A stretch of DNA of 64,000 bases from NCBI GenBank assembly GCA_001595385.3, contig LVEI03000001.1, forward strand, positions 1,455,501 to 1,519,500. Direction: 5' to 3'. Numbering within the stretch: the first letter of the stretch is position 1; the number at the start of each line of letters is the position of its first letter. Under the pieces are notes generated by a model. The model made no database searches, was not told where the DNA came from, and saw only the letters and a list, made by a program, of their open reading frames with translations. The translations under genes and the position numbers were made by a program. This document shows positions 1 through 64,000 of the stretch, in pieces. The DNA is from Deltaproteobacteria bacterium GWC2_55_46 (GTDB lineage: Bacteria > Desulfobacterota > GWC2-55-46).

Positions 1-1
1 T

Positions 2-58
2 TTCAAGATAGCAGATGCCCTCAATTCAAAAATTTCAGACCTTTTTAAAGGGATTTAG
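2..58 (+). CDS. C-terminal tail of an HTH (XRE-like) regulator, cut by the window edge
   Basis: An open frame enters from the left edge and ends at TAG 56-58, eight bases before the methyltransferase start. Its last 18 residues read FKIADALNSKISDLFKGI, the usual ending of an XRE/Cro-type DNA-binding domain (final helices with an ISDLF motif). Standing directly upstream of a methyltransferase and a nuclease, it could be the controller (C) protein of the restriction-modification system. Only the tail is visible, so both the family and the C-protein role are inference from a short segment. Confidence 0.5.
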   Translation, partial: FKIADALNSKISDLFKGI

Positions 59-66
59 AAGAACAG

Positions 67-999
67 ATGTCCAAAAGCAGAGCAACTAAAAAGAGTACGC
101 CCAAAAGGGCAAAAAATGAAGTCGTTTATGTAACTCCAGAAGGCAGTATAGAGCTTTTCAATTTTGAAGAGACAAGTGCCTATGGGGAAAAGCCCTATTC
201 CGTATATTTCAACGATGATAAGCATCATGTAAGGCTTTTGCAGGGCAATTGTATCGAGGTGCTTAATCGCGCTCGTGAAAACAGTGTTGATATGATCTTT
301 GCCGACCCACCATATTTTCTGTCGAACGGTGGAATTACCTGCCACGCAGGAAAAATGGTTTCGGTAAATAAGGGCAAATGGGATCAGTCTAAGGGAATAA
401 AGGAGAACCACCAGTTTAACCTTGAATGGCTCGCGGCCTGCCAGCGCGTTCTAAAGCCGAATGGTACTATTTGGGTTTCTGGAACAACGCACATCATCTA
501 TTCCATCGGCTTCGCGATGCAGGAGCTTGGCTTCAAGATCCTGAACGATATTGTCTGGTATAAAAGGAATGCGCCGCCTAACCTGTCCTGTCGATATTTT
601 ACTCACTCAACGGAAATCGTCTTGTGGGCCGTCAAAAATGCCAAAGGGAAGCATTGCTTCAATTATCAGTTAATGAAGAAGATTAATGTCGGCAAGCAAA
701 TGCGGAATGTCTGGGAAATATCCGCACCGCTTGCGGCAGAAAAGAAATTTGGCAAACACCCGACCCAAAAGCCGACTGATTTATTAAAAAGAATCATTCT
801 TGCTTCCACACTGGAAGGCGACCTTGTACTTGATCCTTTTTGCGGAAGCTCGACCACTGGAGTCGCGTCAGCTTTATTGAATAGAAAATATGTTGGCATT
901 GACCTCGAGGAAGAATACTTAAGTCTTTCAAAAAAACGCCTTGAGCAAGCTATCAGAGGACAAAATCTAACATTCTGTTGCGGGGACGAGGCATTATGA
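67..999 (+). CDS. N6-adenine DNA methyltransferase of a type II R-M system (β class)
   Basis: This 310-residue S-adenosylmethionine-dependent DNA methyltransferase should protect host DNA from the nuclease encoded next. The catalytic DPPY tetrapeptide lies at residues 80-83 and the cofactor-binding motif LDPFCGSSTTG near residue 256. Motif IV before motif I is the β-class order, and DPPY indicates methylation of adenine N6. The stretch after DPPY (FLSNGG, then VSVNKGKWD) resembles DpnA/M.HinfI-type enzymes. The N-terminus is Lys-rich. Its stop overlaps the nuclease start as ATGA (996-999), so the two are translationally coupled. Base composition is AT-richer than the rest of the window, which suggests horizontal transfer. 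The recognition sequence cannot be read from the sequence. Confidence 0.9.
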   Translation: MSKSRATKKSTPKRAKNEVVYVTPEGSIELFNFEETSAYGEKPYSVYFNDDKHHVRLLQGNCIEVLNRARENSVDMIFADPPYFLSNGGITCHAGKMVSVNKGKWDQSKGIKENHQFNLEWLAACQRVLKPNGTIWVSGTTHIIYSIGFAMQELGFKILNDIVWYKRNAPPNLSCRYFTHSTEIVLWAVKNAKGKHCFNYQLMKKINVGKQMRNVWEISAPLAAEKKFGKHPTQKPTDLLKRIILASTLEGDLVLDPFCGSSTTGVASALLNRKYVGIDLEEEYLSLSKKRLEQAIRGQNLTFCCGDEAL

Positions 1000-1544
1000 A
1001 GACCGGCGGCACAGGCGGATGCAACACAATTACAGGCTTATGTTTTGAGAAGAAAGTTGATTTTCAAGAGCTTCTGAAGGCGATTCCCGGATATGCGTTG
1101 AAAAAAGTACCACATAAGGCCGGCTTGGGAGTGTTTTTTGAGAATAATCTCGTCGCAAGGTGTTTCAGGAAACATGATTTTTATAAATTCCTGACTGGAG
1201 AGGGCATAAATTGGAAGCATATGCTCTCAAAGCAATTATTGCCAGATGATGCCCTTCTCGTAATTGTACGAGAAACCTTGTTCATTATTGAAGTCAAATA
1301 TCAACAGGTTGCAGGCTCAGTTGACGAAAAATTGCAAACGTGCGATTTTAAACGCAAACAATATTTAAAATTGGTTGCCCCACTCGGCCTAAAAGTTGAA
1401 TATGTTTATGTGCTGTGTGATTGGTTTAAAAAACCAGCGTATAAGGATGTGTTGGCGTATATCCATAGCGTCAATTGCCATTACAAATTCAATGAACTCC
1501 CTTTGTCATGGTTAGGACTACCGACAACACCAACTCTTTCCTAA
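996..1544 (+). CDS. Putative type II restriction endonuclease (PD-(D/E)xK fold)
   Basis: This 182-residue protein starts at ATG 996, inside the methyltransferase stop, with a purine-rich GGGGACGAGG upstream. A start at 978 is also open but would overlap more and has no better ribosome site. I read a PD-(D/E)xK catalytic core: P83-D84-D85 in LLPDDALLV, then E99-V-K101 in FIIEVKYQ, a spacing typical of type II restriction enzymes. The following segment (VDEKLQTCDFKRKQY) is charged and may help bind DNA. Nuclease identity rests on this motif plus coupling to a methyltransferase. The specificity is unknown. Like its partner it is AT-rich and probably foreign. Confidence 0.75.
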   Translation: MKTGGTGGCNTITGLCFEKKVDFQELLKAIPGYALKKVPHKAGLGVFFENNLVARCFRKHDFYKFLTGEGINWKHMLSKQLLPDDALLVIVRETLFIIEVKYQQVAGSVDEKLQTCDFKRKQYLKLVAPLGLKVEYVYVLCDWFKKPAYKDVLAYIHSVNCHYKFNELPLSWLGLPTTPTLS

Positions 1545-1548
1545 CCCG

Positions 1549-2700
1549 TTAAACCTTCTCGTACGGATCCCAAAGCTTTTTAAACTCATCGAGGGCAAAC
1601 CTGTCGGTCATGCCCGCGATGTAATCGCAGATGACCCTTTCCTTGCCGATCCTCTCTATCTCCATGCAGGTCTTTGGCGGCAGGAGCTTGGGCTCCCTCA
1701 TATAGACCATAAAGAGGTTACGGAGGATCCTCCGTGCCTTGTCGGCCATCCGTATGACCCTGTGGTGGGTATAGAGGTTCGCCTTGAGGAACCTCTTAAG
1801 CTCCCTGTTCTTCGCCTCCATGCCGAGGCTAAAGCGGGCGATCGTCTTCCTCGCGCGCACGTCTTCGAGCGAACCTATCCCTTCTTCCTCTATCGTCCTC
1901 GTGATGCTCTCCACCAGGTCTGTTACCTGCGCGTTTATTATCTTTATGATCGTCTGAGAGGTGAGCACCTTGAAGGGTTCCTTCGGGAACTGCCTTTTCA
2001 CCTCGCTCAGGTGCTCCTGCCAGATGGCGACCTCGCCGAGCGTTTCCGGCTCTATCATCTCGGATGATAGGCCGTCGTCTATGTCGTGGTTGTTGTAGGC
2101 TATCTCGTCGGCTATATCGACTATCTGCGCCTCAAGGCAGGGGGACTTGCCCTTTTCATACTCTGAGTTTACTCCGGGGCGGTCGTGCTCTGAAGAGTGT
2201 TTTACAATTCCTTCCCTCACCTCAAAGGTAAGGTTAAGGCCGCTGAAGGCCGGGTACTTCTTCTCAAGCTCCTGGACGATGCGTAGGCTCTGGGCGTTGT
2301 GCTCGAAGCCGCCGTGCCCTTCCATCAGGCTGTTAAGGGCGTCCTCGCCCGTATGCCCGAAGGGCGGATGCCCCAGGTCGTGGGCCAGGGCTATCGCCTC
2401 GGCGAGGTCTTCGTTCAAGCCGAGGGCGCGGGCGATCGTCCTCGATATCTGAGCGACTTCGATGGTATGGGTCAGCCTGGTCCTGTAGTGATCGCCCTCG
2501 TGGTAGACGAATACCTGGGTCTTGTACTCAAGCCGCCTGAAGGCGTGGCAGTGGATTATCCTGTCCCTGTCCCTCTGAAAAGGTGTCCTGAAAGGGTGCT
2601 CTGCTTCAGGGTATTTTCTGCCCCTTGAAGCGCCGCTCTTGGCCGCGTAAGGGGCCAGACGCTGTGATTCCAATTCCAGATAGTTCGGTGTCTTAGGCAT
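1549..2700 (-). CDS. dgt: Deoxyguanosinetriphosphate triphosphohydrolase-like protein
   Basis: This is an HD-domain phosphohydrolase of the dGTPase family (383 residues), which cleaves dNTPs to nucleoside and triphosphate and trims the nucleotide pool. The metal-binding signature is visible: HTIEV near residue 78, HDLGHPPFGH near residues 107-116, and a later Asp in the DIADEIAYNNHDIDD segment. I chose ATG 2700 because GGGGAAT precedes it at good spacing. A TTG at 2706 is also in frame. The gene converges on the restriction gene with a 4-bp gap and is divergent from the Slp lipoprotein gene. It belongs to the short bacterial dGTPase-like subfamily, whose in vivo substrate is often uncertain. 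Confidence 0.9.
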   Translation of the reverse strand: MPKTPNYLELESQRLAPYAAKSGASRGRKYPEAEHPFRTPFQRDRDRIIHCHAFRRLEYKTQVFVYHEGDHYRTRLTHTIEVAQISRTIARALGLNEDLAEAIALAHDLGHPPFGHTGEDALNSLMEGHGGFEHNAQSLRIVQELEKKYPAFSGLNLTFEVREGIVKHSSEHDRPGVNSEYEKGKSPCLEAQIVDIADEIAYNNHDIDDGLSSEMIEPETLGEVAIWQEHLSEVKRQFPKEPFKVLTSQTIIKIINAQVTDLVESITRTIEEEGIGSLEDVRARKTIARFSLGMEAKNRELKRFLKANLYTHHRVIRMADKARRILRNLFMVYMREPKLLPPKTCMEIERIGKERVICDYIAGMTDRFALDEFKKLWDPYEKV

Positions 2701-2734
2701 TGACAATTCCCCGGATGGTAATAAAATCTAAATT

Positions 2735-3313
2735 ATGAGAGCCCTCATCATTGCCCTCGCATCGTTTCTGCTCGCAGGGTGCTCGGTCATCCCGAAGAGC
2801 GTGCTGAAAGAGGTAGACCGCGACATCACGATAGACATGGTGCAGGCCCACCCTGAGCGGTACGCCGGGGCAAAGGTCCTGTGGGGCGGCATCATCCTTA
2901 ACTCTGAGAACCTTGAAGAGGTAACAGAGATAGAGATACTTGAGACCGAGCTCGCCTTTGACGAACGCCCTGAGGACGGCTCTTCAAAGGGCAGGTTCGT
3001 ACTCCAGTCCCCAGGCTATCTCGACACCAACATATTCTCCAAGAACAAGAGGATAACGGTAGCCGGTACCGTAAAGAGCATCGAGCGCAGGAAGATAGGA
3101 AAGATGGACTATCCCTATCCCATCATCACGCCTATCGAGATCCGCACCTTTGAGCCGTTGAGCGAATATTACGAACCCAACTATTACGGCCCTTACGGGC
3201 CATATGGCCCCTATCCTTATGGGCCCTATGGACCATCATACCCGTATGGCCCGAACTACCCGTTTGGCCCATACAGGAACCCTCTATACCCCTATCCTTA
3301 TCCCTTCCCGTGA
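2735..3313 (+). CDS. Slp-family outer-membrane lipoprotein with a Gly-Pro-Tyr-rich tail
   Basis: The 192-residue product begins with a lipoprotein signal (FLLAGC, Cys16), so it should be lipidated and sorted to the outer membrane. Residues 20-150 match the Slp/YeaY pattern: an ITIDMVQAHPERYAGAKVLWGG opening (split here as ITIDMVQAHPERY plus AGAKVLWGG), then a β-rich core with VAGTVKSIERRKIG and YPYPIITP. Slp proteins are starvation- or acid-induced lipoproteins of poorly defined function. The last 40 residues are an unusual low-complexity tail of GPYGPYGPYPYG-type repeats rich in Tyr, Pro and Gly, absent from typical Slp proteins. It may be a surface-exposed disordered segment. The next gene is convergent. 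Confidence 0.8.
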   Translation: MRALIIALASFLLAGCSVIPKSVLKEVDRDITIDMVQAHPERYAGAKVLWGGIILNSENLEEVTEIEILETELAFDERPEDGSSKGRFVLQSPGYLDTNIFSKNKRITVAGTVKSIERRKIGKMDYPYPIITPIEIRTFEPLSEYYEPNYYGPYGPYGPYPYGPYGPSYPYGPNYPFGPYRNPLYPYPYPFP

Positions 3314-3362
3314 CGTTCTTTGCCGCTGGCCCCAAAAGGTAAGAGGCCTGGCAAGGCGGGCA

Positions 3363-3497
3363 CTACTTCGAGCACCCGTCCTTCAGGTTCTTCAGATAGT
3401 CCATGTACTCGTCGTAGTGATCGTCCATGAACTCAAAGACGTTTTTCCCCTCTGTGTCGATGCTCTTTTTGGTCTTTAAAAATTCCTTGAAGGTCAT
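3363..3497 (-). CDS. Small acidic protein (44 aa) translationally coupled to queC
   Basis: A short frame starts at ATG 3497, overlapping the queC stop as ATGA, with GAAAGG just upstream, and ends at 3363. The peptide starts MTFKEFLKTKKSIDTEGKN and continues with a DDHYDEYMDY-rich acidic, aromatic helix and a terminal Cys. I do not recognise a family. The overlap and ribosome site argue that it is translated with queC. A role in queuosine precursor metabolism would be inference from position alone. Confidence 0.6.
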   Translation of the reverse strand: MTFKEFLKTKKSIDTEGKNVFEFMDDHYDEYMDYLKNLKDGCSK

Positions 3498-4177
3498 CCT
3501 TTCAGGTCCTTTCGTCTTCTGTAGGGTATCGGGTCCGCAACACCTGCCTCGCTGAAGCCGCGCAGGCGCAGAAGGCAGGAGTCGCACTCCCCGCAGGCCT
3601 CGTCTTCTTCCTTGTAGCACGACCAGGTAAGGTGCATGGGCGCGCCAAGGCTCAGCCCCTTTTTCACTATATCAGATTTTCTCAAGTTTATAAGCGGGGT
3701 CACTATCCTTATCCCGGTCTCCGGCTTCGTGCCGAGGTTGGCGGTCTGCTCGAAAGAATCGAAGAACCTTCTTGTGCAGTCCGGGTACCCGGAGCTATCC
3801 TCCTCGACAGCCCCTATGTATATTTCGCTCGCGCCTATGACCTCTGCCCACGAGACCGCTATCGAAAGGAGGTGAGCGTTCCTGAATGGGACATAGGTCA
3901 CCGGAACGTCCGTTCTTTTGAGGTCGCCCTGGGGCACATCGATATTCCTGTCCGTGAGGGCCGAGCCGCCGATGAGCTTAAGATGGCTTATGTCTACCAC
4001 GAGGCGCTCCTTTACCCCGTAGAACCTGGCTATATCGTTAAAAGCCCTGAGCTCCCTTCCTTCGGTGCGCTGGCCGTAGTTCACATGCAGGACGGCGCAT
4101 TCGCCAAGTGAGGCGGCAACCGCCGCGGTAACCGCGCTGTCCATCCCGCCGCTTAATAGCACAACCGCTTTTGCCAT
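3494..4177 (-). CDS. queC: 7-cyano-7-deazaguanine synthase
   Basis: QueC converts 7-carboxy-7-deazaguanine to preQ0 with ATP and ammonia, a step in queuosine tRNA modification. The 227-residue protein shows the ATP-pyrophosphatase PP-loop SGGMDS at residues 9-14, the conserved HVNYGQR at 31-37, and four zinc-ligand cysteines at the C-terminus (C187, C195, C198, C201). Length matches the family. No other queuosine gene is adjacent. The stop codon overlaps the start of the 44-residue ORF downstream. Confidence 0.95.
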   Translation of the reverse strand: MAKAVVLLSGGMDSAVTAAVAASLGECAVLHVNYGQRTEGRELRAFNDIARFYGVKERLVVDISHLKLIGGSALTDRNIDVPQGDLKRTDVPVTYVPFRNAHLLSIAVSWAEVIGASEIYIGAVEEDSSGYPDCTRRFFDSFEQTANLGTKPETGIRIVTPLINLRKSDIVKKGLSLGAPMHLTWSCYKEEDEACGECDSCLLRLRGFSEAGVADPIPYRRRKDLKG

Positions 4178-4207
4178 TAGGGAATTAAAGCATAAGGCGG
4201 AAAAAGG

Positions 4208-5758
4208 TCAACCGAAAATTGAGCGAAAGACCGCCTTCGACCTTTCCGGCAAGGGCTCCTCTGCCTTTGCCCTGGCGTGCGCCTCTTTTATCTCTTCGAA
4301 AACGGCCTTCTGCCTGATATATATCTCCCAGTCTGCGTCAGAGGCGCCTGGGGCCGCCTGCCTCGATAAAAGGCGCTCTTTAATGGTCGAATTTAAAGCA
4401 GTACACTCTACTACCCGGAACTGCGCATGCATACGTTCGGCTGTCTGCTTCGCCTTCAAGACAAACGCCCTTCTCCCGAATGTAGCGTCAAGGACTACGG
4501 AGCGCCCCTCGCTTAAAAATCGCGCGCCCCGCCTTATAAGCTCCCCGTAAGTCCGTTCCGTGAACCCTTCAGAATAGATCCCAAAGCCAAAGGGCTCGGG
4601 CCATCTCTCATCCATAGGGAGCCCGGCAAGCTCCTTTCTTATCCTGTCAGAGGAGAGATGTACAAAGCCTGTGTGCTTCGATATCTCAGCGGCAAGGGTC
4701 GATTTGCCCGTGCCAGACGGGCCTGCGACGGCTATGAGCATGGGACCAAAGCCGCCCGAGGCATAAAGCCCTGAAAGATAGAAGTGGTAGGCTGACCTTA
4801 AAAAGGCGCTATCCCTTTCGCCATCGTCCACCTCCGGCTCAAGGCTCTTGAAGCCTTCGACCTTGCCCCTTACGTACGCCCGGTAGCACCTGTAAAAGTC
4901 CATAAGCCGCCTGCCTTCGTAGTCGCCGGTCTTCTCGAAGTAAGCGCTGTCGAGGGTTCTACCAAGGCCGTGCCTGTTATGAAAGTCGAGGTCCATTGAA
5001 AGAAAGGCTATGTCCGCTATAACGTCCGAGTACCTGAAGCGCTCGTTGAACTCTATGCAGTCGATTATCTGTATGCCGTCCTCCACAAAGACATGCTCTG
5101 AGTGCATGTCGCCGTGGCAATCCCTTATAAAGCCCTCCCTTACCCGCCTTTCAAGCATGGGGGAGTTGCCGGAGATGAAACCCTCTGTAAACTCCCTTAT
5201 CCTGCCGTAAAGGGCGGCGCTCAGGCCCTTTCCCACAAACGCGGTCGTCTGCTCGAAGTTCTCTTCCGTGTTCTTCCGTATGCTCTCAAGAGAGCCGAAG
5301 CGCGAGATATAAGGGGTTGAATCGGCCTTCAAATGGAATGCGGCGGCCGCCGCCGCGACCCTTCTTATATCCTCGACAGTTGCCTCCCCCTCGTCGAGCA
5401 TGCGGCCAAGCATCTTTTTTTCCTGAAGCCTCCTCATCTTTACGGCGTACTCTACAGGCTCGCCATCGCCTCCCATGAAGGGGCTGCCATGCCGCTCGGT
5501 TATGCCGATTACGTCGAGATAGGTATCCGGCGCGAGCCTCCTGTTGAGGCGCGCCTCCTCATCGCAGAAAAAACGCCGCCTTTCAAGGGTGGTGAAGTCA
5601 AGGAAGCCGAAATCCACGTGCTTTTTTATCTTGTAGACAAACTCTGGTGTGAAGATAAGGTACGAGATGTGGGTCTGGCGCAGCTCGAGTTCGGTGGGGC
5701 GCTCAGGAAAGGCTTCCGGGGTGAGGAGCGCCCTTACCAGCCTGGCAGTTCCATCCAC
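4208..5758 (-). CDS. Bifunctional aminoglycoside-phosphotransferase-like / P-loop kinase protein
   Basis: The 516-residue protein joins two domains. Residues 1-320 resemble the aminoglycoside/choline kinase fold, with a Brenner-type catalytic HGDMHSEHV at 215-223 and a metal-binding Asp near 233 (IIDCIEFN). Residues 340-516 form a gluconate-kinase-like P-loop domain with GPSGTGKS at 346-353 and a following LSSDRIRKEL. This fusion is widespread in proteobacteria and annotated as an APH/ATP-binding protein. Its substrate is unknown, and resistance to aminoglycosides should not be assumed. It follows hpt by 9 bp on the same strand, so the two are probably co-transcribed. Confidence 0.85.
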   Translation of the reverse strand: MDGTARLVRALLTPEAFPERPTELELRQTHISYLIFTPEFVYKIKKHVDFGFLDFTTLERRRFFCDEEARLNRRLAPDTYLDVIGITERHGSPFMGGDGEPVEYAVKMRRLQEKKMLGRMLDEGEATVEDIRRVAAAAAAFHLKADSTPYISRFGSLESIRKNTEENFEQTTAFVGKGLSAALYGRIREFTEGFISGNSPMLERRVREGFIRDCHGDMHSEHVFVEDGIQIIDCIEFNERFRYSDVIADIAFLSMDLDFHNRHGLGRTLDSAYFEKTGDYEGRRLMDFYRCYRAYVRGKVEGFKSLEPEVDDGERDSAFLRSAYHFYLSGLYASGGFGPMLIAVAGPSGTGKSTLAAEISKHTGFVHLSSDRIRKELAGLPMDERWPEPFGFGIYSEGFTERTYGELIRRGARFLSEGRSVVLDATFGRRAFVLKAKQTAERMHAQFRVVECTALNSTIKERLLSRQAAPGASDADWEIYIRQKAVFEEIKEAHARAKAEEPLPERSKAVFRSIFG

Positions 5759-5767
5759 GCTTCCTCC

Positions 5768-6277
5768 TCATCCTTCGATTAAATAAAGGCCGGGAAGGCC
5801 CCTGTACCGTTCCTTGTAGTCCATACCATAGCCCACTACAAAGCCCCGCCCTATTACAGCGCCGAGGTAGTCGGCTGCCTCGGGAGAGCCGCCATCGCGC
5901 TTAAGGAGGGCGCAGACCTTTACGGAGGCCGCGCCCTTGTCAGAGAAGTATTTTTTCAACGCCCTCGCGGTATGCCCCCTGTCGATTATGTCCTCGACGA
6001 TTATCACGTCGCGCCCCTTGAGGTCGGTCGTCACGTCACGGAGGATGAGCACCTCCTCGGAAGGGACGTCCCGCATGCCGTAGCAGGCGGTCTGGATGAA
6101 GTCGACCTCGTGGTCTACGGCAAGGCTACGCACCAGGTCTGAGATAAAAAGGAACGCTCCCTTGAGGACACCCACGACCACGGGGGAGCGCCCCCTGTAA
6201 TCAGAGCTTATCTCGGCGGCTATTCTCTTTACTATTTCCTCTATCCCCTCGGGAGGGATATAGGGCAAAAGGTCCAT
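5768..6277 (-). CDS. hpt: Hypoxanthine phosphoribosyltransferase
   Basis: Salvages hypoxanthine/guanine with PRPP to IMP/GMP in the cytoplasm. The 169-residue length is typical. The PRPP-binding signature VIIVEDIIDRGHT is at residues 91-103, and the start VVVGVLKGAFLFISDL matches the family. It appears to be the first gene of a two-gene unit with the APH/P-loop kinase fusion. The start at 6277 has only a weak ribosome site upstream. Confidence 0.93.
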   Translation of the reverse strand: MDLLPYIPPEGIEEIVKRIAAEISSDYRGRSPVVVGVLKGAFLFISDLVRSLAVDHEVDFIQTACYGMRDVPSEEVLILRDVTTDLKGRDVIIVEDIIDRGHTARALKKYFSDKGAASVKVCALLKRDGGSPEAADYLGAVIGRGFVVGYGMDYKERYRGLPGLYLIEG

Positions 6278-6445
6278 ATCTCATACACCAGGATTTTGAG
6301 TTAAGGATATAATCAGGCGGCAAGGCTGTCAAGGGAGGAGTTTGTCTTGAATTAAGGCTCTTCTGTATGCTAAATATAAGTAAACTTTTGTTCCTCCCCG
6401 CAAAAGACCGCGGGGATTTCGCGGGCATATTCAAGCAGGCAGAAG

Positions 6446-7738
6446 ATGATAATACAATGCGATAAATGCGAGACCAGGTTCCGCCTGGACGATTCGCGCA
6501 TAACCGGGAACGGCGTAAAGGTCCGTTGCACAAAATGCCAGAACGTCTTCATAGTGGCCCCTCCTCCGCCAGCCGAGGAGGTAGAGCTTAACGAAGTCTT
6601 TGGCGCAGGCGGCAGCTCGCCCTCCACTTCCTCCCCTTCCTTCGATGATGGCGCGAAAAGAGAGCCTTCCAGGGAGAAGGCCCCCGCAAGGCCCAGGGAA
6701 GAGAACAAGCGGAACCTGGCCTTTGACTTTGATGAGAATACCGTTGGCGATGCGAAGGCCCGCGCGCCAGAGACCGGCAGCAGCCCCGCGGAAGAGCCAT
6801 TTGCCGGTGAAGAGAATACCGGTGACGAAAAACTCTCCTTCAATGACATAGACTTCTCCTTCGGCGAGGAGAGGACCGAGGAGAGGGAGAAGGAAGAAGG
6901 ATGGGACGCCGGTGAAGCCTTCGGCTTTGATGCTGAAGGCACGGATGATACCCCGAAAAAAGACGAGCCTGATTTCAGCTTCGATGATCCGGTAGACAAG
7001 GGCGATGACGATCTGCGGCCCACGGGCTTTGACGCGGTAGAAGACCCGGTTGAACCTCCAAAAGAGGCCGCGCCATATTCTGCCTCTGGCTATACGAGGG
7101 CGGGCAAGGCCGCCGCGGCGCCAGAGTCGCCTGTGGTTAAAGAGGCTTCGGCAGCCCCGGGTGAAGAGTTCAAGGATATACTCTCCCGGAGCCTCACAAA
7201 AGAGGAGCTGCCGGCTTTCGATGAACCTGAAGAGGAGCACAAGCCCACGAGGGGCCAGTTCCCCGGAAGGCTCGCCCCTATTCTGGCCGTCCTCATAGTA
7301 CTGCTTGGCGGAGCGGTCATATACTATAGCGGCGTGATAGACAAGCTCGCCCGCGCGCTCATGCCGCCGGCCGCAAGCACCCTCAAGACGGTGGAAATAG
7401 AGAACATCAGCGGATTTTTCGCCGAGAACAGGAACTTCGGGAAGTTCTTCGTCATCCAGGCCCGTGTAAAGAACATCACCGGAGAACCGCAGGAGATAAA
7501 GGCGGCAACCGGCGTTATCTATGACGAGGACGGCAACACCATCGGCTCGCGCTCGGTCTCTCCCGGCAGGATGGTGTCAACGGATGACCTCAAGAACCTC
7601 CCGAAAGAAGAGCTCATAAAAGCGTTCAAAGACCCCTCCGGAGGGGTCATACCTGCCAAGGGCACTGTTCCGGTAATGGTGCTCTTCACCGATATCGCCG
7701 AAGGCGTGACCGAGTACGGCATCGATATCGTAAGATAG
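6446..7738 (+). CDS. Zinc-ribbon / DUF3426 membrane protein
   Basis: This 430-residue protein opens with an MJ0042-type zinc ribbon (C5-x2-C8 ... C28-x2-C31, CDKCETRFRL and VRCTKCQNVF). A long acidic, Glu/Pro/Ala-rich linker covers residues 35-265, one membrane helix lies near 275-297 (LAPILAVLIVLLGG), and the C-terminal domain has a DUF3426 pattern (FFAENRNFGKFFVIQARVKN, read as shorter blocks). The layout suggests a cytoplasmic zinc ribbon and a periplasmic C-terminal domain. Deltaproteobacteria often carry such proteins, but the function is unknown. The next gene follows by 26 bp and may be co-transcribed. Confidence 0.8.
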   Translation: MIIQCDKCETRFRLDDSRITGNGVKVRCTKCQNVFIVAPPPPAEEVELNEVFGAGGSSPSTSSPSFDDGAKREPSREKAPARPREENKRNLAFDFDENTVGDAKARAPETGSSPAEEPFAGEENTGDEKLSFNDIDFSFGEERTEEREKEEGWDAGEAFGFDAEGTDDTPKKDEPDFSFDDPVDKGDDDLRPTGFDAVEDPVEPPKEAAPYSASGYTRAGKAAAAPESPVVKEASAAPGEEFKDILSRSLTKEELPAFDEPEEEHKPTRGQFPGRLAPILAVLIVLLGGAVIYYSGVIDKLARALMPPAASTLKTVEIENISGFFAENRNFGKFFVIQARVKNITGEPQEIKAATGVIYDEDGNTIGSRSVSPGRMVSTDDLKNLPKEELIKAFKDPSGGVIPAKGTVPVMVLFTDIAEGVTEYGIDIVR

Positions 7739-7764
7739 CCTCCTTAACCCAGGTAAGAGACCCG

Positions 7765-8520
7765 ATGCGTCATCTTGAGGGCATAGCGGAAAAGTTCCTC
7801 TCCGACATCGCGGCCCTGCCAGAGGTCAGGATGAGGCTCGGCCTCTTCGCAAAAACGCTCTCATCGCTCACGCCTGAGCAGAGCGCAAGACTCCTTGCCA
7901 TAATCTACGAAAAAGAGCCGAAGGACAAAGGCGCCGCGATAGTCCGCGCAATAATGGTGGACAACGACGGGCTCCTTCAAACCCTTGGCCAGACGACCTA
8001 CGACTCCATCTATCTCGCCTCGCTCCGGCTCGGGCTTGTGAGGATATCGAGGTTCTTTACCGAGTTCGAGCCGCATAAGGAAGGCGTAAGCGGCTATGAG
8101 GAAGAGGAATTCGTAAAGACAGAACAACTTTCGCTCGGAGAAAGAAGGAGCCTCTCCAAATCCCACCTCATAAGAAACCTTGAAAAGCTCCTGTCGGACC
8201 CTGACCCGGCAGTCGTTGAGAACCTCCTCAATAACCCGAGGATAACCGAGAAGGAGGTCTTGAAGATAGCCTCTAAACGGCCTAACTCGCCCCACGCGCT
8301 AAAACTCGTGGCGCTCCATGTAAAGTGGTCGAGGCGCTATGACGTGGCAAAGGCCGTCTCAAGGAACCCGTACACCCCGCCGAGAGTCTCTGTCGCCCTC
8401 ATGGAAGGCCTGCTTAAGCAGGACCTTTTGGCAGTCTCAGAGGACACTACACTCCATCCGGAAGTAAAACAGGCCGCAAAGGAAATACTTGAGGATAAGG
8501 AAAGGAAGGGAAAGGGGTAG
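7765..8520 (+). CDS. Hypothetical helical-repeat-like protein
   Basis: A 251-residue soluble protein with no signal peptide or membrane helix. It is rich in Leu, Lys and Glu, and residues 130-240 contain repeating short helices (LEKLLSDPDPAVVENLLNNP, ITEKEVLKIASKRP, DVAKAVSRNPYTPP) that look like degenerate leucine-rich-variant or HEAT-type repeats, often found in DUF2336-like proteins. It lies 26 bp after the zinc-ribbon gene on the same strand. I infer a protein-interaction scaffold only from the repeats. No catalytic motif is visible. Confidence 0.6.
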   Translation: MRHLEGIAEKFLSDIAALPEVRMRLGLFAKTLSSLTPEQSARLLAIIYEKEPKDKGAAIVRAIMVDNDGLLQTLGQTTYDSIYLASLRLGLVRISRFFTEFEPHKEGVSGYEEEEFVKTEQLSLGERRSLSKSHLIRNLEKLLSDPDPAVVENLLNNPRITEKEVLKIASKRPNSPHALKLVALHVKWSRRYDVAKAVSRNPYTPPRVSVALMEGLLKQDLLAVSEDTTLHPEVKQAAKEILEDKERKGKG

Positions 8521-8526
8521 AAGCGC

Positions 8527-8697
8527 TTACTTCTTGAGCTTCTCTTTTTCGTCCTGCTCCGGTTCGTTCGAGGCCTTCTTGAAGTTCTTTATGGCCTTGC
8601 CAAGCCCTGAGCCGATCTCCGGGAGCTTGCCAGCGCCGAAAAGGACAAGGATAATGATGAGTATTACGATAAGCTCTGTGGTGCCGAGCCCGAACAT
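8527..8697 (-). CDS. tatA: Sec-independent protein translocase subunit TatA
   Basis: A 56-residue ORF runs from ATG 8697 to TAA 8527. It reads [20 protein letters not shown], then [20 protein letters not shown] and a charged tail ending KEKLKK. This is the TatA/E plan: an N-terminal membrane helix, the FGxxKLPE hinge, an amphipathic helix with conserved F-K, and an acidic/basic tail. It would form the pore of the twin-arginine pathway for folded proteins. No tatC is in the window. The gene converges on the preceding ORF and is divergent from the TonB-family gene. Confidence 0.93.
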
Positions 8698-8770
8698 TTG
8701 TATAACCCCGCGATTTTGTGTAAAATAATGTGTAAAAGGTACTACTAAATCTTGACAGATTTAAGGGTGC

Positions 8771-9754
8771 ATGTCAATTAAAACTTTCCGCGGCCCAAAG
8801 GGCCAAATGATGCTGATTTTCCTGGCACTTTCGGTGCTCTTGCACCTCTCCGCCGCCGCCCTGGTGAGCCTTTTACCCTCTATTGAAAGGGAAAAGCAAA
8901 CTACGCCGATACCCGTCGAGGTCGTAGATCTGCCCCATCCAAAACCCGAGAAAAAGCCACTTGTTGTCGCGGAGGTCCCGCCGGCGATAAAAGAGAACAT
9001 ATCTCCAGAGAAAAAGCGGCCAACCGTCTATGCCGACAGGGAGCAGAGCGTTAAAAAAGAGACCTATCCAAGGGGAACGCCTGCGCCAATGGTAAAGTCG
9101 CCCCAGCCTGTTCCGCCATCGCGTGAGGCGCCGAGGGTGATCGAAAGGCCGTTAAAGGCGGTCGAGGGGCCGGTTGCGAAGAAGAGCGAAGAGACAAGCC
9201 CTCAGCCGCTTAAACCCGTGGAGGAGGTAGTAAGGACCGCGCCCAGAGCTGAAGGGAAGACCATGGAGGAGGCAAGGCCAAGGCCAACGCCAGTTACACC
9301 GGCCAGGCCCCGGGTCTTCTCAGAGCAAAACAGGCCGAACCTTTACCCGACAGATGAAAGGCTTGCCGAGCTTACAAAAAACTATGAGGCCCAGTCCCCT
9401 TCAGGCGAGGTCGGCAAGACCCTGCAGCTCAATACCGCGGAGCTCAAGTACCAGAAGTACATACTCGACATGAAGAGGAAGATAGAGCTCTACTGGGACT
9501 ACCCGGACCTGGCGGCCCGGAACGGCTGGCAGGGGAGCCTCTGGATAACCTTCAGGATAATGAAGGACGGCACCGTATCTGACGTGAAGCTCGAGAGGTC
9601 TTCAGGCTACCCGATGCTCGACGACGCCGCGGTGACCGCCATCAGGATAGCAGCCCCATTCCCGCCCTTCCCGGCGAATTTTTCCGTCGAAGAGATAAAC
9701 ATAAAAGGGCAGTTCATGTATAACATTATCGGGCCTGCCGGGCGCCAGAATTAG
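8771..9754 (+). CDS. TonB-family energy-transducing protein
   Basis: The 327-residue protein has the TonB/TolA layout: a short cytoplasmic N-terminus, one membrane helix (residues 13-35, MLIFLALSVLLHLSAAAL), a long Pro/Lys/Glu-rich periplasmic spacer (40-215), and a C-terminal TonB domain (230-325) with WITFRIMKDGTVSDVKLERSSGYPMLDDAA split over that region. It would transmit proton-motive force to outer-membrane receptors or to the Tol system. ExbB/ExbD or TolQR partners are not in the window, so the partner system is unknown. A hairpin terminator follows at 9771-9799. Confidence 0.85.
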   Translation: MSIKTFRGPKGQMMLIFLALSVLLHLSAAALVSLLPSIEREKQTTPIPVEVVDLPHPKPEKKPLVVAEVPPAIKENISPEKKRPTVYADREQSVKKETYPRGTPAPMVKSPQPVPPSREAPRVIERPLKAVEGPVAKKSEETSPQPLKPVEEVVRTAPRAEGKTMEEARPRPTPVTPARPRVFSEQNRPNLYPTDERLAELTKNYEAQSPSGEVGKTLQLNTAELKYQKYILDMKRKIELYWDYPDLAARNGWQGSLWITFRIMKDGTVSDVKLERSSGYPMLDDAAVTAIRIAAPFPPFPANFSVEEINIKGQFMYNIIGPAGRQN

Positions 9755-9770
9755 GAGCGTAGAAAAAACA

Positions 9771-9799
9771 GGGGGGAGGGCGTCAAGACGCCCTCCCCC
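9771..9799. terminator. Bidirectional hairpin terminator
   Basis: A perfect GC-rich stem of 12-13 bp (GGGGGAGGGCGT against its complement) lies between the convergent TonB-family gene and the haem-protein gene. On the minus strand it is followed by a T6 run, making a good intrinsic terminator for the gene at 9828-11075. On the plus strand the T-tract is weaker. Confidence 0.75.
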
Positions 9800-9811
9800 G
9801 TTGTCATTGTG

Positions 9812-9825
9812 CTTTTTCAGCAGCC
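9812..9825. repeat. Dispersed 14-bp repeat, copy 1
   Basis: CTTTTTCAGCAGCC occurs here immediately after the stop codon of the minus-strand gene at 9828 and again at 43590-43603, overlapping the stop of another minus-strand gene. The shared 3'-end position suggests a small dispersed element or a remnant of one. Function unknown. Confidence 0.45.
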
Positions 9826-9827
9826 TG

Positions 9828-11075
9828 TTAAAACGCGGCAAAGAGCATGAGGGTGGTAAGATTATTCCCCTCATCCGGGGTCGGTCCTCCATCCCCGGTG
9901 TACCATGTGTGGTCGAGCTGGACCTGAAGATTCTGGATCGGCGTATAGACCACCCCCAGCGTGGTAGCGTCATCCGTGTCATCTCCGGCGGCCCCGCTAT
10001 TTCCGTCGCGGTAGACCGCGGCTACCGTAAGCTTCTGCGCTATCACGCCTACCTCCGCGGCGACAGTCCAGGCGCTCTTGTCTCCGGTACCTGTCTCGTT
10101 GAATATGTTGGGGTCATCGCTGGATGACGGGGCCTTGCCATAGGTCAGGTATACGCCGACAGGCAGCGCGCCCACACCGCCCTGCGCCTGCGCGTCAATG
10201 GCCCATGCCTCTGCCTTCTTTCTGGTCACAACGCCGTCTTCAAGGTTCTTCTCCACGCCACCCCAGACTTGTCCGCCAAACCCCAGGTCCCATCCTGCGA
10301 ATGTAGGCGTAAAGGCTAACCTGGCGTAATGCAGATATGGCCCTGACGATATCGAATTTCCCGTCTCAGCTGGATGCTCGTTCGCCCAGAGGGTATAATT
10401 GGCGAACCAGAGGCTGTTGACAGCGGCAAAGGTCAAACCCGTGGCCTCTGTCGCTGTGCCGATGTATTGCTGGGCCGAGGTCTCTGTACGGTGCTCAAGG
10501 AAGCGCTGGTGGCGAAGCGAACCGGTATTTAATAGCTCCAGTCCGTAAGCTGCGCCGAGCCCATCGGTAGTGAACGGGACTACGCTAATATTCGTCCCGC
10601 CCCCGCCGAGAGCGAAGACAAAGGGCAACTTGAATGAGGTGAATAGCGGCTCGCCTTCCTTTATCGCGGCCTCAAGGAGGAAACCCGCGTGCTCGCCTAC
10701 CCTGCCGCCGAGCAGGAGGGCTGCCTCATCGGGGAACTGAAGCGACCCCTTGTTAAGCTCGCCCGCTTCCCCGGCATCTGTGCCTCCGTTCCTCTTCTGG
10801 AAGCGTATCTTCGTTACCAGGCTGGCGTTCAAGACAGAGGGGAGCGAGAGGAAGTCACCTTCTATCATGCTCTGTCCGCCAGTCATCGTATATCCACCCG
10901 CCTTGAAGGAGCGGCCAAAGGCGTTAAGAGCCGGGAAATGCTGAAAATGGCATGAGCTGCACGCCATCCCCGTCTGCCGCGAAAAGGCCGGGATGGCCCC
11001 GGCGTCCTGCGGCATGAAAAACGAGACCGCGAGGAAGATGAGCCCCACATAGACCACTGATAGATTTACCCTCAT
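9828..11075 (-). CDS. Outer-membrane β-barrel protein with one c-type haem motif
   Basis: The product (about 415 residues) has a signal peptide to about residue 28, then a single haem-binding CSSCH (C40-x2-C43-H44 counting from a GTG at 11078) followed by HFPALNAFGRSFKAGGY. The rest is Gly/aromatic-rich β-strand sequence ending in Phe (LMLFAAF), the signature of outer-membrane barrels. Similar proteins in Geobacter-like bacteria pair a haem with a porin-like barrel and may serve in electron transfer across the outer membrane. That role is inference. ATG 11075 is chosen, with a GGGGG-type ribosome site upstream. A terminator follows at 9771-9799. Confidence 0.75.
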   Translation of the reverse strand: MRVNLSVVYVGLIFLAVSFFMPQDAGAIPAFSRQTGMACSSCHFQHFPALNAFGRSFKAGGYTMTGGQSMIEGDFLSLPSVLNASLVTKIRFQKRNGGTDAGEAGELNKGSLQFPDEAALLLGGRVGEHAGFLLEAAIKEGEPLFTSFKLPFVFALGGGGTNISVVPFTTDGLGAAYGLELLNTGSLRHQRFLEHRTETSAQQYIGTATEATGLTFAAVNSLWFANYTLWANEHPAETGNSISSGPYLHYARLAFTPTFAGWDLGFGGQVWGGVEKNLEDGVVTRKKAEAWAIDAQAQGGVGALPVGVYLTYGKAPSSSDDPNIFNETGTGDKSAWTVAAEVGVIAQKLTVAAVYRDGNSGAAGDDTDDATTLGVVYTPIQNLQVQLDHTWYTGDGGPTPDEGNNLTTLMLFAAF

Positions 11076-11145
11076 CACACCCGCCCCCTTGAGTTTGTAT
11101 TTTAACCGCTTCAGCTATTCGTCAATAAAAGACCGGGGTCCGATG

Positions 11146-11174
11146 TTGACAGGGCCCCGGATATCTGTTATTGC
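11146..11174 (+). promoter_or_regulatory. Candidate σ70 promoter of tRNA-Leu
   Basis: TTGACA (11146-11151) and TATTGC (11169-11174) are separated by 17 bp. The implied start site lies roughly 15-20 bases upstream of the tRNA. The -10 element is imperfect. Confidence 0.4.
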
Positions 11175-11199
11175 TAAATACAGCCTTTCCTGAAGATAT

Positions 11200-11286
11200 G
11201 CCCGAGTGGCGGAATTGGCAGACGCACGGGACTTAAAATCCCGAGGTGGCAACACCGTGCCGGTTCGACCCCGGCCTCGGGCACCA
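11200..11286 (+). tRNA. tRNA-Leu (anticodon TAA)
   Basis: An 87-nt class II tRNA with encoded CCA. The acceptor stem GCCCGAG pairs with CTCGGGC, the anticodon stem CGGGA/TCCCG frames the loop containing TAA, a long variable arm is present, and the T-loop reads GGTTCGACCCC. TAA reads UUA codons. It lies between two minus-strand genes. Confidence 0.97.
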
Positions 11287-11303
11287 TTAAAACCTATAAA
11301 GCT

Positions 11304-11801
11304 TCACTTCTTTTTAGGCGTCCTTACGTAAAATTCCCTGAAGACCTCCACGCACCCGTTCGGCACGTTGTAAAGGTAGATATCGGTCCCCCTGGAGCTT
11401 GATATCCAGGCGTATACATTCTCCCTCTTCCTGATATTGATGCTCCCGGCCGGATAGTTTTGCCTGTACTTTTCCGCGAGCGCGCCGCAGGTGTTCGTCC
11501 AGTAGGCGGTCACCGTCCGCGAGGCCTGGCACGAGCCGTCTTTCATGGGCAGGAGCGTAAGCGAGTAATGCTTCGTCCCCTGCAGGAAATCGACGAGCGC
11601 CATCTCGCTCTGCTTGTTCCAGAGGGTGTTCCAGTAGCTGTTCCCCTTTTTGAAGTCGTAGTCCAGCGCCTCAAGGCAGCTGTTGTTCAGGTTATTAATC
11701 AGCTCCTTTTTCATCCCCTTGCCTTCAAGCTCTTTTTTCACGTCGAACGCCCAGGCCGTTGAAGAGACAAGAAGGATCGCCAAAACAAAAACCAGTCTCA
11801 T
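11304..11801 (-). CDS. Small exported accessory protein at the end of the amyloid operon
   Basis: A 165-residue protein with a clear Sec signal (MRLVFVLAILLVSSTAWA, cleavage after residue 18). The mature part is basic and has four cysteines (NNSCLEALD, DGSCQAS, TNTCGAL, NGCVEVF), so two disulfide bonds in the periplasm are plausible. I do not recognise the family. It begins 16 bp after the outer-membrane channel gene on the same strand and is the last gene of the unit. In Pseudomonas fap operons the accessory FapE has no known enzymatic role. Equating this gene with FapE would be positional inference only. Confidence 0.6.
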   Translation of the reverse strand: MRLVFVLAILLVSSTAWAFDVKKELEGKGMKKELINNLNNSCLEALDYDFKKGNSYWNTLWNKQSEMALVDFLQGTKHYSLTLLPMKDGSCQASRTVTAYWTNTCGALAEKYRQNYPAGSINIRKRENVYAWISSSRGTDIYLYNVPNGCVEVFREFYVRTPKKK

Positions 11802-11817
11802 ATAAAGACTCCCTTTG

Positions 11818-12876
11818 CTAATGGAATGACAGCCTCAGCTCCAATACATCGTCCGGCGCGTCACTGGTAAGGCCGAAGGTGGTCGAGAGGTCGATAGAAA
11901 GCTTGTCGCTCCACGCCCAGTTCCCGCCGAGGCGTATGGAGGAGGCGTTTATAAGCGAGCCCGCTATCCTCTCCCCGTCCTTCTGTGTCTCAAGGGTGAG
12001 GCTGTGCTGGTATTGCATGTTGACCGAAAGCCTGTAGCTCAACGCGTATGCCGCGCCGAAACCAAACTCGTAGGCATCGCCCGGAGAGAGTTTGAGCTGC
12101 CTGCTTACGTAGACTATCTCCTGCGTATCCGGGTCCTGCTCCGCAACGAATAGCGTATTCTTCCTCGGGAAGCTGTGTGTGTAGCCCAGGTTGAGGAAGA
12201 CGACCGCCGGGTCCGAGCTTTTTATGAATGAGAGCGTCCCCTTGAGCGAATTAAAGCCCGTGCCCATGGGCATCTCGCCCTTTGTGGGGTCTATCTCGAA
12301 TACGCTCTGCCCTGTCCTCGATTTGAAGGTAAGACCGGCCAGCAGATGCGGCATGGTCGCGGTCTCCTGCAGGGCATGGACGAGTACGGTGCCGTATATG
12401 TCACCCTTGCCCTGGTCGTAATTGATCACCTCGTCCTCACCGACCGCCACGTCCGGCCTGAAAAAGCTCTCCCTCTGGTACCTGTACGGGACCGTCAGCT
12501 CGAGCTGCACCCTGTCGGTTATTCCGACCTTGCCGGTGGGAGAGATTATGAAGATATCCCTTTTTATCTTCTCTACCGTTACCTCGCCGATGACGAGCAC
12601 CGGAAGCAGGGCGAACCCGTCTACGTATATCTGGCTCTCGGAGAAGTGGGCGTAAGACAAGCCCAGATCGAGCGCGAACTTGCCCTGGGGAAGGAGCAAC
12701 CCGCCCCTCCTCGCGTCAGTGGATACCGGGGTATGGTGCTCCCCCTTGAGGGCCTCCTTGGCCTGGTCAGGGTCTGTTGGCGCCTGTTGGACCGCCTCAT
12801 CCGCCTTTGAGTCAGCCGTGAAGATAAAAAACAGAAAAAGGGTTACTGAAAAACAAACCCAAAGAGCCTTCTTCAT
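11818..12876 (-). CDS. Outer-membrane β-barrel channel, candidate FapF-like secretion pore
   Basis: The 352-residue protein has a signal peptide (MKKALWVCFSVTLFLFFIF start) and a short helical, Ala/Gln/Glu-rich N-terminal region (residues 25-60). The remainder is amphipathic β-strands with the features of the 'phenol-degradation meta-pathway'/transporter barrel family (DLGLSYAHFSESQIYVDGF, QLELTVPYRYQRESFF, NLGYTHSFPR), ending LELRLSFH. ATG 12876 is chosen because GGAGG precedes it, although the frame stays open to 12936. FapF exports amyloid subunits through a barrel with a helical plug, and the location directly after the C39 peptidase gene fits that job. Substrate export is inferred. Confidence 0.65.
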   Translation of the reverse strand: MKKALWVCFSVTLFLFFIFTADSKADEAVQQAPTDPDQAKEALKGEHHTPVSTDARRGGLLLPQGKFALDLGLSYAHFSESQIYVDGFALLPVLVIGEVTVEKIKRDIFIISPTGKVGITDRVQLELTVPYRYQRESFFRPDVAVGEDEVINYDQGKGDIYGTVLVHALQETATMPHLLAGLTFKSRTGQSVFEIDPTKGEMPMGTGFNSLKGTLSFIKSSDPAVVFLNLGYTHSFPRKNTLFVAEQDPDTQEIVYVSRQLKLSPGDAYEFGFGAAYALSYRLSVNMQYQHSLTLETQKDGERIAGSLINASSIRLGGNWAWSDKLSIDLSTTFGLTSDAPDDVLELRLSFH

Positions 12877-12946
12877 CCATCCTCCAACCGCGATCGAGAT
12901 GTGCAAAGAGTATATACCGGTTTCAGGAGGACGCAACCGCCCCGCC

Positions 12947-13639
12947 TCAGAACCTTCTCAAGTCGTTTATGCCGTGCTGAAAAAAGTGGGGAGGAGGCTG
13001 GAGAAATCTCCAGAGCTCTTCCATGTATGGCGCGTCGGCCCGCCTGAAGCCGGGCTCCGGCTCGCCTTCCCTGTTCACCAGTAGAAAGATATTCTCGTAC
13101 CAGTAGTCGCTGAACTGGTAGACCGGCAGGGTCAGGTTGCCCTTGGCCGGGTCAGCGAGCTGGACCCTGTCGCCTTTTATCCCCCTGAAGACGACGAAAT
13201 GCTTGTAATTATTTATGACTATCGGCAGGAGCACGGCTGTGTTGGCCTTCGCAAGCTCCTCTATGCCGTCGGCCTTGTACCCTTCCGCCTTATAGCCCCT
13301 CTCTGAGGCGAACCTCTTAAGGTCCAGTATCGAGAACCCCTTCCTCGCCACTATCTGGGCGATGTCTCCCTTGCGCAGGATCCCGTCTATGACCTCGTCT
13401 TCCCGAACCGTGTCTCCGAGGATATTAAGAAGTGTAGCCATCGCCGCCGACCCGCAGCTGTAATCGAACTTCTGCATCACCACGCCAGAGGTGCGCATCT
13501 CCCAGACGTTCCTTATCTCTTTAGTGAAGGCCATACCTCCCGCTGTTATCCGGTATTCCATTGCAACGGCCTCTCCGGCGGCGAGGGGCGCGAGAAAAAA
13601 GGCCAGAATAGTCCAGGCTAAAAATGCGGCTCTTGTCAT
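12947..13639 (-). CDS. Periplasmic C39-family cysteine peptidase, candidate FapD-like processing enzyme
   Basis: A 230-residue protein with a Sec signal (about 1-26). The catalytic pattern of C39 peptidases is present: Gln and Cys in QKFDYSCGSAAMATLL, His in NNYKHFVVF, and Asp in LADPAKG. C39 enzymes normally remove leader peptides at double-Gly-type sites. Stand-alone exported versions (FapD) occur in Pseudomonas fap amyloid operons. Here it follows the amyloid-like genes by about 60 bp and precedes the barrel gene, and the subunits carry an AQG-ending leader-like motif that it might cleave. GGAGGGG precedes the start codon. Enzyme class is strong. The substrate assignment is inference. Confidence 0.8.
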   Translation of the reverse strand: MTRAAFLAWTILAFFLAPLAAGEAVAMEYRITAGGMAFTKEIRNVWEMRTSGVVMQKFDYSCGSAAMATLLNILGDTVREDEVIDGILRKGDIAQIVARKGFSILDLKRFASERGYKAEGYKADGIEELAKANTAVLLPIVINNYKHFVVFRGIKGDRVQLADPAKGNLTLPVYQFSDYWYENIFLLVNREGEPEPGFRRADAPYMEELWRFLQPPPHFFQHGINDLRRF

Positions 13640-13656
13640 TTCCCCTCCGTAAAAGT

Positions 13657-13685
13657 GGAGGGAGGGGCTTTAAGCCCCTCCCTCC
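13657..13685. terminator. Perfect GC hairpin between amyloid gene B and the C39 peptidase gene
   Basis: Two 14-nt arms (GGAGGGAGGGGCTT and its exact complement) lie in the 62-bp spacer between the stop of the second repeat-protein gene and the peptidase start. On the transcribed (minus) strand only a short TTTTA follows, so it may act as a leaky terminator or as an RNA 3'-end stabiliser that steps down expression of downstream genes. Confidence 0.6.
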
Positions 13686-13701
13686 GGTCTTCAAGACGGT
13701 C

Positions 13702-15534
13702 TTAGTTCTTGTTCACGGCGTAGGCAAAGGTACCGCCGTCCGCGACGTTGGAGTAGTTGACCGCGGTATTGGTGTTGAACTGTTTCACGCAGGTCTGGCT
13801 GAGGGTCCCGGCGTTAATGACGTTCAACCCGGCGTTCACAGCGGACGCCGCTGAGTTTATGAGGACGACCGCGCTCGCGTAGCGCTGGGCGTTGTCATTC
13901 AGCTGGACCGAGTTCATGTTGTTGTCCTGGGTCCCATTGCTCAGGTCGGTGGCAAAGTAGTTCTCCACGACCTGGGTCTGCTTGTACTTGTTCTTTGCCG
14001 TCGCTTCGCCTTCAAGCGCGAACGCGTCGTTGTAGTGGTTCTTCGCGGTCTGCGTGTTCTCCTGATGGATAACGGAGTTGGTCACGTCGCCGCCGGCGTT
14101 GTCCCAGTTGATGAGGTTCTGCCCGACGTTCACCGCGGAGTTGGCCGAGTTTATAAGCTTGTCCACGGTCACGTACTGCTGGGCATTGTCGTTCACCTGG
14201 ACCGAGTTGTTATTGTTGTCCTGGTCGTAGATTATAGCGTAGTTATTCGCGATATACTGCCCCGGGTCGTCGGATGTCTCCCAGTTCCTGGCCTTCGCGT
14301 CAGTACCGCCGTCGGCGTAGTTATCGAAGTTCTCGGCGGTCTGGACGTTTTTCTGGTAGATGGTGTCATCGCTATTGGTGATGTCGCCTACGTCCAGGAC
14401 GTTCAGCCCGGCGTTCACGGCAGAGGAGGCCGAGTTCTCGAGGAGCACAGCGGATACGTTCTCCTGCGCGTTGTCGTTCAGCTGGACCGAGTTATTGTTA
14501 TTCTCCTGGTCCTCTATAACGGTCGTAAGCTGAGCCGTTACAGGGAACTCCCCGTTGTGGACGTGCTGTGTCTGCTTGTTTTGGTTCTCCGCGTATGCGT
14601 CCCCGTCAACAGAAAACGCGTCGTTCACATGGTTTTCAGCTACAGCGGTGTTGGTCTGGTAGATGTCCGTGCCGGTAACGTTGCCCACAGTGGCGAGGTT
14701 CGCGCCGGTGTTGGTCGCCGACTTGGCGGTATTGACGAGCGAATCAACGAGGGCGTTCTGCTGGGCGTCGTCGTTCACCTGGACCGAGTTGTTGTTGTTG
14801 TCCTGGTATTCTATGGTGGTGTCCAGGAAGGAATTCTCTATCCGCTGGGTGACGACCCCTTCCTCATAGTTCTGGGCGTACGCGGCACCGTCTTCGGCGT
14901 CAGCGGTGTTATTCATGTTGTAGGCGCGCTGGGTGTTGGTCTGGGTGATATCACCGCCGGCGATGTTGCCTGAGTCAGAGCTGTAGATATTGAGGCCGAA
15001 GTTGTTGGCGCTGAAGGCCGAGTTCAGGACGCTTACGCCCTCTGAGTTCTGCTGTGCGTTGTCGTTCATCTGGACAGAGTTGTTGTTGTTCTCCTGGTCC
15101 TCGATAGTCACAAGGAAGCTATTATTCACATCCTGGGTCTGCTTGTTGAGGTTCTGCGCGTATGCGTCGTTATTAAATGCAAACGAGTCATTCACATGGT
15201 TCTTGGCCGTGTTGTCGTTCTCCTGCTCTATTCCAGAGGAGGTCGCTGGGCCGCTGTAGAGGAGGTTGGCCGAGGCGTTGACGGCGCTTACCGCCGAGTT
15301 GATTAGCCCTTCGACATTGCTGCTCTCCTGAGCGAAGTCGTTCAGCTGAACGGAATCGAGGTTGTTGTTCTGGTCGGCTACAGGAAAATTGCTCTCGTTC
15401 ACAATGGTCTGGATGCCCTGGGCGCTTACCCTGTCCATCTCGGAATCAGAGAGGGCCGCCGAGCCTGCGAACGCCGTCCCACTGCCTGCCAGTGTTATGC
15501 CTACAGCGAGTGCGAACGCCTTTCTTAAAGTCAT
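13702..15534 (-). CDS. Fap-like functional-amyloid repeat protein B (secreted, Asn/Gln-rich)
   Basis: The 610-residue protein has a Sec signal (residues 1-23, ending AFA), then a leader-like LSDSEMDRVSAQG, then six imperfect repeats of about 90-100 residues. Each repeat opens with Q(D/E)NNNNSVQ(L/V/M)NDNAQ, continues with an LINSAxSAVNxGxNL block, and closes with IxQxNTQTAxNxxNDAFA and KQTQ. The SAVNxGxN...Q.NTxTA logic resembles the GVNVAAG...NQQ.N repeats of FapC. The last unit contains the only cysteine (LSQTCVKQF). AAGGAGGAAG precedes ATG 15534, and the longer frame to 15609 has no such site. It is a tandem duplicate of gene A (16103-17908). The amyloid assignment is by repeat logic and operon context, not by a database match. 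Confidence 0.75.
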   Translation of the reverse strand: MTLRKAFALAVGITLAGSGTAFAGSAALSDSEMDRVSAQGIQTIVNESNFPVADQNNNLDSVQLNDFAQESSNVEGLINSAVSAVNASANLLYSGPATSSGIEQENDNTAKNHVNDSFAFNNDAYAQNLNKQTQDVNNSFLVTIEDQENNNNSVQMNDNAQQNSEGVSVLNSAFSANNFGLNIYSSDSGNIAGGDITQTNTQRAYNMNNTADAEDGAAYAQNYEEGVVTQRIENSFLDTTIEYQDNNNNSVQVNDDAQQNALVDSLVNTAKSATNTGANLATVGNVTGTDIYQTNTAVAENHVNDAFSVDGDAYAENQNKQTQHVHNGEFPVTAQLTTVIEDQENNNNSVQLNDNAQENVSAVLLENSASSAVNAGLNVLDVGDITNSDDTIYQKNVQTAENFDNYADGGTDAKARNWETSDDPGQYIANNYAIIYDQDNNNNSVQVNDNAQQYVTVDKLINSANSAVNVGQNLINWDNAGGDVTNSVIHQENTQTAKNHYNDAFALEGEATAKNKYKQTQVVENYFATDLSNGTQDNNMNSVQLNDNAQRYASAVVLINSAASAVNAGLNVINAGTLSQTCVKQFNTNTAVNYSNVADGGTFAYAVNKN

Positions 15535-15565
15535 TTTGCTTCCTCCTTGGTTGTTTGTTGTTAAG
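15535..15565. repeat. Duplicated 31-bp leader, copy B
   Basis: The 31 bases upstream of the start of amyloid gene B are identical to those upstream of gene A (17909-17939), including the AAGGAGGAAG ribosome site. Sequence identity stops abruptly beyond, marking one edge of the tandem duplication. Confidence 0.85.
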
Positions 15566-15590
15566 CTGCGTTCAATCCCCCATGCCGCTT

Positions 15591-16037
15591 TTACAGCGTA
15601 CCGCTCCATACGAGAAGGCTGTTAAGGATGCCTAGCGAGGTGTTGGTCTGGTTCACTGCGCCGTTGTTGTCGCCGTTGATGACGGTTATGTTTATCCCGA
15701 TAGGCACGGCGCTATTGGCGGCGTTCAGGTTCAACAGCGAGTTCAGGTTGCTCTGCGCGTTGTCGTTGAGCTGCACCCCGTTCTGTATACCCGTTGCGCC
15801 ATTCCCCAGGGTCTGTGAGGCGCTTCCAGGCAGGGTAGCGCCCGCGATGACCTGGCTAAGGTCAAGGGTGCCGTCGAGGTTCGGGACGAACATGTTGTAG
15901 TCGAGGTAGACGATGAGCCCCTGGGCGTGGACCGTGTCAAGGTACTCGTCAGAAAGCCTGTGAATGGCGCCGTCGGCCTGCGGGGCCATAAGCCACAGGG
16001 ACAAGAATGCCCAGATTGTGAAGGCGAGTCTTTTCAT
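15591..16037 (-). CDS. Single-repeat amyloid-like minor subunit
   Basis: A 148-residue exported protein (signal about 1-23, MKRLAFTIWAFLSLWLMAP start) followed by LSDEYLDTVHAQG, the same leader-like motif as in the two large neighbours. One repeat unit follows: GVQLNDNAQ, LNAANSAVPIGINI, and NGAVNQTNTSLG. GGGAGGA stands before ATG 16037. Its single repeat, position between two major repeat proteins and shared leader suggest a minor subunit or nucleator, as FapB is to FapC or CsgB to CsgA. This role is inference. The sequence similarity to its neighbours is directly visible. Confidence 0.7.
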   Translation of the reverse strand: MKRLAFTIWAFLSLWLMAPQADGAIHRLSDEYLDTVHAQGLIVYLDYNMFVPNLDGTLDLSQVIAGATLPGSASQTLGNGATGIQNGVQLNDNAQSNLNSLLNLNAANSAVPIGINITVINGDNNGAVNQTNTSLGILNSLLVWSGTL

Positions 16038-16054
16038 TTCTCCTCCCTTTATTT

Positions 16055-16084
16055 GAAGGAGGGGGCTATTACGCCCCCTCCTTC
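16055..16084. terminator. Perfect GC hairpin between amyloid gene A and the minor subunit gene
   Basis: Arms of 12 nt (GAAGGAGGGGGC and its exact complement) with a 6-nt loop occupy the 65-bp spacer. No U-tract follows on the minus strand, so full termination is unlikely. It parallels the hairpin after gene B and may set subunit stoichiometry by partial termination or transcript protection. Confidence 0.55.
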
Positions 16085-16102
16085 CAGTGGTTCAGCCCCG
16101 TC

Positions 16103-17908
16103 TTAGTTCCTGTTCACGGCGTAGGCGAAGGTCCCGCCGTCCGCAAAGTTGGAGTAGTTGACCGCGGTATTGGTGTTGAACTGTTTTACGCAGGTCTGGC
16201 TGAGGGTCCCGGCGTTAACGACGTTCAACCCGGCGTTCACAGCGGACGCCGCTGAGTTTATGAGGACTACCGCGCTCGCGTACCTCTGGGCGTTGTCGTT
16301 CAGCTGGACAGAGTTCATGTTGTTGTCCTGGGTACCAATGAGCACGGTATCGGCGTTATTTGCGATCCACTGGGTCTGCTTGTAGGCGTTCTCGGCGGTC
16401 GCTATCTCGTCAGACGCGAAGGCGTCATTATAGTGGTTCTTAGCGGTCTGCGTGTTCTCCTGATGGATAATGGAGTTAGTCACGTCGCCGACCGTCCAGT
16501 CCCAGTTGATGAGGTTCTGCCCGACGTTCACCGCGGAGTTTGCCGAATTTATGAGCTTGTCGACGGTCACGTACTGCTGGGCGTTGTCGTTAAGCTGTAC
16601 GGAGTTGTTGTTGTTATTCTGGTCTAAGATGACAGCAACGTCTTCGTTTATGATTAACTGCCCGGGGCTTGCCGCGGTCTCTTTATTGCTGGCAGTGGCG
16701 TCTTCGCCGCCGTCGGCGTAGTTGTTGAAGTTCTCGGCGGTCTGGACGTTTTTCTGGTAGATGGTGTCATCGCTATTGGTGATGTCCCCTACGTTCAGGA
16801 CGTTCAGCCCGGCGTTCACGGCGGAGGAGGCCGAATTCTCGAGGAGCACCGCCGATACGTTCTCCTGCGCGTCGTTGTTTACCTGGACCGAATTGTTGTT
16901 GTTCTCCTGGCTCACTACAACGGAGAAATCACCGTTAATGACGTTCTGGGTCTGCTTGTTGTAGTTATTGGCGTATGCGTCCCCGTCAAAGGCAAACGCG
17001 TCGTTCACGTGGTTTTCAGCTACAGCGGTGTTGGTCTGGTAGATGTCCGTTCCGGTAACGTCGCCCACCGTGGCGAGGTTCGCGCCGGTGTTGGTCGCCG
17101 ACTTGGCGGTATTGACGAGCGAGTCAACGAGGGCGTTCTGCTGGGCCTGGTCGTTCACCTGGACCGAGTTGTTGTTGTTGTCCTGGTCCACGATCACTGA
17201 GAAAAAGTCATTGACTACCAGTTGAGTGATGAGGCCTTCCTCATAGTTCTGGGCGAATGCGTTTACCTCGCCATTTGCGGTGTTGTTCATGTTGTAGGCG
17301 TGCTGGGTGTTGGTCTGGGTGATATCACCGCCGGCGATATTGCCTGAGTCAGAGCTGTAGATATTGAGGCCGAAGTTGTTGGCGCTGAAGGCCGAGTTCT
17401 GGACGCTTACGCCCTCTGAGTTCTGCTGTGCGTTGTCGTTCATCTGGACAGAGTTGTTGTTGTTATCCTGCCCTTCTATAACTGAGAACTCGTCATTGTT
17501 AACGTACTGTGTCTGCTTGTTGAGGTTCTGCGCGTATGCGTCGTTATTAAATGCAAACGAGTCGTTCACATGGTTCTTGGCCGTGTTGTCGTTCTCCTGC
17601 TCTATTCCAGAGGAGGTCGCTGGGCCGCTGTAGAGGAGGTTGGCAGAGGCGTTGACGGCGCTTACCGCCGAGTTTATTAGCCCTTCGACGTTGCTGCTCT
17701 CCTGAGCGAAGTCGTTCAGCTGAACGGAATCGAGGTTGTTGTTCTGGTCGGCTACAGGAAAATTGCTCTCGTTCACAATGGTCTGGATGCCCTGGGCGCT
17801 TACCCTGTCCATCTCGGAATCAGAGAGGGCCGCCGAGCCTGCGAACGCCGCCCCACTGCCTGCCAGGGTTATGCCTACAGCGAGTGCAAACGCCTTTCTT
17901 AAAGTCAT
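16103..17908 (-). CDS. Fap-like functional-amyloid repeat protein A (secreted, Asn/Gln-rich)
   Basis: A 601-residue protein and first gene of the operon. It has a Sec signal to about residue 23, leader-like LSDSEMDRVSAQG at about 29-41, then six 90-100-residue repeats with the Q(D/E)NNNNSVQLNDNAQ core. The mature chain has one cysteine (near the C-terminus, SQTCVKQF) and is rich in Asn, Ala, Val and Gln, typical of bacterial functional amyloids. It matches gene B almost completely in the first 110 residues and in the NDNAQ/SAVN blocks, but differs in the 12-20 residues before each QxNNNN core. AAGGAGG precedes ATG 17908. A σ54 promoter lies 221 bp upstream. Predicted fate: Sec export, leader processing, passage through the barrel, and surface fibre formation. 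Confidence 0.75.
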   Translation of the reverse strand: MTLRKAFALAVGITLAGSGAAFAGSAALSDSEMDRVSAQGIQTIVNESNFPVADQNNNLDSVQLNDFAQESSNVEGLINSAVSAVNASANLLYSGPATSSGIEQENDNTAKNHVNDSFAFNNDAYAQNLNKQTQYVNNDEFSVIEGQDNNNNSVQMNDNAQQNSEGVSVQNSAFSANNFGLNIYSSDSGNIAGGDITQTNTQHAYNMNNTANGEVNAFAQNYEEGLITQLVVNDFFSVIVDQDNNNNSVQVNDQAQQNALVDSLVNTAKSATNTGANLATVGDVTGTDIYQTNTAVAENHVNDAFAFDGDAYANNYNKQTQNVINGDFSVVVSQENNNNSVQVNNDAQENVSAVLLENSASSAVNAGLNVLNVGDITNSDDTIYQKNVQTAENFNNYADGGEDATASNKETAASPGQLIINEDVAVILDQNNNNNSVQLNDNAQQYVTVDKLINSANSAVNVGQNLINWDWTVGDVTNSIIHQENTQTAKNHYNDAFASDEIATAENAYKQTQWIANNADTVLIGTQDNNMNSVQLNDNAQRYASAVVLINSAASAVNAGLNVVNAGTLSQTCVKQFNTNTAVNYSNFADGGTFAYAVNRN

Positions 17909-17939
17909 TTTGCTTCCTCCTTGGTTGTTTGTTGTTAAG
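17909..17939. repeat. Duplicated 31-bp leader, copy A
   Basis: Identical to 15535-15565 upstream of amyloid gene B. It carries the ribosome-binding site of gene A. Confidence 0.85.
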
Positions 17940-18437
17940 GTTTGAACGTCGCCTGTTCACGCAAGAGACTCCCCCGCGCTCACCTCCTCCTTTCTCAGGA
18001 TCGCCAACCCCCTGCCGCGGACCCGTGTATAAAACAAACCGCAAGGCCCGCCCACCCCCTAAGCCGCATCCCTTGCCAGAGATATCGCTACGCGAATGCC
18101 ACGGCCTGATCTGTATGGCATGTTGTTTAGCAAGCGCCGTGCCAAGCCTTTATCTCATCTACTTACCTGTCTTTTTCTCCCGGGCACATTTCCGGGTTGT
18201 TAAAAAGCTTTACAGGGACTTTGCAGTGTATCTTTCTGCAGGAGCCATCTCTCCATTTATAAAGCTCATTAGTAACGCCCCTTTTCGCGTTCTCTGATCC
18301 TCCGGTCAAGCGGTCGCCGTCTTGCCTGTAAAGACTTTTTACGGAGAGTTATGAGGTCCAGGGAGGGCACGGCCACCGCAGTTCTGTCTTGACAACAGTA
18401 GTCGGGATAACGTATCTGCTGTAGCAGGGAGGCGTCA
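17940..18437. other. Divergent intergenic region: amyloid operon leader and rluE promoter
   Basis: No credible gene is seen here. It holds the σ54 promoter for the amyloid operon (18129-18144, minus). Further upstream of that promoter are two small inverted repeats that might be activator sites (CCCGG-N8-CCGGG near 18180-18197 and TGCAG-N9-CTGCA at 18222-18240). A possible σ70 promoter for rluE follows (TTGACA 18389-18394, TATCTG 18413-18418). About 210 bases of untranslated leader would precede gene A. Confidence 0.6.
18129..18144 (-). promoter_or_regulatory. σ54 (RpoN) promoter of the amyloid operon
   Basis: On the minus strand the sequence is TGGCACGGCGCTTGCT: the -24 element TGGCAC and -12 element TTGCT with the obligatory 5-bp spacer, a near-consensus σ54 site. 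Transcription would start about 18117 and run into gene A. σ54 promoters need an NtrC-type activator, and one is encoded 1.4 kb away at 19528. Confidence 0.8.
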
Positions 18438-19034
18438 TTGAGATCCGGACAGATGAATAAACAGGTACAGGGGCGGGTGCGCCTGATACTCTTCAATAAG
18501 CCCTTCAACGTCCTCTGCCAGTTCACCGATAGCGCTGGGCGAGCTACACTGGCAGACTTCATACCCTTCAGGGACGTCTACGCCGCCGGGAGGCTCGATT
18601 ACGACAGCGAAGGGCTCGTCTTACTCACGAACAACGGGCGTCTGCAAAGCCTCATAGCAGAGCCAAGGCATAAGCTCCCGAAGAGCTACCTCGTCCAGGT
18701 AGAGGGCGCGCCGGATAAAGAGGCCCTCGACAGGCTAAGGCGCGGGGTGCTGTTAAAAGACGGCATGACCCAGAAAGCGTTGGTCGAAACTGTCAGCGAC
18801 CCTCAGATTTGGCCGCGCGTGCCGCCGATAAGGTTCAGGAAGAACGTCCCTGATAGCTGGCTCAGGATCACGATAACAGAGGGCAGGAACAGGCAGGTGC
18901 GGCGCATGACAGCCGCCGCGGGCTTCCCCACCCTGAGGCTCATAAGGCTTAAGGTCGGCCCATGGGAGCTTGGGGGGCTAAAACCCGGCGAGTGGAAGGA
19001 GGCGCCCTTCCCTGAAGCACTGCTTATAAGATAG
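18438..19034 (+). CDS. rluE: 23S rRNA pseudouridine synthase, RluE-type
   Basis: A 198-residue enzyme of the RsuA/RluB/E/F family, which isomerises a specific uridine in 23S rRNA. The catalytic Asp lies in [17 protein letters not shown], and the C-terminal [20 protein letters not shown] is the conserved RNA-binding/catalytic block. The opening [13 protein letters not shown] and the [14 protein letters not shown] segment match RluE. There is no N-terminal S4 domain, as in E. coli RluE. I prefer the TTG at 18438 because GGGAGG lies 5 bases upstream. An in-frame ATG at 18453 lacks a ribosome site. Confidence 0.88.
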
Positions 19035-19102
19035 CCTTGTTGCTTCTCCACTGCCATGTGATATATACTTGCCGTTATGAACTCTTACGTATTATTTAAC
19101 GG

Positions 19103-19396
19103 GTGAAGCGCATGCCTCTTTGGTCCGCCGCCGCAAGGCTCGTTGGCCTCATCGTCACAGGAAAGAGGGTCATCAAGGTCTCCCGAGCGGTACTGGGCTC
19201 GATCAGGCAAGAGCGCGGCCCTGAGCCTGACGAGGGGCTTAAAGACCGCCTTGCCGCGATGGAGTTCAGGGTAGAAAGGATTGAAGCCGAGGTCGAAGAG
19301 TTGAAAAGATCGGTCAGACGGCTCTCTTCTGCCCTTTACGCTCTCGGCGCCCTCGCGGCCATTGCCCTCTTATTGGCTTTAATCAAACTGGCCTGA
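19103..19396 (+). CDS. Small coiled-coil membrane protein
   Basis: A protein of up to 97 residues, starting at GTG 19103 or ATG 19112. The middle is a charged coiled coil (LAAMEFRVERIEAEVEELKR) and the C-terminal 22 residues form one membrane helix (ALYALGALAAIALLLALIKLA region). No recognised family. The topology suggests a C-tail-anchored inner-membrane protein. Neither start has a clear ribosome site. It lies between rluE and the NtrC-type regulator. Confidence 0.55.
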   Translation: MKRMPLWSAAARLVGLIVTGKRVIKVSRAVLGSIRQERGPEPDEGLKDRLAAMEFRVERIEAEVEELKRSVRRLSSALYALGALAAIALLLALIKLA

Positions 19397-19527
19397 TACG
19401 GAGCAGCCCTTGATTTAAAGTCCGGATTTTAGTATGCTCGAAAATATCAGGCTATTCCTCTCCACGACTCCCCTTCAAGACCAATTCATCTCGAGTTCTT
19501 TCAAAAAAACCGCCCTGTGGGGGCAAT

Positions 19528-20880
19528 ATGCGCAAGGTCCTCATAATAGACGACGAGGAGAATATCAGGGAGGTCCTCTCTGAGCTTCTCTCCGGAAAAG
19601 GTTTCACCACCTTCCAGGCCGCTGATGGCGCCTCTGGCATCGACGCCTTTTTGAAGGTACGGCCGCACGCGGTCCTGCTTGACCACCGCATGCCGGGCAT
19701 CGACGGCTTCGAGACCTTCAGGGCCCTGAGGGATATCGACCCGGCTGTGCCTGTCATCTTCCTCACGGCCCATGCCGATATCCATGTCGCCGTTGCGGCG
19801 ATAAAATCCGGGGCCTATGACTTCATAACAAAACCGCCGGAGCTGGAAACGCTCTCGATCATCATCCGCAAGGCCATAGAGAAGCTCGAGCTTGAAAGGG
19901 AGGTCGGGAGGCTCAAGTCGGCCGTAGGCGCTTCCGTCGAGTGGACGCTCGGCAGGAGCGAGGCCATAAAAGAGATAATCCCGCAGCTCGTAAGAGTGGC
20001 GGCAAGTGATTTCTCCGTCATCATCCAGGGCGAGACCGGCACCGGCAAATCGATGGTCGCGGGGCTCATCCACAGCATGAGCATGAGGGCGCAAGGCCCT
20101 TTCGTGCGGGTAGATATCGGGGCGATGCCTGAAACGCTCATCGAAAGCGAGCTATTCGGCTCTGAAAAAGGCGCCTTTACAGGGGCAGAGAAGGCGAGAA
20201 GCGGTTATTTCGAGGCGGCCTCCAAAGGCACCCTTTTCATCGACGAGCTTGAGAACACCTCGGCCTCTGTCCAGGCCAGGCTCCTCGGGGCGGTCGAGGC
20301 AAAGCAGATATGCAGGGTCGGGTCGAGCAGGCCTATCCCGGTAGACGTCCGGATAATCACCGCCTCGAACAAAGACCTGAGGGGGCTCGTAAAGGAAAAA
20401 AGGTTCAGGGAAGACCTGTTCTTCAGGCTGAACGAGTATACCGTGACGCTACCACCACTGAGGGAGAGGTCGGAGGACATATCTTTTTTGGCCGGGAAGT
20501 TCCTCTCCGAGGCCTGCGAGGAGCTAAAAAGGCCCGATATCGCCGTAACAGGGCCCGCGCTTGCCGCCCTCCTCAGCCACGCCTGGCCGGGAAACATCCG
20601 CGAGCTTAAAAACGTCATGCGGCGGGCCGCCCTGGTGGCAGCCGGAGGCGAGCTCTCTCCAGCGCACCTTGACCTTCTCTCTTGCCATGATGCCCAGGCT
20701 CCGTTCGACCGCGTCCTGCCCCTTAAGGAGGTATCCGCGACAGCGGCAAGGGAGGCCGAAAAAGCCGCTATAAAACAGGCGTTAAAGCTCTCCTCAGGGA
20801 ATAAGACGAGGACAGCCTCCAGCTTGCGGGTCGATTACAAGACCCTGCTTACAAAGATACGGTCCTACGGCCTGGAATAG
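19528..20880 (+). CDS. NtrC-family σ54-dependent response regulator
   Basis: A 450-residue activator with three domains. The receiver domain (1-120) has its phosphoacceptor Asp in VLLDHRMPG. The AAA+ σ54-interaction domain (about 145-375) has Walker A GETGTGKS, the σ54-contacting GAFTGA loop, and WPGNIRELKN. A Fis-type HTH lies at the C-terminus (SSGNKTRTASSLRVDYKTLL). No histidine kinase is adjacent, so it is an orphan regulator. Nearby σ54 promoters at 18129-18144 (amyloid operon) and 20989-21004 (next gene) are its likely targets, the second most directly. This control is inferred from proximity. Confidence 0.92.
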   Translation: MRKVLIIDDEENIREVLSELLSGKGFTTFQAADGASGIDAFLKVRPHAVLLDHRMPGIDGFETFRALRDIDPAVPVIFLTAHADIHVAVAAIKSGAYDFITKPPELETLSIIIRKAIEKLELEREVGRLKSAVGASVEWTLGRSEAIKEIIPQLVRVAASDFSVIIQGETGTGKSMVAGLIHSMSMRAQGPFVRVDIGAMPETLIESELFGSEKGAFTGAEKARSGYFEAASKGTLFIDELENTSASVQARLLGAVEAKQICRVGSSRPIPVDVRIITASNKDLRGLVKEKRFREDLFFRLNEYTVTLPPLRERSEDISFLAGKFLSEACEELKRPDIAVTGPALAALLSHAWPGNIRELKNVMRRAALVAAGGELSPAHLDLLSCHDAQAPFDRVLPLKEVSATAAREAEKAAIKQALKLSSGNKTRTASSLRVDYKTLLTKIRSYGLE

Positions 20881-20885
20881 CATAA

Positions 20886-20903
20886 TATGGAAGCCGTTCC
20901 ATA
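20886..20903. promoter_or_regulatory. Inverted repeat, candidate activator (UAS) site
   Basis: TATGGAA-GCCG-TTCCATA is a perfect 7-bp inverted repeat centred about 100 bp upstream of the σ54 promoter at 20989-21004, the usual distance for an NtrC-type enhancer. A further half-site-like TTATGGAG follows at once. I did not find the same element upstream of the amyloid promoter. Confidence 0.5.
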
Positions 20904-20988
20904 ATTATGGAGCGCTCTCCCCACCATTGACATCTCCCGAATATCGATTCTAATTAAAAGATAACTGTAATCCGGGTTACTTTGCCTT

Positions 20989-21004
20989 TGGCATCCTCCT
21001 TGCT
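20989..21004 (+). promoter_or_regulatory. σ54 promoter upstream of the exported protein gene at 21077
   Basis: TGGCATCCTCCTTGCT has the -24 TGGCAT, 5-bp spacer and -12 TTGCT of σ54 promoters. It lies 73 bp upstream of the start codon at 21077 and 109 bp after the NtrC-type gene. Confidence 0.75.
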
Positions 21005-21076
21005 ATAAACAACCTTGCGGGAAGAGGCTAAAGTTTTTTGCATTGTAACCGAAAGATAAAAGTCAAGGAGGGCCGT

Positions 21077-22105
21077 ATGCGTAATCAAAAGATCCTGTTG
21101 CCGATACTCTTGGCAATGGCATTGATCGGCAATGGGGCATATGCCGGGGAGCAGAGCCTGAGGGAACGGCTTATCGGGACCGGGACCGTCGAGACGCTCT
21201 ATTCGGTCGACGACCACACTACCATAGTAAAAGCCGCGGACGGCCAGGCCCTTAAGGGGCTCGAGGCCCTCTGCTCTGAATATATCGGGGCCGGGCTCGT
21301 AAAGGAAGGCGCAGCAATGAAATGCGGCGCTATCTTCGAGGCCTCAGAAGACCTTACCCAGGGAAAAAACCCTCTTTACAGGATAAAAAGCGAAGAGGCC
21401 CAGCCTGTAGCTTACAAGATAGCTGCCCTGCCGCCTTTCGAAGAGCTCTCCGCGCCGCCCGACGGAAGGATAGAAGGCGGGCTTGGGAGCATCGATGTCT
21501 ATCAGTACATGTACGCGCTTTGCAAAAAGGAGCAGGGGAGCCATTCGATAGTAATATCCAGGAGGTTCGGCAGGTTCGTACGGCTGGTGGAGGTGCCTTC
21601 GGAGGAGGCCTTCGATTACCTACTTTCCTCCGGCGATACAAAGGACCCCTGGTTCTTCGCCTGCGAGGGAGAGAACAGGTTCATAGTCGAGAAGGACTAT
21701 CAGTACGACCCTGACGGAGAGAAAAAGTTCTACTTCCGCCAGGACAGGGGGCTTGAGTCGGTCGATTACATCAAGTCCGGCGAGCGTGAGAAGCTGGCGC
21801 GTCTTGAACGTTCATCCAAAGAAGACCCGAGCCCAGACCCTTCGGTTGAAACCCGCATGATGGAGGCGATGGCGGTAGATCTGAGCGAGCTCAAGTTCGA
21901 CTTTATAAAGACAGGCCTTGGCGCGAAGTATGAGGGGCACTACAATAATACTGACGACGCGGGCTGCGCCCGTACGACGATCAAACAGACCCGCTCCGGG
22001 ACGGCAGAAGAGGTATTCAACTACAGGGTATGCGGCACGAACGTTGCTCTTATCGACTCTACTGACAGGAAAAGTGGGTTTTTCGCCGGCCTTCTCGGCA
22101 AATAG
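21077..22105 (+). CDS. Exported protein of unknown function under σ54 control
   Basis: A 342-residue protein with a Sec signal (MRNQKILLPILLAMALIGNG, cleaved after YAG). AAGGAGG precedes ATG 21077. The mature protein is mixed α/β with scattered cysteines (EALCSEY, MKCGAIF, YALCKKE, FFACEGE, AGCARTT, YRVCGTN), an even number that suggests periplasmic disulfides. I recognise no family. Its own σ54 promoter (20989-21004), a candidate enhancer (20886-20903) and the NtrC-type gene immediately upstream form a self-contained regulatory unit. It ends in a strong terminator at 22112-22148. Confidence 0.75.
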   Translation: MRNQKILLPILLAMALIGNGAYAGEQSLRERLIGTGTVETLYSVDDHTTIVKAADGQALKGLEALCSEYIGAGLVKEGAAMKCGAIFEASEDLTQGKNPLYRIKSEEAQPVAYKIAALPPFEELSAPPDGRIEGGLGSIDVYQYMYALCKKEQGSHSIVISRRFGRFVRLVEVPSEEAFDYLLSSGDTKDPWFFACEGENRFIVEKDYQYDPDGEKKFYFRQDRGLESVDYIKSGEREKLARLERSSKEDPSPDPSVETRMMEAMAVDLSELKFDFIKTGLGAKYEGHYNNTDDAGCARTTIKQTRSGTAEEVFNYRVCGTNVALIDSTDRKSGFFAGLLGK

Positions 22106-22111
22106 GAGAAC

Positions 22112-22148
22112 AAAAAAAGGGCTGGACCGATACGGTCCAGCCCTTTTT
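22112..22148 (+). terminator. Strong intrinsic terminator
   Basis: A stem of AAAGGGCTGGACC paired with GGTCCAGCCCTTT around a 5-nt loop, followed by a T-run, 10 bp after the stop of the exported protein gene. Confidence 0.9.
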
Positions 22149-22229
22149 CCATTTCATCCTGTAGGGCTTTTCCTCCTTCTCCCTCCGGGAGAAGGCCGGG
22201 ATGAAGGGCTATGTATTTAAGTGGAAAGA

Positions 22230-22943
22230 TCACCTTCCGTGGCACCTCTTGAATTTGGAGCCGCTGCCGCACCAGCAGGGGTCATTCCGTCCGGGCTCCG
22301 CCGGGCGCTCAACCGGAAGAAGGTTGGGGGAATTTGTTGCGCACCATCCCCTTATAGTATCAACGACCTTTTGAGCTGCCTCTTCCGCGCTCGCAACACC
22401 CTCTGCCAGGCTTTTAGCCGAGGCCTTCCTCTCAGCTTCTATGGCCCTGGCTATCGCAGCCTCGTCCCCTGAACCAGCATCGTCTATTATCCTGCAGTAA
22501 CCGCGTTCACCCTGGCGGGCCTCAGGCGCGCCGAGCCACCCGCAATGGGGTGGCCTGATATCACGCCCGGTTATTGAGGGATGAATCGAGCATGACTTGT
22601 CATCCGAGAGAAAACGGCATTTGAAGGCGAACATCGCGATGAGGTTTATCGTCAGTACTTCACCTGTTGCCCTTATATCCTTTACGATGACATTATACTT
22701 CTCAGGCGTACCGAAAAGCGGCCTCTGCGGGGCTTCCGACGTCTTATACGCGTCGGTTATCCGCTGGAGGCGGGCCCTTATGCCCTTGAGCACATCTGCC
22801 CTGAAGACTGAGATGTTCTCAAGCCCTCCCTCCTTAACTACTGGATAAGAGATTATCCCCCACCAGGGGTCACAGCATATCCCGCCGCAGCGCTCCACGC
22901 AGACCGCGGAGAAAGACGCCTTTGTCTGTGCCACTTCCGCCAT
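22230..22943 (-). CDS. Cysteine-cluster (YkgJ-like) protein with SEC-C zinc motif
   Basis: A 237-residue cytoplasmic protein. The N-terminal 150 residues contain spaced cysteines (CVERCGGICC, FKCRFLSDDKSCSIH, PPHCGW, GYCRI) like the YkgJ/CxxCxxCC family that binds zinc or iron-sulfur. The last 20 residues are a SEC-C motif (GRNDPCWCGSGSKFKRCHGR), a zinc-binding tail known from SecA that recruits protein partners. Function unknown. It is transcribed opposite its neighbours. Confidence 0.8.
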   Translation of the reverse strand: MAEVAQTKASFSAVCVERCGGICCDPWWGIISYPVVKEGGLENISVFRADVLKGIRARLQRITDAYKTSEAPQRPLFGTPEKYNVIVKDIRATGEVLTINLIAMFAFKCRFLSDDKSCSIHPSITGRDIRPPHCGWLGAPEARQGERGYCRIIDDAGSGDEAAIARAIEAERKASAKSLAEGVASAEEAAQKVVDTIRGWCATNSPNLLPVERPAEPGRNDPCWCGSGSKFKRCHGR

Positions 22944-23058
22944 GGGGAGATTATAACTTTTTTGGAATCAAAGAGTCCATCCGTTTCAAAAGGGTATAGC
23001 TCGCGTCTTTCTGCCTCCCCCCTTGACCTTCCCTTCCCCCTGTGCTAACCCTAATCGT

Positions 23059-24702
23059 ATGAAAAAGAGCGGAAAAAACTCGCGCGCCATGAGGCCCATT
23101 ACAGAGATAGCCTTTGAGGCCGGGATACCTGGCGAGAGCCTTATTCCATACGGGGCGCATTTCGCAAAGGTACGCGCGTCCCTCCTTCACGAGCTAAAAG
23201 ACAAGCCGGACGGACGGCTCATCATCGTGACCGCCATGAGCCCGACGCCCGCTGGCGAGGGCAAGACCACTCTTACCATAGGGCTCACGCAGGCCTTAAG
23301 GTCGCTTGGAAAAAAAGCCTTTGCCTGCATACGCCAGCCGTCCATCGGGCCGCTCCTCGGCGCAAAGGGCGGGGCCACGGGCTCCGGCTCTTCCAGAGTA
23401 GAACCAGCCGAGGAGATAGCCCTTCACTTTACCGGGGACGATTACGCGGTCTCAACATCTCACAACCTCGTCTCGTCCTTGATCGACAACCACATCTACC
23501 ACGGCAACAGCCTTAATATGGAAAAAGTCCTCTGGAAGAGGGTCTCCCCGATTAACGACAGGTCACTACGCAAGGTAAGGATAGGCCTGGGCAAAGCGGC
23601 GGGAGAAAGAGAAGAGGAGTTTCACATATCAGCCGCGTCCGAGCTGATGGCGATTTTGTCTCTCAGCGCAGATCTGGCTGACCTCAAGGAGCGCGTCTCA
23701 AGGACTATTGTCGCGCTCGGAAAAGACGGATCCGCGATAACGGTACGGGACCTGAAGGCCAGCGGCGCTACCGCCGCCCTTCTTAAAGACGCCCTCAACC
23801 CGAACCTCGCCCAATCAATCCGCGGCGCGCCTGTCTTCATACACACGGGCCCATTCGGGAACATATCTATCGGATGCAGCAGCCTCTTATCCGCAAAGAT
23901 GGCGCTTAAGCTCGGCGAGTACGTCATCACCGAGGCCGGGTTCTCAACAGAGCTTGGCGCGGAGAAGTTCTTTGACATCGTCTGCAGGGCCGGTGGCTTA
24001 CGTCCTGCCGCGGCTGTTATAGTCGCAACACTTGGCGCTCTGCGCCTGCACGGCGGGGCGAGCGATTACCGGGCAAAAAATATGAAGGCGGCGCTAAAGG
24101 GTATCGACAACCTCCGCAAGCACATCGAAAACGTCGCCGCCTTCGGTCTATCGGCGATAGTCGCGCTCAACAGGTATAAAGACGACACAGACGAAGAGAT
24201 AGACGAGACGCTCTCAAATATCCGGAGGCTCGGCTGCATGGCTGTGGCGGTGGACGCAAGGGATTTGGGCGCCCCGGGCGGCATTGAGGCTGCCGAGGCC
24301 GTTGTCAAGGCCTGCTCGGAAGAAAATGACTTCAACTTCCTTTATCCCCTTGATCTACCCATTGAAGAGAAGGTCTCAACGATAGCGAGGTCGATCTACG
24401 GCGCCGAAGGGGCCGTCTTCTCGGCAGAGGCCAGGGCAGACCTTGAAAGGATCGAAAGGCTCGGCCTTTCAGCCCTGCCCGTATGCATAGCCAAGACCCC
24501 TAAATCCCTTTCAGACGACCCGGCGCTCCTGGGCCGTCCAAATGGCTTTAACATCAATGTACGAGAGGTGCGCCCGGCCACAGGCGCCGGTTACGTTGTG
24601 GCTGTCTGCGGCAACGTGCTCCTGATGCCGGGCATGCCGGAGCACCCCCTCGCCGAGGAGATAGACATCGACGCCTCCGGAAGGATAACCGGGATCCGGT
24701 AA
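23059..24702 (+). CDS. fhs: Formate--tetrahydrofolate ligase
   Basis: The 547-residue enzyme makes 10-formyl-THF from formate, ATP and THF, feeding C1 metabolism or the Wood-Ljungdahl methyl branch. The P-loop is TPAGEGKTTLTIGL near residue 63, followed by the family's RQPSIGPLLGAKGGATG and GDDYAVSTSHNLVSSLIDN (each seen as blocks). This is the monofunctional bacterial form of normal length. The start is uncertain: ATG 23059 and 23089 are possible and neither has a clear ribosome site. No folD or other Wood-Ljungdahl gene is adjacent, so an assimilatory role is equally possible. Confidence 0.93.
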   Translation: MKKSGKNSRAMRPITEIAFEAGIPGESLIPYGAHFAKVRASLLHELKDKPDGRLIIVTAMSPTPAGEGKTTLTIGLTQALRSLGKKAFACIRQPSIGPLLGAKGGATGSGSSRVEPAEEIALHFTGDDYAVSTSHNLVSSLIDNHIYHGNSLNMEKVLWKRVSPINDRSLRKVRIGLGKAAGEREEEFHISAASELMAILSLSADLADLKERVSRTIVALGKDGSAITVRDLKASGATAALLKDALNPNLAQSIRGAPVFIHTGPFGNISIGCSSLLSAKMALKLGEYVITEAGFSTELGAEKFFDIVCRAGGLRPAAAVIVATLGALRLHGGASDYRAKNMKAALKGIDNLRKHIENVAAFGLSAIVALNRYKDDTDEEIDETLSNIRRLGCMAVAVDARDLGAPGGIEAAEAVVKACSEENDFNFLYPLDLPIEEKVSTIARSIYGAEGAVFSAEARADLERIERLGLSALPVCIAKTPKSLSDDPALLGRPNGFNINVREVRPATGAGYVVAVCGNVLLMPGMPEHPLAEEIDIDASGRITGIR

Positions 24703-24810
24703 GGACCACACCCCAGCCATTTTGAGCATTTTGTGAAACTTGCTCCGCTGCAGGATTACCATGATGTATAATAATCGAGCTAATGGCCGCTAAAGAGGAA
24801 AGATATTAAA

Positions 24811-27800
24811 ATGCCAATAGGCAGATATAAAGACCTTCTCAAATCTGGTGGTTTCCAGTCATTTCTGTGGACACAGTTCCTTGGGGCCTTCAACGACAAC
24901 GCCTTCAAGATAGTCCTCTCTATGATAGCGGTCAACATCTCCGCAGGCTCCGGAGGGGCCTACATATCGATGGTTGGCGCGGTCTTCATCCTCCCGTTTT
25001 TCTTCTTCTCCGGCTATGCCGGCCATGCAGCCGACGTCTTCAACAAGAGGACGGTCCTTATAGCGGCAAAGGGCTTTGAAATATTCGCGGTCGTTGTCGG
25101 CCTTTTCGCCTTCTGGTCCGGAAAGGTCGAGTTCATGCTCGGGACCCTCTTCCTCATGGCCCTCCATTCCACCTTCTTCGGCCCAGCCAAGTACGGCATA
25201 GTCCCGGAGATGCTCCCCGACAAGGAGCTTTCGCGCGCCAACGGGCTGCTTGAGATGTCCACCTTCCTCGCCATCATACTCGGCACCTCCATAGGCACCA
25301 TCATGTACTCGGTATGGAGCGAAAGCCTTCCGATAGTCGGCGTTTTCCTTGTGGTCATCTCTCTTGTGGGCATGTTCCTGAGCTTCGGCATACCCGTAGT
25401 GCCTGATTCAGGCGCCAGAAAGAAGTTCCGCCTGAACCCCTTCGGCGAGATAGGGCAGGGCTTCAAAAGCCTCGTTAAAAAAAGGCTCCTCCTCTTTACG
25501 GTCGGCGGCATAAGCTACTTCTGGTTCATCGGAGCTCTGCTTCAGATGGATATCCTCCTTCTCGGCAAGGAGGTAATGGGGCTCGACGACTTCTGGGTCG
25601 GGATACTCATAGTATTTCTCGCGGTCGGCATAGGCCTGGGGAGCTTGACCGCAGGCAGGCTCTCGGGGGACAAGGTAGAGCCGGGATTGGTCCCACTTGG
25701 CTCTATCGGCATGGGCCTGTTTTCGCTGCTCCTGGCCGTTTCCACAGATTCATATCCGAGGACAGGGGCCGCCATGCTCATGCTCGGCTTCTCCGGCGGC
25801 CTCTTTATCGTGCCTCTAAACGCCCTCCTTCAGCAAAGGAGCGGCGCCGATGAAAAAGGGCGCGTTATCGCTACCAACAACTTCTTCAACACGTGCGGCA
25901 TCCTCCTTGCCTCGGTGGTGCTCTGGTTCATGAGCGGCTCCCTCGGTGTTTCCCCGGACAGGATAATACTGGTCTTCGGTTTCGTGACCCTCGTCTCAAC
26001 GGTATTCGTATTGAAGGCCCTGCCGGACTTCCTCATCCGCTTCGTCATGTGGATGCTCACCCATACGCTTTACAAAATAAAGATAGTCGGCCAGGAGAAC
26101 GTCCCGATAAAGGGCCCGGCTCTCCTTGTCTCGAACCACATGTCCTTTGTCGACGCCTTCCTTGTGGGCGCGTGCGTGCAGAGGTTCATCCGCTTTCTCA
26201 TATACGAGTACTTCTACAATATAAGGCTCATCAACTGGATATTGCGCCTCATGAAGGCGGTCCCGATAGCCGACGGCAACAAAAAAGAGGTCTTGAGGTC
26301 GATTGCGAGGGCGAGGGAGGAGCTTACCGCCGGCCACATGGTATGCATATTCGCCGAGGGCGCGATAACCCGCACAGGGAACCTCCTGCCATTCAAGAAG
26401 GGCTTTGAAAGGATAGCCGCCGGACTGGACGTGCCCATAATACCTGTGCACCTCGACCGTGTCTGGGGCTCTATCTTCAGCTTCAAGGGGCGTAAGTTCT
26501 TCTGGAAGCTCCCGCACCACTTCCCCCACCCTGTTACCGTCTCATTCGGAAAGCCGCTCAGGGGCGCGAATGCCGAAGAGGTGCGCCAGGCCGTGACAGA
26601 GCTCGGGAGCGCCGCCCACGACCACAGGCGCGCGCCGGACGACCTCCTGCACATTCGTTTCATAAGGGGCGCGAGAAGGCGCTTTTTCTCCTTCTGCATG
26701 GCCGACTCGACCGGGAAAAAAATCACCTGGGGGGCGGCCCTCGCAAGCGGAATAGTCCTCTCAAAATGGATAACAAGAAACTCAACGGGAGAGATGGTCG
26801 GCCTTCTGCTGCCCTCGTCGGTTGCCGGCGCTCTCGCCAATATCTCTCTACTCATGGCAGGGAAGGTCCCGGTAAACCTCAACTTCACCGCTGGCAAGGA
26901 GGCCATGGCAATCGCCCTCAAGCAGTGCGGGGCAAAAGAAATAATCACCTCAAGGGGCTTTATTGAGAAGGCCGGGATTGAAAAGGACAGCCGGATGGTC
27001 TTTCTCGAAGACATAGTCACCGGTATTTCCGGGGCCGAAAAGCTCCTCGGCTTTATCTCCGCCGCCATACTGCCCGCGCGCCTTATCGCTCTTCTTTTTT
27101 GCAAGGGCAAGCGCGACCCCGACTCTCTGGCGACCGTCGTTTTCACGAGCGGCACGACCGGGGTCCCAAAAGGGGTACAGCTCACGCACCACAACATCAT
27201 ATCCAACATAGAAGGCTTCCAGCAGGTATTGGAGTACTCCGGCAAGGACACCATCCTTGGCGCGATCCCGTTCTTCCATTCTTTCGGCTTTACCGTCTCC
27301 ATCTGGTTCCCGCTCATCTCCGGCTTCCGCGTCGTATACCACCCGAACCCGATGGACGCCCGTTCGATAGGGCAGCTCGCTAGACAATACAGGGCCACCA
27401 TGATAATGGGCGCCCCGACCTTCTTTGCCGCTTACATAAAGAAGTGCGAGCCCGGCGACTTCGCGACACTCAGGTACGCGATAGCAGGCGCGGAGAAGCT
27501 AAAGGCGCAGGTGGCGCAGGAGTTCAAGGCCAGGTTCAAGGTAGACCTCCTTGAGGGTTACGGCTGCACAGAGATGTCCCCTGTCATATCCGTGAACATA
27601 CCCGATGTCGAGGACAGGGGGATAAGGCAGCAGGGAAGAAAGCCGGGGAGCGTTGGGCACCCCATACCGGGTGTATCGGCAAAGGTAGTCGACCCCGCCA
27701 CGGGCGAGACACTGCCGCCCGGCCATGAAGGGATGCTCTACGTCAAGGGGCCGAACCTGATGCTCGGGTACCTGGACGACCCGGAGGCCACCTCGCGCGT

Positions 27801-28200
27801 CATAAGGGACGGCTGGTACGTTACCGGGGACATAGCATCGATCGCCGAGGACGGCTTCATAACCATACTCGACAGGATGGCGAGGTTCAGTAAGATTGGC
27901 GGCGAGATGGTGCCGCACATAAAGGTCGAAGAGGCCATGTCAACGGCATTGGGGGCCGAGTGCGCCGTTACGGCTGTCGAGGACCCGGGCCGGGGCGAGA
28001 GGCTCGTTGCCTTCTATACCAAAAAGGGTCTTTCCGCGCAGGATGTCTGGGCCAGGCTTGCCGCCACAGACCTGCCAAGGCTCTGGATACCGAAGAGGGA
28101 GAACTTTTATTTTATCGAAGAGCTTCCGCAGACCGCCGCAGGAAAGGTTGATTTGAAGAAGATAAAGGCGATGGCAGCGGAGAGGGTGGGGGCTTACTGA
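24811..28200 (+). CDS. Three-domain LplT-PlsC-acyl-ACP synthetase (Aas-like) protein
   Basis: A 1129-residue fusion. Residues 1-410 are a 12-helix MFS transporter of the lysophospholipid transporter type (LplT; opening FLWTQFLGAFNDNAFK). Residues about 425-620 are a PlsC acyltransferase with the HX4D motif in SNHMSFVDAF. Residues about 640-1129 are an acyl-AMP ligase with TSGTTGVPKG near 778 and YGCTEMSPV. In E. coli these activities are split between LplT and Aas, which flip and re-acylate lysophospholipids in the inner membrane. The fused form would channel the substrate. AGAGGAAAG precedes the start. Confidence 0.9.
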   Translation: MPIGRYKDLLKSGGFQSFLWTQFLGAFNDNAFKIVLSMIAVNISAGSGGAYISMVGAVFILPFFFFSGYAGHAADVFNKRTVLIAAKGFEIFAVVVGLFAFWSGKVEFMLGTLFLMALHSTFFGPAKYGIVPEMLPDKELSRANGLLEMSTFLAIILGTSIGTIMYSVWSESLPIVGVFLVVISLVGMFLSFGIPVVPDSGARKKFRLNPFGEIGQGFKSLVKKRLLLFTVGGISYFWFIGALLQMDILLLGKEVMGLDDFWVGILIVFLAVGIGLGSLTAGRLSGDKVEPGLVPLGSIGMGLFSLLLAVSTDSYPRTGAAMLMLGFSGGLFIVPLNALLQQRSGADEKGRVIATNNFFNTCGILLASVVLWFMSGSLGVSPDRIILVFGFVTLVSTVFVLKALPDFLIRFVMWMLTHTLYKIKIVGQENVPIKGPALLVSNHMSFVDAFLVGACVQRFIRFLIYEYFYNIRLINWILRLMKAVPIADGNKKEVLRSIARAREELTAGHMVCIFAEGAITRTGNLLPFKKGFERIAAGLDVPIIPVHLDRVWGSIFSFKGRKFFWKLPHHFPHPVTVSFGKPLRGANAEEVRQAVTELGSAAHDHRRAPDDLLHIRFIRGARRRFFSFCMADSTGKKITWGAALASGIVLSKWITRNSTGEMVGLLLPSSVAGALANISLLMAGKVPVNLNFTAGKEAMAIALKQCGAKEIITSRGFIEKAGIEKDSRMVFLEDIVTGISGAEKLLGFISAAILPARLIALLFCKGKRDPDSLATVVFTSGTTGVPKGVQLTHHNIISNIEGFQQVLEYSGKDTILGAIPFFHSFGFTVSIWFPLISGFRVVYHPNPMDARSIGQLARQYRATMIMGAPTFFAAYIKKCEPGDFATLRYAIAGAEKLKAQVAQEFKARFKVDLLEGYGCTEMSPVISVNIPDVEDRGIRQQGRKPGSVGHPIPGVSAKVVDPATGETLPPGHEGMLYVKGPNLMLGYLDDPEATSRVIRDGWYVTGDIASIAEDGFITILDRMARFSKIGGEMVPHIKVEEAMSTALGAECAVTAVEDPGRGERLVAFYTKKGLSAQDVWARLAATDLPRLWIPKRENFYFIEELPQTAAGKVDLKKIKAMAAERVGAY

Positions 28201-28205
28201 AATCT

Positions 28206-28290
28206 CCCCCTTTTCTAAAGGGGGACTAAGGGGGATTATAAACCCTTCAAAGATAATCTCCCCTGACCCCTCTTTAGGAAAGAGGGGGAC
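28206..28290. repeat. Pair of CCCCCTTT/AAAGGGGG inverted repeats
   Basis: Two short hairpin elements (CCCCCTTT-TCT-AAAGGGGG at 28206-28224, and CCCCTCTTT-A-GGAAAGAGGGG-like near 28268-28288) fill the gap between the Aas-like gene and the radical SAM gene. A related copy is near 44180. They resemble small dispersed palindromic elements and may also terminate convergent transcription. Confidence 0.55.
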
Positions 28291-28337
28291 CAGGAATATC
28301 CTTCGCTTCCATTTGATATCGCGCAGCTGATCCGACG

Positions 28338-29387
28338 TCACTGTGAACGTAAATGCCGTTCAGGGCAGTTTACCTCCCTGCCCTTCCAATTGCCGACCCC
28401 AATTGATTTGAAAAAACCCCCGAAATAATACCTCCAGGAGATCCCGTAGACCGGTGATTTAGTGGGCCAGAATGAGATGGTATCAACCCCCGCGGCCCCG
28501 GCCATGTCGATAGCCTTAAGTATCATATCCTTTCTGTCATTCCAATTGAACAGGACATACTTCCATTCTATCAGCGGCTTTCTCAAGCCCCTTGAATCCC
28601 TGTACTCGACCAGGGCCTTCATATTGTCATAGGCTTTTCTAAAGCTCCCCTGCCTCTGGTATCTCCGGACTGTTTCATCACTGATGCCATCGACTGAGAA
28701 GTATATATGGTCGAGCAGCAGCGCGGCCTCGCGCTTTCTATCGGTATCGAGAAGGCTGCCGTTGGTAGAGGTAGTTATCTTGAGGTCCGGATTGCCGTTA
28801 CGGAGCAACGTAAGCTCGTCTATTATATCCGGGTGGAGGAACGGCTCGCCCAGGTTGAAATAATAAAGGTTTTCTATCCGGTTTTCACTGATCGCAGAAG
28901 AGATCTTTCTGATATTCTCGACGGTAAGGTCTCTCTGCCTCCTTATCTTCAGCAGGGTCTTTCTTGAACAGCCCGTACAGTCAAGATTGCACGAGACGGT
29001 ATTCTCGACCATTATGCCTTTTTCAGGCACGCTGTAATGTTCTTCAAAGTGGCGCGCATCCGCTTTATCCACCGGCTGCAGATCGCCGCACCTTGTACAT
29101 GTCAGGATCGGCAACTTCCCTTCCGCCAGTTTTTTTCTGAAACCCCTGGCGACAGGGCCGCGAAAGATCTCCTGCAGGCTATTGGCCAAGAGGTCTCCGA
29201 GATGGCCTGAGCCGTCATAGTCCTGGCAATTGCAGGAGACCGTCATGTCCGAGTTGATGACGATATTATAATAAGACTGCCCCGTAAGCGCCTTGCAGTA
29301 AAAAGCCTTCTTCGTAAGCCTGGCCCTCATCTGGAATAAAGAGGCCAATATTACCTTTATAACGTTGTTCAATCTTTCATTATCCAT
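28338..29387 (-). CDS. Radical SAM protein with an N-terminal SPASM-like cysteine domain
   Basis: A 349-residue protein. The radical SAM cluster motif CNLDCTGC (C133-x3-C137-x2-C140) sits in the middle, followed by the usual LGEPFLHPDI and TSTNGSLL segments. Upstream, residues 40-102 contain SCNCQDYDGSGHLGDLL and TCTRCGDL (C52, C54, C97, C100), resembling a SPASM domain that binds an auxiliary [4Fe-4S] cluster. SPASM domains normally follow the radical SAM core, so the order here is reversed. Substrate unknown, and no peptide or sugar precursor gene is adjacent. The gene is 33 bp downstream of the GGDEF regulator gene on the same strand. Confidence 0.8.
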   Translation of the reverse strand: MDNERLNNVIKVILASLFQMRARLTKKAFYCKALTGQSYYNIVINSDMTVSCNCQDYDGSGHLGDLLANSLQEIFRGPVARGFRKKLAEGKLPILTCTRCGDLQPVDKADARHFEEHYSVPEKGIMVENTVSCNLDCTGCSRKTLLKIRRQRDLTVENIRKISSAISENRIENLYYFNLGEPFLHPDIIDELTLLRNGNPDLKITTSTNGSLLDTDRKREAALLLDHIYFSVDGISDETVRRYQRQGSFRKAYDNMKALVEYRDSRGLRKPLIEWKYVLFNWNDRKDMILKAIDMAGAAGVDTISFWPTKSPVYGISWRYYFGGFFKSIGVGNWKGREVNCPERHLRSQ

Positions 29388-29420
29388 CGCTTCTTCCGAT
29401 GCCTGGCGGGATGCCCTCTT

Positions 29421-30830
29421 TTACTTCGAAGACACAGCCCCGGGCAGGGGCGCCAAAAAGACGGTATTCCTTGAAAGGTCCTTGGCCCTGTACATGGCCT
29501 TGTCTGCTGTCTTTAAGAGCTCTTTTTTGTCCCTGGTGTGGGTGGGATAGGTGGCAACACCTATAGAGGCGGTTATCCTCAGAACGAGGCCTTCCTCCTT
29601 CATGAACTCGTGCTTTTCTATCGCCGCCCTCGTCCTTTCGGCTACCCTCATGGCAACGTTGTAATCGGCGTCCACCAGGATGATGACGAACTCGTCACCG
29701 CCGTACCTTATGACCGAATCGACCTCCCTGACGCACTTAAGGAGGATATTGCCGATCTCGATGAGCACCTTCGATCCTATGAGGTGGTCGTTGCAGTCGT
29801 TTATCTGCTTGAAGTTATCGAGGTCGAGGAAGAGGACGGTAACGGGCATCATGAGCCTGTCCGCCCTCTTTATCTCCTTGTCGAGGACAAGCTCAAGGTA
29901 CTTGGCGTTGTACAGGTTGGTGAGGCTGTCGATGAAGGCCATCTCCTTCGCCTCGGCGTACTTCTCGGCGTTTTCAAAGGCCCCGGACGCGTGCTCGGCT
30001 ATGAAAGAGGCGTTCTTTACGTCCCTCAGCGCGAACTCGTTCTTGCCGGCGCTCGATAGGATGATGAAGTACCCAGCGGTAGCATTCCCCTTCATGATAG
30101 GGGCCACGAGGAAGGAGTTGCAGTCCTTGAGTAAATTCTTTTCCGCGCCTGTGAGCTCCGGCTTCGCAACGATACTGATGCTCGGCAGCCCCTTCAGGTC
30201 CTTTTCAAATCTGGACTTAAAGACCTCAAGCACGCGCTCGGCGTCGGCAGGGCTTATGTGCCTCAGCCCTTTCATTGAAAGGGTCTTGTGGTCTTCCTCA
30301 TAAGCGGCAGCCAGGCCCGATTCTCCTGGCACGGTCTGCAGGAGCGCGTCCAATGTCATATTGTACAGCTTCGATATGTCGAGGGTGGTCGTTATGGCCC
30401 GGCTTACTTCAAAGAGCCTGAGAGACTGGCGCATCTCCTGGTTCTCTTCAAGGAGCTTGCGTTTTTCAAGGCAGCTTGCCACCGTATGGAGCAGCTCGTC
30501 TTCGTTGAGCGGCTTCATGATGTAGTCGAAGGCGCCGCTTTTGAGGGCGGTGATGGCCGATTCTATCGAGCCGTGGCCCGTGACGACGATGACGTCGATG
30601 AGGGCATTGTGCTGCTTTACCCTTTCCAGCACCTCGATGCCGTTCATGTCCGGCATAACGAGATCGGTTACGACGATATCGAAGGCGTTTGTCTCGATGA
30701 TGTCGAGGGCCTCGGCTCCGGTAGATGCGGCCTTCACAAAAAACCCTCCGCCCGTCAAGATATCGGAGCAGAGGACCCTGAAGAACGCGTCATCGTCTAC
30801 TATGAGGATCCTGCCTTTGCTCATGGACAT
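29421..30830 (-). CDS. Response regulator with GAF-like and GGDEF domains (diguanylate cyclase)
   Basis: A 469-residue regulator. The receiver domain (1-125) has phospho-Asp D56 in VVTDLVMP, a GAF-like sensor spans about 140-290, and the GGDEF domain (300-460) has an intact YGGDEF active site. An RxxD inhibitory site (REVD) lies five residues before it. It should synthesise cyclic di-GMP on phosphorylation and be feedback-inhibited. No kinase is adjacent. The start may be ATG 30830 or 30824, with a weak ribosome site. The radical SAM gene follows on the same strand. Confidence 0.92.
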   Translation of the reverse strand: MSMSKGRILIVDDDAFFRVLCSDILTGGGFFVKAASTGAEALDIIETNAFDIVVTDLVMPDMNGIEVLERVKQHNALIDVIVVTGHGSIESAITALKSGAFDYIMKPLNEDELLHTVASCLEKRKLLEENQEMRQSLRLFEVSRAITTTLDISKLYNMTLDALLQTVPGESGLAAAYEEDHKTLSMKGLRHISPADAERVLEVFKSRFEKDLKGLPSISIVAKPELTGAEKNLLKDCNSFLVAPIMKGNATAGYFIILSSAGKNEFALRDVKNASFIAEHASGAFENAEKYAEAKEMAFIDSLTNLYNAKYLELVLDKEIKRADRLMMPVTVLFLDLDNFKQINDCNDHLIGSKVLIEIGNILLKCVREVDSVIRYGGDEFVIILVDADYNVAMRVAERTRAAIEKHEFMKEEGLVLRITASIGVATYPTHTRDKKELLKTADKAMYRAKDLSRNTVFLAPLPGAVSSK

Positions 30831-30962
30831 GGTCGCGAGAGAATCATCACGGCTCTTTCCCTTACAGTCGAAGTCCCGTGGGTCCGCCGGGGCTTCAATA
30901 CCAACCCTTAAAATAACAGAAAATATCGAGGGGTGTCAATAGAAGCAGAGGGCGCCGACGCC

Positions 30963-30991
30963 TTGACAACCCCCCTTTTTAAGGAATAATG
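30963..30991 (+). promoter_or_regulatory. σ70 promoter of the RCC1 lipoprotein gene
   Basis: TTGACA at 30963-30968 and an ATAATG/AATAAT element near 30985-30991 with 16-17 bp spacing, about 35 bp upstream of the start codon. Confidence 0.55.
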
Positions 30992-31026
30992 ATTATTTGA
31001 TAAAACAGGGTCTCATGGGGCACAAA

Positions 31027-32241
31027 ATGGCAAGACTCCTGCTCACATTTGTTATGCTCCTGCCGCTCCTTTCCGGATGCGGGGACGCCGTAACGGACGG
31101 CGCCTCGAGGTCGGCCTTTCTCCAGGCGTTGGAGATATCCGCCGGAGACTTCCACACTTGCGCCCGCGTAGACGGGACCGTCGAGTGCTGGGGCGAGAAC
31201 TCAAGCGGCCAGCTCGGAGACGGCTCTGAGATAGGCTCTCTCAACCCTGTCGCTGTATCAGGCATCCTGACCGCCTCGCGGATATCCGCGGGCGGCTCTC
31301 ACACCTGCGCCCTCCTTGCCGACGGCACCGTCAAGTGCTGGGGGGAAAACTCAAACGGCCAGCTCGGAGACGGCACAACAGCCAGGTCGGCTACCCCCGT
31401 AACTGTCACCGGCCTCACGGGCGCGACCTCCATCTCGGCAGGCGGCTCTCACACCTGCGCGGTACTCTCTGACGGCACGGTAAAATGCTGGGGCAGGAAC
31501 GTATTCGGGACCCTCGGCAACGGCTCGAATGCCAACTCAAGCCTGCCTGTCACGGTCTCCGGCATAAATACCGCCACAGCTGTATCGGCGGGCGGCTCTC
31601 ACACCTGCGCCCTTTTGGCCGACAGCACGGCCGTGTGCTGGGGGTCGAGCTCTGTCGATCAGCTCGGCAACGAGGATACTATCACCGGCGCGGCCTCCAA
31701 CATCCCGGTAGCCGTAACCGGGCTTGCCAACACGACCTCCATAAGCGCGGGCACGAACCACACCTGCGCCGTCATAAATTCCGGCGCCGTTCGGTGCTGG
31801 GGGGACAATAGCTCAGGCCAGCTAGGTTCCTTCTGGACGATCATCTCGCTCATCCCGGTTATAAACGACACCAACTCCAGGACACCCCTTACCGTGACCG
31901 GGGTGTCGAGCGCGACGGCAGTGGCAGCCGGGCTTGCCCATTCCTGCGCGGTGCTTTCAAGCGGCAAGACGGTCTGCTGGGGCGAGAACGCGAACGGCCA
32001 GCTCGGCAACGGCAACGTCATCGGCTTTGTCCCGCCAGGGGCAGGGGCTACTTCCACCTCGACCATAGTCCCTGTGGAGGCGGTCGGCATAACATCGGCG
32101 GAAGAGGCCGCGGCTGGCCTCTTCCATTCCTGCGCGAGGCTCTCCAACAGCAGCGTCCTTTGCTGGGGCGACAACTCAAACGGCCAGCTCGGCAACGGCT
32201 CTACCATCTCTTCCACCATCCCCGCACAGGTAGTCGATTGA
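31027..32241 (+). CDS. RCC1-repeat lipoprotein
   Basis: A 404-residue lipoprotein: signal with lipobox LLSGC (Cys18 from ATG 31027), then about seven RCC1/BNR-type β-propeller repeats. Each has an SAG.HTCA.L.DGTVKCWG pattern and an NGQLG(N/D)G turn, so it should fold into a seven-bladed propeller on the outer membrane or cell surface. Such bacterial RCC1 proteins probably mediate protein binding; no enzymatic site is visible. ATGs at 30997 and 31015 are also in frame. The signal peptide fits 31027 best. The next gene starts inside its stop codon. Confidence 0.85.
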   Translation: MARLLLTFVMLLPLLSGCGDAVTDGASRSAFLQALEISAGDFHTCARVDGTVECWGENSSGQLGDGSEIGSLNPVAVSGILTASRISAGGSHTCALLADGTVKCWGENSNGQLGDGTTARSATPVTVTGLTGATSISAGGSHTCAVLSDGTVKCWGRNVFGTLGNGSNANSSLPVTVSGINTATAVSAGGSHTCALLADSTAVCWGSSSVDQLGNEDTITGAASNIPVAVTGLANTTSISAGTNHTCAVINSGAVRCWGDNSSGQLGSFWTIISLIPVINDTNSRTPLTVTGVSSATAVAAGLAHSCAVLSSGKTVCWGENANGQLGNGNVIGFVPPGAGATSTSTIVPVEAVGITSAEEAAAGLFHSCARLSNSSVLCWGDNSNGQLGNGSTISSTIPAQVVD

Positions 32242-32564
32242 AGCACTACACCCTTGAAGGCGCCCCGGTAAGGCCCGTCTCTCACAACCCTGAGCTTCAT
32301 AAAAGGCTCTTGCTGCCAGAGGGGGTCTCTTGCCTGCGTCACATAAGCCATATAGTCCTGAAGCCCGGCTCCGTGGCATCGATGCATTCCCATCCTGAAA
32401 CCACTGAGATATTCTACTGCGTCCGGGGACTGATAACCTTTAGCGTCGAGGATACACCCGTGCGACTCAAGCGCGGCCATCTTCTCGTAGTCGAACCCGG
32501 CGAGGAGCACGCCATCATCGATGTAAGCGAAGAATCCGAGATGGTCTACATGATGGCTGGATGA
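32238..32564 (+). CDS. Small cupin-domain protein
   Basis: About 108 residues with the cupin double-stranded β-helix pattern. Motif 1 is in SVASMHSHPETTEIFYCVRG (two His and Glu as metal ligands) and motif 2 in PGEEHAI. The chain closes shortly after. The natural start appears to be TTG 32238, overlapping the RCC1 stop as TTGA, because conserved-looking sequence (LKHYTLEG) begins there and the upstream frame is RCC1-gene shadow. Probably a metal-binding small-molecule enzyme or sensor. Substrate unknown. Translational coupling to the lipoprotein gene is suggested by the overlap. Confidence 0.75.
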   Translation: MKHYTLEGAPVRPVSHNPELHKRLLLPEGVSCLRHISHIVLKPGSVASMHSHPETTEIFYCVRGLITFSVEDTPVRLKRGHLLVVEPGEEHAIIDVSEESEMVYMMAG

Positions 32565-32607
32565 TATTCTGATATACTGAATGTTTTTAATGGAAAGGAG
32601 ATATTCT

Positions 32608-33075
32608 ATGTTGACCGAAGGCCTTAAAGCCCCTGACTTTACCCTCCCGGGCATAGACGAGGACGGAGCGGAGACGAAGTTCTCTTTAAAAGAGCTCCGT
32701 GGCAGAAAGCTCGTCCTGTACTTTTACCCCAAGGACAATACCCCGGGATGTACCCGCGAGGCTTGTGATTTCAGAGACAACATGAGAAGGCTCAAAGGGA
32801 ACGCGGCAGTCTTGGGGATAAGCCCTGATTCAGTCGAGTCGCACAAGAAATTCCGTGAGAAGCTTGACTTAAGCTACCCGCTCCTTTCAGACGGGGAAAA
32901 GACAGTAGCCTCCGCTTATGGCGCGTGGGGCGAAAAGACGATGTACGGCAAAAAGACCTTTGGGATAATACGCTCTACCTTCCTCATAGACGAGAAAGGC
33001 GTTCTGTTAAAGGCATGGCGGAAGGTGAAGGTACAAGGACATGTGGACGAGGTCTTGGGGGCCTTAAAGGGGTAG
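32608..33075 (+). CDS. bcp: Thioredoxin-dependent thiol peroxidase (Bcp/PrxQ)
   Basis: A 155-residue peroxiredoxin that reduces peroxides. The peroxidatic Cys48 lies in YPKDNTPGCTREACDF and the resolving Cys53 is five residues later, the PrxQ arrangement. GGAAAGGAGA precedes ATG 32608. The 3' end overlaps the convergent asparaginase gene by 12 bp. It follows the cupin gene by 43 bp. Confidence 0.95.
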   Translation: MLTEGLKAPDFTLPGIDEDGAETKFSLKELRGRKLVLYFYPKDNTPGCTREACDFRDNMRRLKGNAAVLGISPDSVESHKKFREKLDLSYPLLSDGEKTVASAYGAWGEKTMYGKKTFGIIRSTFLIDEKGVLLKAWRKVKVQGHVDEVLGALKG

Positions 33076-33942
33076 GGCTGGCGCTTTTTCGCTCACACGG
33101 ACCCCGTTTTTGTCGGCTATCCCCGCTGGCATGTAGCGTGTGGTATGGGCTATCGCATAGCGCCCTCTTCTATCGAGGGCCAATAGCCCTGCCTCGCCTC
33201 CGATTCTACGCAGCCGCTTAAGGGCGGCCTCAACCGCCTTTTTGGCGCTTCGCCGCTCCATGCGCATGCACGCCTCCTTGGCGAGGCATAGCCTCAGGAT
33301 ATACTCCCCTTTGCCGGTACAGGTAACAGCTCCAAGGGTATTATCGGCGTATACCCCCGCCCCGATTATGGGCGTATCCCCGACCCTGCCCGGGAGCATG
33401 GCAAAGACCCCTCCGGTCGATGAGCCTGCCGCGAGGTTGCCCTCGCCGTCTATAGCTACAGCCCCCACCGTCCCAAAGTAGACTTTATAAAGCCCGGCCG
33501 TAATATTGCCGCTCTCTGCTTTTTTAAGGCGCTTAAGCGCTTCCTCTCCAGGCGGAGCCAGCCTCGCGACCCTCTCTTTTTTCGCCAGTTTTGCCGCCCC
33601 GACGTTTGTGAAGACATTATTGGGGAGCTCCATCGCCGCCCTTGCCACCCTTACCGGGTTCCTGTATCCCTCAAGGCCGATTACGGCCCCGGCCTTGAGT
33701 AGCCTCCCTTCCATAAGCGAACTGTCGAGCCGCCTGATGCCGTCAAGCTGGAGATTGCCTCCCTCGCCAGCGTTAAAAAGGGCTGAGTCTTCCATGAAGG
33801 CTATCGTCTCGGTGACCGCGTCAACGGCGCTTGCGCCCCTTTTGAGGACGGAGTAGCCAGCCTCAAGCGAGCGCCCTATGGCCTTCAAGGCCGACTTTGA
33901 CGGCCTTTTAAGGCCAGCGCCGCCGTGCGCGAGTATTATCAT
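33064..33942 (-). CDS. Ntn-hydrolase isoaspartyl peptidase / L-asparaginase
   Basis: A 292-residue proenzyme of the plant-type asparaginase (Ntn) family. It should self-cleave before the nucleophile Thr158 in YFGTVGAVAID. The flanking SSTGGVFAMLPGRVGDTPI and GAGVYADN form the substrate pocket. It removes isoaspartyl-dipeptides or asparagine. The start MIILAHGGAG is typical of the family. It is transcribed opposite and convergent to bcp, and divergent from the exonuclease gene. Confidence 0.92.
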   Translation of the reverse strand: MIILAHGGAGLKRPSKSALKAIGRSLEAGYSVLKRGASAVDAVTETIAFMEDSALFNAGEGGNLQLDGIRRLDSSLMEGRLLKAGAVIGLEGYRNPVRVARAAMELPNNVFTNVGAAKLAKKERVARLAPPGEEALKRLKKAESGNITAGLYKVYFGTVGAVAIDGEGNLAAGSSTGGVFAMLPGRVGDTPIIGAGVYADNTLGAVTCTGKGEYILRLCLAKEACMRMERRSAKKAVEAALKRLRRIGGEAGLLALDRRGRYAIAHTTRYMPAGIADKNGVRVSEKAPALPL

Positions 33943-34024
33943 AACGCCTCCTCATTCAAATATATCCCTATTCCATCGTATTTCCACGTTTTCCTTTATC
34001 CTTATCCGTGTTAGAATAGCGGAA

Positions 34025-34867
34025 ATGCTCAAGCATACCTTCTGCCATATCCCCGGCGTCGGCCTCAAGACCGAACGGAAGCTCTGGGACAAAGGGGTCA
34101 TTACCTGGGACTGCCCTCTCGGCTCATTCAAGTTCAAGAGGACGGCTGAGGGTGTCTTCAAGGCCATTGTCGACGAGTCCCGCCAGAGGCTATCCGACGG
34201 CGATACCGCCTACTTTGGCAGGCTCCTTCCGGCAAAAGAGTCCTGGCGCCTTTTTTCGGAGTTCAGGAATGAGGTCGCCTATATCGATATCGAGACAAAC
34301 GGCTACGTCGGCCCCTACGGGTATATAACGGCCATATCTCTCTATGACGGCAAGAAGGTGCGCTATTATATAAAGGGCGAGAACCTCGACGACTTCAAGG
34401 AGGACATATTCGACTACAAGGTGCTTGTCACCTACAACGGCAAGTGCTTTGACATACCCTTCATCGAAAGCCACATGGGGATAAGGCTTCCGCACGCGCA
34501 CATCGACCTGAGGTATACGTTGCGGGACCTGGGCTTCAAGGGCGGCCTCAAGGGCTGCGAGAAGCTCATCGGCATTGAAAGGGGCGGCCTCGACGGCGTC
34601 GACGGATACTTCGCGGTGCTCCTCTGGAAGGACTTCAGGAGGAACAAGAACCCGAGGGCGCTCGAAACGCTGATGGCCTATAACATACAGGACGTCGTAA
34701 ACCTCGAGCCACTGATGATCACCGCGCATAACCTCAAGACATCGGCCACCCCCTTTGAGGAAGCGTACCGGATAGAGCTGCCCTCGCCTCCGATGGACCT
34801 GCCGTTCAAGCCCGACCTTGACACCATAGAGAGGATAAGGACGGCGCGCGCCCATATCGGGGCGTGA
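34025..34867 (+). CDS. Ribonuclease H-like 3'-5' exonuclease domain protein (YprB-like)
   Basis: A 280-residue protein starting at ATG 34025. The N-terminus (FCHIPGVGLKTERKLW) looks like a helix-hairpin-helix DNA-binding segment. From about 85 on there is a DEDD exonuclease fold: D88 and E90 in YIDIETNGY, CFDIPFIESH, HIDLRYTLRDLG, and YNIQDVVNLEPL. YprB-type proteins carry this fold and probably process nucleic acid. The substrate is not known. The frame is open to 33878, but that part would overlap the divergent asparaginase gene. Confidence 0.85.
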   Translation: MLKHTFCHIPGVGLKTERKLWDKGVITWDCPLGSFKFKRTAEGVFKAIVDESRQRLSDGDTAYFGRLLPAKESWRLFSEFRNEVAYIDIETNGYVGPYGYITAISLYDGKKVRYYIKGENLDDFKEDIFDYKVLVTYNGKCFDIPFIESHMGIRLPHAHIDLRYTLRDLGFKGGLKGCEKLIGIERGGLDGVDGYFAVLLWKDFRRNKNPRALETLMAYNIQDVVNLEPLMITAHNLKTSATPFEEAYRIELPSPPMDLPFKPDLDTIERIRTARAHIGA

Positions 34868-34953
34868 CGGCATCTTGATCAAAACCCCTTCCTTTTTTCC
34901 TTATATTCCACGCATCAAATAGAGATCTCGTCCCGATGCCGCTATTTTACCCC

Positions 34954-34982
34954 TTGACAAAGTTTCAAGATTTCGCAATAAT
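34954..34982 (+). promoter_or_regulatory. σ70 promoter of the first arsR-like gene
   Basis: TTGACA (34954-34959), 17-bp spacer, AATAAT (34977-34982). The start codon is only 7 bp beyond the -10, so the transcript is leaderless or nearly so unless another promoter exists. Confidence 0.65.
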
Positions 34983-34986
34983 GCAA
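34969..34986. promoter_or_regulatory. Candidate ArsR operator, copy 1
   Basis: GATTTCGCAATAATGCAA overlaps the -10 element and matches 15 of 18 positions of GATTTCGAAAGTATGCAA at 55149-55166, in front of the paralogous arsR gene. A repressor bound here would block the promoter directly. Confidence 0.65.
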
Positions 34987-34988
34987 AT

Positions 34989-35318
34989 ATGGCTATCAGA
35001 AAAGAAGTCTTCGAGATGCAGGCTGAGATCTGCAAGACCCTGGCAAACGCCAAGAGGCTGGAGATAATAAACGCCCTCAAGGACGGCGAGCTCTCCGTGG
35101 GCGACCTGGTTGAAATGCTCGGCATCACCAAGGCCAACGTCTCGCAGCACCTTGCCCTGCTCAGGCAGAGCCGGGTGGTTGTGTCCAGGAGGGACGGGGT
35201 CAATATCTACTACCGTATAAACAACCCCAAGATAATAGAGGCCTGCTCTCTTATGAAGTCAGTCCTCCTCGAACAGCTCGAAGAGAACGAGAAGCTCGCC
35301 AGGAAGATAAAAAGATAA
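34989..35318 (+). CDS. ArsR-family repressor, probable (per)sulfide or thiol sensor
   Basis: A 109-residue winged-helix repressor (LSVGDLVEMLGITKANVSQHLALLR is the DNA-reading HTH, shown as one family-typical block from about 35 to 59). It has only two cysteines, C15 in the first helix and C86 in the last helix, positions resembling the dithiol pair of SqrR/BigR persulfide sensors. The classical ArsR metal motif ELCVC is absent. A paralog at 55194 shares both cysteines and a matching operator beside an sqr gene. The DUF2892 gene follows by 23 bp. Confidence 0.85.
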   Translation: MAIRKEVFEMQAEICKTLANAKRLEIINALKDGELSVGDLVEMLGITKANVSQHLALLRQSRVVVSRRDGVNIYYRINNPKIIEACSLMKSVLLEQLEENEKLARKIKR

Positions 35319-35341
35319 GAACGCCGAAAGGAGGAACGGCC

Positions 35342-35545
35342 ATGTCGGTTGAAAGGTATCTGCGCCTTATAGCCGGTATTTTCGTGCTCCTGTCTCTGCT
35401 GCTTTCAAGGCTCCACTCCGAATACTGGCTTTTCTTTACCGCCTTCGTGGGGCTAAACCTCTTTCAGTCCTTTTTCACTAACTGGTGCCCCATGATGAGC
35501 ATACTTAAGATGCTCGGCTTAAAAAGTTGCTCTGGGTCAGCCTGA
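35342..35545 (+). CDS. DUF2892 membrane protein
   Basis: A 67-residue membrane protein with two hydrophobic helices and cysteines in NWCPMMSIL and KSCSGSA. The pattern (RYLRLIAGIFVLLSL, FVGLNLFQSFFTNWCPM) is the DUF2892/YgaP-tail family, found alone or fused to rhodanese sulfurtransferases and linked to sulfur handling. AAAGGAGGAAC precedes ATG 35342. It is co-transcribed with the ArsR-type repressor, so it probably belongs to a sulfide/thiol response. Confidence 0.85.
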   Translation: MSVERYLRLIAGIFVLLSLLLSRLHSEYWLFFTAFVGLNLFQSFFTNWCPMMSILKMLGLKSCSGSA

Positions 35546-35716
35546 AATATCTTTACTTATGACAAGCCGTTGCTTATGCAGCAATTTTCTCCACGCTGCC
35601 CATTCCCGGCGCCTCCTCAGCCCTGCTGCGGCCCCTTAAAAACAGCTGACCGAAATCATATATCAACGCGCCCTTGCCTGTTACAATCATCACGTCTTTA
35701 CAGGAGGTCCATTGCC

Positions 35717-36163
35717 ATGAGATGCGTCGTAAAGAGAGATACCTGGATACTGGCCCTTGTCGCCGCCCTTATCCTTTCGGCCGCTACCATCGCCAATTCA
35801 GCGGAGCACGACCACGGCAGGGCCGGGCACGGGGAATCCGCCCTTATAGAAGAGATGAGAGCGCTTGACGCCGCGTTCAGGGAGATCGTATCAGGGGTGG
35901 CCGTTAATGACCGGCACAGGGTGCTATCGGCGATAGAGTTGCTCCACGGCACAATGGAGAAGACACAGGAGGCCATGCTCCACGGGGCCGTCAAGCTCAA
36001 GCGCAACCCTTCAGGGATAAAAGAGTTCGAGCGCCTTGACGTCGCATTTCACAACGACCTCGCTTCCCTTGCGCGCTCAGCCCGCGAAGGTCAGAAGATG
36101 AACGCCATTACGAAAAAGCTCCTCGACGGCTGCGTGAACTGCCATACCTCCTTCAAGCCCTGA
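35717..36163 (+). CDS. Cytochrome c'-like exported haem protein
   Basis: A 148-residue protein: signal peptide (RDTWILALVAALILSAATIA, cleavage near SAE), a His-rich HDHGRAGHGES segment, then a mostly helical body and a single C-terminal haem motif CVNCH (C139-C142-H143). A haem at the very end of a four-helix domain is the cytochrome c' / c-556 plan. It may bind NO or carry electrons in the periplasm. CAGGAGG precedes ATG 35717; the longer frame to 35570 is not used. No redox partner gene is adjacent. Confidence 0.8.
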   Translation: MRCVVKRDTWILALVAALILSAATIANSAEHDHGRAGHGESALIEEMRALDAAFREIVSGVAVNDRHRVLSAIELLHGTMEKTQEAMLHGAVKLKRNPSGIKEFERLDVAFHNDLASLARSAREGQKMNAITKKLLDGCVNCHTSFKP

Positions 36164-36316
36164 AAAATTATACCCCCTCAAGCGGCCACTCCCCCCTTTC
36201 AAAAGCGATGACCCCCTCCTTTCCGTTTTTCTCCTTTACCGCCAATACCTTCTAAGGTATAATATCTGATTCTATTCGGGCCGTATGGCCAAAAAACCAG
36301 AAAAGAGCCGGGAAAA

Positions 36317-38122
36317 ATGCAGACCAGCAATCTAAGGAACATAGCGATCATAGCCCACGTCGACCACGGGAAGACGACCCTCGTTGACGCGATGCTCAAG
36401 CAGGCGGGCGTCTTCCGCTCCAACGAAAAGGTCCAGGAGCGCGTCATGGACAGCATCGACCTCGAGAGGGAGAGGGGAATCACCATAATGGCCAAGAACA
36501 CGGCCGTGGAGTACGGCGGTGTGAAGATAAACATAGTAGACACCCCAGGCCACGCCGACTTCGGCGGAGAGGTGGAAAGGACCCTCAAGATGGTAGACGG
36601 GGTCCTCCTCCTTGTTGACGCATCCGAAGGGCCGCTCCCGCAGACCAGGTTCGTCTTGAAGAAGGCCCTTGAGCTTGAGCTCGTGCCGATACTTGTCATA
36701 AACAAGATAGACAGGCCGGACGCCCGTATAAAAGAGGTCTTGAACGAGGTATACGACCTTTTCATAGACCTTGATGCCACGGAAGACCAGCTCGACTTCC
36801 CCATCGCCTACACCAACGCGAGAAAAGGGACGGCCACCCTGGACCTCGAGGCCGACTCGCCAGACTTAAAGCCCCTTTTCGAGCTTATAGTCAAGACCGT
36901 GCCCGCGCCAAAGGGCGACCCCCTCTCTACCTTGCAGGTCCTTGTGACCAACATCGACTATAGCGACTACGTCGGCAGGCTCGCCATAGGCCGTATCTTC
37001 TCCGGGACTATTAAGGCGGCGGACAACGTCGCGATGATGCACGCCGACGGCAAGACCGTCAAGACAAAGGTCACGGCCCTCTGCGTGTTCCAGGGGCTTG
37101 AAAGGAAGGACGCGGCAGAGGCCTCGATCGGTGAGATCGTCGCTCTCGCCGGCATGGAGGGGGTAAATATCGGGGATACGATCACATCTGCGGATAGCCC
37201 CAAGGCCCTTCCGAGGATAACGGTGGACGAGCCGACCATATCGATGGTCTTCTCCCCCAATACCTCGCCCTTCGCGGGCAGGGATGGCAAGTACGTCACC
37301 TCCAGGAACTTAAGGGAGCGCCTTGAAAAGGAGCTTCTTTACAACGTCTCTATCAGGGTCGACTTCGAGAAGGCAGACGCCTTCAAGGTGATGGGCAGGG
37401 GCGAGCTTCAGCTCGCGATCCTGATCGAGATGATGAGGAGGGAAGGCTACGAGCTTTCCATATCGATGCCCGAGACCATAACAAAGCAGATAGACGGCAA
37501 GCTGCACGAGCCGATGGAACACCTGGTCATTGACGTGCCCGAGGAGTTCATCGGCGTTGTCACGCAGCAGGTCGGCACCAGGAAGGGCAAGATGCTCAAG
37601 ATGCAGAACAACGGCCACGGCAGGGTGAGGCTCGAGTTCAGGATACCCTCGAGGGGGCTCATAGGCTTCAGGTCCCAGTTCCTGACCGACACCAAGGGCA
37701 TGGGCCTTCTTAACCACCTCTTCGACGGATACGAGCCCTGGCACGGCAACATATCAAAGAGGGCTAACGGCTCGCTGGTGGCCGACAGGTCCGGGGCGTC
37801 TACCATTTACGCTCTTTTCAACCTCCAGCCCCGCGGCACCCTCTTCATCAAGGAGACCGTCGCGGTATACGAGGGCATGGTAATAGGCGAGAACTCGAGG
37901 GAGAACGACCTCGATGTGAACGCCGTAAAGGAAAAGAAACTCACCAACATGAGGGCCTCCGGCTCTGACGATGCGATGTTCCTCTTCCCGCCGAGGACGA
38001 TGACCCTTGAGCAGGCGATGGAGTTCATCGGGGAGGACGAGCTTGTCGAGGTCACACCGGCCTCCATACGCATAAGGAAAAGGGTCCTCGAAGCCAATAA
38101 AAGGCCCAGGAAGAAAGACTGA
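36317..38122 (+). CDS. typA: Translational GTPase TypA/BipA
   Basis: A 601-residue ribosome-associated GTPase involved in 50S assembly and stress adaptation. The G1 motif HVDHGKTT is near residue 16, G3 is [13 protein letters not shown]4 is NKIDRPDA, and the C-terminal BipA-specific domain ([18 protein letters not shown]) is present. Length is typical. A rho-independent terminator follows at 38145-38176, so it is monocistronic. Confidence 0.97.
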
Positions 38123-38144
38123 GCCGAATAACGCATACAATAAG

Positions 38145-38176
38145 AAAAGCCGCAGGCAAAAACCTGCGGCTTTTTT
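38145..38176 (+). terminator. Intrinsic terminator after typA
   Basis: AAAAGCCGCAGG pairs with CCTGCGGCTTTT around a short A-rich loop, followed by a T6 run. Confidence 0.92.
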
Positions 38177-38267
38177 ATTCTCAGTAGGGTCTGATAACCC
38201 GCAACTTGCCGCGTATTTTTTATATCCTCTTCGGGCGGCGGAGCGGAGATAAAATATACCGCTCAGT

Positions 38268-39563
38268 CTAAACTTTCACAAAGACCCACCATGCGGCTAT
38301 GCTCGCCGCATAGCCCAGCGCGATAACGGGCGTCCACTTGAGGTGAGACAAGAAGGTATACATATCCCTTCTTACGCCCATGACGGCCACCCCGGCGGCA
38401 GAGCCTATAGAAAGAAGGCTTCCTCCCGTGCCAGCGGTAAGGGTCACCAGGAGCCATTGGTCGAGGCCCATCTCCGGGTTCATCTGAAGGACCGCGTACA
38501 TGACCGGGATGTTGTCGACAACGGCCGAGATGACGCCTACGGCGATATTCGCGTAGCTCGGCCCGAACACTCCGTAAAGGTTGGCGCTCAGAAGGGACAG
38601 GTAGCCGATGTACTGGAGAGCGCCAACGGCTGTTATGATGCCGAAGAAGAAGAGGAGGGTGTCGAACTCGGACCTTTCTATCTTCCTGAAGATGTTGAAG
38701 CTCTCCTCTATATCCTGGGCCTTGTTCCTGAAACCATCCTTCTTTTTTATGTAGTACCCCAAAAACATCAGCAGCCCCAGCCCGGTCATCATGCCCAAAA
38801 ACGGCGGCAGATGCAGGAACTGATGGAAGCTCACGGCGGTCGCTATGGTCAGAAAACCGAGGACTATGACCGACTTTGCCCCCCGCTTCATCATTATGCG
38901 CTCGCTAGAGCCCTGAGGCGCGCCCTTGGGCAGGAACGGGAACATGATCGCGGCAGGCACAAACCAGTTCACCACCGACGGGATGACTATAGCTGAAAAT
39001 TGCAGCGTCTCCACCCGGCCGGTTGTCCAGACCATGAGTGTAGTGATATCGCCGAATGGGCTCCACGCTCCACCTGCGTTCGCAGACACTATTATGTTTA
39101 TGAAGGCAGGCACGATAAAGGCCCTGTTGGAGCTAACCGCTGCGACTACCGTCGCCATGAGGAGCGCGCTCGTAAGGTTGTCCGCAACTGCCGAGAGGAA
39201 GAAGGTGATGACCCCGGTTATCCAGAATAGCGACCTGTAGCCGAAGCCCTTCCTTATGAGCCAGGACTTAAGCGAGTCGAAGACCATCCTCTCCTGCAGG
39301 GTATTTATGTATGTCATCGCCACGAGGATGAAAAAGAAGAGCTCCGCTATCTCTCCGATCATGTGCTTCACGTGCTCTTCGGCGTGTCCGGCCCCGTTCA
39401 CGCTCTCATACAAGGCGATAAACGCCCACATAAGGCAGCCGATAAGCAGGACAGGCTTTGATTTTCTCAGGTGGAGCTTCTCCTCGAGTATCACGAGCAC
39501 GTACGCGAGAACAAAAGCGCCAAGGCTCAGGTACCCCAACCATGATGACGTAAGTGCGTGCAT
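38268..39563 (-). CDS. nhaD: Na+/H+ antiporter, NhaD type
   Basis: A 431-residue inner-membrane protein with about 12 hydrophobic helices. Family-typical blocks include FLSAVADNLTSALLMATV, NAGGAWSPFGDITTLMVW, and SAVVDNIPVMYAVLQM with DN-type ion-binding residues. It expels Na+ (or Li+) in exchange for protons. AGGAGGAAGC precedes ATG 39563. The upstream leader contains a strong terminator hairpin (39597-39638) between promoter and gene, implying attenuation or a riboswitch. Confidence 0.92.
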   Translation of the reverse strand: MHALTSSWLGYLSLGAFVLAYVLVILEEKLHLRKSKPVLLIGCLMWAFIALYESVNGAGHAEEHVKHMIGEIAELFFFILVAMTYINTLQERMVFDSLKSWLIRKGFGYRSLFWITGVITFFLSAVADNLTSALLMATVVAAVSSNRAFIVPAFINIIVSANAGGAWSPFGDITTLMVWTTGRVETLQFSAIVIPSVVNWFVPAAIMFPFLPKGAPQGSSERIMMKRGAKSVIVLGFLTIATAVSFHQFLHLPPFLGMMTGLGLLMFLGYYIKKKDGFRNKAQDIEESFNIFRKIERSEFDTLLFFFGIITAVGALQYIGYLSLLSANLYGVFGPSYANIAVGVISAVVDNIPVMYAVLQMNPEMGLDQWLLVTLTAGTGGSLLSIGSAAGVAVMGVRRDMYTFLSHLKWTPVIALGYAASIAAWWVFVKV

Positions 39564-39596
39564 TAAGCTTCCTCCTGTAGAGTCCGTGTTCCGGAC

Positions 39597-39638
39597 AAAA
39601 AAAAGGCTTAAAAAGGGGAGGTCCCTCTTTTTAAGCCT
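39597..39638 (-). promoter_or_regulatory. Terminator hairpin (attenuator) in the nhaD leader
   Basis: On the minus strand a 15-bp stem (AGGCTTAAAAAGAGG with its complement) is followed by T8, a textbook intrinsic terminator, yet it lies 34 bp before the nhaD start and after its likely promoter. A second small hairpin (CCCATA/TATGGG, 39644-39656) precedes it. Premature termination with conditional read-through is the simplest reading. An ion-responsive RNA is possible but no known class was recognised. Confidence 0.6.
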
Positions 39639-39910
39639 ACTCTCCCATATTATGGGCGCGTCCGTCCGCTAAATTTTACAGCCCTATTTATGACATTTGC
39701 GAGGCCCGGTGTCAAGCGCAGAAAACCCTCAAAACCCGCCTCAAACAGCCGATATATCCAAAAGGAATAAATTGCTTTTAAAACATTGAAATTATATTAT
39801 AGCCGAAGCTGGGCAGAGTTGCCATGAAGTCGCCTTCCAGCTCTACCTTGCCTGGATACACCTCCCTGGACCCTCCCCTTCGGCGCTAACCCGGCTAAAC
39901 AGGTACTGTG
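39639..39910. other. Divergent nhaD / GGDEF-EAL intergenic region
   Basis: No gene is seen. On the minus strand TTGACA (39709-39714) is followed, 17 bp on, by CATAAA, a plausible nhaD promoter. On the plus strand TTGCTT (39772-39777), a 17-bp spacer and TATTAT (39795-39800) can drive the GGDEF-EAL gene, leaving a leader of about 100 bases. Confidence 0.5.
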
Positions 39911-42900
39911 ATGAAAAATCCGAAGCTCTCCCTATCAATAAAAGCGCTCTCCGCCGTTGCCATAATCCTTCTGCCTATCCTTTTCACTTTCATCATGGGA
40001 TACAGGTCCAATAAGGAGCTCCTTACCAACCATTTCCTCGAGGACCTTACCCTCATAGCAGAATCCATAGAAGGGCAGGTCTACCAGTTTATCGAGATGG
40101 GCAGGAGCAGGGCCGTGGACTTGAGCAGCGACGGACTGATAAGGTCCGAACTGGCCCAGGCCGGGCGCCCCGGCTGGTCTCCGGCGGGGCTTAACTCGCA
40201 CCTGATCTCAAACAAGCTCCCTCTCAATACGCAATTAAGGGCCATAGCCGTCGTATCTCCGCTTGGCAAGGTCTTGTCCTCCACGGAAAGCTCGCTCATA
40301 GGCACAGACATCTCCGGCGAGCGCTTTTTCAAAGCCGACGGAGGGATTAACGTGGCAGCAAGGCGTTCAGGGGTCTACGGGCCGCCTGACCTCGCCTTTG
40401 CGGCCCCGGTAGTTACCCGCGGCGGCGAGACCCTGGGCTTCGTCGTGAACTTCGTAAACCTCTCGGACCTGGGGAGCGTCTTGACAGGGGAGCTCAGCCA
40501 CAGGCTCGGGGCCATGACCTCGCGCCTTTACCGCCGAGATACCTTCGAATCATACCTTGTAAATTCAGACAGGTTCATGATAACCGGCTCCAGGTTCGTC
40601 TCTGACGCCGTCTTCTCTCAGAAGGTGGAAACAGAACCTGTTGCCGCCTGCCTTGAAAGAGGACAGGAGCTTACCGGCTTCTACACCGATTACAGGGGGG
40701 TGGAGGTGGCCGGCGCATCCATGTGCCTGCCGAAGCTGGGCTGGACGCTCCTTACGGAGATAGGTTCCTCCGAAGCGCTTATGCCGATTTCCGCGATAGG
40801 CAAGTACGCCGCGTTCACCGCCCTCGTCGTCGCTTTTCTGATCGCCCTTCTCTTTGTAGCCTTCAGAAAGATCGTCCTTGAGCTACAGGGTGTTTCAAGG
40901 GCAGCGGCCGAAATAGCCAGAGGCAACTACGACGCCGGCATACCCGTGAGGTCAGGTGACGAGATAGGCGAGCTGGCCCGTTCCTTCAACGATATGGCCC
41001 TCCAGATCAGGGAACGGAGCGCTTCGCTTGAGCATAGCGAACAGAGGCTCAAAGCCATATTGGACAACTCCTCCGCCGTCGTCTATCTAAAAGACCTTGA
41101 GGGCAGATATCTGTTCGTAAACCGCCAGTTTGAGAGTCTTTTCAGGACGGCAGACAAACACCTGCTCGGTCGCACCGACCATGACGTTTTCCCGCGAGAG
41201 GTGGCCTATTCGATCGCCGAGAACGACCGGAAGGCCATAGAGAGCGGCTCTCTTATAGAGTTCGAGGAGACTATCCCCCAGGATAACGGCCTCCATACCT
41301 ATATTTCCATGAAGTTCCCTCTTTACGCCGCAGGGAAGCCTTACGCCGTATGCGGCTTCTCAACCGACATAACCGAGCGGAAACACATGGAGACGTCCCT
41401 CAAGCAGAGCGCGGAACGCCTTAAAAGGGCCCAGGCGCTTGCTCTTATGGGGAGCTGGGAATGGGAGGTGCCGAATAACGTACTGTGGTGGTCTGACGAG
41501 ATATACGATATCTTCGGATGCAAGCCACAGGAGTTCGGGGCCACTTACGAGGCCTTCCTGGGGTTTGTGCACCCCGATGACCGGGAATTCGTGAAAAACT
41601 CCGTTGAGCATGCCCTCTATGACACGAAGCCCTACTCCATCGAACACAGGATAGTGCTTCCCGACGGCACGGAAAAGATAGTCCATGAGAAGGCCGAGGT
41701 CCTCACCGACGAGGTGGGCAGGCCGCTTCGGATGATAGGCACCGTCCAGGACCTCACCGAGCGCAGGCGCGCTGAGTTCGAGCTCAAGAAACTCTCCGCC
41801 ATCATAGAGCACAGCGTCAACCTGGTCTTCATCACGGACAAAAAGGGCTCTATCCAGTACGTGAACCCGACATTCGAGCAGGTCACAGGCTTTACCAGGG
41901 AAGACGCCCTCGGCCAGACCCCGAGGATACTCTCCTCCGGGGAGGTCACAAACGCGCAATACCAGGAGCTCTGGAATACGATACTTTCCGGCAAGACCTG
42001 GAGGAGCACCTTCAAGAACAGGAAAAAGAACGGCGGGTATTACTGGGCGACGACGGTCATCACGCCGATAAAGAACGACAGGGGAGAGATCACCAACTTC
42101 CTGTCCGTCCAGGAGGACGTCACCGAAAAGATGCAAAAGGAAGAGCGGCTCAACTACCTCGCGAGCCACGACGAGCTTACAGGCCTGATAAACCGCGCGA
42201 GCTTTATCGAGCAGGTCGGAAAATGGATAGAGTCGGCAGGCCACAGGAGCGCCACAGGGGCCCTCTGCATTCTTGACATGGACCAGTTCAAGCTCTTGAA
42301 CGACACCTTCGGCCACGGCGCCGGCGACGAGTACTTAAGAAGGATCGCCAACATACTGCATGACAGACTCGAAGAGATCTGCAAAAACTCGCCTTCTGAG
42401 TTCGACCAGCCACCTGTGCTTTCCCGCTTGAGCGGCGATGAGTTCGCCATCTTCCTCCCGGGTATCTCTGAAGAGCGGGGGGTAGAGCTTACGGAGAGCT
42501 TACGGAGTTCAGTGGAGGGCTTCTACTTTACCGAGGCCTCCAGCACCATGACGGTGAGCGCTGGAATGGCGCTTTACCCGGACCACGGCATCGATATAAA
42601 AGACCTCCTCACGAAATCCGACGCGGCCATGTACAGGGCAAAGGAACTCGGCAGGAACAGGATACACGTCTACCGCCCCGAGGACCGGGACCTCGAGAAG
42701 ATGCACTCGAGGCTTTCATGGAGGGAGAAGATATTCAAGGGGCTCAGGGAGGACCGCTTCGTGCCATGGTTCCAGCCGCTCCTTGACCTCAATGAGAACA
42801 GGGTACACCACTACGAGGCCCTGGCAAGGCTCATATCGGAAGACGGCCTTGTGCTCCTTCCGGGCGCGTTCATCGACATAGCCGAAAGGTTCGGCATCAT

Positions 42901-43492
42901 AGGCCTCATAGACAGGGTCATCATAGAGAAGACCATGCGCACGCAGGCCGAGATGAGGCGTCTTGGCAAGGATATCTCCTTCGGGATGAACCTCTCGGGC
43001 AAGGAGCTCGGCGACGCGGACCTCCTCGACTTCATAAAATCGAAGATAATCGAGACGGGCGCGGACCCGGCAGGGCTGGTATTCGAGATAACCGAGACCG
43101 CCGCCATCGGTGACCTTGAAAAGGCGACCCGGTTCGTTAAGTCGCTCAAGGAGATAGGTTGCCAGTTCTCGCTCGACGATTTCGGGGTCGGCTTCACCTC
43201 TTTCACTTACCTTAAGGAGATGCAGGTCGACTTCATCAAGATAGACGGCTCGTTCATAAGAAAGCTCCACGAGAACCCGAGCGACCAGGTCTTCGTAAAG
43301 GCGATAACTGACCTGGCGAGAGGGCTCAAGATAGAATCGATCGCAGAGTTCGTGGAAAATGAACAGACGCTCGAGCTCCTAAGGTCCTTCGGGGTGGACT
43401 ATGCCCAGGGATACTTCATCGGGAAGCCTTCGCCTACCCTTCCCCACAATGGTCCGTGGTTCAATAAGAAAGAAACGGCGCGAGTGGTTTAG
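39911..43492 (+). CDS. Membrane sensor with Cache, HAMP, PAS, GGDEF and EAL domains
   Basis: A 1193-residue cyclic-di-GMP protein. TM1 is at about 12-30, an extracytoplasmic Cache-type sensor at 35-295, TM2 at 300-320, HAMP at 320-375, three PAS domains at about 385-495, 510-630 and 635-750, GGDEF at 760-930, and EAL at 940-1185. The cyclase site reads RLSGDEF rather than GGDEF, so cyclase activity may be reduced. The phosphodiesterase motifs look intact (YEALARL, NLSGKEL, ETAAIGD, DDFGVGFTSF, KIDGSF). Net activity is therefore more likely degradation of c-di-GMP. ATG 39911 is preferred over GTG 39908. Confidence 0.92.
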   Translation: MKNPKLSLSIKALSAVAIILLPILFTFIMGYRSNKELLTNHFLEDLTLIAESIEGQVYQFIEMGRSRAVDLSSDGLIRSELAQAGRPGWSPAGLNSHLISNKLPLNTQLRAIAVVSPLGKVLSSTESSLIGTDISGERFFKADGGINVAARRSGVYGPPDLAFAAPVVTRGGETLGFVVNFVNLSDLGSVLTGELSHRLGAMTSRLYRRDTFESYLVNSDRFMITGSRFVSDAVFSQKVETEPVAACLERGQELTGFYTDYRGVEVAGASMCLPKLGWTLLTEIGSSEALMPISAIGKYAAFTALVVAFLIALLFVAFRKIVLELQGVSRAAAEIARGNYDAGIPVRSGDEIGELARSFNDMALQIRERSASLEHSEQRLKAILDNSSAVVYLKDLEGRYLFVNRQFESLFRTADKHLLGRTDHDVFPREVAYSIAENDRKAIESGSLIEFEETIPQDNGLHTYISMKFPLYAAGKPYAVCGFSTDITERKHMETSLKQSAERLKRAQALALMGSWEWEVPNNVLWWSDEIYDIFGCKPQEFGATYEAFLGFVHPDDREFVKNSVEHALYDTKPYSIEHRIVLPDGTEKIVHEKAEVLTDEVGRPLRMIGTVQDLTERRRAEFELKKLSAIIEHSVNLVFITDKKGSIQYVNPTFEQVTGFTREDALGQTPRILSSGEVTNAQYQELWNTILSGKTWRSTFKNRKKNGGYYWATTVITPIKNDRGEITNFLSVQEDVTEKMQKEERLNYLASHDELTGLINRASFIEQVGKWIESAGHRSATGALCILDMDQFKLLNDTFGHGAGDEYLRRIANILHDRLEEICKNSPSEFDQPPVLSRLSGDEFAIFLPGISEERGVELTESLRSSVEGFYFTEASSTMTVSAGMALYPDHGIDIKDLLTKSDAAMYRAKELGRNRIHVYRPEDRDLEKMHSRLSWREKIFKGLREDRFVPWFQPLLDLNENRVHHYEALARLISEDGLVLLPGAFIDIAERFGIIGLIDRVIIEKTMRTQAEMRRLGKDISFGMNLSGKELGDADLLDFIKSKIIETGADPAGLVFEITETAAIGDLEKATRFVKSLKEIGCQFSLDDFGVGFTSFTYLKEMQVDFIKIDGSFIRKLHENPSDQVFVKAITDLARGLKIESIAEFVENEQTLELLRSFGVDYAQGYFIGKPSPTLPHNGPWFNKKETARVV

Positions 43493-43589
43493 CCGAGAAA
43501 GGGCAGGCGCGCTGGTGAATTAGTTTTTTGAGGCGTGCTTCTTTGGTACGCCGCAGCAGCCGGCTTCTGAAGCCAACGATGCAAATGGA

Positions 43590-43603
43590 CTTTTTCAGCA
43601 GCC
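43590..43603. repeat. Dispersed 14-bp repeat, copy 2
   Basis: Same CTTTTTCAGCAGCC as at 9812-9825, here overlapping the stop codon of the DJ-1/PfpI gene. The preceding 43493-43589 is non-coding and holds imperfect small inverted repeats (for example CGGCTTCTGAAGCC). Confidence 0.45.
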
Positions 43604-44104
43604 GGAGAGCAGCTCCACAAGCGCCCTGCCAAAGCCCGGCAAGTCTCCGGGATGGCGCGATGTGACAAGCCTTCCGTCAACTACCACGGGGGCGTCTACG
43701 TACGTGGCCCCGGCGTTTATGATATCTGTCTTGACCGAGATATAGCAGGTGGCCTTTTTTCCCTTAAGGACACCGGCCTCTATCAAAACTTGAGCCCCGT
43801 GGCAGATGGCCCCGACCACAAGGCCAAGGCCGTTGGCCTCCTTGACGAGATCGACCATAGGCCCGTTTATCCTCATCCTGTCGGGTGCCTGCCCTCCTGG
43901 GATTATAAGCCCCTTGAAGTCCCCTGCCTTTACCTCCGCTGCCGATTTTTTCGCCTCAAGCGGGTAGCCGTGCTTGCTTAAGTACGTACCCGCCTTCGGA
44001 CCGACTATTGTTACCCTGTGCCCCGCCTCCTGAAGCCTGTAAAAGGGATATAACGCCTCAGCGTCCTCGTAGCCGTTCTCTATGAGCATGATTATCTCTG
44101 ACAT
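43595..44104 (-). CDS. DJ-1/PfpI-family protein
   Basis: A 169-residue class I glutamine-amidotransferase-like protein. The nucleophilic elbow is GAICHGAQ (C101-H102), and the conserved acidic residue lies in ENGYEDAE near residue 13. Such proteins act as stress-related proteases, deglycases or chaperones, and the exact activity cannot be read. The stop codon lies in a dispersed repeat, so the C-terminal few residues may have been altered by it. It is transcribed alone. Confidence 0.9.
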   Translation of the reverse strand: MSEIIMLIENGYEDAEALYPFYRLQEAGHRVTIVGPKAGTYLSKHGYPLEAKKSAAEVKAGDFKGLIIPGGQAPDRMRINGPMVDLVKEANGLGLVVGAICHGAQVLIEAGVLKGKKATCYISVKTDIINAGATYVDAPVVVDGRLVTSRHPGDLPGFGRALVELLSGC

Positions 44105-44180
44105 GGGAGGCCTCCTTAAAGAGAGCTTTTATCTTCGCTCTTAATCGACCAGATAATGCTCTATGGCTTGCTTCGGTTAC

Positions 44181-44200
44181 CCCCCTTTAGAAAAGGGGGA
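44181..44200. repeat. CCCCTTT/AAAGGGG inverted repeat
   Basis: CCCCCTTTAGAAAAGGGGGA-type palindrome upstream of nfi's stop, related to the pair at 28206-28290. Confidence 0.45.
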
Positions 44201-44222
44201 CGAGCCCTTGGGGAGGCCGCTG

Positions 44223-44909
44223 TCACTTCTTCCCCTGCATCTCTCTTTTCATCCTTTTAGATAACATATCCGCATGCCGTATCGGCTCCGTGAGCCTGTA
44301 CCTGCTGGCAGACGCAAGGACTATCCTTACCGAGCCCTCTATATCTATAAGATGACCGGGTGAGATGAAAAGGGGTCTCACATTATCCCTGGTCCGCACC
44401 ACCGCGCCGACTTCAACTCCGTTATATATAAGCGGAGAACGCTCGCCCCTCATCATACCAGGCTCTTTGTACTCTCCCACAAGGCGCGTCTTGGCGGCCC
44501 CTATGGATGGCATATCAAGGAGAGCGCCCATGAAGGCGGCGATGCCAAGCCCCTTTGGGTGGGCTATACCCTGTCCGTCGAATATCAGCAGGTCAGGTCT
44601 TTTGGTCAGGCCCTTCAACGCCTTTATCACAGCCGGCCCTTCCCTGAAGGACAGAAGGCCGGTTATGTACGGGAAGGCCGCCTCTGTAACAACCGCGCTA
44701 TCTTCAAGATGTTCAAGGGACGGGAAGCCGAAGAGGCTGGCAGCGCATGCGATCCTGTCATCAAAAAAAGAGGCGTCGACCCCGGCAATGAGAGAGGGCG
44801 GCCTCTTAAGCGGCATGATCCTGAGCCTCTTTCTTACCTCTTCCTGTATCTCCCTTATGCGTTCCCTGTCCCTCGGCCACCTGAGCCCTTCTATGACGCG
44901 AGGCTCCAC
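44223..44909 (-). CDS. nfi: Endonuclease V
   Basis: A 228-residue DNA-repair nuclease that cuts near deoxyinosine. The metal-binding D45 is in IAGVDASFFDD, the second acidic block is LLIFDGQGIAHPKGLGIA (near 108-125), and the catalytic Lys is in AKTRLVG. Length matches the family. It starts 1 bp after the ClC stop, so it is translationally linked to that gene, though the two functions are unrelated. Confidence 0.93.
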   Translation of the reverse strand: MEPRVIEGLRWPRDRERIREIQEEVRKRLRIMPLKRPPSLIAGVDASFFDDRIACAASLFGFPSLEHLEDSAVVTEAAFPYITGLLSFREGPAVIKALKGLTKRPDLLIFDGQGIAHPKGLGIAAFMGALLDMPSIGAAKTRLVGEYKEPGMMRGERSPLIYNGVEVGAVVRTRDNVRPLFISPGHLIDIEGSVRIVLASASRYRLTEPIRHADMLSKRMKREMQGKK

Positions 44910-44910
44910 C

Positions 44911-46251
44911 TCAGGCGCCCCTGTCCTTTTTCAGAAGCCGCCGCAACTTCCCTATGACGCTTCTCTCCCTGTACTCTACCCCGGCCCTGGCGCCGGAGAC
45001 CTGCGTGCCCATCTCTACCTTGATGGAGCCCGATTTTTTCACTGCCAGCACCTGAGAGGGATAGGCCGACCTGTGGCCGGTTATCATGAAACTTATCACA
45101 CAGGCGACGGCAGCGTAAGGCGCGACCTCTGCCCCGAATAGCTCTACGGACATGATCGACGCCGCGATCGGCGTGTTTGCCGCGCCCGCAAGGAGTGCGA
45201 CGAAACCTATGGCGGAGAGCATGGCCGGGTCTACGGAGAGCACCGTTGAGAATGCCGAACCGGCTGTCGCGCCGACGAAGAATATGGGCGTACCGATGCC
45301 CCCGTGGCCGCCGAAGCTGAGCGTTATCGATGTAAAAAACGACTTCAGTATAAAGGCGTACCAGGGCACCTCGCCCCCTTCGAGCGCCGTTTGTATCGTC
45401 TCGAGGCCCAATCCGAGGTAATCCCTTGAGAAGATAAAGGTGAGCGCGACCAGCAGGCTTCCAGCCAGAAGGGCCTTTGCCTCGGTAGATAGCTTTATCG
45501 CTTCTGACGCCTTTTTTCCGAGCCTCAGCGTCTCGACCAGCAAAAAGGAGCAGAGGCCGAAAAAGACCCCGGCGGCGATGACCTTAAGGAAGAACGATTC
45601 GCTAAATACTGGGATAAAGGTCACAGGATTATAGAAGTACGTAAGGCCAAGCCATGACGAGACCTGGTAGCTTATTATCCCCGCGACGAAGGACGGCAGA
45701 AGGACGTCATAGAGTATGCTCCCGACGAAGAGGACCTCCATGCCGAATATCGCCCCGGCAAGAGGGGTGCCGAAGACCGAGGCAAAGCCGCCGCTTATGC
45801 CGCAGATGACGAGCTTCCTTCTGTCCGCGCCCTCGAACCTGAGCGCGTCAGCTACCAGCGAGGCGAGTCCCGCCCCTATCTGCGCGCTCGGCCCCTCTTT
45901 TCCGGCTGAGCCGCCGGTGGTAATCGTCAGGAAGGTCCTTACAAACTCGACGGGTACGGCTATCGGCCTTATCTTACCGGCGTTCTTGTGTATGCTCTCT
46001 ATGACGCTGTTCGCGCCGTGACCCGCGGCCTGAGGGAATACGTATTTTATTATAATGGCGCTTAAAAGAAAGCCGACGGGTATAAGGAGGAAGTAGTAAT
46101 CATAGCGAGAGGCAATTGCCGCCCCCCAGTTGAGCGATTTGACGAAGGCCGTTGTAGAGACCCCGACGATGGCGCCGACTATCGTGGCCAGAAAGATCCA
46201 CTTTATGACGCTTATGAAGATGACCGTCTCTTCCCTGATCTTCCTTCGCAT
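44911..46251 (-). CDS. ClC-family chloride channel / Cl-/H+ antiporter
   Basis: A 446-residue membrane protein. The selectivity-filter motifs are visible: GSAGKEGPSAQIGAG, ISGGFASVFGTPLAG, and GHGGIGTP-like and GFVALLAGAANTPIA blocks. There are no CBS domains, as in compact prokaryotic ClCs. It moves chloride and helps acid or osmotic balance. The first 15 residues are charged and cytoplasmic. A terminator that ends the parAB operon lies just upstream (46284-46314). Confidence 0.92.
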   Translation of the reverse strand: MRRKIREETVIFISVIKWIFLATIVGAIVGVSTTAFVKSLNWGAAIASRYDYYFLLIPVGFLLSAIIIKYVFPQAAGHGANSVIESIHKNAGKIRPIAVPVEFVRTFLTITTGGSAGKEGPSAQIGAGLASLVADALRFEGADRRKLVICGISGGFASVFGTPLAGAIFGMEVLFVGSILYDVLLPSFVAGIISYQVSSWLGLTYFYNPVTFIPVFSESFFLKVIAAGVFFGLCSFLLVETLRLGKKASEAIKLSTEAKALLAGSLLVALTFIFSRDYLGLGLETIQTALEGGEVPWYAFILKSFFTSITLSFGGHGGIGTPIFFVGATAGSAFSTVLSVDPAMLSAIGFVALLAGAANTPIAASIMSVELFGAEVAPYAAVACVISFMITGHRSAYPSQVLAVKKSGSIKVEMGTQVSGARAGVEYRERSVIGKLRRLLKKDRGA

Positions 46252-46283
46252 TATTTTATTATATCACTCCGTCATTCAAAAAA

Positions 46284-46314
46284 AGAAAAAGGCCTCTTCT
46301 GTTCAAGAGGCCTT
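46284..46314 (-). terminator. Terminator ending the mnmG-bactofilin operon
   Basis: AAGGCCTCTT and AAGAGGCCTT form a 10-bp stem. On the minus strand it is followed by TTTTTCTTTTTTT, about 95 bp after the bactofilin stop. Confidence 0.85.
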
Positions 46315-46407
46315 CCGATAATATTTTATAGTCAGGATTTTCATCCACATCCATCACCCCGCGCTTCGCTATCTTCCACAACTGTAGAGAGGAAAAAAAC
46401 GTCTTGC

Positions 46408-46836
46408 TTACTGCACGAACCTGCCTGTGTCAGAGGCCTCGCCATATTCTACAGTCTCAAAGGCGCCGCCGTCCTTCTTGACCATCGTGCACGTGCCTTC
46501 AAAGAGAACGCCTTCATCGATTATAAGCGTCGGGGTCTTGATCTCGCCCGTCATCCTGCCCGGGGCCCGTAACTCTACACGCTCTGCCGCCTCCACCTTG
46601 CCCTTTACCGTGCCTGTTATTATGACGGTGGAGGCACTTATCTCGCCTTCGATATACCCGCCGTCGCCGACGACAAGAGAGCCTGTCGGGGCCGAGATAT
46701 CCCCCTTAAAGCTCCCGTCGACGCGCATCGTCTCCTCGAATATGAGCCTGCCTTCCATGGCGACACCCTTTCCGATAAAGCCGGCTATCACGCCGACCTT
46801 CTTCCTCTCTTCTTTCTCCTTTTCCCTTCCGAACAT
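46408..46836 (-). CDS. Bactofilin
   Basis: A 142-residue polymer-forming cytoskeletal protein. The hallmark is a right-handed β-helix of short repeats (FIGKGVAMEGRLIFEETMRV as the first turns, then GDISAPTGSLVVGDGGYIEG, GTVKGKVEAAERVEL). TGGAGG precedes ATG 46836; the longer frame to 46884 lacks a site. Bactofilins form filaments that position proteins and, in Myxococcus, organise ParABS. Linkage to parB here fits that role. Confidence 0.9.
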   Translation of the reverse strand: MFGREKEKEERKKVGVIAGFIGKGVAMEGRLIFEETMRVDGSFKGDISAPTGSLVVGDGGYIEGEISASTVIITGTVKGKVEAAERVELRAPGRMTGEIKTPTLIIDEGVLFEGTCTMVKKDGGAFETVEYGEASDTGRFVQ

Positions 46837-46907
46837 GGCAAACCTCCATCTGGAATGAGGGAACATCATAATGACAAAAAACAATGATGGAAAGGACCCC
46901 GGTCACA

Positions 46908-47774
46908 TCACGCCGTAACCGACCTCAGAAGGTCTATTATCCTCTCCCTCTCGTCAGCGGAAAAATAGTTTATCTCTACCCTTCCTTTTCCCTTCTTGTC
47001 CTTGAGCGCTACCTTTGTGCCGAAGATACCACGGAGCTCATCCTCTACAGGGTTCGTTAAAGCTGCCCCTGCCCTCGGCCTCTTTGTCTTGCTCGCGCCC
47101 GGCGCGGCTGCAAGCGCCTCGGCTTCTCTCACTGAGAGGCCTTTGGTTATTATCTGCCTGCATAGCTCAGCCTGCGCGGCGTGCCCTTCGATTGAAAGAA
47201 GCGCCCTCGCGTGGCCCATCGTGATATTGCCCTTTACGATCTCTTCCCTCACCTCGTGCGGGAGCTTAAGGAGCCTCAGATAATTGGCGACCGTGGCCCT
47301 TTCCTTGCCGACCTTTTTGGCGACATCCTCCTGCGTAAGACCGAAGCCCATGAGGCTCCGGTAGGACTCCGCCTCTTCAATGGCGTTTAGCCCCTCCCTC
47401 TGGATGTTCTCGATGATGGCAAGCTCAAGGCTCTCTTCGTCGTTAGCGTTGACAACTATCGCCGGGACCTCTTTTAAGCCGGCCATCCTGGAGGCCCGCC
47501 ACCTTCTCTCGCCAGCGATAAGCTCGAAGCCCCCAGAGACCGCCCTCCTCACTACAAGGGGCTCTATTATCCCCTTCTCTTTTATCGAGTCGGCAAGCTC
47601 GGTAAGCGCCGCCTCGTCAAAATATTTTCTCGGCTGGGTCTTGTTCGGGCTTATCTCATCGGACGGGCAGAAAAAGAACTTTTCGTTTGTAGCAACCGGT
47701 ACGGACTTCTCTGGCGAGGCCTCTCCGATGAGCGCGCCAAGACCCCTGCCAAGGACCTTTTTCTTATTGAGCAT
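46908..47774 (-). CDS. parB: Chromosome-partitioning protein ParB
   Basis: A 288-residue centromere-binding CTPase. The N-terminal ParB/Spo0J domain has the GERRWRA CTP-binding motif (ELIAGERRWRASRMAGL) and ENIQREGLNAIEEAESY. A central HTH (LTQEDVAKKVGKERATVANYLRLL) reads parS, and the C-terminal dimer region follows. It binds the parS sites at 48657, 48722 and 49474 and spreads on DNA. It starts 18 bp after parA. Confidence 0.96.
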   Translation of the reverse strand: MLNKKKVLGRGLGALIGEASPEKSVPVATNEKFFFCPSDEISPNKTQPRKYFDEAALTELADSIKEKGIIEPLVVRRAVSGGFELIAGERRWRASRMAGLKEVPAIVVNANDEESLELAIIENIQREGLNAIEEAESYRSLMGFGLTQEDVAKKVGKERATVANYLRLLKLPHEVREEIVKGNITMGHARALLSIEGHAAQAELCRQIITKGLSVREAEALAAAPGASKTKRPRAGAALTNPVEDELRGIFGTKVALKDKKGKGRVEINYFSADERERIIDLLRSVTA

Positions 47775-47792
47775 AATAGCCCCTTTTAATAC

Positions 47793-48584
47793 TTAAGTAA
47801 TTGATTTTAAAGAAGAATTTCTTGATTCGGCCTCAAAGACCAGCTCCTTCGCAAGCTCCATATAGCTAACCGCTCCTTTTGACTGGATATCATAGAGTAT
47901 CGCCGGTTTGCCAAAGGAAGGGCTCTCTGAAAGGCGCACGTTTCTGGGGATAACGGTCTTGAAGGCCTTCTGCCCGAAGTGCCCCCGGATCTCGTCCTCA
48001 ACCTGGTGCGCGAGCTTATTCCTCGAATCGAACATCGTAAGGAGTATCCCCTCTATCTCAAGCCCGGGGTTGAGCTTGGCCTTTATGAGGTCTATGGTGC
48101 GGAGGATATCGCTTATGCCTTCGAGGGCATAGTATTCGCACTGAAGGGGGATCAAGACCGCGTCAGCCGCTACGAGCGCGTTGACGGTCAGGAGGCTCAG
48201 AGACGGCGGGCAGTCTATGAAGATATAATCGAAGAGGTCTTTTACCTGATTGACGCAGTCCCTAAGCCTGTACTCGCGCGCAGGGGCGTCTACAAGCTCT
48301 ATCTCCGCGCCGGTAAGGTCTATGGATGATGGTACAACCTTAAGGTACTTAAGCTCCGTATTCTTGAGAAGGCCCTTTATATCCTCCTGCCCTATCATGG
48401 CATGGTAGATGCCTGAAGAGCCCCTTTTATCGAGCCCCAGACCGCTGGTGGCATTTCCCTGCGGGTCGAAGTCAATAAGAAGGACCTTCTTTTCAGCCAC
48501 GGCAAGGGTAGCCGCGAGGTTTACAGAGGTAGTGGTCTTACCCACCCCTCCCTTCTGGTTTGCGACTGTGATTACCCTTCCCAC
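47793..48584 (-). CDS. parA: Chromosome-partitioning ATPase ParA/Soj
   Basis: A 263-residue Walker-type ATPase. The deviant Walker A motif is KGGVGKTTTSVNLA, and FIDCPPSLSLLT is the switch region. I prefer GTG 48584 (VGRVITVANQKGG) because AGGAG lies 8 bases upstream and the length then matches Soj. The frame is open to a TTG at 48629. It works with ParB at parS to segregate origins. Confidence 0.95.
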   Translation of the reverse strand: MGRVITVANQKGGVGKTTTSVNLAATLAVAEKKVLLIDFDPQGNATSGLGLDKRGSSGIYHAMIGQEDIKGLLKNTELKYLKVVPSSIDLTGAEIELVDAPAREYRLRDCVNQVKDLFDYIFIDCPPSLSLLTVNALVAADAVLIPLQCEYYALEGISDILRTIDLIKAKLNPGLEIEGILLTMFDSRNKLAHQVEDEIRGHFGQKAFKTVIPRNVRLSESPSFGKPAILYDIQSKGAVSYMELAKELVFEAESRNSSLKSIT

Positions 48585-48656
48585 ATCCAGCTCCTGCTTA
48601 CGTTTCCTGAGTTTAAAACATCGCGGCAAGTGATTGCAAGAGAAAAGAGCACGAGA

Positions 48657-48672
48657 TGTTCCACGTGGAACA
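48657..48672. promoter_or_regulatory. parS centromere site 1
   Basis: TGTTCCACGTGGAACA, a perfect 16-bp palindrome of the bacterial parS class (Soj/Spo0J type), in the rsmG-parA spacer. Confidence 0.93.
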
Positions 48673-48721
48673 TTTTTGGAAGATTATTTTCTGCCAAGGA
48701 GAGAAAACAGGGGTTGTGTAA

Positions 48722-48737
48722 TGTTCCACGTGGAACA
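48722..48737. promoter_or_regulatory. parS centromere site 2
   Basis: Exact copy of TGTTCCACGTGGAACA, 50 bp from site 1 and abutting the rsmG stop codon. Confidence 0.93.
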
Positions 48738-49391
48738 TTACACCTTACGAATTACTACCAGGGTAGTCTTCCGGTCTGAGAATGGTACCGCTACCTCAAA
48801 AGACTCTGGCGGCAGGACACCTTTCATCACACCAAGCGCATTGATCTCTTCGGCCACAGCAGGGCCTTTCATGGCCAGGAGCATGCCCCCGGGCCTAAGA
48901 TAAGGGAGCCCCAGGGTCATGAAGGCAGGAAGCTCTGTAAACGCCCTCGATATCACGCAATCGAACGAGCCTGCAAGCCTGTAGGCCAGGTCCGGGGCCT
49001 CTGCCCTCCCTGCAATCGCCTCAGCACCCTTTAGCCCCAGGGTCCTTATAATATGCTTCATGAAGTTGACCTTCTTCTCTACAGAATCCAGGAGGGTCAG
49101 TCGAAGCTCAGGCATGGCTATCTTCAACGGTATGCCCGGGAAACCCGCGCCAGCGCCCATATCAAGGACCGATCTAACCTCGGAAAAGAGGCCAAAAGGG
49201 GTGAGTGAATCAAGGAAGTGCTTGATTATAATATCTTTTTCGTCCTCTATGGCGGTGAGGTTTATCTTTTTGTTCCAGACCTTCAGCTCACGCAAATAGG
49301 TAAGGAATGCAGCTGCTTGGCTATCGTCGAGGGCTACGCCAAGCTCAAGGGCGCCTTTTTTGAGTAATTCGATCTGGTCCATGTTTTTCAT
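48738..49391 (-). CDS. rsmG: 16S rRNA m7G527 methyltransferase
   Basis: A 217-residue GidB-type enzyme that methylates G527 of 16S rRNA. The S-adenosylmethionine-binding block is VLDMGAGAGFPGIPLKIA, and SRAFTELPAFM matches the family. ATG 49391 or ATG 49382 may start the protein. A GAAAG lies 9 bases before the latter, favouring it. parS site 2 abuts the stop codon, and parS site 3 lies upstream at the mnmG stop. Confidence 0.95.
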   Translation of the reverse strand: MKNMDQIELLKKGALELGVALDDSQAAAFLTYLRELKVWNKKINLTAIEDEKDIIIKHFLDSLTPFGLFSEVRSVLDMGAGAGFPGIPLKIAMPELRLTLLDSVEKKVNFMKHIIRTLGLKGAEAIAGRAEAPDLAYRLAGSFDCVISRAFTELPAFMTLGLPYLRPGGMLLAMKGPAVAEEINALGVMKGVLPPESFEVAVPFSDRKTTLVVIRKV

Positions 49392-49473
49392 CTTTCAAAG
49401 CACCATTGGGCATAGGGTGAAGCGAGCATAAGATTGGGGGCAGGGCGCAAGGAGGCCTTCGTCAGAAAGCCGA

Positions 49474-49489
49474 TGTTCCACGTGGAACA
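49474..49489. promoter_or_regulatory. parS centromere site 3
   Basis: Third exact TGTTCCACGTGGAACA, directly after the mnmG stop codon. The three copies in 833 bp mark this as the partition centre, expected near the replication origin. Confidence 0.93.
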
Positions 49490-51379
49490 TCACCGGTAAG
49501 CCCCTATCTTCTTAAGATGTATCATCAGCATCGATATGGCCGCCGGGGTCACGCCAGGGATGCGGCTGGCCTGTCCGATCGAAGACGGCCTGGCCTTATG
49601 AAGCTTCTCCCTTATCTCGAGCGAAAGGCCGGATACGGCCTCATAGGTGATATCAGGTATCTTTACCCCCTCCATCTTCCTGAACCTGCCAGCCTCCTCG
49701 ACCTGCCTCTTTATGTAGCCCTCGTACTTGGTCTCTATCTCTATAGCTTCGGCTATCTCCTGAGACACCGCGATATCATTGCGTGAGAGCGCAAGCACTT
49801 GCTTGAGATTCAAGCCGGGTCTCCTGAGAAGCTCCCTTAACGTAACCGATTTTTTTAGTTCGCCAGCGCCGATAGCCTGTAATTCTTTTGAGACCTCGGT
49901 GGTGGGGTTTATCCTGGCGGAGTCCAATAAATTGCCTATCTCATTGATTTTATTCTTTTTTTCTAAAAAAGCGGCGTAGACCGCGTCCCTGACGAGACCT
50001 GCCTTGAAGCCCAGCTCCGTCAAGCGCAGGTCAGCGTTCTCCTCCCTTAATATCAGCCTGTGCTCTGCCCTTGAAGTAAACATCCTGTAAGGCTCGCTGG
50101 TACCCTTGGTGACCAGGTCGTCTATCATGACGCCTATATATGCCTCGGCCCTGTCGAGGACCAACGGCGCCATCCCCTTGATCTTGAGGCTGGCGTTCAT
50201 CCCGGCGATGAGCCCCTGAGCAGCCGCCTCCTCATATCCTGATGTTCCGTTTATCTGCCCGGCGAGGAACAGCCCCTCCACGGCCTTTGTCTCAAGGGTA
50301 AGCCTGAGCTGGGTCGGGTCGACATAGTCATACTCAATAGCGTAGCCGGGCCTTAATATCTCGGCCTCTTCAAGGCCGGGTATGGTCTTCAAAAAGGTCT
50401 TCTGCGCATCTATCGGCAGGGATGTCGAAAGGCCGTTCGGGTATACCTCGACGGTATCGTACCCCTCAGGCTCTAAAAAGACCTGATGCCTCTCCCGGTG
50501 CGGGAACTTTATGACCTTATCTTCTATAGACGGACAATATCTTGGGCCTACACCTTCTATGACCCCACTATATAGTGGTGAACGCCCCAAGTTCTCACGT
50601 ATCACCCTGTGCGTCTCTTCATTAGTATAGGTGATATGACAGGGTAACTGCGCCCTTGTAAAAGGGGGCGAAGAGAATGAGAAGGGCCTCGTCGCCTCAA
50701 GAGGCTGCAATTCCTGCATCGATGTCCTGGAATAGTCGATGGACCGGCTGTCGAGCCTCGGGCAGGTGCCTGTCTTAAGCCTCCCGAGCTTAAGGCCTAA
50801 AGATGAAAGCGATCCGGAAAGGTGTGTGGCCGACTGGTCCCCTGCCCTGCCACCGGGGAAGCTGCTGAGGCCGATATGGATAAGGCCCATAAGGAAGGTG
50901 CCTGCCGTTATAATCACGGCGCGGGCTGAAAATTCCTCTCCTGTAGTAAGGCGCGCTCCGGTTACCTGTTGAGACCCGTCCGCTCCTGTAACAGTCATTA
51001 TCGATTCGGCCACACCCTGCCTCAGGTGAAGTCCGGGTGTTGACTCCAACGCCCTCTTCATCCTCTGCCTGTAAAGGCTCCTGTCGGCCTGAGCCCTGGT
51101 GGCGCGCACAGCGGGCCCCTTGCTGTCGTTCAATGTCCTCATCTGTATGGCGGTGTCGTCAATGGCCCTGGCCATCTCTCCGCCGAGCGCGTCTATCTCC
51201 TTTACAAGGTGCCCCTTCGCTATCCCGCCAATGGCCGGGTTGCAGGACATCTGTCCGATGGTGTCGAGGTTCATCGTGAGGACGAGCGTGCGTAGCCCCA
51301 TCCTCGCCGCGGCGAGCGCGGCTTCGCACCCGGCGTGCCCGGCGCCGACCACTATTATATCGTAACTGTCTTGAGCCAT
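49490..51379 (-). CDS. mnmG: tRNA 5-carboxymethylaminomethyluridine synthase subunit MnmG
   Basis: A 629-residue FAD-binding protein that, with MnmE, modifies the wobble uridine of several tRNAs. The Rossmann start is [19 protein letters not shown], and conserved blocks include [36 protein letters not shown] and [25 protein letters not shown] precedes ATG 51379. mnmE is not adjacent in this window. The gene heads the segregation operon. Confidence 0.97.
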
Positions 51380-51410
51380 TTTTTCCTCACGCTATACTCG
51401 AAGACGATAT

Positions 51411-51438
51411 TTTATATTAGAGTCGAAAGGGGTGTCAA
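51411..51438 (-). promoter_or_regulatory. σ70 promoter of the mnmG operon
   Basis: On the minus strand TTGACA (51438-51433), a 16-bp spacer and TATAAA (51416-51411), about 30 bp upstream of the mnmG start. Confidence 0.7.
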
Positions 51439-51648
51439 TCATAACGGGGTTTAAAGAGGAGGGCGGGCTCTTTGGATCTCGTTCACCTATTACTCTTTTC
51501 TCATGGCCTTCTTTTTGGTATAATCAATCACTTCATAAGAACGCCCCTGTGGAGCGGGGCTCAAGACGGCGTTGAACACGGTTTAAACATCCGATTTTAG
51601 GCGTTTTTAGGGTCAACCTGACGGATAGTCAAAGGAAACCAAATTAGA
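51439..51648. other. mnmG-dksA divergent intergenic region
   Basis: No gene, DnaA-box cluster or clear repeat is visible in this stretch. A GC hairpin (CCCCTGTGGAGCGGGG near 51543-51558) is present but its role is unknown. Confidence 0.4.
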
Positions 51649-51676
51649 TTGACAACCAACTAAAAAACAGTATACT
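51649..51676 (+). promoter_or_regulatory. σ70 promoter of the DksA-like gene
   Basis: TTGACA (51649-51654), a 16-bp spacer and TATACT (51671-51676), very close to the start codon at 51685, so the transcript may be leaderless. Confidence 0.65.
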
Positions 51677-51684
51677 TCCTTCTT

Positions 51685-52293
51685 ATGCCAAAAACAGCCG
51701 ATAAAACTAAAAAAGCAGTTAAGGCACCGAAGAAAGACGCTACGCTTGCCGCGGCTTCAAAGGCCCGCGCAGGCAAGGCTTCCGTGAAACCACCGAAAGA
51801 AGAGAAGCAGATGGCAAAGACAGGCACCAGGGCAGACACAGCAAAAAAAGCAGAGAAGCCTAAGGCAGGAAAGGTCCCGTTCAAAAAAGAGATATCGCAG
51901 AAGCTCCTTGATGCCAAAAACAAGATCCTTCAGGAGGTCTCCCAGAAGGTAAAGAGCGAAAGCAACGTCCTCAAGTTCGAGATCGGGGACATCTACGATA
52001 TCGCGAGCAATGAACGCGATAGGGAGCTCGCGCTGATGCTCGGCGACCGCGACAGGGAAAAGCTCGCGGAGATCGAGGACGCGCTCGAAAGGCTCCGCGA
52101 CAGCTCCTACGGCACCTGCGAGGAGTGCAGCGAACCGGTGGCAGAGGAAAGGCTCCGGGCCCTCCCGGCCACAAGGGTATGCGTCGAGTGCATGTCCAAG
52201 ATGGAAAAAGAGATGAAGATAAAGGGCAGGTTCGAGGAGGAGACAGGCCTCGGCATCATGGAGAGGTCAGAGTCCGAAGAAGAGGAGTTCTAA
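51685..52293 (+). CDS. DksA/TraR-family zinc-finger regulator with a Lys/Ala-rich N-terminus
   Basis: A 202-residue protein. Residues 1-65 are Lys/Ala/Pro-rich and basic (like histone-H1 tails). A coiled coil (KKEISQKLLDAKNKILQEVS region) follows, then the DksA/TraR C4 zinc finger (YGTCEECSEPVAEERL ... TRVCVECMSK). This class binds RNA polymerase through its secondary channel and modulates transcription with ppGpp. The basic extension is longer than in E. coli DksA and may contact nucleic acid. A terminator follows at 52316-52346. Confidence 0.88.
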   Translation: MPKTADKTKKAVKAPKKDATLAAASKARAGKASVKPPKEEKQMAKTGTRADTAKKAEKPKAGKVPFKKEISQKLLDAKNKILQEVSQKVKSESNVLKFEIGDIYDIASNERDRELALMLGDRDREKLAEIEDALERLRDSSYGTCEECSEPVAEERLRALPATRVCVECMSKMEKEMKIKGRFEEETGLGIMERSESEEEEF

Positions 52294-52315
52294 ATCCCCT
52301 CTTCCAAAAAAATAT

Positions 52316-52346
52316 CAGAGCCGGGCCGCATGGCCCGGCTTTTTTC
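52316..52346 (+). terminator. Intrinsic terminator after the DksA-like gene
   Basis: AGCCGGGCCGCATGGCCCGGCT forms a stem with a 4-nt loop (written here as its 22 bases split: AGCCGGGCC, GCAT, GGCCCGGCT) and is followed by T6. Confidence 0.9.
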
Positions 52347-52364
52347 ATTTGGCCCAAAAAAATT

Positions 52365-53369
52365 ATGCCAAAGAAGAACCTTAAATACGCGATAGCCGCC
52401 GTAACGCTCCTTCTCCTCGCGCTCTCTTTTTTTCTCCTCAGAAAAGACGGCGAAAGCGTAACATACACGAGATCTGCCATGGGCACCGTCGTAAAGCTCA
52501 CGCTCATGGATGGCGACCGGAACAATTTTGACCTGGCAGCCAGCTCCGCCTTCGATGAGATCGAAAGGCTCGAATACATCTTCAGCTCTTATAATCCTCA
52601 AAGCGACCTATCGAAGATAAGCAGCAACGCCGGGGCCGGCGCTGTAGAGGTCTCGCCAGAGGTCGTGGCGGTCACCAAAGAGGCGGTACGTGTCGCCCGT
52701 CTTTCAAGCGGCGCCTTTGACCCGACCGTGGGCGCGCTCGGTATCCTCTGGGGCCCCTCAGGCGAAAAAGGCATTGTGCCGGATGAAGAGGAGATAAAAA
52801 AGCTCCTCCCCCTCGTAGACTACAAGGAGATACTAATAGAAGGGGATAACAAAGTAGGGCTATCGAGGGCAGGCATGGCCTTGAACCTTGGAGGTGTCGC
52901 AAAGGGGTACATCGCCGGAAGGGCGGTAGATGTTCTCATGGCAGAAGGGGTCAAAAGGGGGATAGTCCAGGCTGGCGGGGATATGGTCGTATTCCAGGAG
53001 GATAACGTTTCGCCCTTCACCATCGGGATACAGCACCCGAGGGTCAAAGACGGGCTCATCGGGGAAGCTTACGTCTATAACGGCGCGGTCCCGACCTCAG
53101 GGGATTACGAAAGGTTCTTCGAGAAGGACGGCATAAGGTACCATCACATCCTCGACCCGAGGACAGGCTTTCCCTCAAAAGGGACCCAGGGTGTGACGCT
53201 CACGGCCAAAGACCCGACAACAGCCGACGCGCTTTCAACGGCGGTCTTTGTCATGGGCCCCGAAAAAGGCATGGAGCTGATCGAAAGGCTCGATGGCGTG
53301 GAGGGGGTCATAATAGATGAAAACGGGGTGGCGCGGACTTCGAGCGGGTTTACGGGAAAGATCTATTGA
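52365..53369 (+). CDS. apbE: FAD:protein FMN transferase
   Basis: A 334-residue ApbE that attaches FMN covalently to a Thr/Ser of partner proteins (for example Rnf/Nqr subunits). An N-terminal membrane helix (LKYAIAAVTLLLLALSFFLL, no lipobox Cys) anchors it with the enzyme in the periplasm. The conserved blocks are SAMGTVVKLTL, AFDPTVGALG, LNLGGVAKGYIAGRAVD, AGGDMV and HHILDPRTGFPS. Its flavinylation target is not in the window. The 3' end overlaps the convergent mltG by 7 bp. Confidence 0.95.
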   Translation: MPKKNLKYAIAAVTLLLLALSFFLLRKDGESVTYTRSAMGTVVKLTLMDGDRNNFDLAASSAFDEIERLEYIFSSYNPQSDLSKISSNAGAGAVEVSPEVVAVTKEAVRVARLSSGAFDPTVGALGILWGPSGEKGIVPDEEEIKKLLPLVDYKEILIEGDNKVGLSRAGMALNLGGVAKGYIAGRAVDVLMAEGVKRGIVQAGGDMVVFQEDNVSPFTIGIQHPRVKDGLIGEAYVYNGAVPTSGDYERFFEKDGIRYHHILDPRTGFPSKGTQGVTLTAKDPTTADALSTAVFVMGPEKGMELIERLDGVEGVIIDENGVARTSSGFTGKIY

Positions 53370-54439
53370 CCTTCAGCTCGTTTAGCTGGAACTACCTCCC
53401 CTTGCGTCTTTTCCTGCACTATCTTCTTTTCCTCTTCCTGCTTCGCCTTATTCTGCCTCTGGAACTCGTCCACGGCCCTGTTGTGCTCCTTGAGGGTCCT
53501 TGAGAATTGATGGCTGCCGTCGTTCCTTGAGACGAAGTAGATAAAGTCGGCCTTCGCGGGGCGGAGCGCCGCGCTTATCGATTCCCTGCCGGGGTTGGCT
53601 ATCGGGCCCGGAGGCAATCCGTAATGGCGGTAAGTATTGTAGGGCGACTTGATCGACAGGTGGCTTTTCCTGATATTGCCGTCAAAGCCGTTGATACCAT
53701 ATATTACCGTCGGGTCGCTCTGCAGCTTTATCCCCTTTTTGAGCCTGTTATGGAATACCGCTGAGATGACCTCGCGCTCTTCCGGCGCGCCGGTCTCCTT
53801 TTCTATCAATGAGGCCAGCGTCACCACCTTCCGCATGGACATCCCATGGCGGCTCGCCTCTCCCTCGAACTCCGAGTAGACCTTTATGAACCTGCCGGCC
53901 ATGCGGGCTATCATCTCGTCGGTCTTCATCCCCCTGGTGAACTCATAGGTATCGGGGAAGAGATAGCCTTCGAGCGTCGGCCCCTCCACCCCGAGGGAGA
54001 GCGCAAGCTCCGGGTCCGTTGCCCTGGCCATGAAGACCTCCGGCTCGGCAAGCCCGGCGGTCTTCAAGACAAAGGCTACGTCCCTCAGGTTGTAGCCCTC
54101 CGGTATGGTGACGAAATATCTTTTTACCTTCCCCTTGACCAGGAGCTCGAGCACGTCGACAGGGGGCATATCAGTCGTGAACTCGTACTCCCCGGCCTTT
54201 ACCTTCTTGTATACGCCGAGGATGCGGGCGGCGAGGCTGAAGCTTTCCGCGTCACGTATCACCCCGGCCTTCTCAAGGCCGTCGGCGACGAGCCTGAAGC
54301 TCATACCGCGCTCTATAGTCACGGTCCTTACGGCCTTTACGGTGGAAGGGGGCGTATAGAAGGTAATATAAACGTGCGTGGCGGCCAGAAAGACCGCGAC
54401 TGCAAGGAGGATTATTATGGTCTCGATGTGCTTTCGCAT
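53363..54439 (-). CDS. mltG: Endolytic peptidoglycan transglycosylase
   Basis: A 358-residue YceG/MltG protein that cuts nascent glycan strands. It has an N-terminal membrane helix (TIIILLAVAVFLAATHVYI), a LysM-like region (GMSFRLVADGLEKAGVI, PEGYNLRDVA), and the catalytic core with the Glu in LASLIEKETGAPEEREVI, then AVFHNRL and LQSDPTVIYG. The C-terminal extension is Lys/Glu/Gln-rich. It is downstream of ruvX by 17 bp, a common pairing. Confidence 0.95.
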   Translation of the reverse strand: MRKHIETIIILLAVAVFLAATHVYITFYTPPSTVKAVRTVTIERGMSFRLVADGLEKAGVIRDAESFSLAARILGVYKKVKAGEYEFTTDMPPVDVLELLVKGKVKRYFVTIPEGYNLRDVAFVLKTAGLAEPEVFMARATDPELALSLGVEGPTLEGYLFPDTYEFTRGMKTDEMIARMAGRFIKVYSEFEGEASRHGMSMRKVVTLASLIEKETGAPEEREVISAVFHNRLKKGIKLQSDPTVIYGINGFDGNIRKSHLSIKSPYNTYRHYGLPPGPIANPGRESISAALRPAKADFIYFVSRNDGSHQFSRTLKEHNRAVDEFQRQNKAKQEEEKKIVQEKTQGEVVPAKRAEGQ

Positions 54440-54456
54440 GGACGGATGATGAGGCC

Positions 54457-54882
54457 CTACTCGACCCTTCTGCTGTCGAGATAGCCCTGCAGAATATAAG
54501 AGGCCGCGAGCTTGTCTACCACTTCTTTTCTCCTGGACCGGGAGATGTCGCCCTCGATCAGGACCCTCTCCACGGCAGCCGTGGAAAGCCTCTCGTCCCA
54601 GGTCTCAACCGGCATCGAGGCGCTCTCCCGGAGCCTGTCGACGAACTTGAGGACAAATCCGGTCTGGGGGCTATGGGTGCCGTCCATATTAAGGGGCAGC
54701 CCAGCCACAATTGTAGAGACCTCGTTGCCTGAAGCTAACTTTAGGACCGCTTCGATATCCTTTACGAAGGTAGTCCTCTTTACAGTGGTAACCGGCTGGG
54801 CCGTAAGCCCCACAGGGTCGCTCAAGGCAACCCCGATGGTCTTCTTCCCTATGTCAAGGCCCATTACCCTCATAGATCCCAT
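54457..54882 (-). CDS. ruvX: Pre-16S rRNA / Holliday-junction nuclease RuvX (YqgF)
   Basis: A 141-residue RNase H-fold protein that matures the 16S rRNA 5' end. The opening GLDIGKKTIGVALSDPVG, then VAGLPLNMDGT, then WDERLSTAAVERVL and KEVVDKLAASYILQGYLDS are diagnostic. ATG 54882 gives normal length. Confidence 0.95.
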   Translation of the reverse strand: MGSMRVMGLDIGKKTIGVALSDPVGLTAQPVTTVKRTTFVKDIEAVLKLASGNEVSTIVAGLPLNMDGTHSPQTGFVLKFVDRLRESASMPVETWDERLSTAAVERVLIEGDISRSRRKEVVDKLAASYILQGYLDSRRVE

Positions 54883-54924
54883 TAGAAATATAACCTTTAA
54901 AGGCCTGTGCCTTCAAGGTAATTC

Positions 54925-54954
54925 TTGACTACCACCCGTCCATAACTGTAAAAT
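54925..54954 (+). promoter_or_regulatory. σ70 promoter of tRNA-Val
   Basis: TTGACT (54925-54930), 18-bp spacer and TAAAAT (54949-54954), placing the start about 10 bases upstream of the tRNA. Confidence 0.6.
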
Positions 54955-54971
54955 ATATCTCCATTTCAGCC

Positions 54972-55046
54972 GGGCGGTTAACTCAGCGGCAGAGTGCCAC
55001 CTTCACACGGTGGAAGTCACAGGTTCAAATCCTGTACCGCCCACCA
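54972..55046 (+). tRNA. tRNA-Val (anticodon CAC)
   Basis: A 75-nt tRNA with encoded CCA. GGGCGGT pairs with ACCGCCC, the anticodon stem CCACC/GGTGG encloses TTCACAC (anticodon CAC), and the T-loop reads GGTTCAAATCC. It reads GUG codons. Confidence 0.97.
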
Positions 55047-55104
55047 TAAATCCCCCCAGACAATCAAATTTTCCGCGACCTGCCGTAACGTAACCTGCAA
55101 GGGC

Positions 55105-55133
55105 TTGACAGCTATGACCCAACCTGCTATATT
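55105..55133 (+). promoter_or_regulatory. σ70 promoter of the arsR-sqr operon
   Basis: TTGACA (55105-55110), an exact 17-bp spacer and TATATT (55128-55133). The shared operator-like element lies just downstream at 55149-55166. Confidence 0.8.
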
Positions 55134-55148
55134 GTTCATTATTTAATA

Positions 55149-55166
55149 GATTTCGAAAGTATGCAA
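55149..55166. promoter_or_regulatory. Candidate ArsR operator, copy 2
   Basis: GATTTCGAAAGTATGCAA, matching 15 of 18 positions of the element at 34969-34986, sits between the -10 element and the start codon of the paralogous arsR, where a repressor would block elongation or initiation. Confidence 0.65.
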
Positions 55167-55193
55167 TCTTATCTATCTTTGGGGAGTGGGCCA

Positions 55194-55520
55194 ATGTCTT
55201 CAAAAGAGATCTACGAGATACACGCAAGCATCTGCCAGTGCCTGGCCAACCCAAAGCGTCTTGAGATCATAAACACCCTGAGGGACAAGGAGCTTTCGGC
55301 GACCGATATAGCTGAAAAGATCGGGGTATCCAGCGCGAACGCCTCGCAGCACCTCGCCATAATGCGCAACAAGGGAATACTCAAAAGCAGGCGGGAAGGG
55401 GTCAGCATCTACTATTCCCTCGCGAATCCCAAGGTCATAACCGCATGCGACATAATGAAAGAGGTGCTTTTCGAATTCCTTAACGAAAAGCAGTCGCTCA
55501 CGAGAAAAGTGAAGATCTGA
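55194..55520 (+). CDS. ArsR-family repressor of the sqr operon
   Basis: A 108-residue winged-helix regulator closely related to the protein at 34989 (shared LANxKRLEIIN, NxSQHLAxxR, IYYxxxNPK). Cysteines: C14 and C16 in the first helix and C85 in the last. C14 and C85 align with C15 and C86 of the paralog, a spacing like the persulfide-sensing pair of SqrR/BigR. ATG 55194 is preferred, with GGGGAGTGG upstream; the frame opens at 55161. It heads an operon with an unknown protein gene and sqr, so sulfide or persulfide is the likely signal (inference). Confidence 0.88.
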   Translation: MSSKEIYEIHASICQCLANPKRLEIINTLRDKELSATDIAEKIGVSSANASQHLAIMRNKGILKSRREGVSIYYSLANPKVITACDIMKEVLFEFLNEKQSLTRKVKI

Positions 55521-55531
55521 AGGAGGTTTTT

Positions 55532-55975
55532 ATGTCTCACGATTTTTCAAAAGAGTTCTTCGCAGCGTACCATGCCGCGGTCATCGAGGCCCTCGGAGAA
55601 GACACGGCAAAATATAACGCCAAGATAGGGGCCATACTCGCCAACGCCTGGCAAAAGAGACTCAGTGAGCTGCCAGCGGACCCGGCGGAGTTCAAGAAAG
55701 CCATCGAAGCCTACATGAGCGGGCCGTTCAGGTTCTCCGATATCGCAAGGTTCGAATTCAATGATGACGGCACGGCCCACCTGTATGTCAAAGGGTGCGA
55801 CATCTGCAACGGCAACGAAATTCTGAGGAACAGCGGCAAGAAGGGCTCCTGTCCGATAAGCCAGATGGTCAAATCCGCAATGGGCAAAGCTCTCAAGACC
55901 GGGGTGGAGCTCACTGGCAGCGAAAAGCCCGGCCCGGTAGGCGAGTGCTACTTGAAGTACAAGATATCAAGGTAA
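55532..55975 (+). CDS. Cysteine-containing protein of unknown function in the sqr operon
   Basis: A 147-residue soluble protein with no signal. The C-terminal half has KGCDICNGNEILRN, KGSCPISQMV and VGECYLKYKISR, four cysteines in a pattern reminiscent of V4R-like or haem/iron-sulfur-binding small-molecule sensor domains. I cannot assign a family. AAGGAGG lies 12 bp after the arsR stop. It stands between the repressor and SQR and is probably co-transcribed with both, suggesting a thiol- or sulfur-related role. Confidence 0.7.
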   Translation: MSHDFSKEFFAAYHAAVIEALGEDTAKYNAKIGAILANAWQKRLSELPADPAEFKKAIEAYMSGPFRFSDIARFEFNDDGTAHLYVKGCDICNGNEILRNSGKKGSCPISQMVKSAMGKALKTGVELTGSEKPGPVGECYLKYKISR

Positions 55976-56035
55976 GCTTTCCGTAACGCGCTTGATTTTA
56001 ACCTGACCTGAAAGTGAACCGCCTCAGGAGGAGCT

Positions 56036-57289
56036 ATGGCGAATATCGTAATAATAGGCGCTTCGACCGGCGGGCTTCCGGCGGCCTACGAGATGAAGGC
56101 CGCCCTCGACGCCAGCCACAAAGTGACCGTAATCTCGAATACGGATACATTTCATTTCGTCCCGTCGAACCCATGGGTTGCCGTTGGCTGGAGGACGAAG
56201 AAGGACATAAGCTTTCCACTCAGGCAGCCGCTTGAGAAAAAAGGGATTGAATTCATCCCAGAGGGTGCTGCCGCCATAGACCCTGTCAAAAAGAATATAA
56301 AAACCTCATCAGGCGCCGTCGTGCCTTACGATTACCTCATCATAGCTACAGGCCCGAAGCTCGCTTTCGATGACATTCCGGGCCTCGGGCCTGAGGGACA
56401 CACCGTATCCGTCTGCACAGTGGACCACGCCGAAAAGGCGTTCGAGCGATACCAGAGATTCCTTGAGAACCCCGGCCCGGTGGTCATCGGTGCGGCCCAG
56501 GGCGCTTCATGTTTCGGCCCGGCTTACGAGTTCGCATTTATACTAGATGCCGACCTGCGCAAAAGAAAAATCCGCAGGAAGGTCCCCATCACCTTCATCA
56601 CCTCTGAACCGTACATAGGCCATATGGGGCTTTCCGGCGTCGGCGATTCGAAAGGCCTTCTTGAGCACGAGTTAAGAGAGAGGCACATAAGCTGGCTTAC
56701 CAACGCGAAGATAAAACGCGTCGAAGACGGGAAGATGGTCGTCGAGGTTTTGAACGAAGGCGAGCGGGAACTTCCCTTCGCATACTCGATGATAATCCCG
56801 TCCTTCAAGGGAGTTGACGCGGTAGCCGCCGTCGATGGCCTCTGTAATCCCAAAGGTTTTGTCGTGGTCGACAAATTTCAGAGGTCTCCAAAGTATCCGG
56901 ACATTTACGCCATAGGTGTCTGTATAGCGATAGCTCCCCCGGAGGCGACCCCGGTCCCGACGGGCGTACCCAAGACCGGCTTCATGATAGAGAGCATGGT
57001 GGCAGCCACGGTCAGGAATATCAAGGCCTCTATTGAGGGAGGGCAGGCCTCGGCAATTGCGACATGGAACGCGATATGTCTCGCGGACATGGGCGACACG
57101 GGAGTAGCGTTCGTGGCGATACCGCAGATCCCTCCAAGGGATGTGACCTGGGCGAAGAAGGGCCGCTGGGTCCACATAGCGAAGGTCGGGTTCGAAAAAT
57201 ATTTCCTGCGTAAGATGAAAAAAGGCATAAGCGAGCCTTTCTACGAGACCACGGTTCTGTACGCCCTGAAGATAAAAAAACTCGAATAG
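56036..57289 (+). CDS. sqr: Sulfide:quinone oxidoreductase
   Basis: A 417-residue flavoprotein of the SQR family that oxidises sulfide to polysulfide or sulfur and reduces membrane quinone. The FAD-binding start is IVIIGASTGGLPAAYE, the family-specific GAAQGASCFGPAYEFAF carries the redox Cys near 160, and a second Cys lies in YAIGVCIAI near 300. The C-terminal amphipathic, basic helices fit membrane attachment. AGGAGG precedes ATG 56036. The upstream ArsR-type gene and the short gap support sulfide-inducible expression. Confidence 0.9.
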   Translation: MANIVIIGASTGGLPAAYEMKAALDASHKVTVISNTDTFHFVPSNPWVAVGWRTKKDISFPLRQPLEKKGIEFIPEGAAAIDPVKKNIKTSSGAVVPYDYLIIATGPKLAFDDIPGLGPEGHTVSVCTVDHAEKAFERYQRFLENPGPVVIGAAQGASCFGPAYEFAFILDADLRKRKIRRKVPITFITSEPYIGHMGLSGVGDSKGLLEHELRERHISWLTNAKIKRVEDGKMVVEVLNEGERELPFAYSMIIPSFKGVDAVAAVDGLCNPKGFVVVDKFQRSPKYPDIYAIGVCIAIAPPEATPVPTGVPKTGFMIESMVAATVRNIKASIEGGQASAIATWNAICLADMGDTGVAFVAIPQIPPRDVTWAKKGRWVHIAKVGFEKYFLRKMKKGISEPFYETTVLYALKIKKLE

Positions 57290-57292
57290 ACT

Positions 57293-57982
57293 ATGGCAGC
57301 ATGGGACCCGAAAAAATACGAGGCCTGGTATGAGACCCCGCTCGGGAAGACCTCCGACAGGCTCGAGCAGGATCTTGTCCTTTCTATGGCAGGCGTCAAG
57401 GAAGGTGAACAAGTCCTGGACGCTGGCTGCGGCACGGGAAGATATTCCATCGAACTCGCGAAAAGAGGGGCCATAGTAACCGGCCTGGACGCTTCATCCG
57501 AAATGCTTGAATGGGCAAGGGCCAAGGCCGGAAAAGCAGGCCTGAAAATCAATTTCATCAAGGCCGACGAGCGTAATGTCCCCTTCCCTGACGGACATTT
57601 TGACCTTGTGCTTTCCGTCTGCATGCTCTGCTTCGTAAGGGAAAGGGAGGCCGCGCTCCTCGAGATGAAAAGGGGCTTGAGGCCGGGCGGCAGGGTTATC
57701 ATTGCCCTCCTTAACAGCCGCTCCCCCTGGGCCCTCTTGAGAAGGGCCAAGGGACTTTTCAGAAAATCTGTTTACAACAGCGCGGAATTCCTATCTCCGC
57801 GCGCCATAGAGGCTGAACTCAAAAGGGCTGGTTTTAAGGAGATAGAGACAAAGACCGGCCTCTTTTTTCTGCCCATAAATTCAAAAATATATCTCGCCTT
57901 CTCAGAGCTTCAGGAGCGGCTCGGGAGAAGCTTGTGCCCCAAGGCTGGAGCGTTCCTGGTTACGGTGGCAACAAAGGCGTAA
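57293..57982 (+). CDS. Class I SAM-dependent methyltransferase
   Basis: A 229-residue methyltransferase with motif I VLDAGCGTGRYSIEL near residue 44, then GLDASSEML and FDLVLSVCMLCFV. The substrate is a small molecule or lipid by family. It starts 3 bp after sqr, so it is the last gene of that operon. Thiol methylation would fit the sulfide context but is only a guess. Confidence 0.88.
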   Translation: MAAWDPKKYEAWYETPLGKTSDRLEQDLVLSMAGVKEGEQVLDAGCGTGRYSIELAKRGAIVTGLDASSEMLEWARAKAGKAGLKINFIKADERNVPFPDGHFDLVLSVCMLCFVREREAALLEMKRGLRPGGRVIIALLNSRSPWALLRRAKGLFRKSVYNSAEFLSPRAIEAELKRAGFKEIETKTGLFFLPINSKIYLAFSELQERLGRSLCPKAGAFLVTVATKA

Positions 57983-58018
57983 GCCTGAATCAAATAAAAT
58001 CTGTTTGCGAGTGTTATC

Positions 58019-60334
58019 ATGAAAAAATTCTCTCTTGTCGAATTTTCAGTCGAACATCCAAAGCTCGTTGTCGCTATCGTGGCGCTCATAACACTCGGCT
58101 TCCTTACGCAGTTCCCGAAGATAAAGACCGACACAAACCCCAAGAACATGCTTCCGCCGACCTCGGACGTGAGGGTCTGGAACGATGAGGTGGACGAGAC
58201 ATTCGCCCTCTACGAAGACACGATAGTCGTCGGCATAGAAAACGATGAAGGCGTCTTGAATGAGCGCACGCTCGGCAAGGTCTTGAAGTTGACCGAAGAG
58301 GTCCTGCTGATAGATGGCGTTGCGGCCAGGGACGTGAACGGGCTTCCTACTATCACGAATGTCACCGCCGAAGCAGGCACATTAAAGGTGGGGCCGCTCA
58401 TGGCAGAGCTTCCGAAGAGCGAGGCGGAAATAGAACGCCTGAAAAAAGACCTCTTTGAGAACCCGCTTTTCACAGGAAGGGTGATATCCGATGACGGAAA
58501 GACGACGGCGATCTATATCCCCCTTGAGGAAGGCGCAAACGGCAAGGCCATCGCCGACAGGATAAGGGAGGTCGTCAAGAAAGAGGGCGGCCCGGAGAAA
58601 TACTATGTAGCGGGCGACCCGGTTGCGAGGGACACCTTCGGCGCAGAGATGTTCAAGCTAATGGCGATATTCGCACCCATCGCTGGCATGGTAATGCTCA
58701 TTATCAGGTATCTCATGTTCAAGGACCTGTTCCTTTCGATCACCTTGATGATGGACGCCATGATGAGCATCGTCTGGTCGATGGGGGCCCTTATCATCCT
58801 GGGCTTCCCGGTACATATCATGAGCTCCATGGCCCCGGTCTTTCTGATGGCGATAGCGACCGACAGCATACATATCTTCAACGAGTTCTATTTCCGCTAC
58901 AGGGAGAAAAGGGAGAAAAAGGCCGCTATAATAGAGACTATGAAGGCCGTTGGCCGCCCCGTGCGTTATACGGCGCTCGCCACCGCCATAGGCTTCGGGG
59001 TGCTTATCTTCATGGATATCGTCCCGGTGAAGGTCTTCGGCGCGGTGGTGGCCTTCGGCACAGTGGCCTTGAGGCTCCTGAGCTTCAGCTTCATACCGGC
59101 GATGTTCACCTTCGTGAAAGAAAAAAACCTCGAAAAGGTGGCCGCTGGCGAGGAGACATCTTCCGGCAGGGCCTCCGGGTTTTTAAAGGGGCTCGCGTCC
59201 GCGGGGGCGAAAAGACCTTTAGTCACAGCCGTCGTCGGCCTTGTCCTCTTTGGAGTGTCGGCCATCGGCATATCGAGGGTCGTCGTAAACAACAACATGG
59301 TCGAATGGTTCAAGGCAGATAGCGATATACGCACGGCTGACTCGGTACTTAACGCCTCCCTCGGCGGCACCTCGCTCGGCTACATCGTCGCCACGGCTGG
59401 CGAGGACGATTATATAAAGGACCCTGAGGCTATGAGGTTTATAGAGGGGCTTCAGAGGCGCCTTGAAACACTTCCAGCGGTCGGAAAGACCAGCTCTGTC
59501 GTAGATTACGTAAAAAGGATAAACCTGGTGCTCCACGACGGCGACCAAAGGTTCGATAGAGTCCCTTCCACAAAGGACGAGATAGGCCAGTACCTATTCC
59601 TGTTCAGCATGTCGGCGAAGCCCTCTGACCTCGACAACGTAGTCGACTACCCTTTCAGGAAGGCCAATATATGGATGCAGCTCAAGACCTGGGACGCCGA
59701 GGCGATGCGGAGCGTAATAAAGGCGGCCGATGAATACAAACTGGAAAATCCGACGGCCCTTGACTTAAAGCCCGCGGGGATAGCGTACTTCAACCTCGTC
59801 TGGAACGACGAGGTCCTCTGGGACATGCTCAAGGGGTTTACGATCGCCCTCGTCATGATATTCGTTATCCTCTCCTTCAACTTCGGCTCGGTAAAATGGG
59901 CGGCCATCGGGTATACGCCGCTTCTTTTTACGATACTTCTCATCTACGGCGCTGTCGGCTATCTGGGCAAGGACTTTGACATGCCGATAGCCGTCCTGAG
60001 CTGCCTGTCGCTTGGCATGTCGGTGGATTTTTCCATCCACTTCATAAGCAGGCTCAGGCAGAGGCTGAAGGAGGCTTGCCAGGGCGCGGCGCCTTCCCGC
60101 GAATCCCTGACCGACGCGCTTGTCTGGACGGCGGCAAGGCCCGGCAAAGGCATCATGCGTAACGCCGTGCTCTTCGCCTCTGCCTTCTCCGTCATGCTCT
60201 TCGCGCCGCTTACGCCTTATATAACCGTGGGGGCGTTTATCGTGAGCATGATGCTCATAAGCGCCACACTTACCATGGTCGGGCTTCCGGCCCTTATCAT
60301 GTTGTTCAGAGGGCGTCTCTTTAGGGGCAATTGA
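58019..60334 (+). CDS. RND/MMPL-family transporter
   Basis: A 771-residue inner-membrane protein with the MMPL layout: one N-terminal helix, a periplasmic loop, five clustered helices, then the same again. There are two such halves (transmembrane blocks near 220-370 and 620-765, joined by soluble loops). ISIH-type segments (SIHIFNEFYFRYRE, SIHFISRLRQRL) are family typical. Its neighbours encode a LolA-like protein and a DUF1302 outer-membrane protein, so the three form an envelope-spanning lipid or small-hydrophobe exporter unit by inference. ATG 58019 is used. Confidence 0.9.
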   Translation: MKKFSLVEFSVEHPKLVVAIVALITLGFLTQFPKIKTDTNPKNMLPPTSDVRVWNDEVDETFALYEDTIVVGIENDEGVLNERTLGKVLKLTEEVLLIDGVAARDVNGLPTITNVTAEAGTLKVGPLMAELPKSEAEIERLKKDLFENPLFTGRVISDDGKTTAIYIPLEEGANGKAIADRIREVVKKEGGPEKYYVAGDPVARDTFGAEMFKLMAIFAPIAGMVMLIIRYLMFKDLFLSITLMMDAMMSIVWSMGALIILGFPVHIMSSMAPVFLMAIATDSIHIFNEFYFRYREKREKKAAIIETMKAVGRPVRYTALATAIGFGVLIFMDIVPVKVFGAVVAFGTVALRLLSFSFIPAMFTFVKEKNLEKVAAGEETSSGRASGFLKGLASAGAKRPLVTAVVGLVLFGVSAIGISRVVVNNNMVEWFKADSDIRTADSVLNASLGGTSLGYIVATAGEDDYIKDPEAMRFIEGLQRRLETLPAVGKTSSVVDYVKRINLVLHDGDQRFDRVPSTKDEIGQYLFLFSMSAKPSDLDNVVDYPFRKANIWMQLKTWDAEAMRSVIKAADEYKLENPTALDLKPAGIAYFNLVWNDEVLWDMLKGFTIALVMIFVILSFNFGSVKWAAIGYTPLLFTILLIYGAVGYLGKDFDMPIAVLSCLSLGMSVDFSIHFISRLRQRLKEACQGAAPSRESLTDALVWTAARPGKGIMRNAVLFASAFSVMLFAPLTPYITVGAFIVSMMLISATLTMVGLPALIMLFRGRLFRGN

Positions 60335-60382
60335 TATATCCTTATACAAGGCAGCATACGCTTCATATAAACGGAGGTAGCC

Positions 60383-61171
60383 ATGCTCAAATATCTGCTT
60401 TTATTTTTAGCCGTGCTTCTGCCGCTCGATTCCTTCGCGATAACTCCCGAGGAGGTGATGAAAAACTCGCAGGCCGCGTTCCTCTACCCGGGCAAGGACT
60501 TCAAGTCAAGGGTGGCGATGAAGCTTGTAAGCAGATCCGGCTCGGTCAGGACAAGGGAACTTACCATGCTCCGCAAGAACTACGGAGAGACAGGGGGCGA
60601 CCAGAAGTACTTCATGTACTTCCTGCAGCCGGCCGACGTAAAGGAGATGGCCTTCATGGTCTATAAATACCCCGGCAGGGACGACGACCGCTGGCTCTTC
60701 GTCCCTGCCCTCAACATGGTAAGGAGGATCGCTGCGCAGGACAGGCGCTCAAGCTTCGTGGGCTCTGATTTCACGTACGAAGACGTCTCCGGGAGAGACA
60801 TTGCCGACGACACACACGAGATCGCAAGAGAGGAAAAACTCGGAGATGCGGACTGCTTTGTCGTCAAGAGCACGCCGAAGGCCGGGGATACGGACTACGG
60901 ACACAAGCTCTCATGGATCGACAAAAAGTCATTCCTGCCGTTGAAGGAAGAGTACTTTGACAAAAAAGGTTCGTTGTATAAGGTCTTCACCGCCGACGAG
61001 ATCAAGGAGATAAAGGGCTTTCCGACCGTCACCAAAAGGAGCATGAAGAACCTGCAGAGCGGGCATTCGACGGAGTCGACCTTCACAAAGATCGACTACA
61101 ACATGGGGATAGAGGACAGCCTCTTTACAGAACGGTATCTAAAACAGCCCCCCAGGAAGTGGATGGACTAA
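60383..61171 (+). CDS. LolA-like outer-membrane lipoprotein-sorting family protein
   Basis: A 262-residue periplasmic protein: signal MLKYLLLFLAVLLPLDSFA, then a LolA/DUF4292-type half-barrel (KDFKSRVAMKLVSR, YFLQPADVKEMAFMVYKY, SWIDKKSFLPLKEEYFD). These proteins accept hydrophobic ligands from RND/MMPL partners rather than classical lipoproteins. ACGGAGG precedes the start. It lies between the MMPL transporter and the DUF1302 gene on the same strand. Confidence 0.88.
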   Translation: MLKYLLLFLAVLLPLDSFAITPEEVMKNSQAAFLYPGKDFKSRVAMKLVSRSGSVRTRELTMLRKNYGETGGDQKYFMYFLQPADVKEMAFMVYKYPGRDDDRWLFVPALNMVRRIAAQDRRSSFVGSDFTYEDVSGRDIADDTHEIAREEKLGDADCFVVKSTPKAGDTDYGHKLSWIDKKSFLPLKEEYFDKKGSLYKVFTADEIKEIKGFPTVTKRSMKNLQSGHSTESTFTKIDYNMGIEDSLFTERYLKQPPRKWMD

Positions 61172-61192
61172 AGCTCTTTACGGACCTCGATC

Positions 61193-62437
61193 ATGACAAG
61201 AAAGATCCTATACGCCTGCCTTGCCGCCCTGCTCCTCGTCTCAGAGGATTCTTATGCCTGGGATCTCTCAGCCGGGGGCTTTTTGCAGGGCAATTACTCC
61301 CTCGGGATAGACGGCTCGAACCCGGATGGCGGCGACTTCAAGTGGGGCGAGGAAAGGGGGCAGTTGAAGCTCGAAGGCGCAAAAGAACCCCTTCGCCTCT
61401 TCCTCAAGGCAGATATATCCTTTGACCACCTCGACAGGAACGGCGAGGTCGAGCCCAGGGAGGCGTACATCGACCTCACGCGGCAGAGATGGGACCTGAG
61501 GGCCGGCAGGCAGATAATAACCTGGGGCCTCGGCGACCTGATCTTCATTAACGACGTATTTCCTAAGGACTATGAGGCCTTCTTCTCCGGCCGTCCGCTT
61601 GAGTACCTTAAAATCGGGGTAGATGCCATGAAGGCCGGGTTCTACCCTGATATAGCCTCCTTTGAGCTGGTCGTGATCCCTTTCTTCGAGCCGAACAACT
61701 TCCCGGACCCAAACAGGTTCTGGACCTTCGACCCATTGCCCGATGTGGGGGACAGGACTCAAAAGGAGCCTGCGTCAAACCTGAAGAATACAGAGGTGGC
61801 GCTTAGGGCCTACCGTGACATAGCAGGTTTTGACGCGTCCGTATATCTTTACAAGGGCTTTTACAGGGCGCCGTCGCTCGTCCCGGACAGCCTGACATCG
61901 ACTACGAGAATAGATTTTATATACCCTGAGCTCTCGGTCTACGGGGTAAGCCTTCAGAGGAGCGCCCTGGCAGGCGTCGTTGGCCTTGAGGCTGGCTATT
62001 ATGACTCTCTGGATGACAGGGACGGGACCGACCCCCTCATCCCTAATTCCCAGACACGTTTCCTTTTGAGCTACCAGAGGCAGTTCATCGAGGACTTCAG
62101 CGTTACCGTTCAATACTACGGAGAATACACATATGATTATTCGGAATACGAAAGCACCCATATAGCCGGTTTCCCGAAAGAGCCGAGGTTCCGTGACCTC
62201 ACATCGCTAAGGATGACCTATCTTCTCATGCGTCAGAACCTCAGGCTCCAGTGGTTCTCATTCTGGTCTCCCACGGACAAGGATTATCTTTTTAACCCCG
62301 AGGCCAAATACAACTTCTCCGACAGCGTCTGGGCAGCCCTTGGCGCCAATATCTTCGGAGGAAAAAAAGATACTACCCAGTTCGGGTCTCTCGACAGGAA
62401 TGACAACATATATATACAGGCGAGATACGAGTTTTAA
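61193..62437 (+). CDS. DUF1302-type outer-membrane protein
   Basis: A 414-residue protein with a signal peptide (about 1-22, ending SYA), then outer-membrane β-strands with aromatic pairs (RQIITWGLGDLIFINDVF, YQRQFIEDFSVTVQYYGEY) and a terminal Phe (ARYEF), the β-barrel assembly signature. DUF1302 genes often accompany MMPL and LolA-like genes, and this order is seen here. It probably forms the outer-membrane part of that exporter. Its ligand is unknown. Confidence 0.85.
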   Translation: MTRKILYACLAALLLVSEDSYAWDLSAGGFLQGNYSLGIDGSNPDGGDFKWGEERGQLKLEGAKEPLRLFLKADISFDHLDRNGEVEPREAYIDLTRQRWDLRAGRQIITWGLGDLIFINDVFPKDYEAFFSGRPLEYLKIGVDAMKAGFYPDIASFELVVIPFFEPNNFPDPNRFWTFDPLPDVGDRTQKEPASNLKNTEVALRAYRDIAGFDASVYLYKGFYRAPSLVPDSLTSTTRIDFIYPELSVYGVSLQRSALAGVVGLEAGYYDSLDDRDGTDPLIPNSQTRFLLSYQRQFIEDFSVTVQYYGEYTYDYSEYESTHIAGFPKEPRFRDLTSLRMTYLLMRQNLRLQWFSFWSPTDKDYLFNPEAKYNFSDSVWAALGANIFGGKKDTTQFGSLDRNDNIYIQARYEF

Positions 62438-62890
62438 GATAACCCATTAATTTCAAAGGCTAAATGCCTGCTCAACGCGGTTTCACACAATTAAGGGCAC
62501 AGAATAGGATCAAATCCGTACCGACAGCAAACCAACTTCTGTCCCCATGGCAAGATGGCGTTTCTAAAGCATTTTTCCTGATTTCGTCTATAGCTCTTTG
62601 CCACATCCGGGCTCGACCGTTTAGAATAATTTCAGGTAAATAATATTTATCAAAAACTGTTGACAGAGTTTTTCAAAAGGTCTATAATCTGTTAAATTAT
62701 CAATAGCATCGCGAAGATAGCTTAACATCAGGTGAGAAAGCCCAGCGACAGTTCTATTCCGCTAATCACGGCCTCAGTTCTACAGCTCACGCGAGAAGCC
62801 CTCTTACCCTCTCCCTGAGATTATTAACAGGGGACGTTATCTTCCCGATGTTCGCTTCAAGACCACACAAAGTAAAAAGGAGAACTCTAA
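62438..62890. other. Intergenic region with a consensus promoter for the CI-like gene
   Basis: No gene is seen. TTGACA (62660-62665), an exact 17-bp spacer and TATAAT (62683-62688) form a consensus σ70 promoter on the plus strand. It leaves a leader of nearly 200 bases to ATG 62891, long enough for regulation, but no known RNA motif was recognised. CTGTTAA at 62689-62695 and TTAACAG near 62826 are inverted half-sites 130 bp apart. Confidence 0.6.
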
Positions 62891-63379
62891 ATGGGTGTCA
62901 GCTATTCGGATATCATTGAGAGGATGAGGTGGGCCGGAAAGCTCAAGAACGATTCGGCCGTTGCGCGGGTCCTTGGCGTAACCCCTCAGGCCCTTTCAAA
63001 TTATAAGAAAAGGGGCGAGATGCCTACCGACCTGGTCTTGAGGTTCGCTAATATCTACGGCCTCTCGGTCGACTGGCTCATCTCCGGCGAAGGCGAGATG
63101 TACAGGCCCGGCAAGGGCGGCGAGTTCGAGAGAAAAGGCTACATGATAGCAGCCGAAGAGACCTCCGCGTATGGAAAGGAATTCACCCGGGCGCCGGATT
63201 TCACCGCCTTGAGCCCCGATGAGATAATCTACGTGGGCAAGCTCCTCAAGATACTCCGCAGCCAGAACAAGAGCACTGCGGCGGCCATAAAGTACAGCGT
63301 TGACGCCTTCCTCAAGGCCTCGGAGATACCGGTCGAGCAGTTCGCGCCTGAAAAGGACCCTGTTACAAAGGGACACTGA
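62891..63379 (+). CDS. CI-like HTH transcriptional regulator
   Basis: A 162-residue protein with an N-terminal CI-repressor HTH (NDSAVARVLGVTPQALSNYK near residues 20-39) and the LSVDWLISGEGEMY ending typical of phage CI-like domains. The C-terminal half is a helical extension without the peptidase S24 site, so it is not self-cleaving. AAAGGAG precedes the start. No phage gene is present, so this is a chromosomal regulator of unknown targets. A terminator follows at 63401-63440. Confidence 0.85.
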   Translation: MGVSYSDIIERMRWAGKLKNDSAVARVLGVTPQALSNYKKRGEMPTDLVLRFANIYGLSVDWLISGEGEMYRPGKGGEFERKGYMIAAEETSAYGKEFTRAPDFTALSPDEIIYVGKLLKILRSQNKSTAAAIKYSVDAFLKASEIPVEQFAPEKDPVTKGH

Positions 63380-63400
63380 GCGGAAAGGATATACCGGTTA

Positions 63401-63440
63401 CAAGGCCGCATCCGGAGAACGGGCGCGGCCTTTTGTTTTT
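63401..63440 (+). terminator. Intrinsic terminator after the CI-like gene
   Basis: AAGGCCGC and GCGGCCTT arms with a loop of about 14 bases, followed by a T-rich tract. Confidence 0.75.
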
Positions 63441-63523
63441 CCATTTCACTGTCAAGGTCCTCAATTGATTGAAGCCCCCGCCTTATTGACCAACTACCCT
63501 CCTATGTGATAATTTTACAACTT

Positions 63524-64000
63524 ATGGCTAAAGGCTTTTCATATACGCTACTCGGTCAATGGCTTGGCGTGGAAGAAGCGCGGCGCAAAACGATACTCGA
63601 CGGACTTCTTCCCCACCAGAAGCTCCTTCTCTTCTCTGAAGGCTCGATGACCCTTGAGCTTGAGCTCCTTACCCAGGGTAACGTCGAGGCTGAGATAAGG
63701 TTCATGGGCCTGACCTCCATTACCGCCGAAGCGGCCTCTTTTCTCGGCGCAGAGGTCGGGGCCGAGGCCATGGAAAGGGAGGTCTGGCTCACCGGTGGCG
63801 GCAGAAGGCTCCTTTACGCCCACGCGCTCATACCCGAGGGGATGATAGCCCCGGATATAAAGTCCGCGCTCGACGAGAGGCCTAAAGAGCCGCTCGGCAG
63901 GGTCCTTGCCTCAAACGGGGTCCTATTCGCCAAAGAAAGGCTTGAGATCGGGATCGTAAAAAGCCCTTGCGCCTCAAGGGACCTGGAGATCCCCGAAGAT
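63524..64000 (+). CDS. Chorismate pyruvate-lyase (UbiC-like) family protein, 3' end beyond the window
   Basis: The frame from ATG 63524 stays open to the right edge (159 codons). It reads MAKGFSYTLLGQWLG at the start, then LLLFSEGSMTLELELLTQG, a REVWLTGGGRRLLYAHALIP block and EPLGRVLASNG. The GSMT...E..., REV.L and (A)xALIP...PLG order matches the UbiC/DUF98 chorismate-lyase fold, which makes 4-hydroxybenzoate for ubiquinone or related quinones. Truncated here, so length and catalytic end cannot be judged. Confidence 0.7.
   Translation, partial: MAKGFSYTLLGQWLGVEEARRKTILDGLLPHQKLLLFSEGSMTLELELLTQGNVEAEIRFMGLTSITAEAASFLGAEVGAEAMEREVWLTGGGRRLLYAHALIPEGMIAPDIKSALDERPKEPLGRVLASNGVLFAKERLEIGIVKSPCASRDLEIPED

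Follow-up and report, generated by a model that had tools for sequence, protein, structure and literature searches.

Exported C39 peptidases such as FapD, and double-glycine leaders, are each already known separately. FapD of the Pseudomonas Fap amyloid system is periplasmic, and its catalytic cysteine is needed for secretion of FapC, which the C38A substitution abolishes (Rouse et al. 2017, PMC5557850). Which protein does FapD cut? The same paper left the target open: canonical C39 sequences were absent from the Fap proteins and FapE was proposed as the likeliest substrate. Mature FapE, alone among the Fap proteins, gave no peptides from its first ~70 residues (PMC5557850). The NCBI name of the family, 'fibril amyloid maturation endopeptidase FapD', indicates that curators already expect a role in maturation. 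The double-glycine leader has the consensus LSxxELxxIxGG and is cut directly after GG (Dirix 2004, as quoted in PMC3897388).

Here we describe an operon in which secreted repeat subunits bear a leader of this type behind a Sec signal. It lies in a window of 64,000 nucleotides, the whole stretch of DNA that was analysed, from Deltaproteobacteria bacterium GWC2_55_46. Among the open papers of PubMed Central we found no earlier description of a Sec signal followed by a double-glycine-type leader as the substrate signal of an exported C39 peptidase.

The operon, its leaders and its peptidase

The genes lie on the minus strand in the order large subunit 1, small subunit, large subunit 2, C39 peptidase, barrel and 165-aa protein. 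Large subunit 1 (601 aa; 16103-17908) consists of a Sec signal, the leader and six N/Q-rich repeats of ~95 aa each. A Sec signal and leader also begin the small subunit (148 aa; 15591-16037) and large subunit 2 (610 aa; 13702-15534), the latter 86% identical to subunit 1. Both large genes have an identical Shine-Dalgarno context, AAGGAGGAAGCAAAATG, ahead of MTLRKAF, so the 635-aa open reading frame of large subunit 2 begins 5' of the true start. The first ~134 residues of the two large subunits, leader included, are nearly identical (15400-15534 and 17774-17908), as against 86% identity along the whole length, which points to a recent duplication or to gene conversion. AlphaFold, given two sequences as input, modelled the large subunit at a pLDDT of 31, a value too low for the model to be informative. 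The three subunits are followed by a stand-alone C39 peptidase of the FapD/FilB type (230 aa; 12947-13639), by a homologue of the outer-membrane barrel FapF (11818-12936; NCBIfam FapF 1.1e-38, BLASTP against Pseudomonas FapF 8e-34) and by an exported protein of 165 aa (11304-11801). This last protein, in which no leader was seen, also lies downstream of the barrel in the C39-positive relatives L055, L056 and L074.

Directly behind the Sec signal all three subunits carry the motif LSD[SE][EY][ML]D[RT]V[SH]AQG, its Leu being residue 28 in each. In both large subunits the Sec signal is followed by GSAA-LSDSEMDRVSAQG, and the small subunit reads AIHR-LSDEYLDTVHAQG. A degenerate DNA pattern of the motif matched three times in the 2,788,758-base genome, always within the operon, and its reversed control did not match at all; the shared motif noticed in an earlier note on this DNA is thus borne out. 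A chance origin is ruled out by this genome-wide count together with the random-region controls described below.

How closely does the motif resemble a double-glycine leader? Set position by position against LSxxELxxIxGG as quoted in PMC3897388, LSDSEMDRVSAQ fits with L-12, S-11, E-8, M-7, V-4, A-2 and Q-1. The small-subunit leader keeps the register of L-12, L/M-7 and V/I-4, Tyr at -8 being its sole misfit. The canonical Gly-Gly (or Gly-Ala/Ser) at P2-P1 is absent from the three subunits, which have A-Q there. Judged by its sequence, the subunit leader is a variant rather than a canonical double-glycine leader. From its fit in register with the quoted consensus, A-Q stands for G-G, the next Gly becomes P1' and the predicted cut is AQ^G, a position that we infer from the register. 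This would be Q39^G40 in each subunit: behind leader LSDSEMDRVSAQ of subunit 1 (residues 28-39; 17792-17827, minus strand), behind LSDEYLDTVHAQ of the small subunit (residues 28-39; 15921-15956, minus strand) and behind LSDSEMDRVSAQ of subunit 2 (residues 28-39; 15418-15453, minus strand). Orthologues of the small subunit read HAK^G (L056) and HAR^G (L074) at the predicted cut. The earlier note had recognised a bacteriocin-type leader with AQG in place of GG; the leader type stands, but the replacement is AQ, the Gly falling at P1'.

The C39 reading frame matches Pfam Peptidase_C39 at 1.2e-17 (64.4 bits, cut-off 22). As had been proposed, it has its own export signal and an intact catalytic set: Q56, C62, H147 and D163 are invariant in an alignment of 28 exported C39 proteins. 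Residue 60, two before the catalytic Cys, is Tyr. Against NCBIfam the best match is FilB (5e-38; 131 bits against a curated cut-off of 475), followed by FapD (1.7e-30), both under their curated cut-offs; BLASTP against Pseudomonas FapD gives 1e-25. The AlphaFold model (pLDDT 86.5) has a predicted C39 papain-like fold, and its best PDB match in Foldseek is the leader-bound double-glycine protease 6mpz (E 2.3e-8, TM-score by target 0.80). The first phmmer match is LahT150, the same protein as 6mpz, at 3.6e-10. Family, catalytic set and modelled fold point to a C39 double-glycine peptidase, for which proteolysis of leaders is predicted.

The window genome encodes one more exported protein that is C39-like and probably a lipoprotein (G000:C1:1118249-1118629; locus L002, 1456-2028 and 2239-2646, both minus). 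Its partner is a small exported protein ending in LNPGG and a membrane helix, with the GG outside the leader register; we take the pair to resemble PA2778/PA2779.

Leaders beside exported C39 genes

Loci with exported C39 genes were retrieved by the peptidase alone, blind to their neighbours. At 36 such loci in the phylum of the window, the leader core was present in 48 of 196 Sec-type reading frames within five genes. In 20 regions drawn at random from these genomes it was present in 3 of 161 (Fisher 5.6e-11), and under a stricter definition of the leader the counts were 17 and 0, respectively. Named genomes, scanned with the C39 alignment, supplied 80 further loci in Pseudomonadota, Desulfobacterota, Acidobacteria, Omnitrophota, Aquificota and others. 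At 73 of these 80 at least one Sec-exported neighbour has an in-register leader; by neighbouring reading frames the figure is 192/885, as against 6/360 in control regions under relaxed ORF calling. A position-specific matrix (PSSM) built without P1, with its threshold of 8 set above every control score (control maximum 6.8), found the leader at 111 of 122 loci. It found none at the other 11, contig ends or gene calling being to blame in some. The search behind Sec signals near exported C39 genes, which the earlier note had put forward as a check, thus came out in its favour.

The logo of 204 unique leaders reads L-12, S/D-11, D/E-10, E-8, L/M-7, V/I-4, T/S/R-3, G/A-2 and Q/G/R/E/K-1, in agreement with the double-glycine consensus in its quoted form. 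Positions -11, -10, -8, -6 and -3 are conserved though the regular expression leaves them free; the two-polar filter partly constrains -11 to -8. The family also contains true GG leaders, VPEEELGEVRGG^YAGFYF (L044), LKDEELDQIRGG^YSGFYF (L076) and LTDDELNQYRGG^YSGFYF (L048). P1 follows the nearest signal-peptidase-like site at an almost fixed distance (a median of 15 residues, with quartiles of 15-16), and the Sec-exported leader proteins themselves span 71-879 aa.

Some loci have features of their own. At L178, L154, L162 and L191 one exported C39 adjoins a cluster of small exported proteins (79-221 aa; as many as five) with LSxxQMDxVTAG leaders; the one such protein that was scanned (L178:3316-3642) had no Pfam or NCBIfam match. 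At L071, L072 and L073 the exported C39s have large C-terminal extensions (open frames of ~450-520 aa) and several GQ-type leader proteins adjoin.

Are leader and peptidase found together across whole genomes? Homologues of the large subunits occur in 4 of 30 relatives of the window genome, and all 4 have the C39. Over 395 genomes of the phylum, a GQ-type DNA pattern gave four matches in open frames, all adjoining a C39 and all in two C39-positive genomes; its two remaining matches contain in-frame stops. The AQ-type pattern gave 8 matches outside the window genome, mostly without a Sec signal and about as many as its reversed control, which makes the strict AQ pattern unfit for a phylum-wide test of presence. 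Just one of these stands behind a Sec signal (G046, locus L103), in a genome without a FilB-type C39, and is probably a helix coincidence. The earlier note had held that the segment in genomes lacking any C39 peptidase would speak against it; the GQ-type matches all lie by a C39, and the AQ match in G046 is the probable helix just described, so that the note was not refuted on this count.

Many neighbours of C39 genes match the family DUF6160 (PF19657), whose members carry the leader. Of 274 gammaproteobacterial genomes, 36 have a FilB-type C39 and six encode DUF6160; the six all belong to the 36 (hypergeometric 3.5e-6, kinship of the six ignored). These six are exactly the genomes with the six best FilB scores of the 274, and DUF6160 leader proteins are here confined to genomes with an exported C39. 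In G692, G579 and G411 such proteins are spread over many contigs, up to 15 per genome, against one match to an exported C39; so many scattered proteins for one peptidase suggest action in trans.

The P1 residue, the proposed maturation and its rivals

When the columns of the C39 alignment were scanned against P1 of the adjoining leaders, residue 60 was picked out. Its counterpart in papain, likewise two before the catalytic Cys, forms part of the wall of the S1 pocket. Where residue 60 is aliphatic or otherwise non-aromatic (21 loci), P1 is Gly, Ala or Ser in 44/44 leaders; of the 84 loci with Tyr or Phe there, 79 have a bulky P1, mostly Gln or Arg. The window operon, with Tyr60 and P1 Gln, obeys this rule. 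The association has a Fisher value of 1e-17. Since only 2-3 independent changes can be counted on the tree (on average 1.7 in the same direction and 0 in the opposite one), and since residue 60 was selected by the scan itself, the link is suggestive rather than proof. Residue 60 as a perfect diagnostic of P1 was dropped when the leaders were re-called with the PSSM, the regular expression without Pro/Ala having misread GG leaders (L044, L047, L051).

We propose that the subunits are made with two successive N-terminal signals. The Sec signal would bring them to the periplasm and be removed by signal peptidase, leaving a propeptide of ~15 residues that ends in LSDSEMDRVSAQ or LSDEYLDTVHAQ, a double-glycine-type leader. 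The C39 peptidase of the operon would recognise L-12, L/M-7 and V/I-4 and cut after Ala-Gln (AQ^G), and the mature subunit would be freed to pass the FapF-like barrel and assemble outside. We infer from the register and its recurrence that cleavage occurs, at this bond, and that it may license secretion or assembly. Two-step maturation, by signal peptidase and then by a periplasmic C39, is in our judgement the best explanation, with a probability of roughly 0.8. The core of what the earlier note had suggested is strongly backed by the ~120 related loci; the cut that it placed after AQG is not, the register giving AQ^G, and its idea that processing may prevent early assembly gains no support from these comparisons.

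What else might account for these observations? One point against two-step maturation is P1, which in these leaders is mostly Gln, Arg, Glu or Lys though canonical C39s want Gly. The leader might be recognised and left uncut, the exported C39 serving as a chaperone or docking factor and the leader as a targeting signal for the FapF-like barrel, by analogy with the C39-like domains of some type 1 systems. Such a role would explain the co-occurrence of leader and C39 with no need of Gly at P1, and catalytically dead C39-like domains do exist (PDB 3zua and 3b79 are among the structural matches; PMC5557850). We nevertheless consider it improbable: the family keeps Q, C, H and D without exception, C38A in FapD abolishes secretion (PMC5557850), and the size of P1 tracks a residue near the catalytic Cys, which is unexpected if nothing is cleaved. 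The C39 might instead cut after AQG, one residue further on, or at some other bond close by; this is unlikely but deserves some weight, since the Gly behind AQ does not vary among the three nearest systems and P1 of the small subunit varies between Q, K and R. On the other hand, the spacing of L-12, L/M-7 and V/I-4 is that of the GG leaders of the family (VPEEELGEVRGG^Y, LKDEELDQIRGG^Y) and of LSxxELxxIxGG as quoted, and it puts the Gly at P1'.

That the motif prolongs the Sec signal, or is an amphipathic helix arisen by chance, with no relation to C39, we find scarcely credible. The Sec protein in G046 (L103), in a genome without a FilB-type C39, does fit the AQ pattern, probably as a helix. 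But random Sec proteins mostly lack the leader (3/161 by regular expression, 6/360 with relaxed ORF calling, a PSSM maximum of 6.8 against the threshold of 8), and DUF6160 tracks C39 over the 274 genomes.

Comparison with Fap, Fil and peptidase-containing transporters

If Sec-exported subunits are matured by a C39, what of FapD itself? In a canonical Pseudomonas fap operon (L206; FapD 401 bits, cut-off 330; FapE 347 bits against NCBIfam FapE), the N-terminus of FapE reads MKVIPLLAATCIVACLPVRA-ESVFKPIE-LKDQELAQLRGK-YVMPG. The leader LKDQELAQLRG[KR]^[YF] is present in 23/23 Pseudomonas homologues, all of which keep L-12, D-10, L/M-7, L-4, R-3 and G-2, with Lys or Arg at P1. The register yields a predicted bond at residue 40/41 of FapE, and FapD probably cuts at leaders of this type. 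In the precursor peptides GSAALSDSEMDRVSAQGIQTI and ESVFKPIELKDQELAQLRGKYVMPG the predicted cuts would fall after AQ and RGK, respectively. The region of FapE missing in PMC5557850 (~70 residues) exceeds the 40 predicted from the leader, which counts against this bond; the tryptic data are uninformative on the cut because P1 is Lys or Arg, where trypsin itself cuts. The earlier note knew of no such leader in Fap proteins. The site indeed goes unnamed in the literature searched, but the leader itself exists in FapE.

No leader was found in the inspected regions of FapB and FapC of L206. The protein that is FapA by position (9450-9899, minus) has, far from its N-terminus, a segment resembling the leader, LSDSDFAGVTSG / ELSDSDFAGVTSG. 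Since peptides have been reported along the whole of FapA (PMC5557850), we discount this segment; it may be uncut or a decoy.

A Sec signal plus double-glycine-type leader is quite likely a widespread bipartite signal for trans-acting periplasmic maturation. One stand-alone exported C39 would then serve several unrelated secreted families (Fap-like subunits, FapE, DUF6160/FilA, the small LSxxQMDxVTAG proteins), at times dispersed through the genome, in the way that prepilin peptidase processes many pilins, and the choice of P1 would be governed by residue 60. FapD activity is essential for secretion of the Fap amyloid, and an explicit recognition motif and bond can now be proposed for the whole family: FapE 40/41 in Pseudomonas and Q39/G40 in the three window subunits. 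Hundreds of exported C39s, from several phyla of bacteria, thereby acquire predicted substrates, the leader would account for the conserved N-terminus of DUF6160 proteins, and proteolysis is suggested as a possible gate on fibre secretion.

How does the window operon stand beside the described systems? As in Pseudomonas Fap, a FapD-type exported C39 and a FapF-type barrel, homologues scoring under the NCBIfam equivalog cut-offs, share one operon with secreted N/Q-rich subunits, and Pseudomonas FapE has the same type of leader behind its Sec signal. Unlike FapB and FapC of L206, the major repeat subunits of the window themselves bear the leader. Homology of these subunits to FapB/FapC was considered and dropped, BLASTP giving E values of 0.57 and 0.29 and NCBIfam no match; nor was any gene of the operon recognised as homologous to FapA or FapE. 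From its encoded proteins the operon is best classed as Fap-like, not Fap.

The putative Fil pilus system (FilA/FilB/FilC) is similar in that the operon C39 scores best against FilB, and that DUF6160/FilA-like proteins bear in-register GQ-type leaders next to FilB-type C39s. It differs in that the window C39 falls under the FilB cut-off, that DUF6160 is absent from the operon proteins, subunits included, and that P2-P1 is AQ rather than GQ. From the peptidase-containing ABC transporters and the LahT type (PCAT1, ComA, LahT150) the window C39 differs in several respects: it has no ABC transporter fusion, it has its own export signal, its candidate substrates are Sec-exported and its action is presumably periplasmic, and P1 in the leaders of exported C39s is mostly other than Gly. 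With PCAT1, ComA and LahT150 it shares the peptidase fold, the catalytic residues and, by the consensus as quoted, the leader register.
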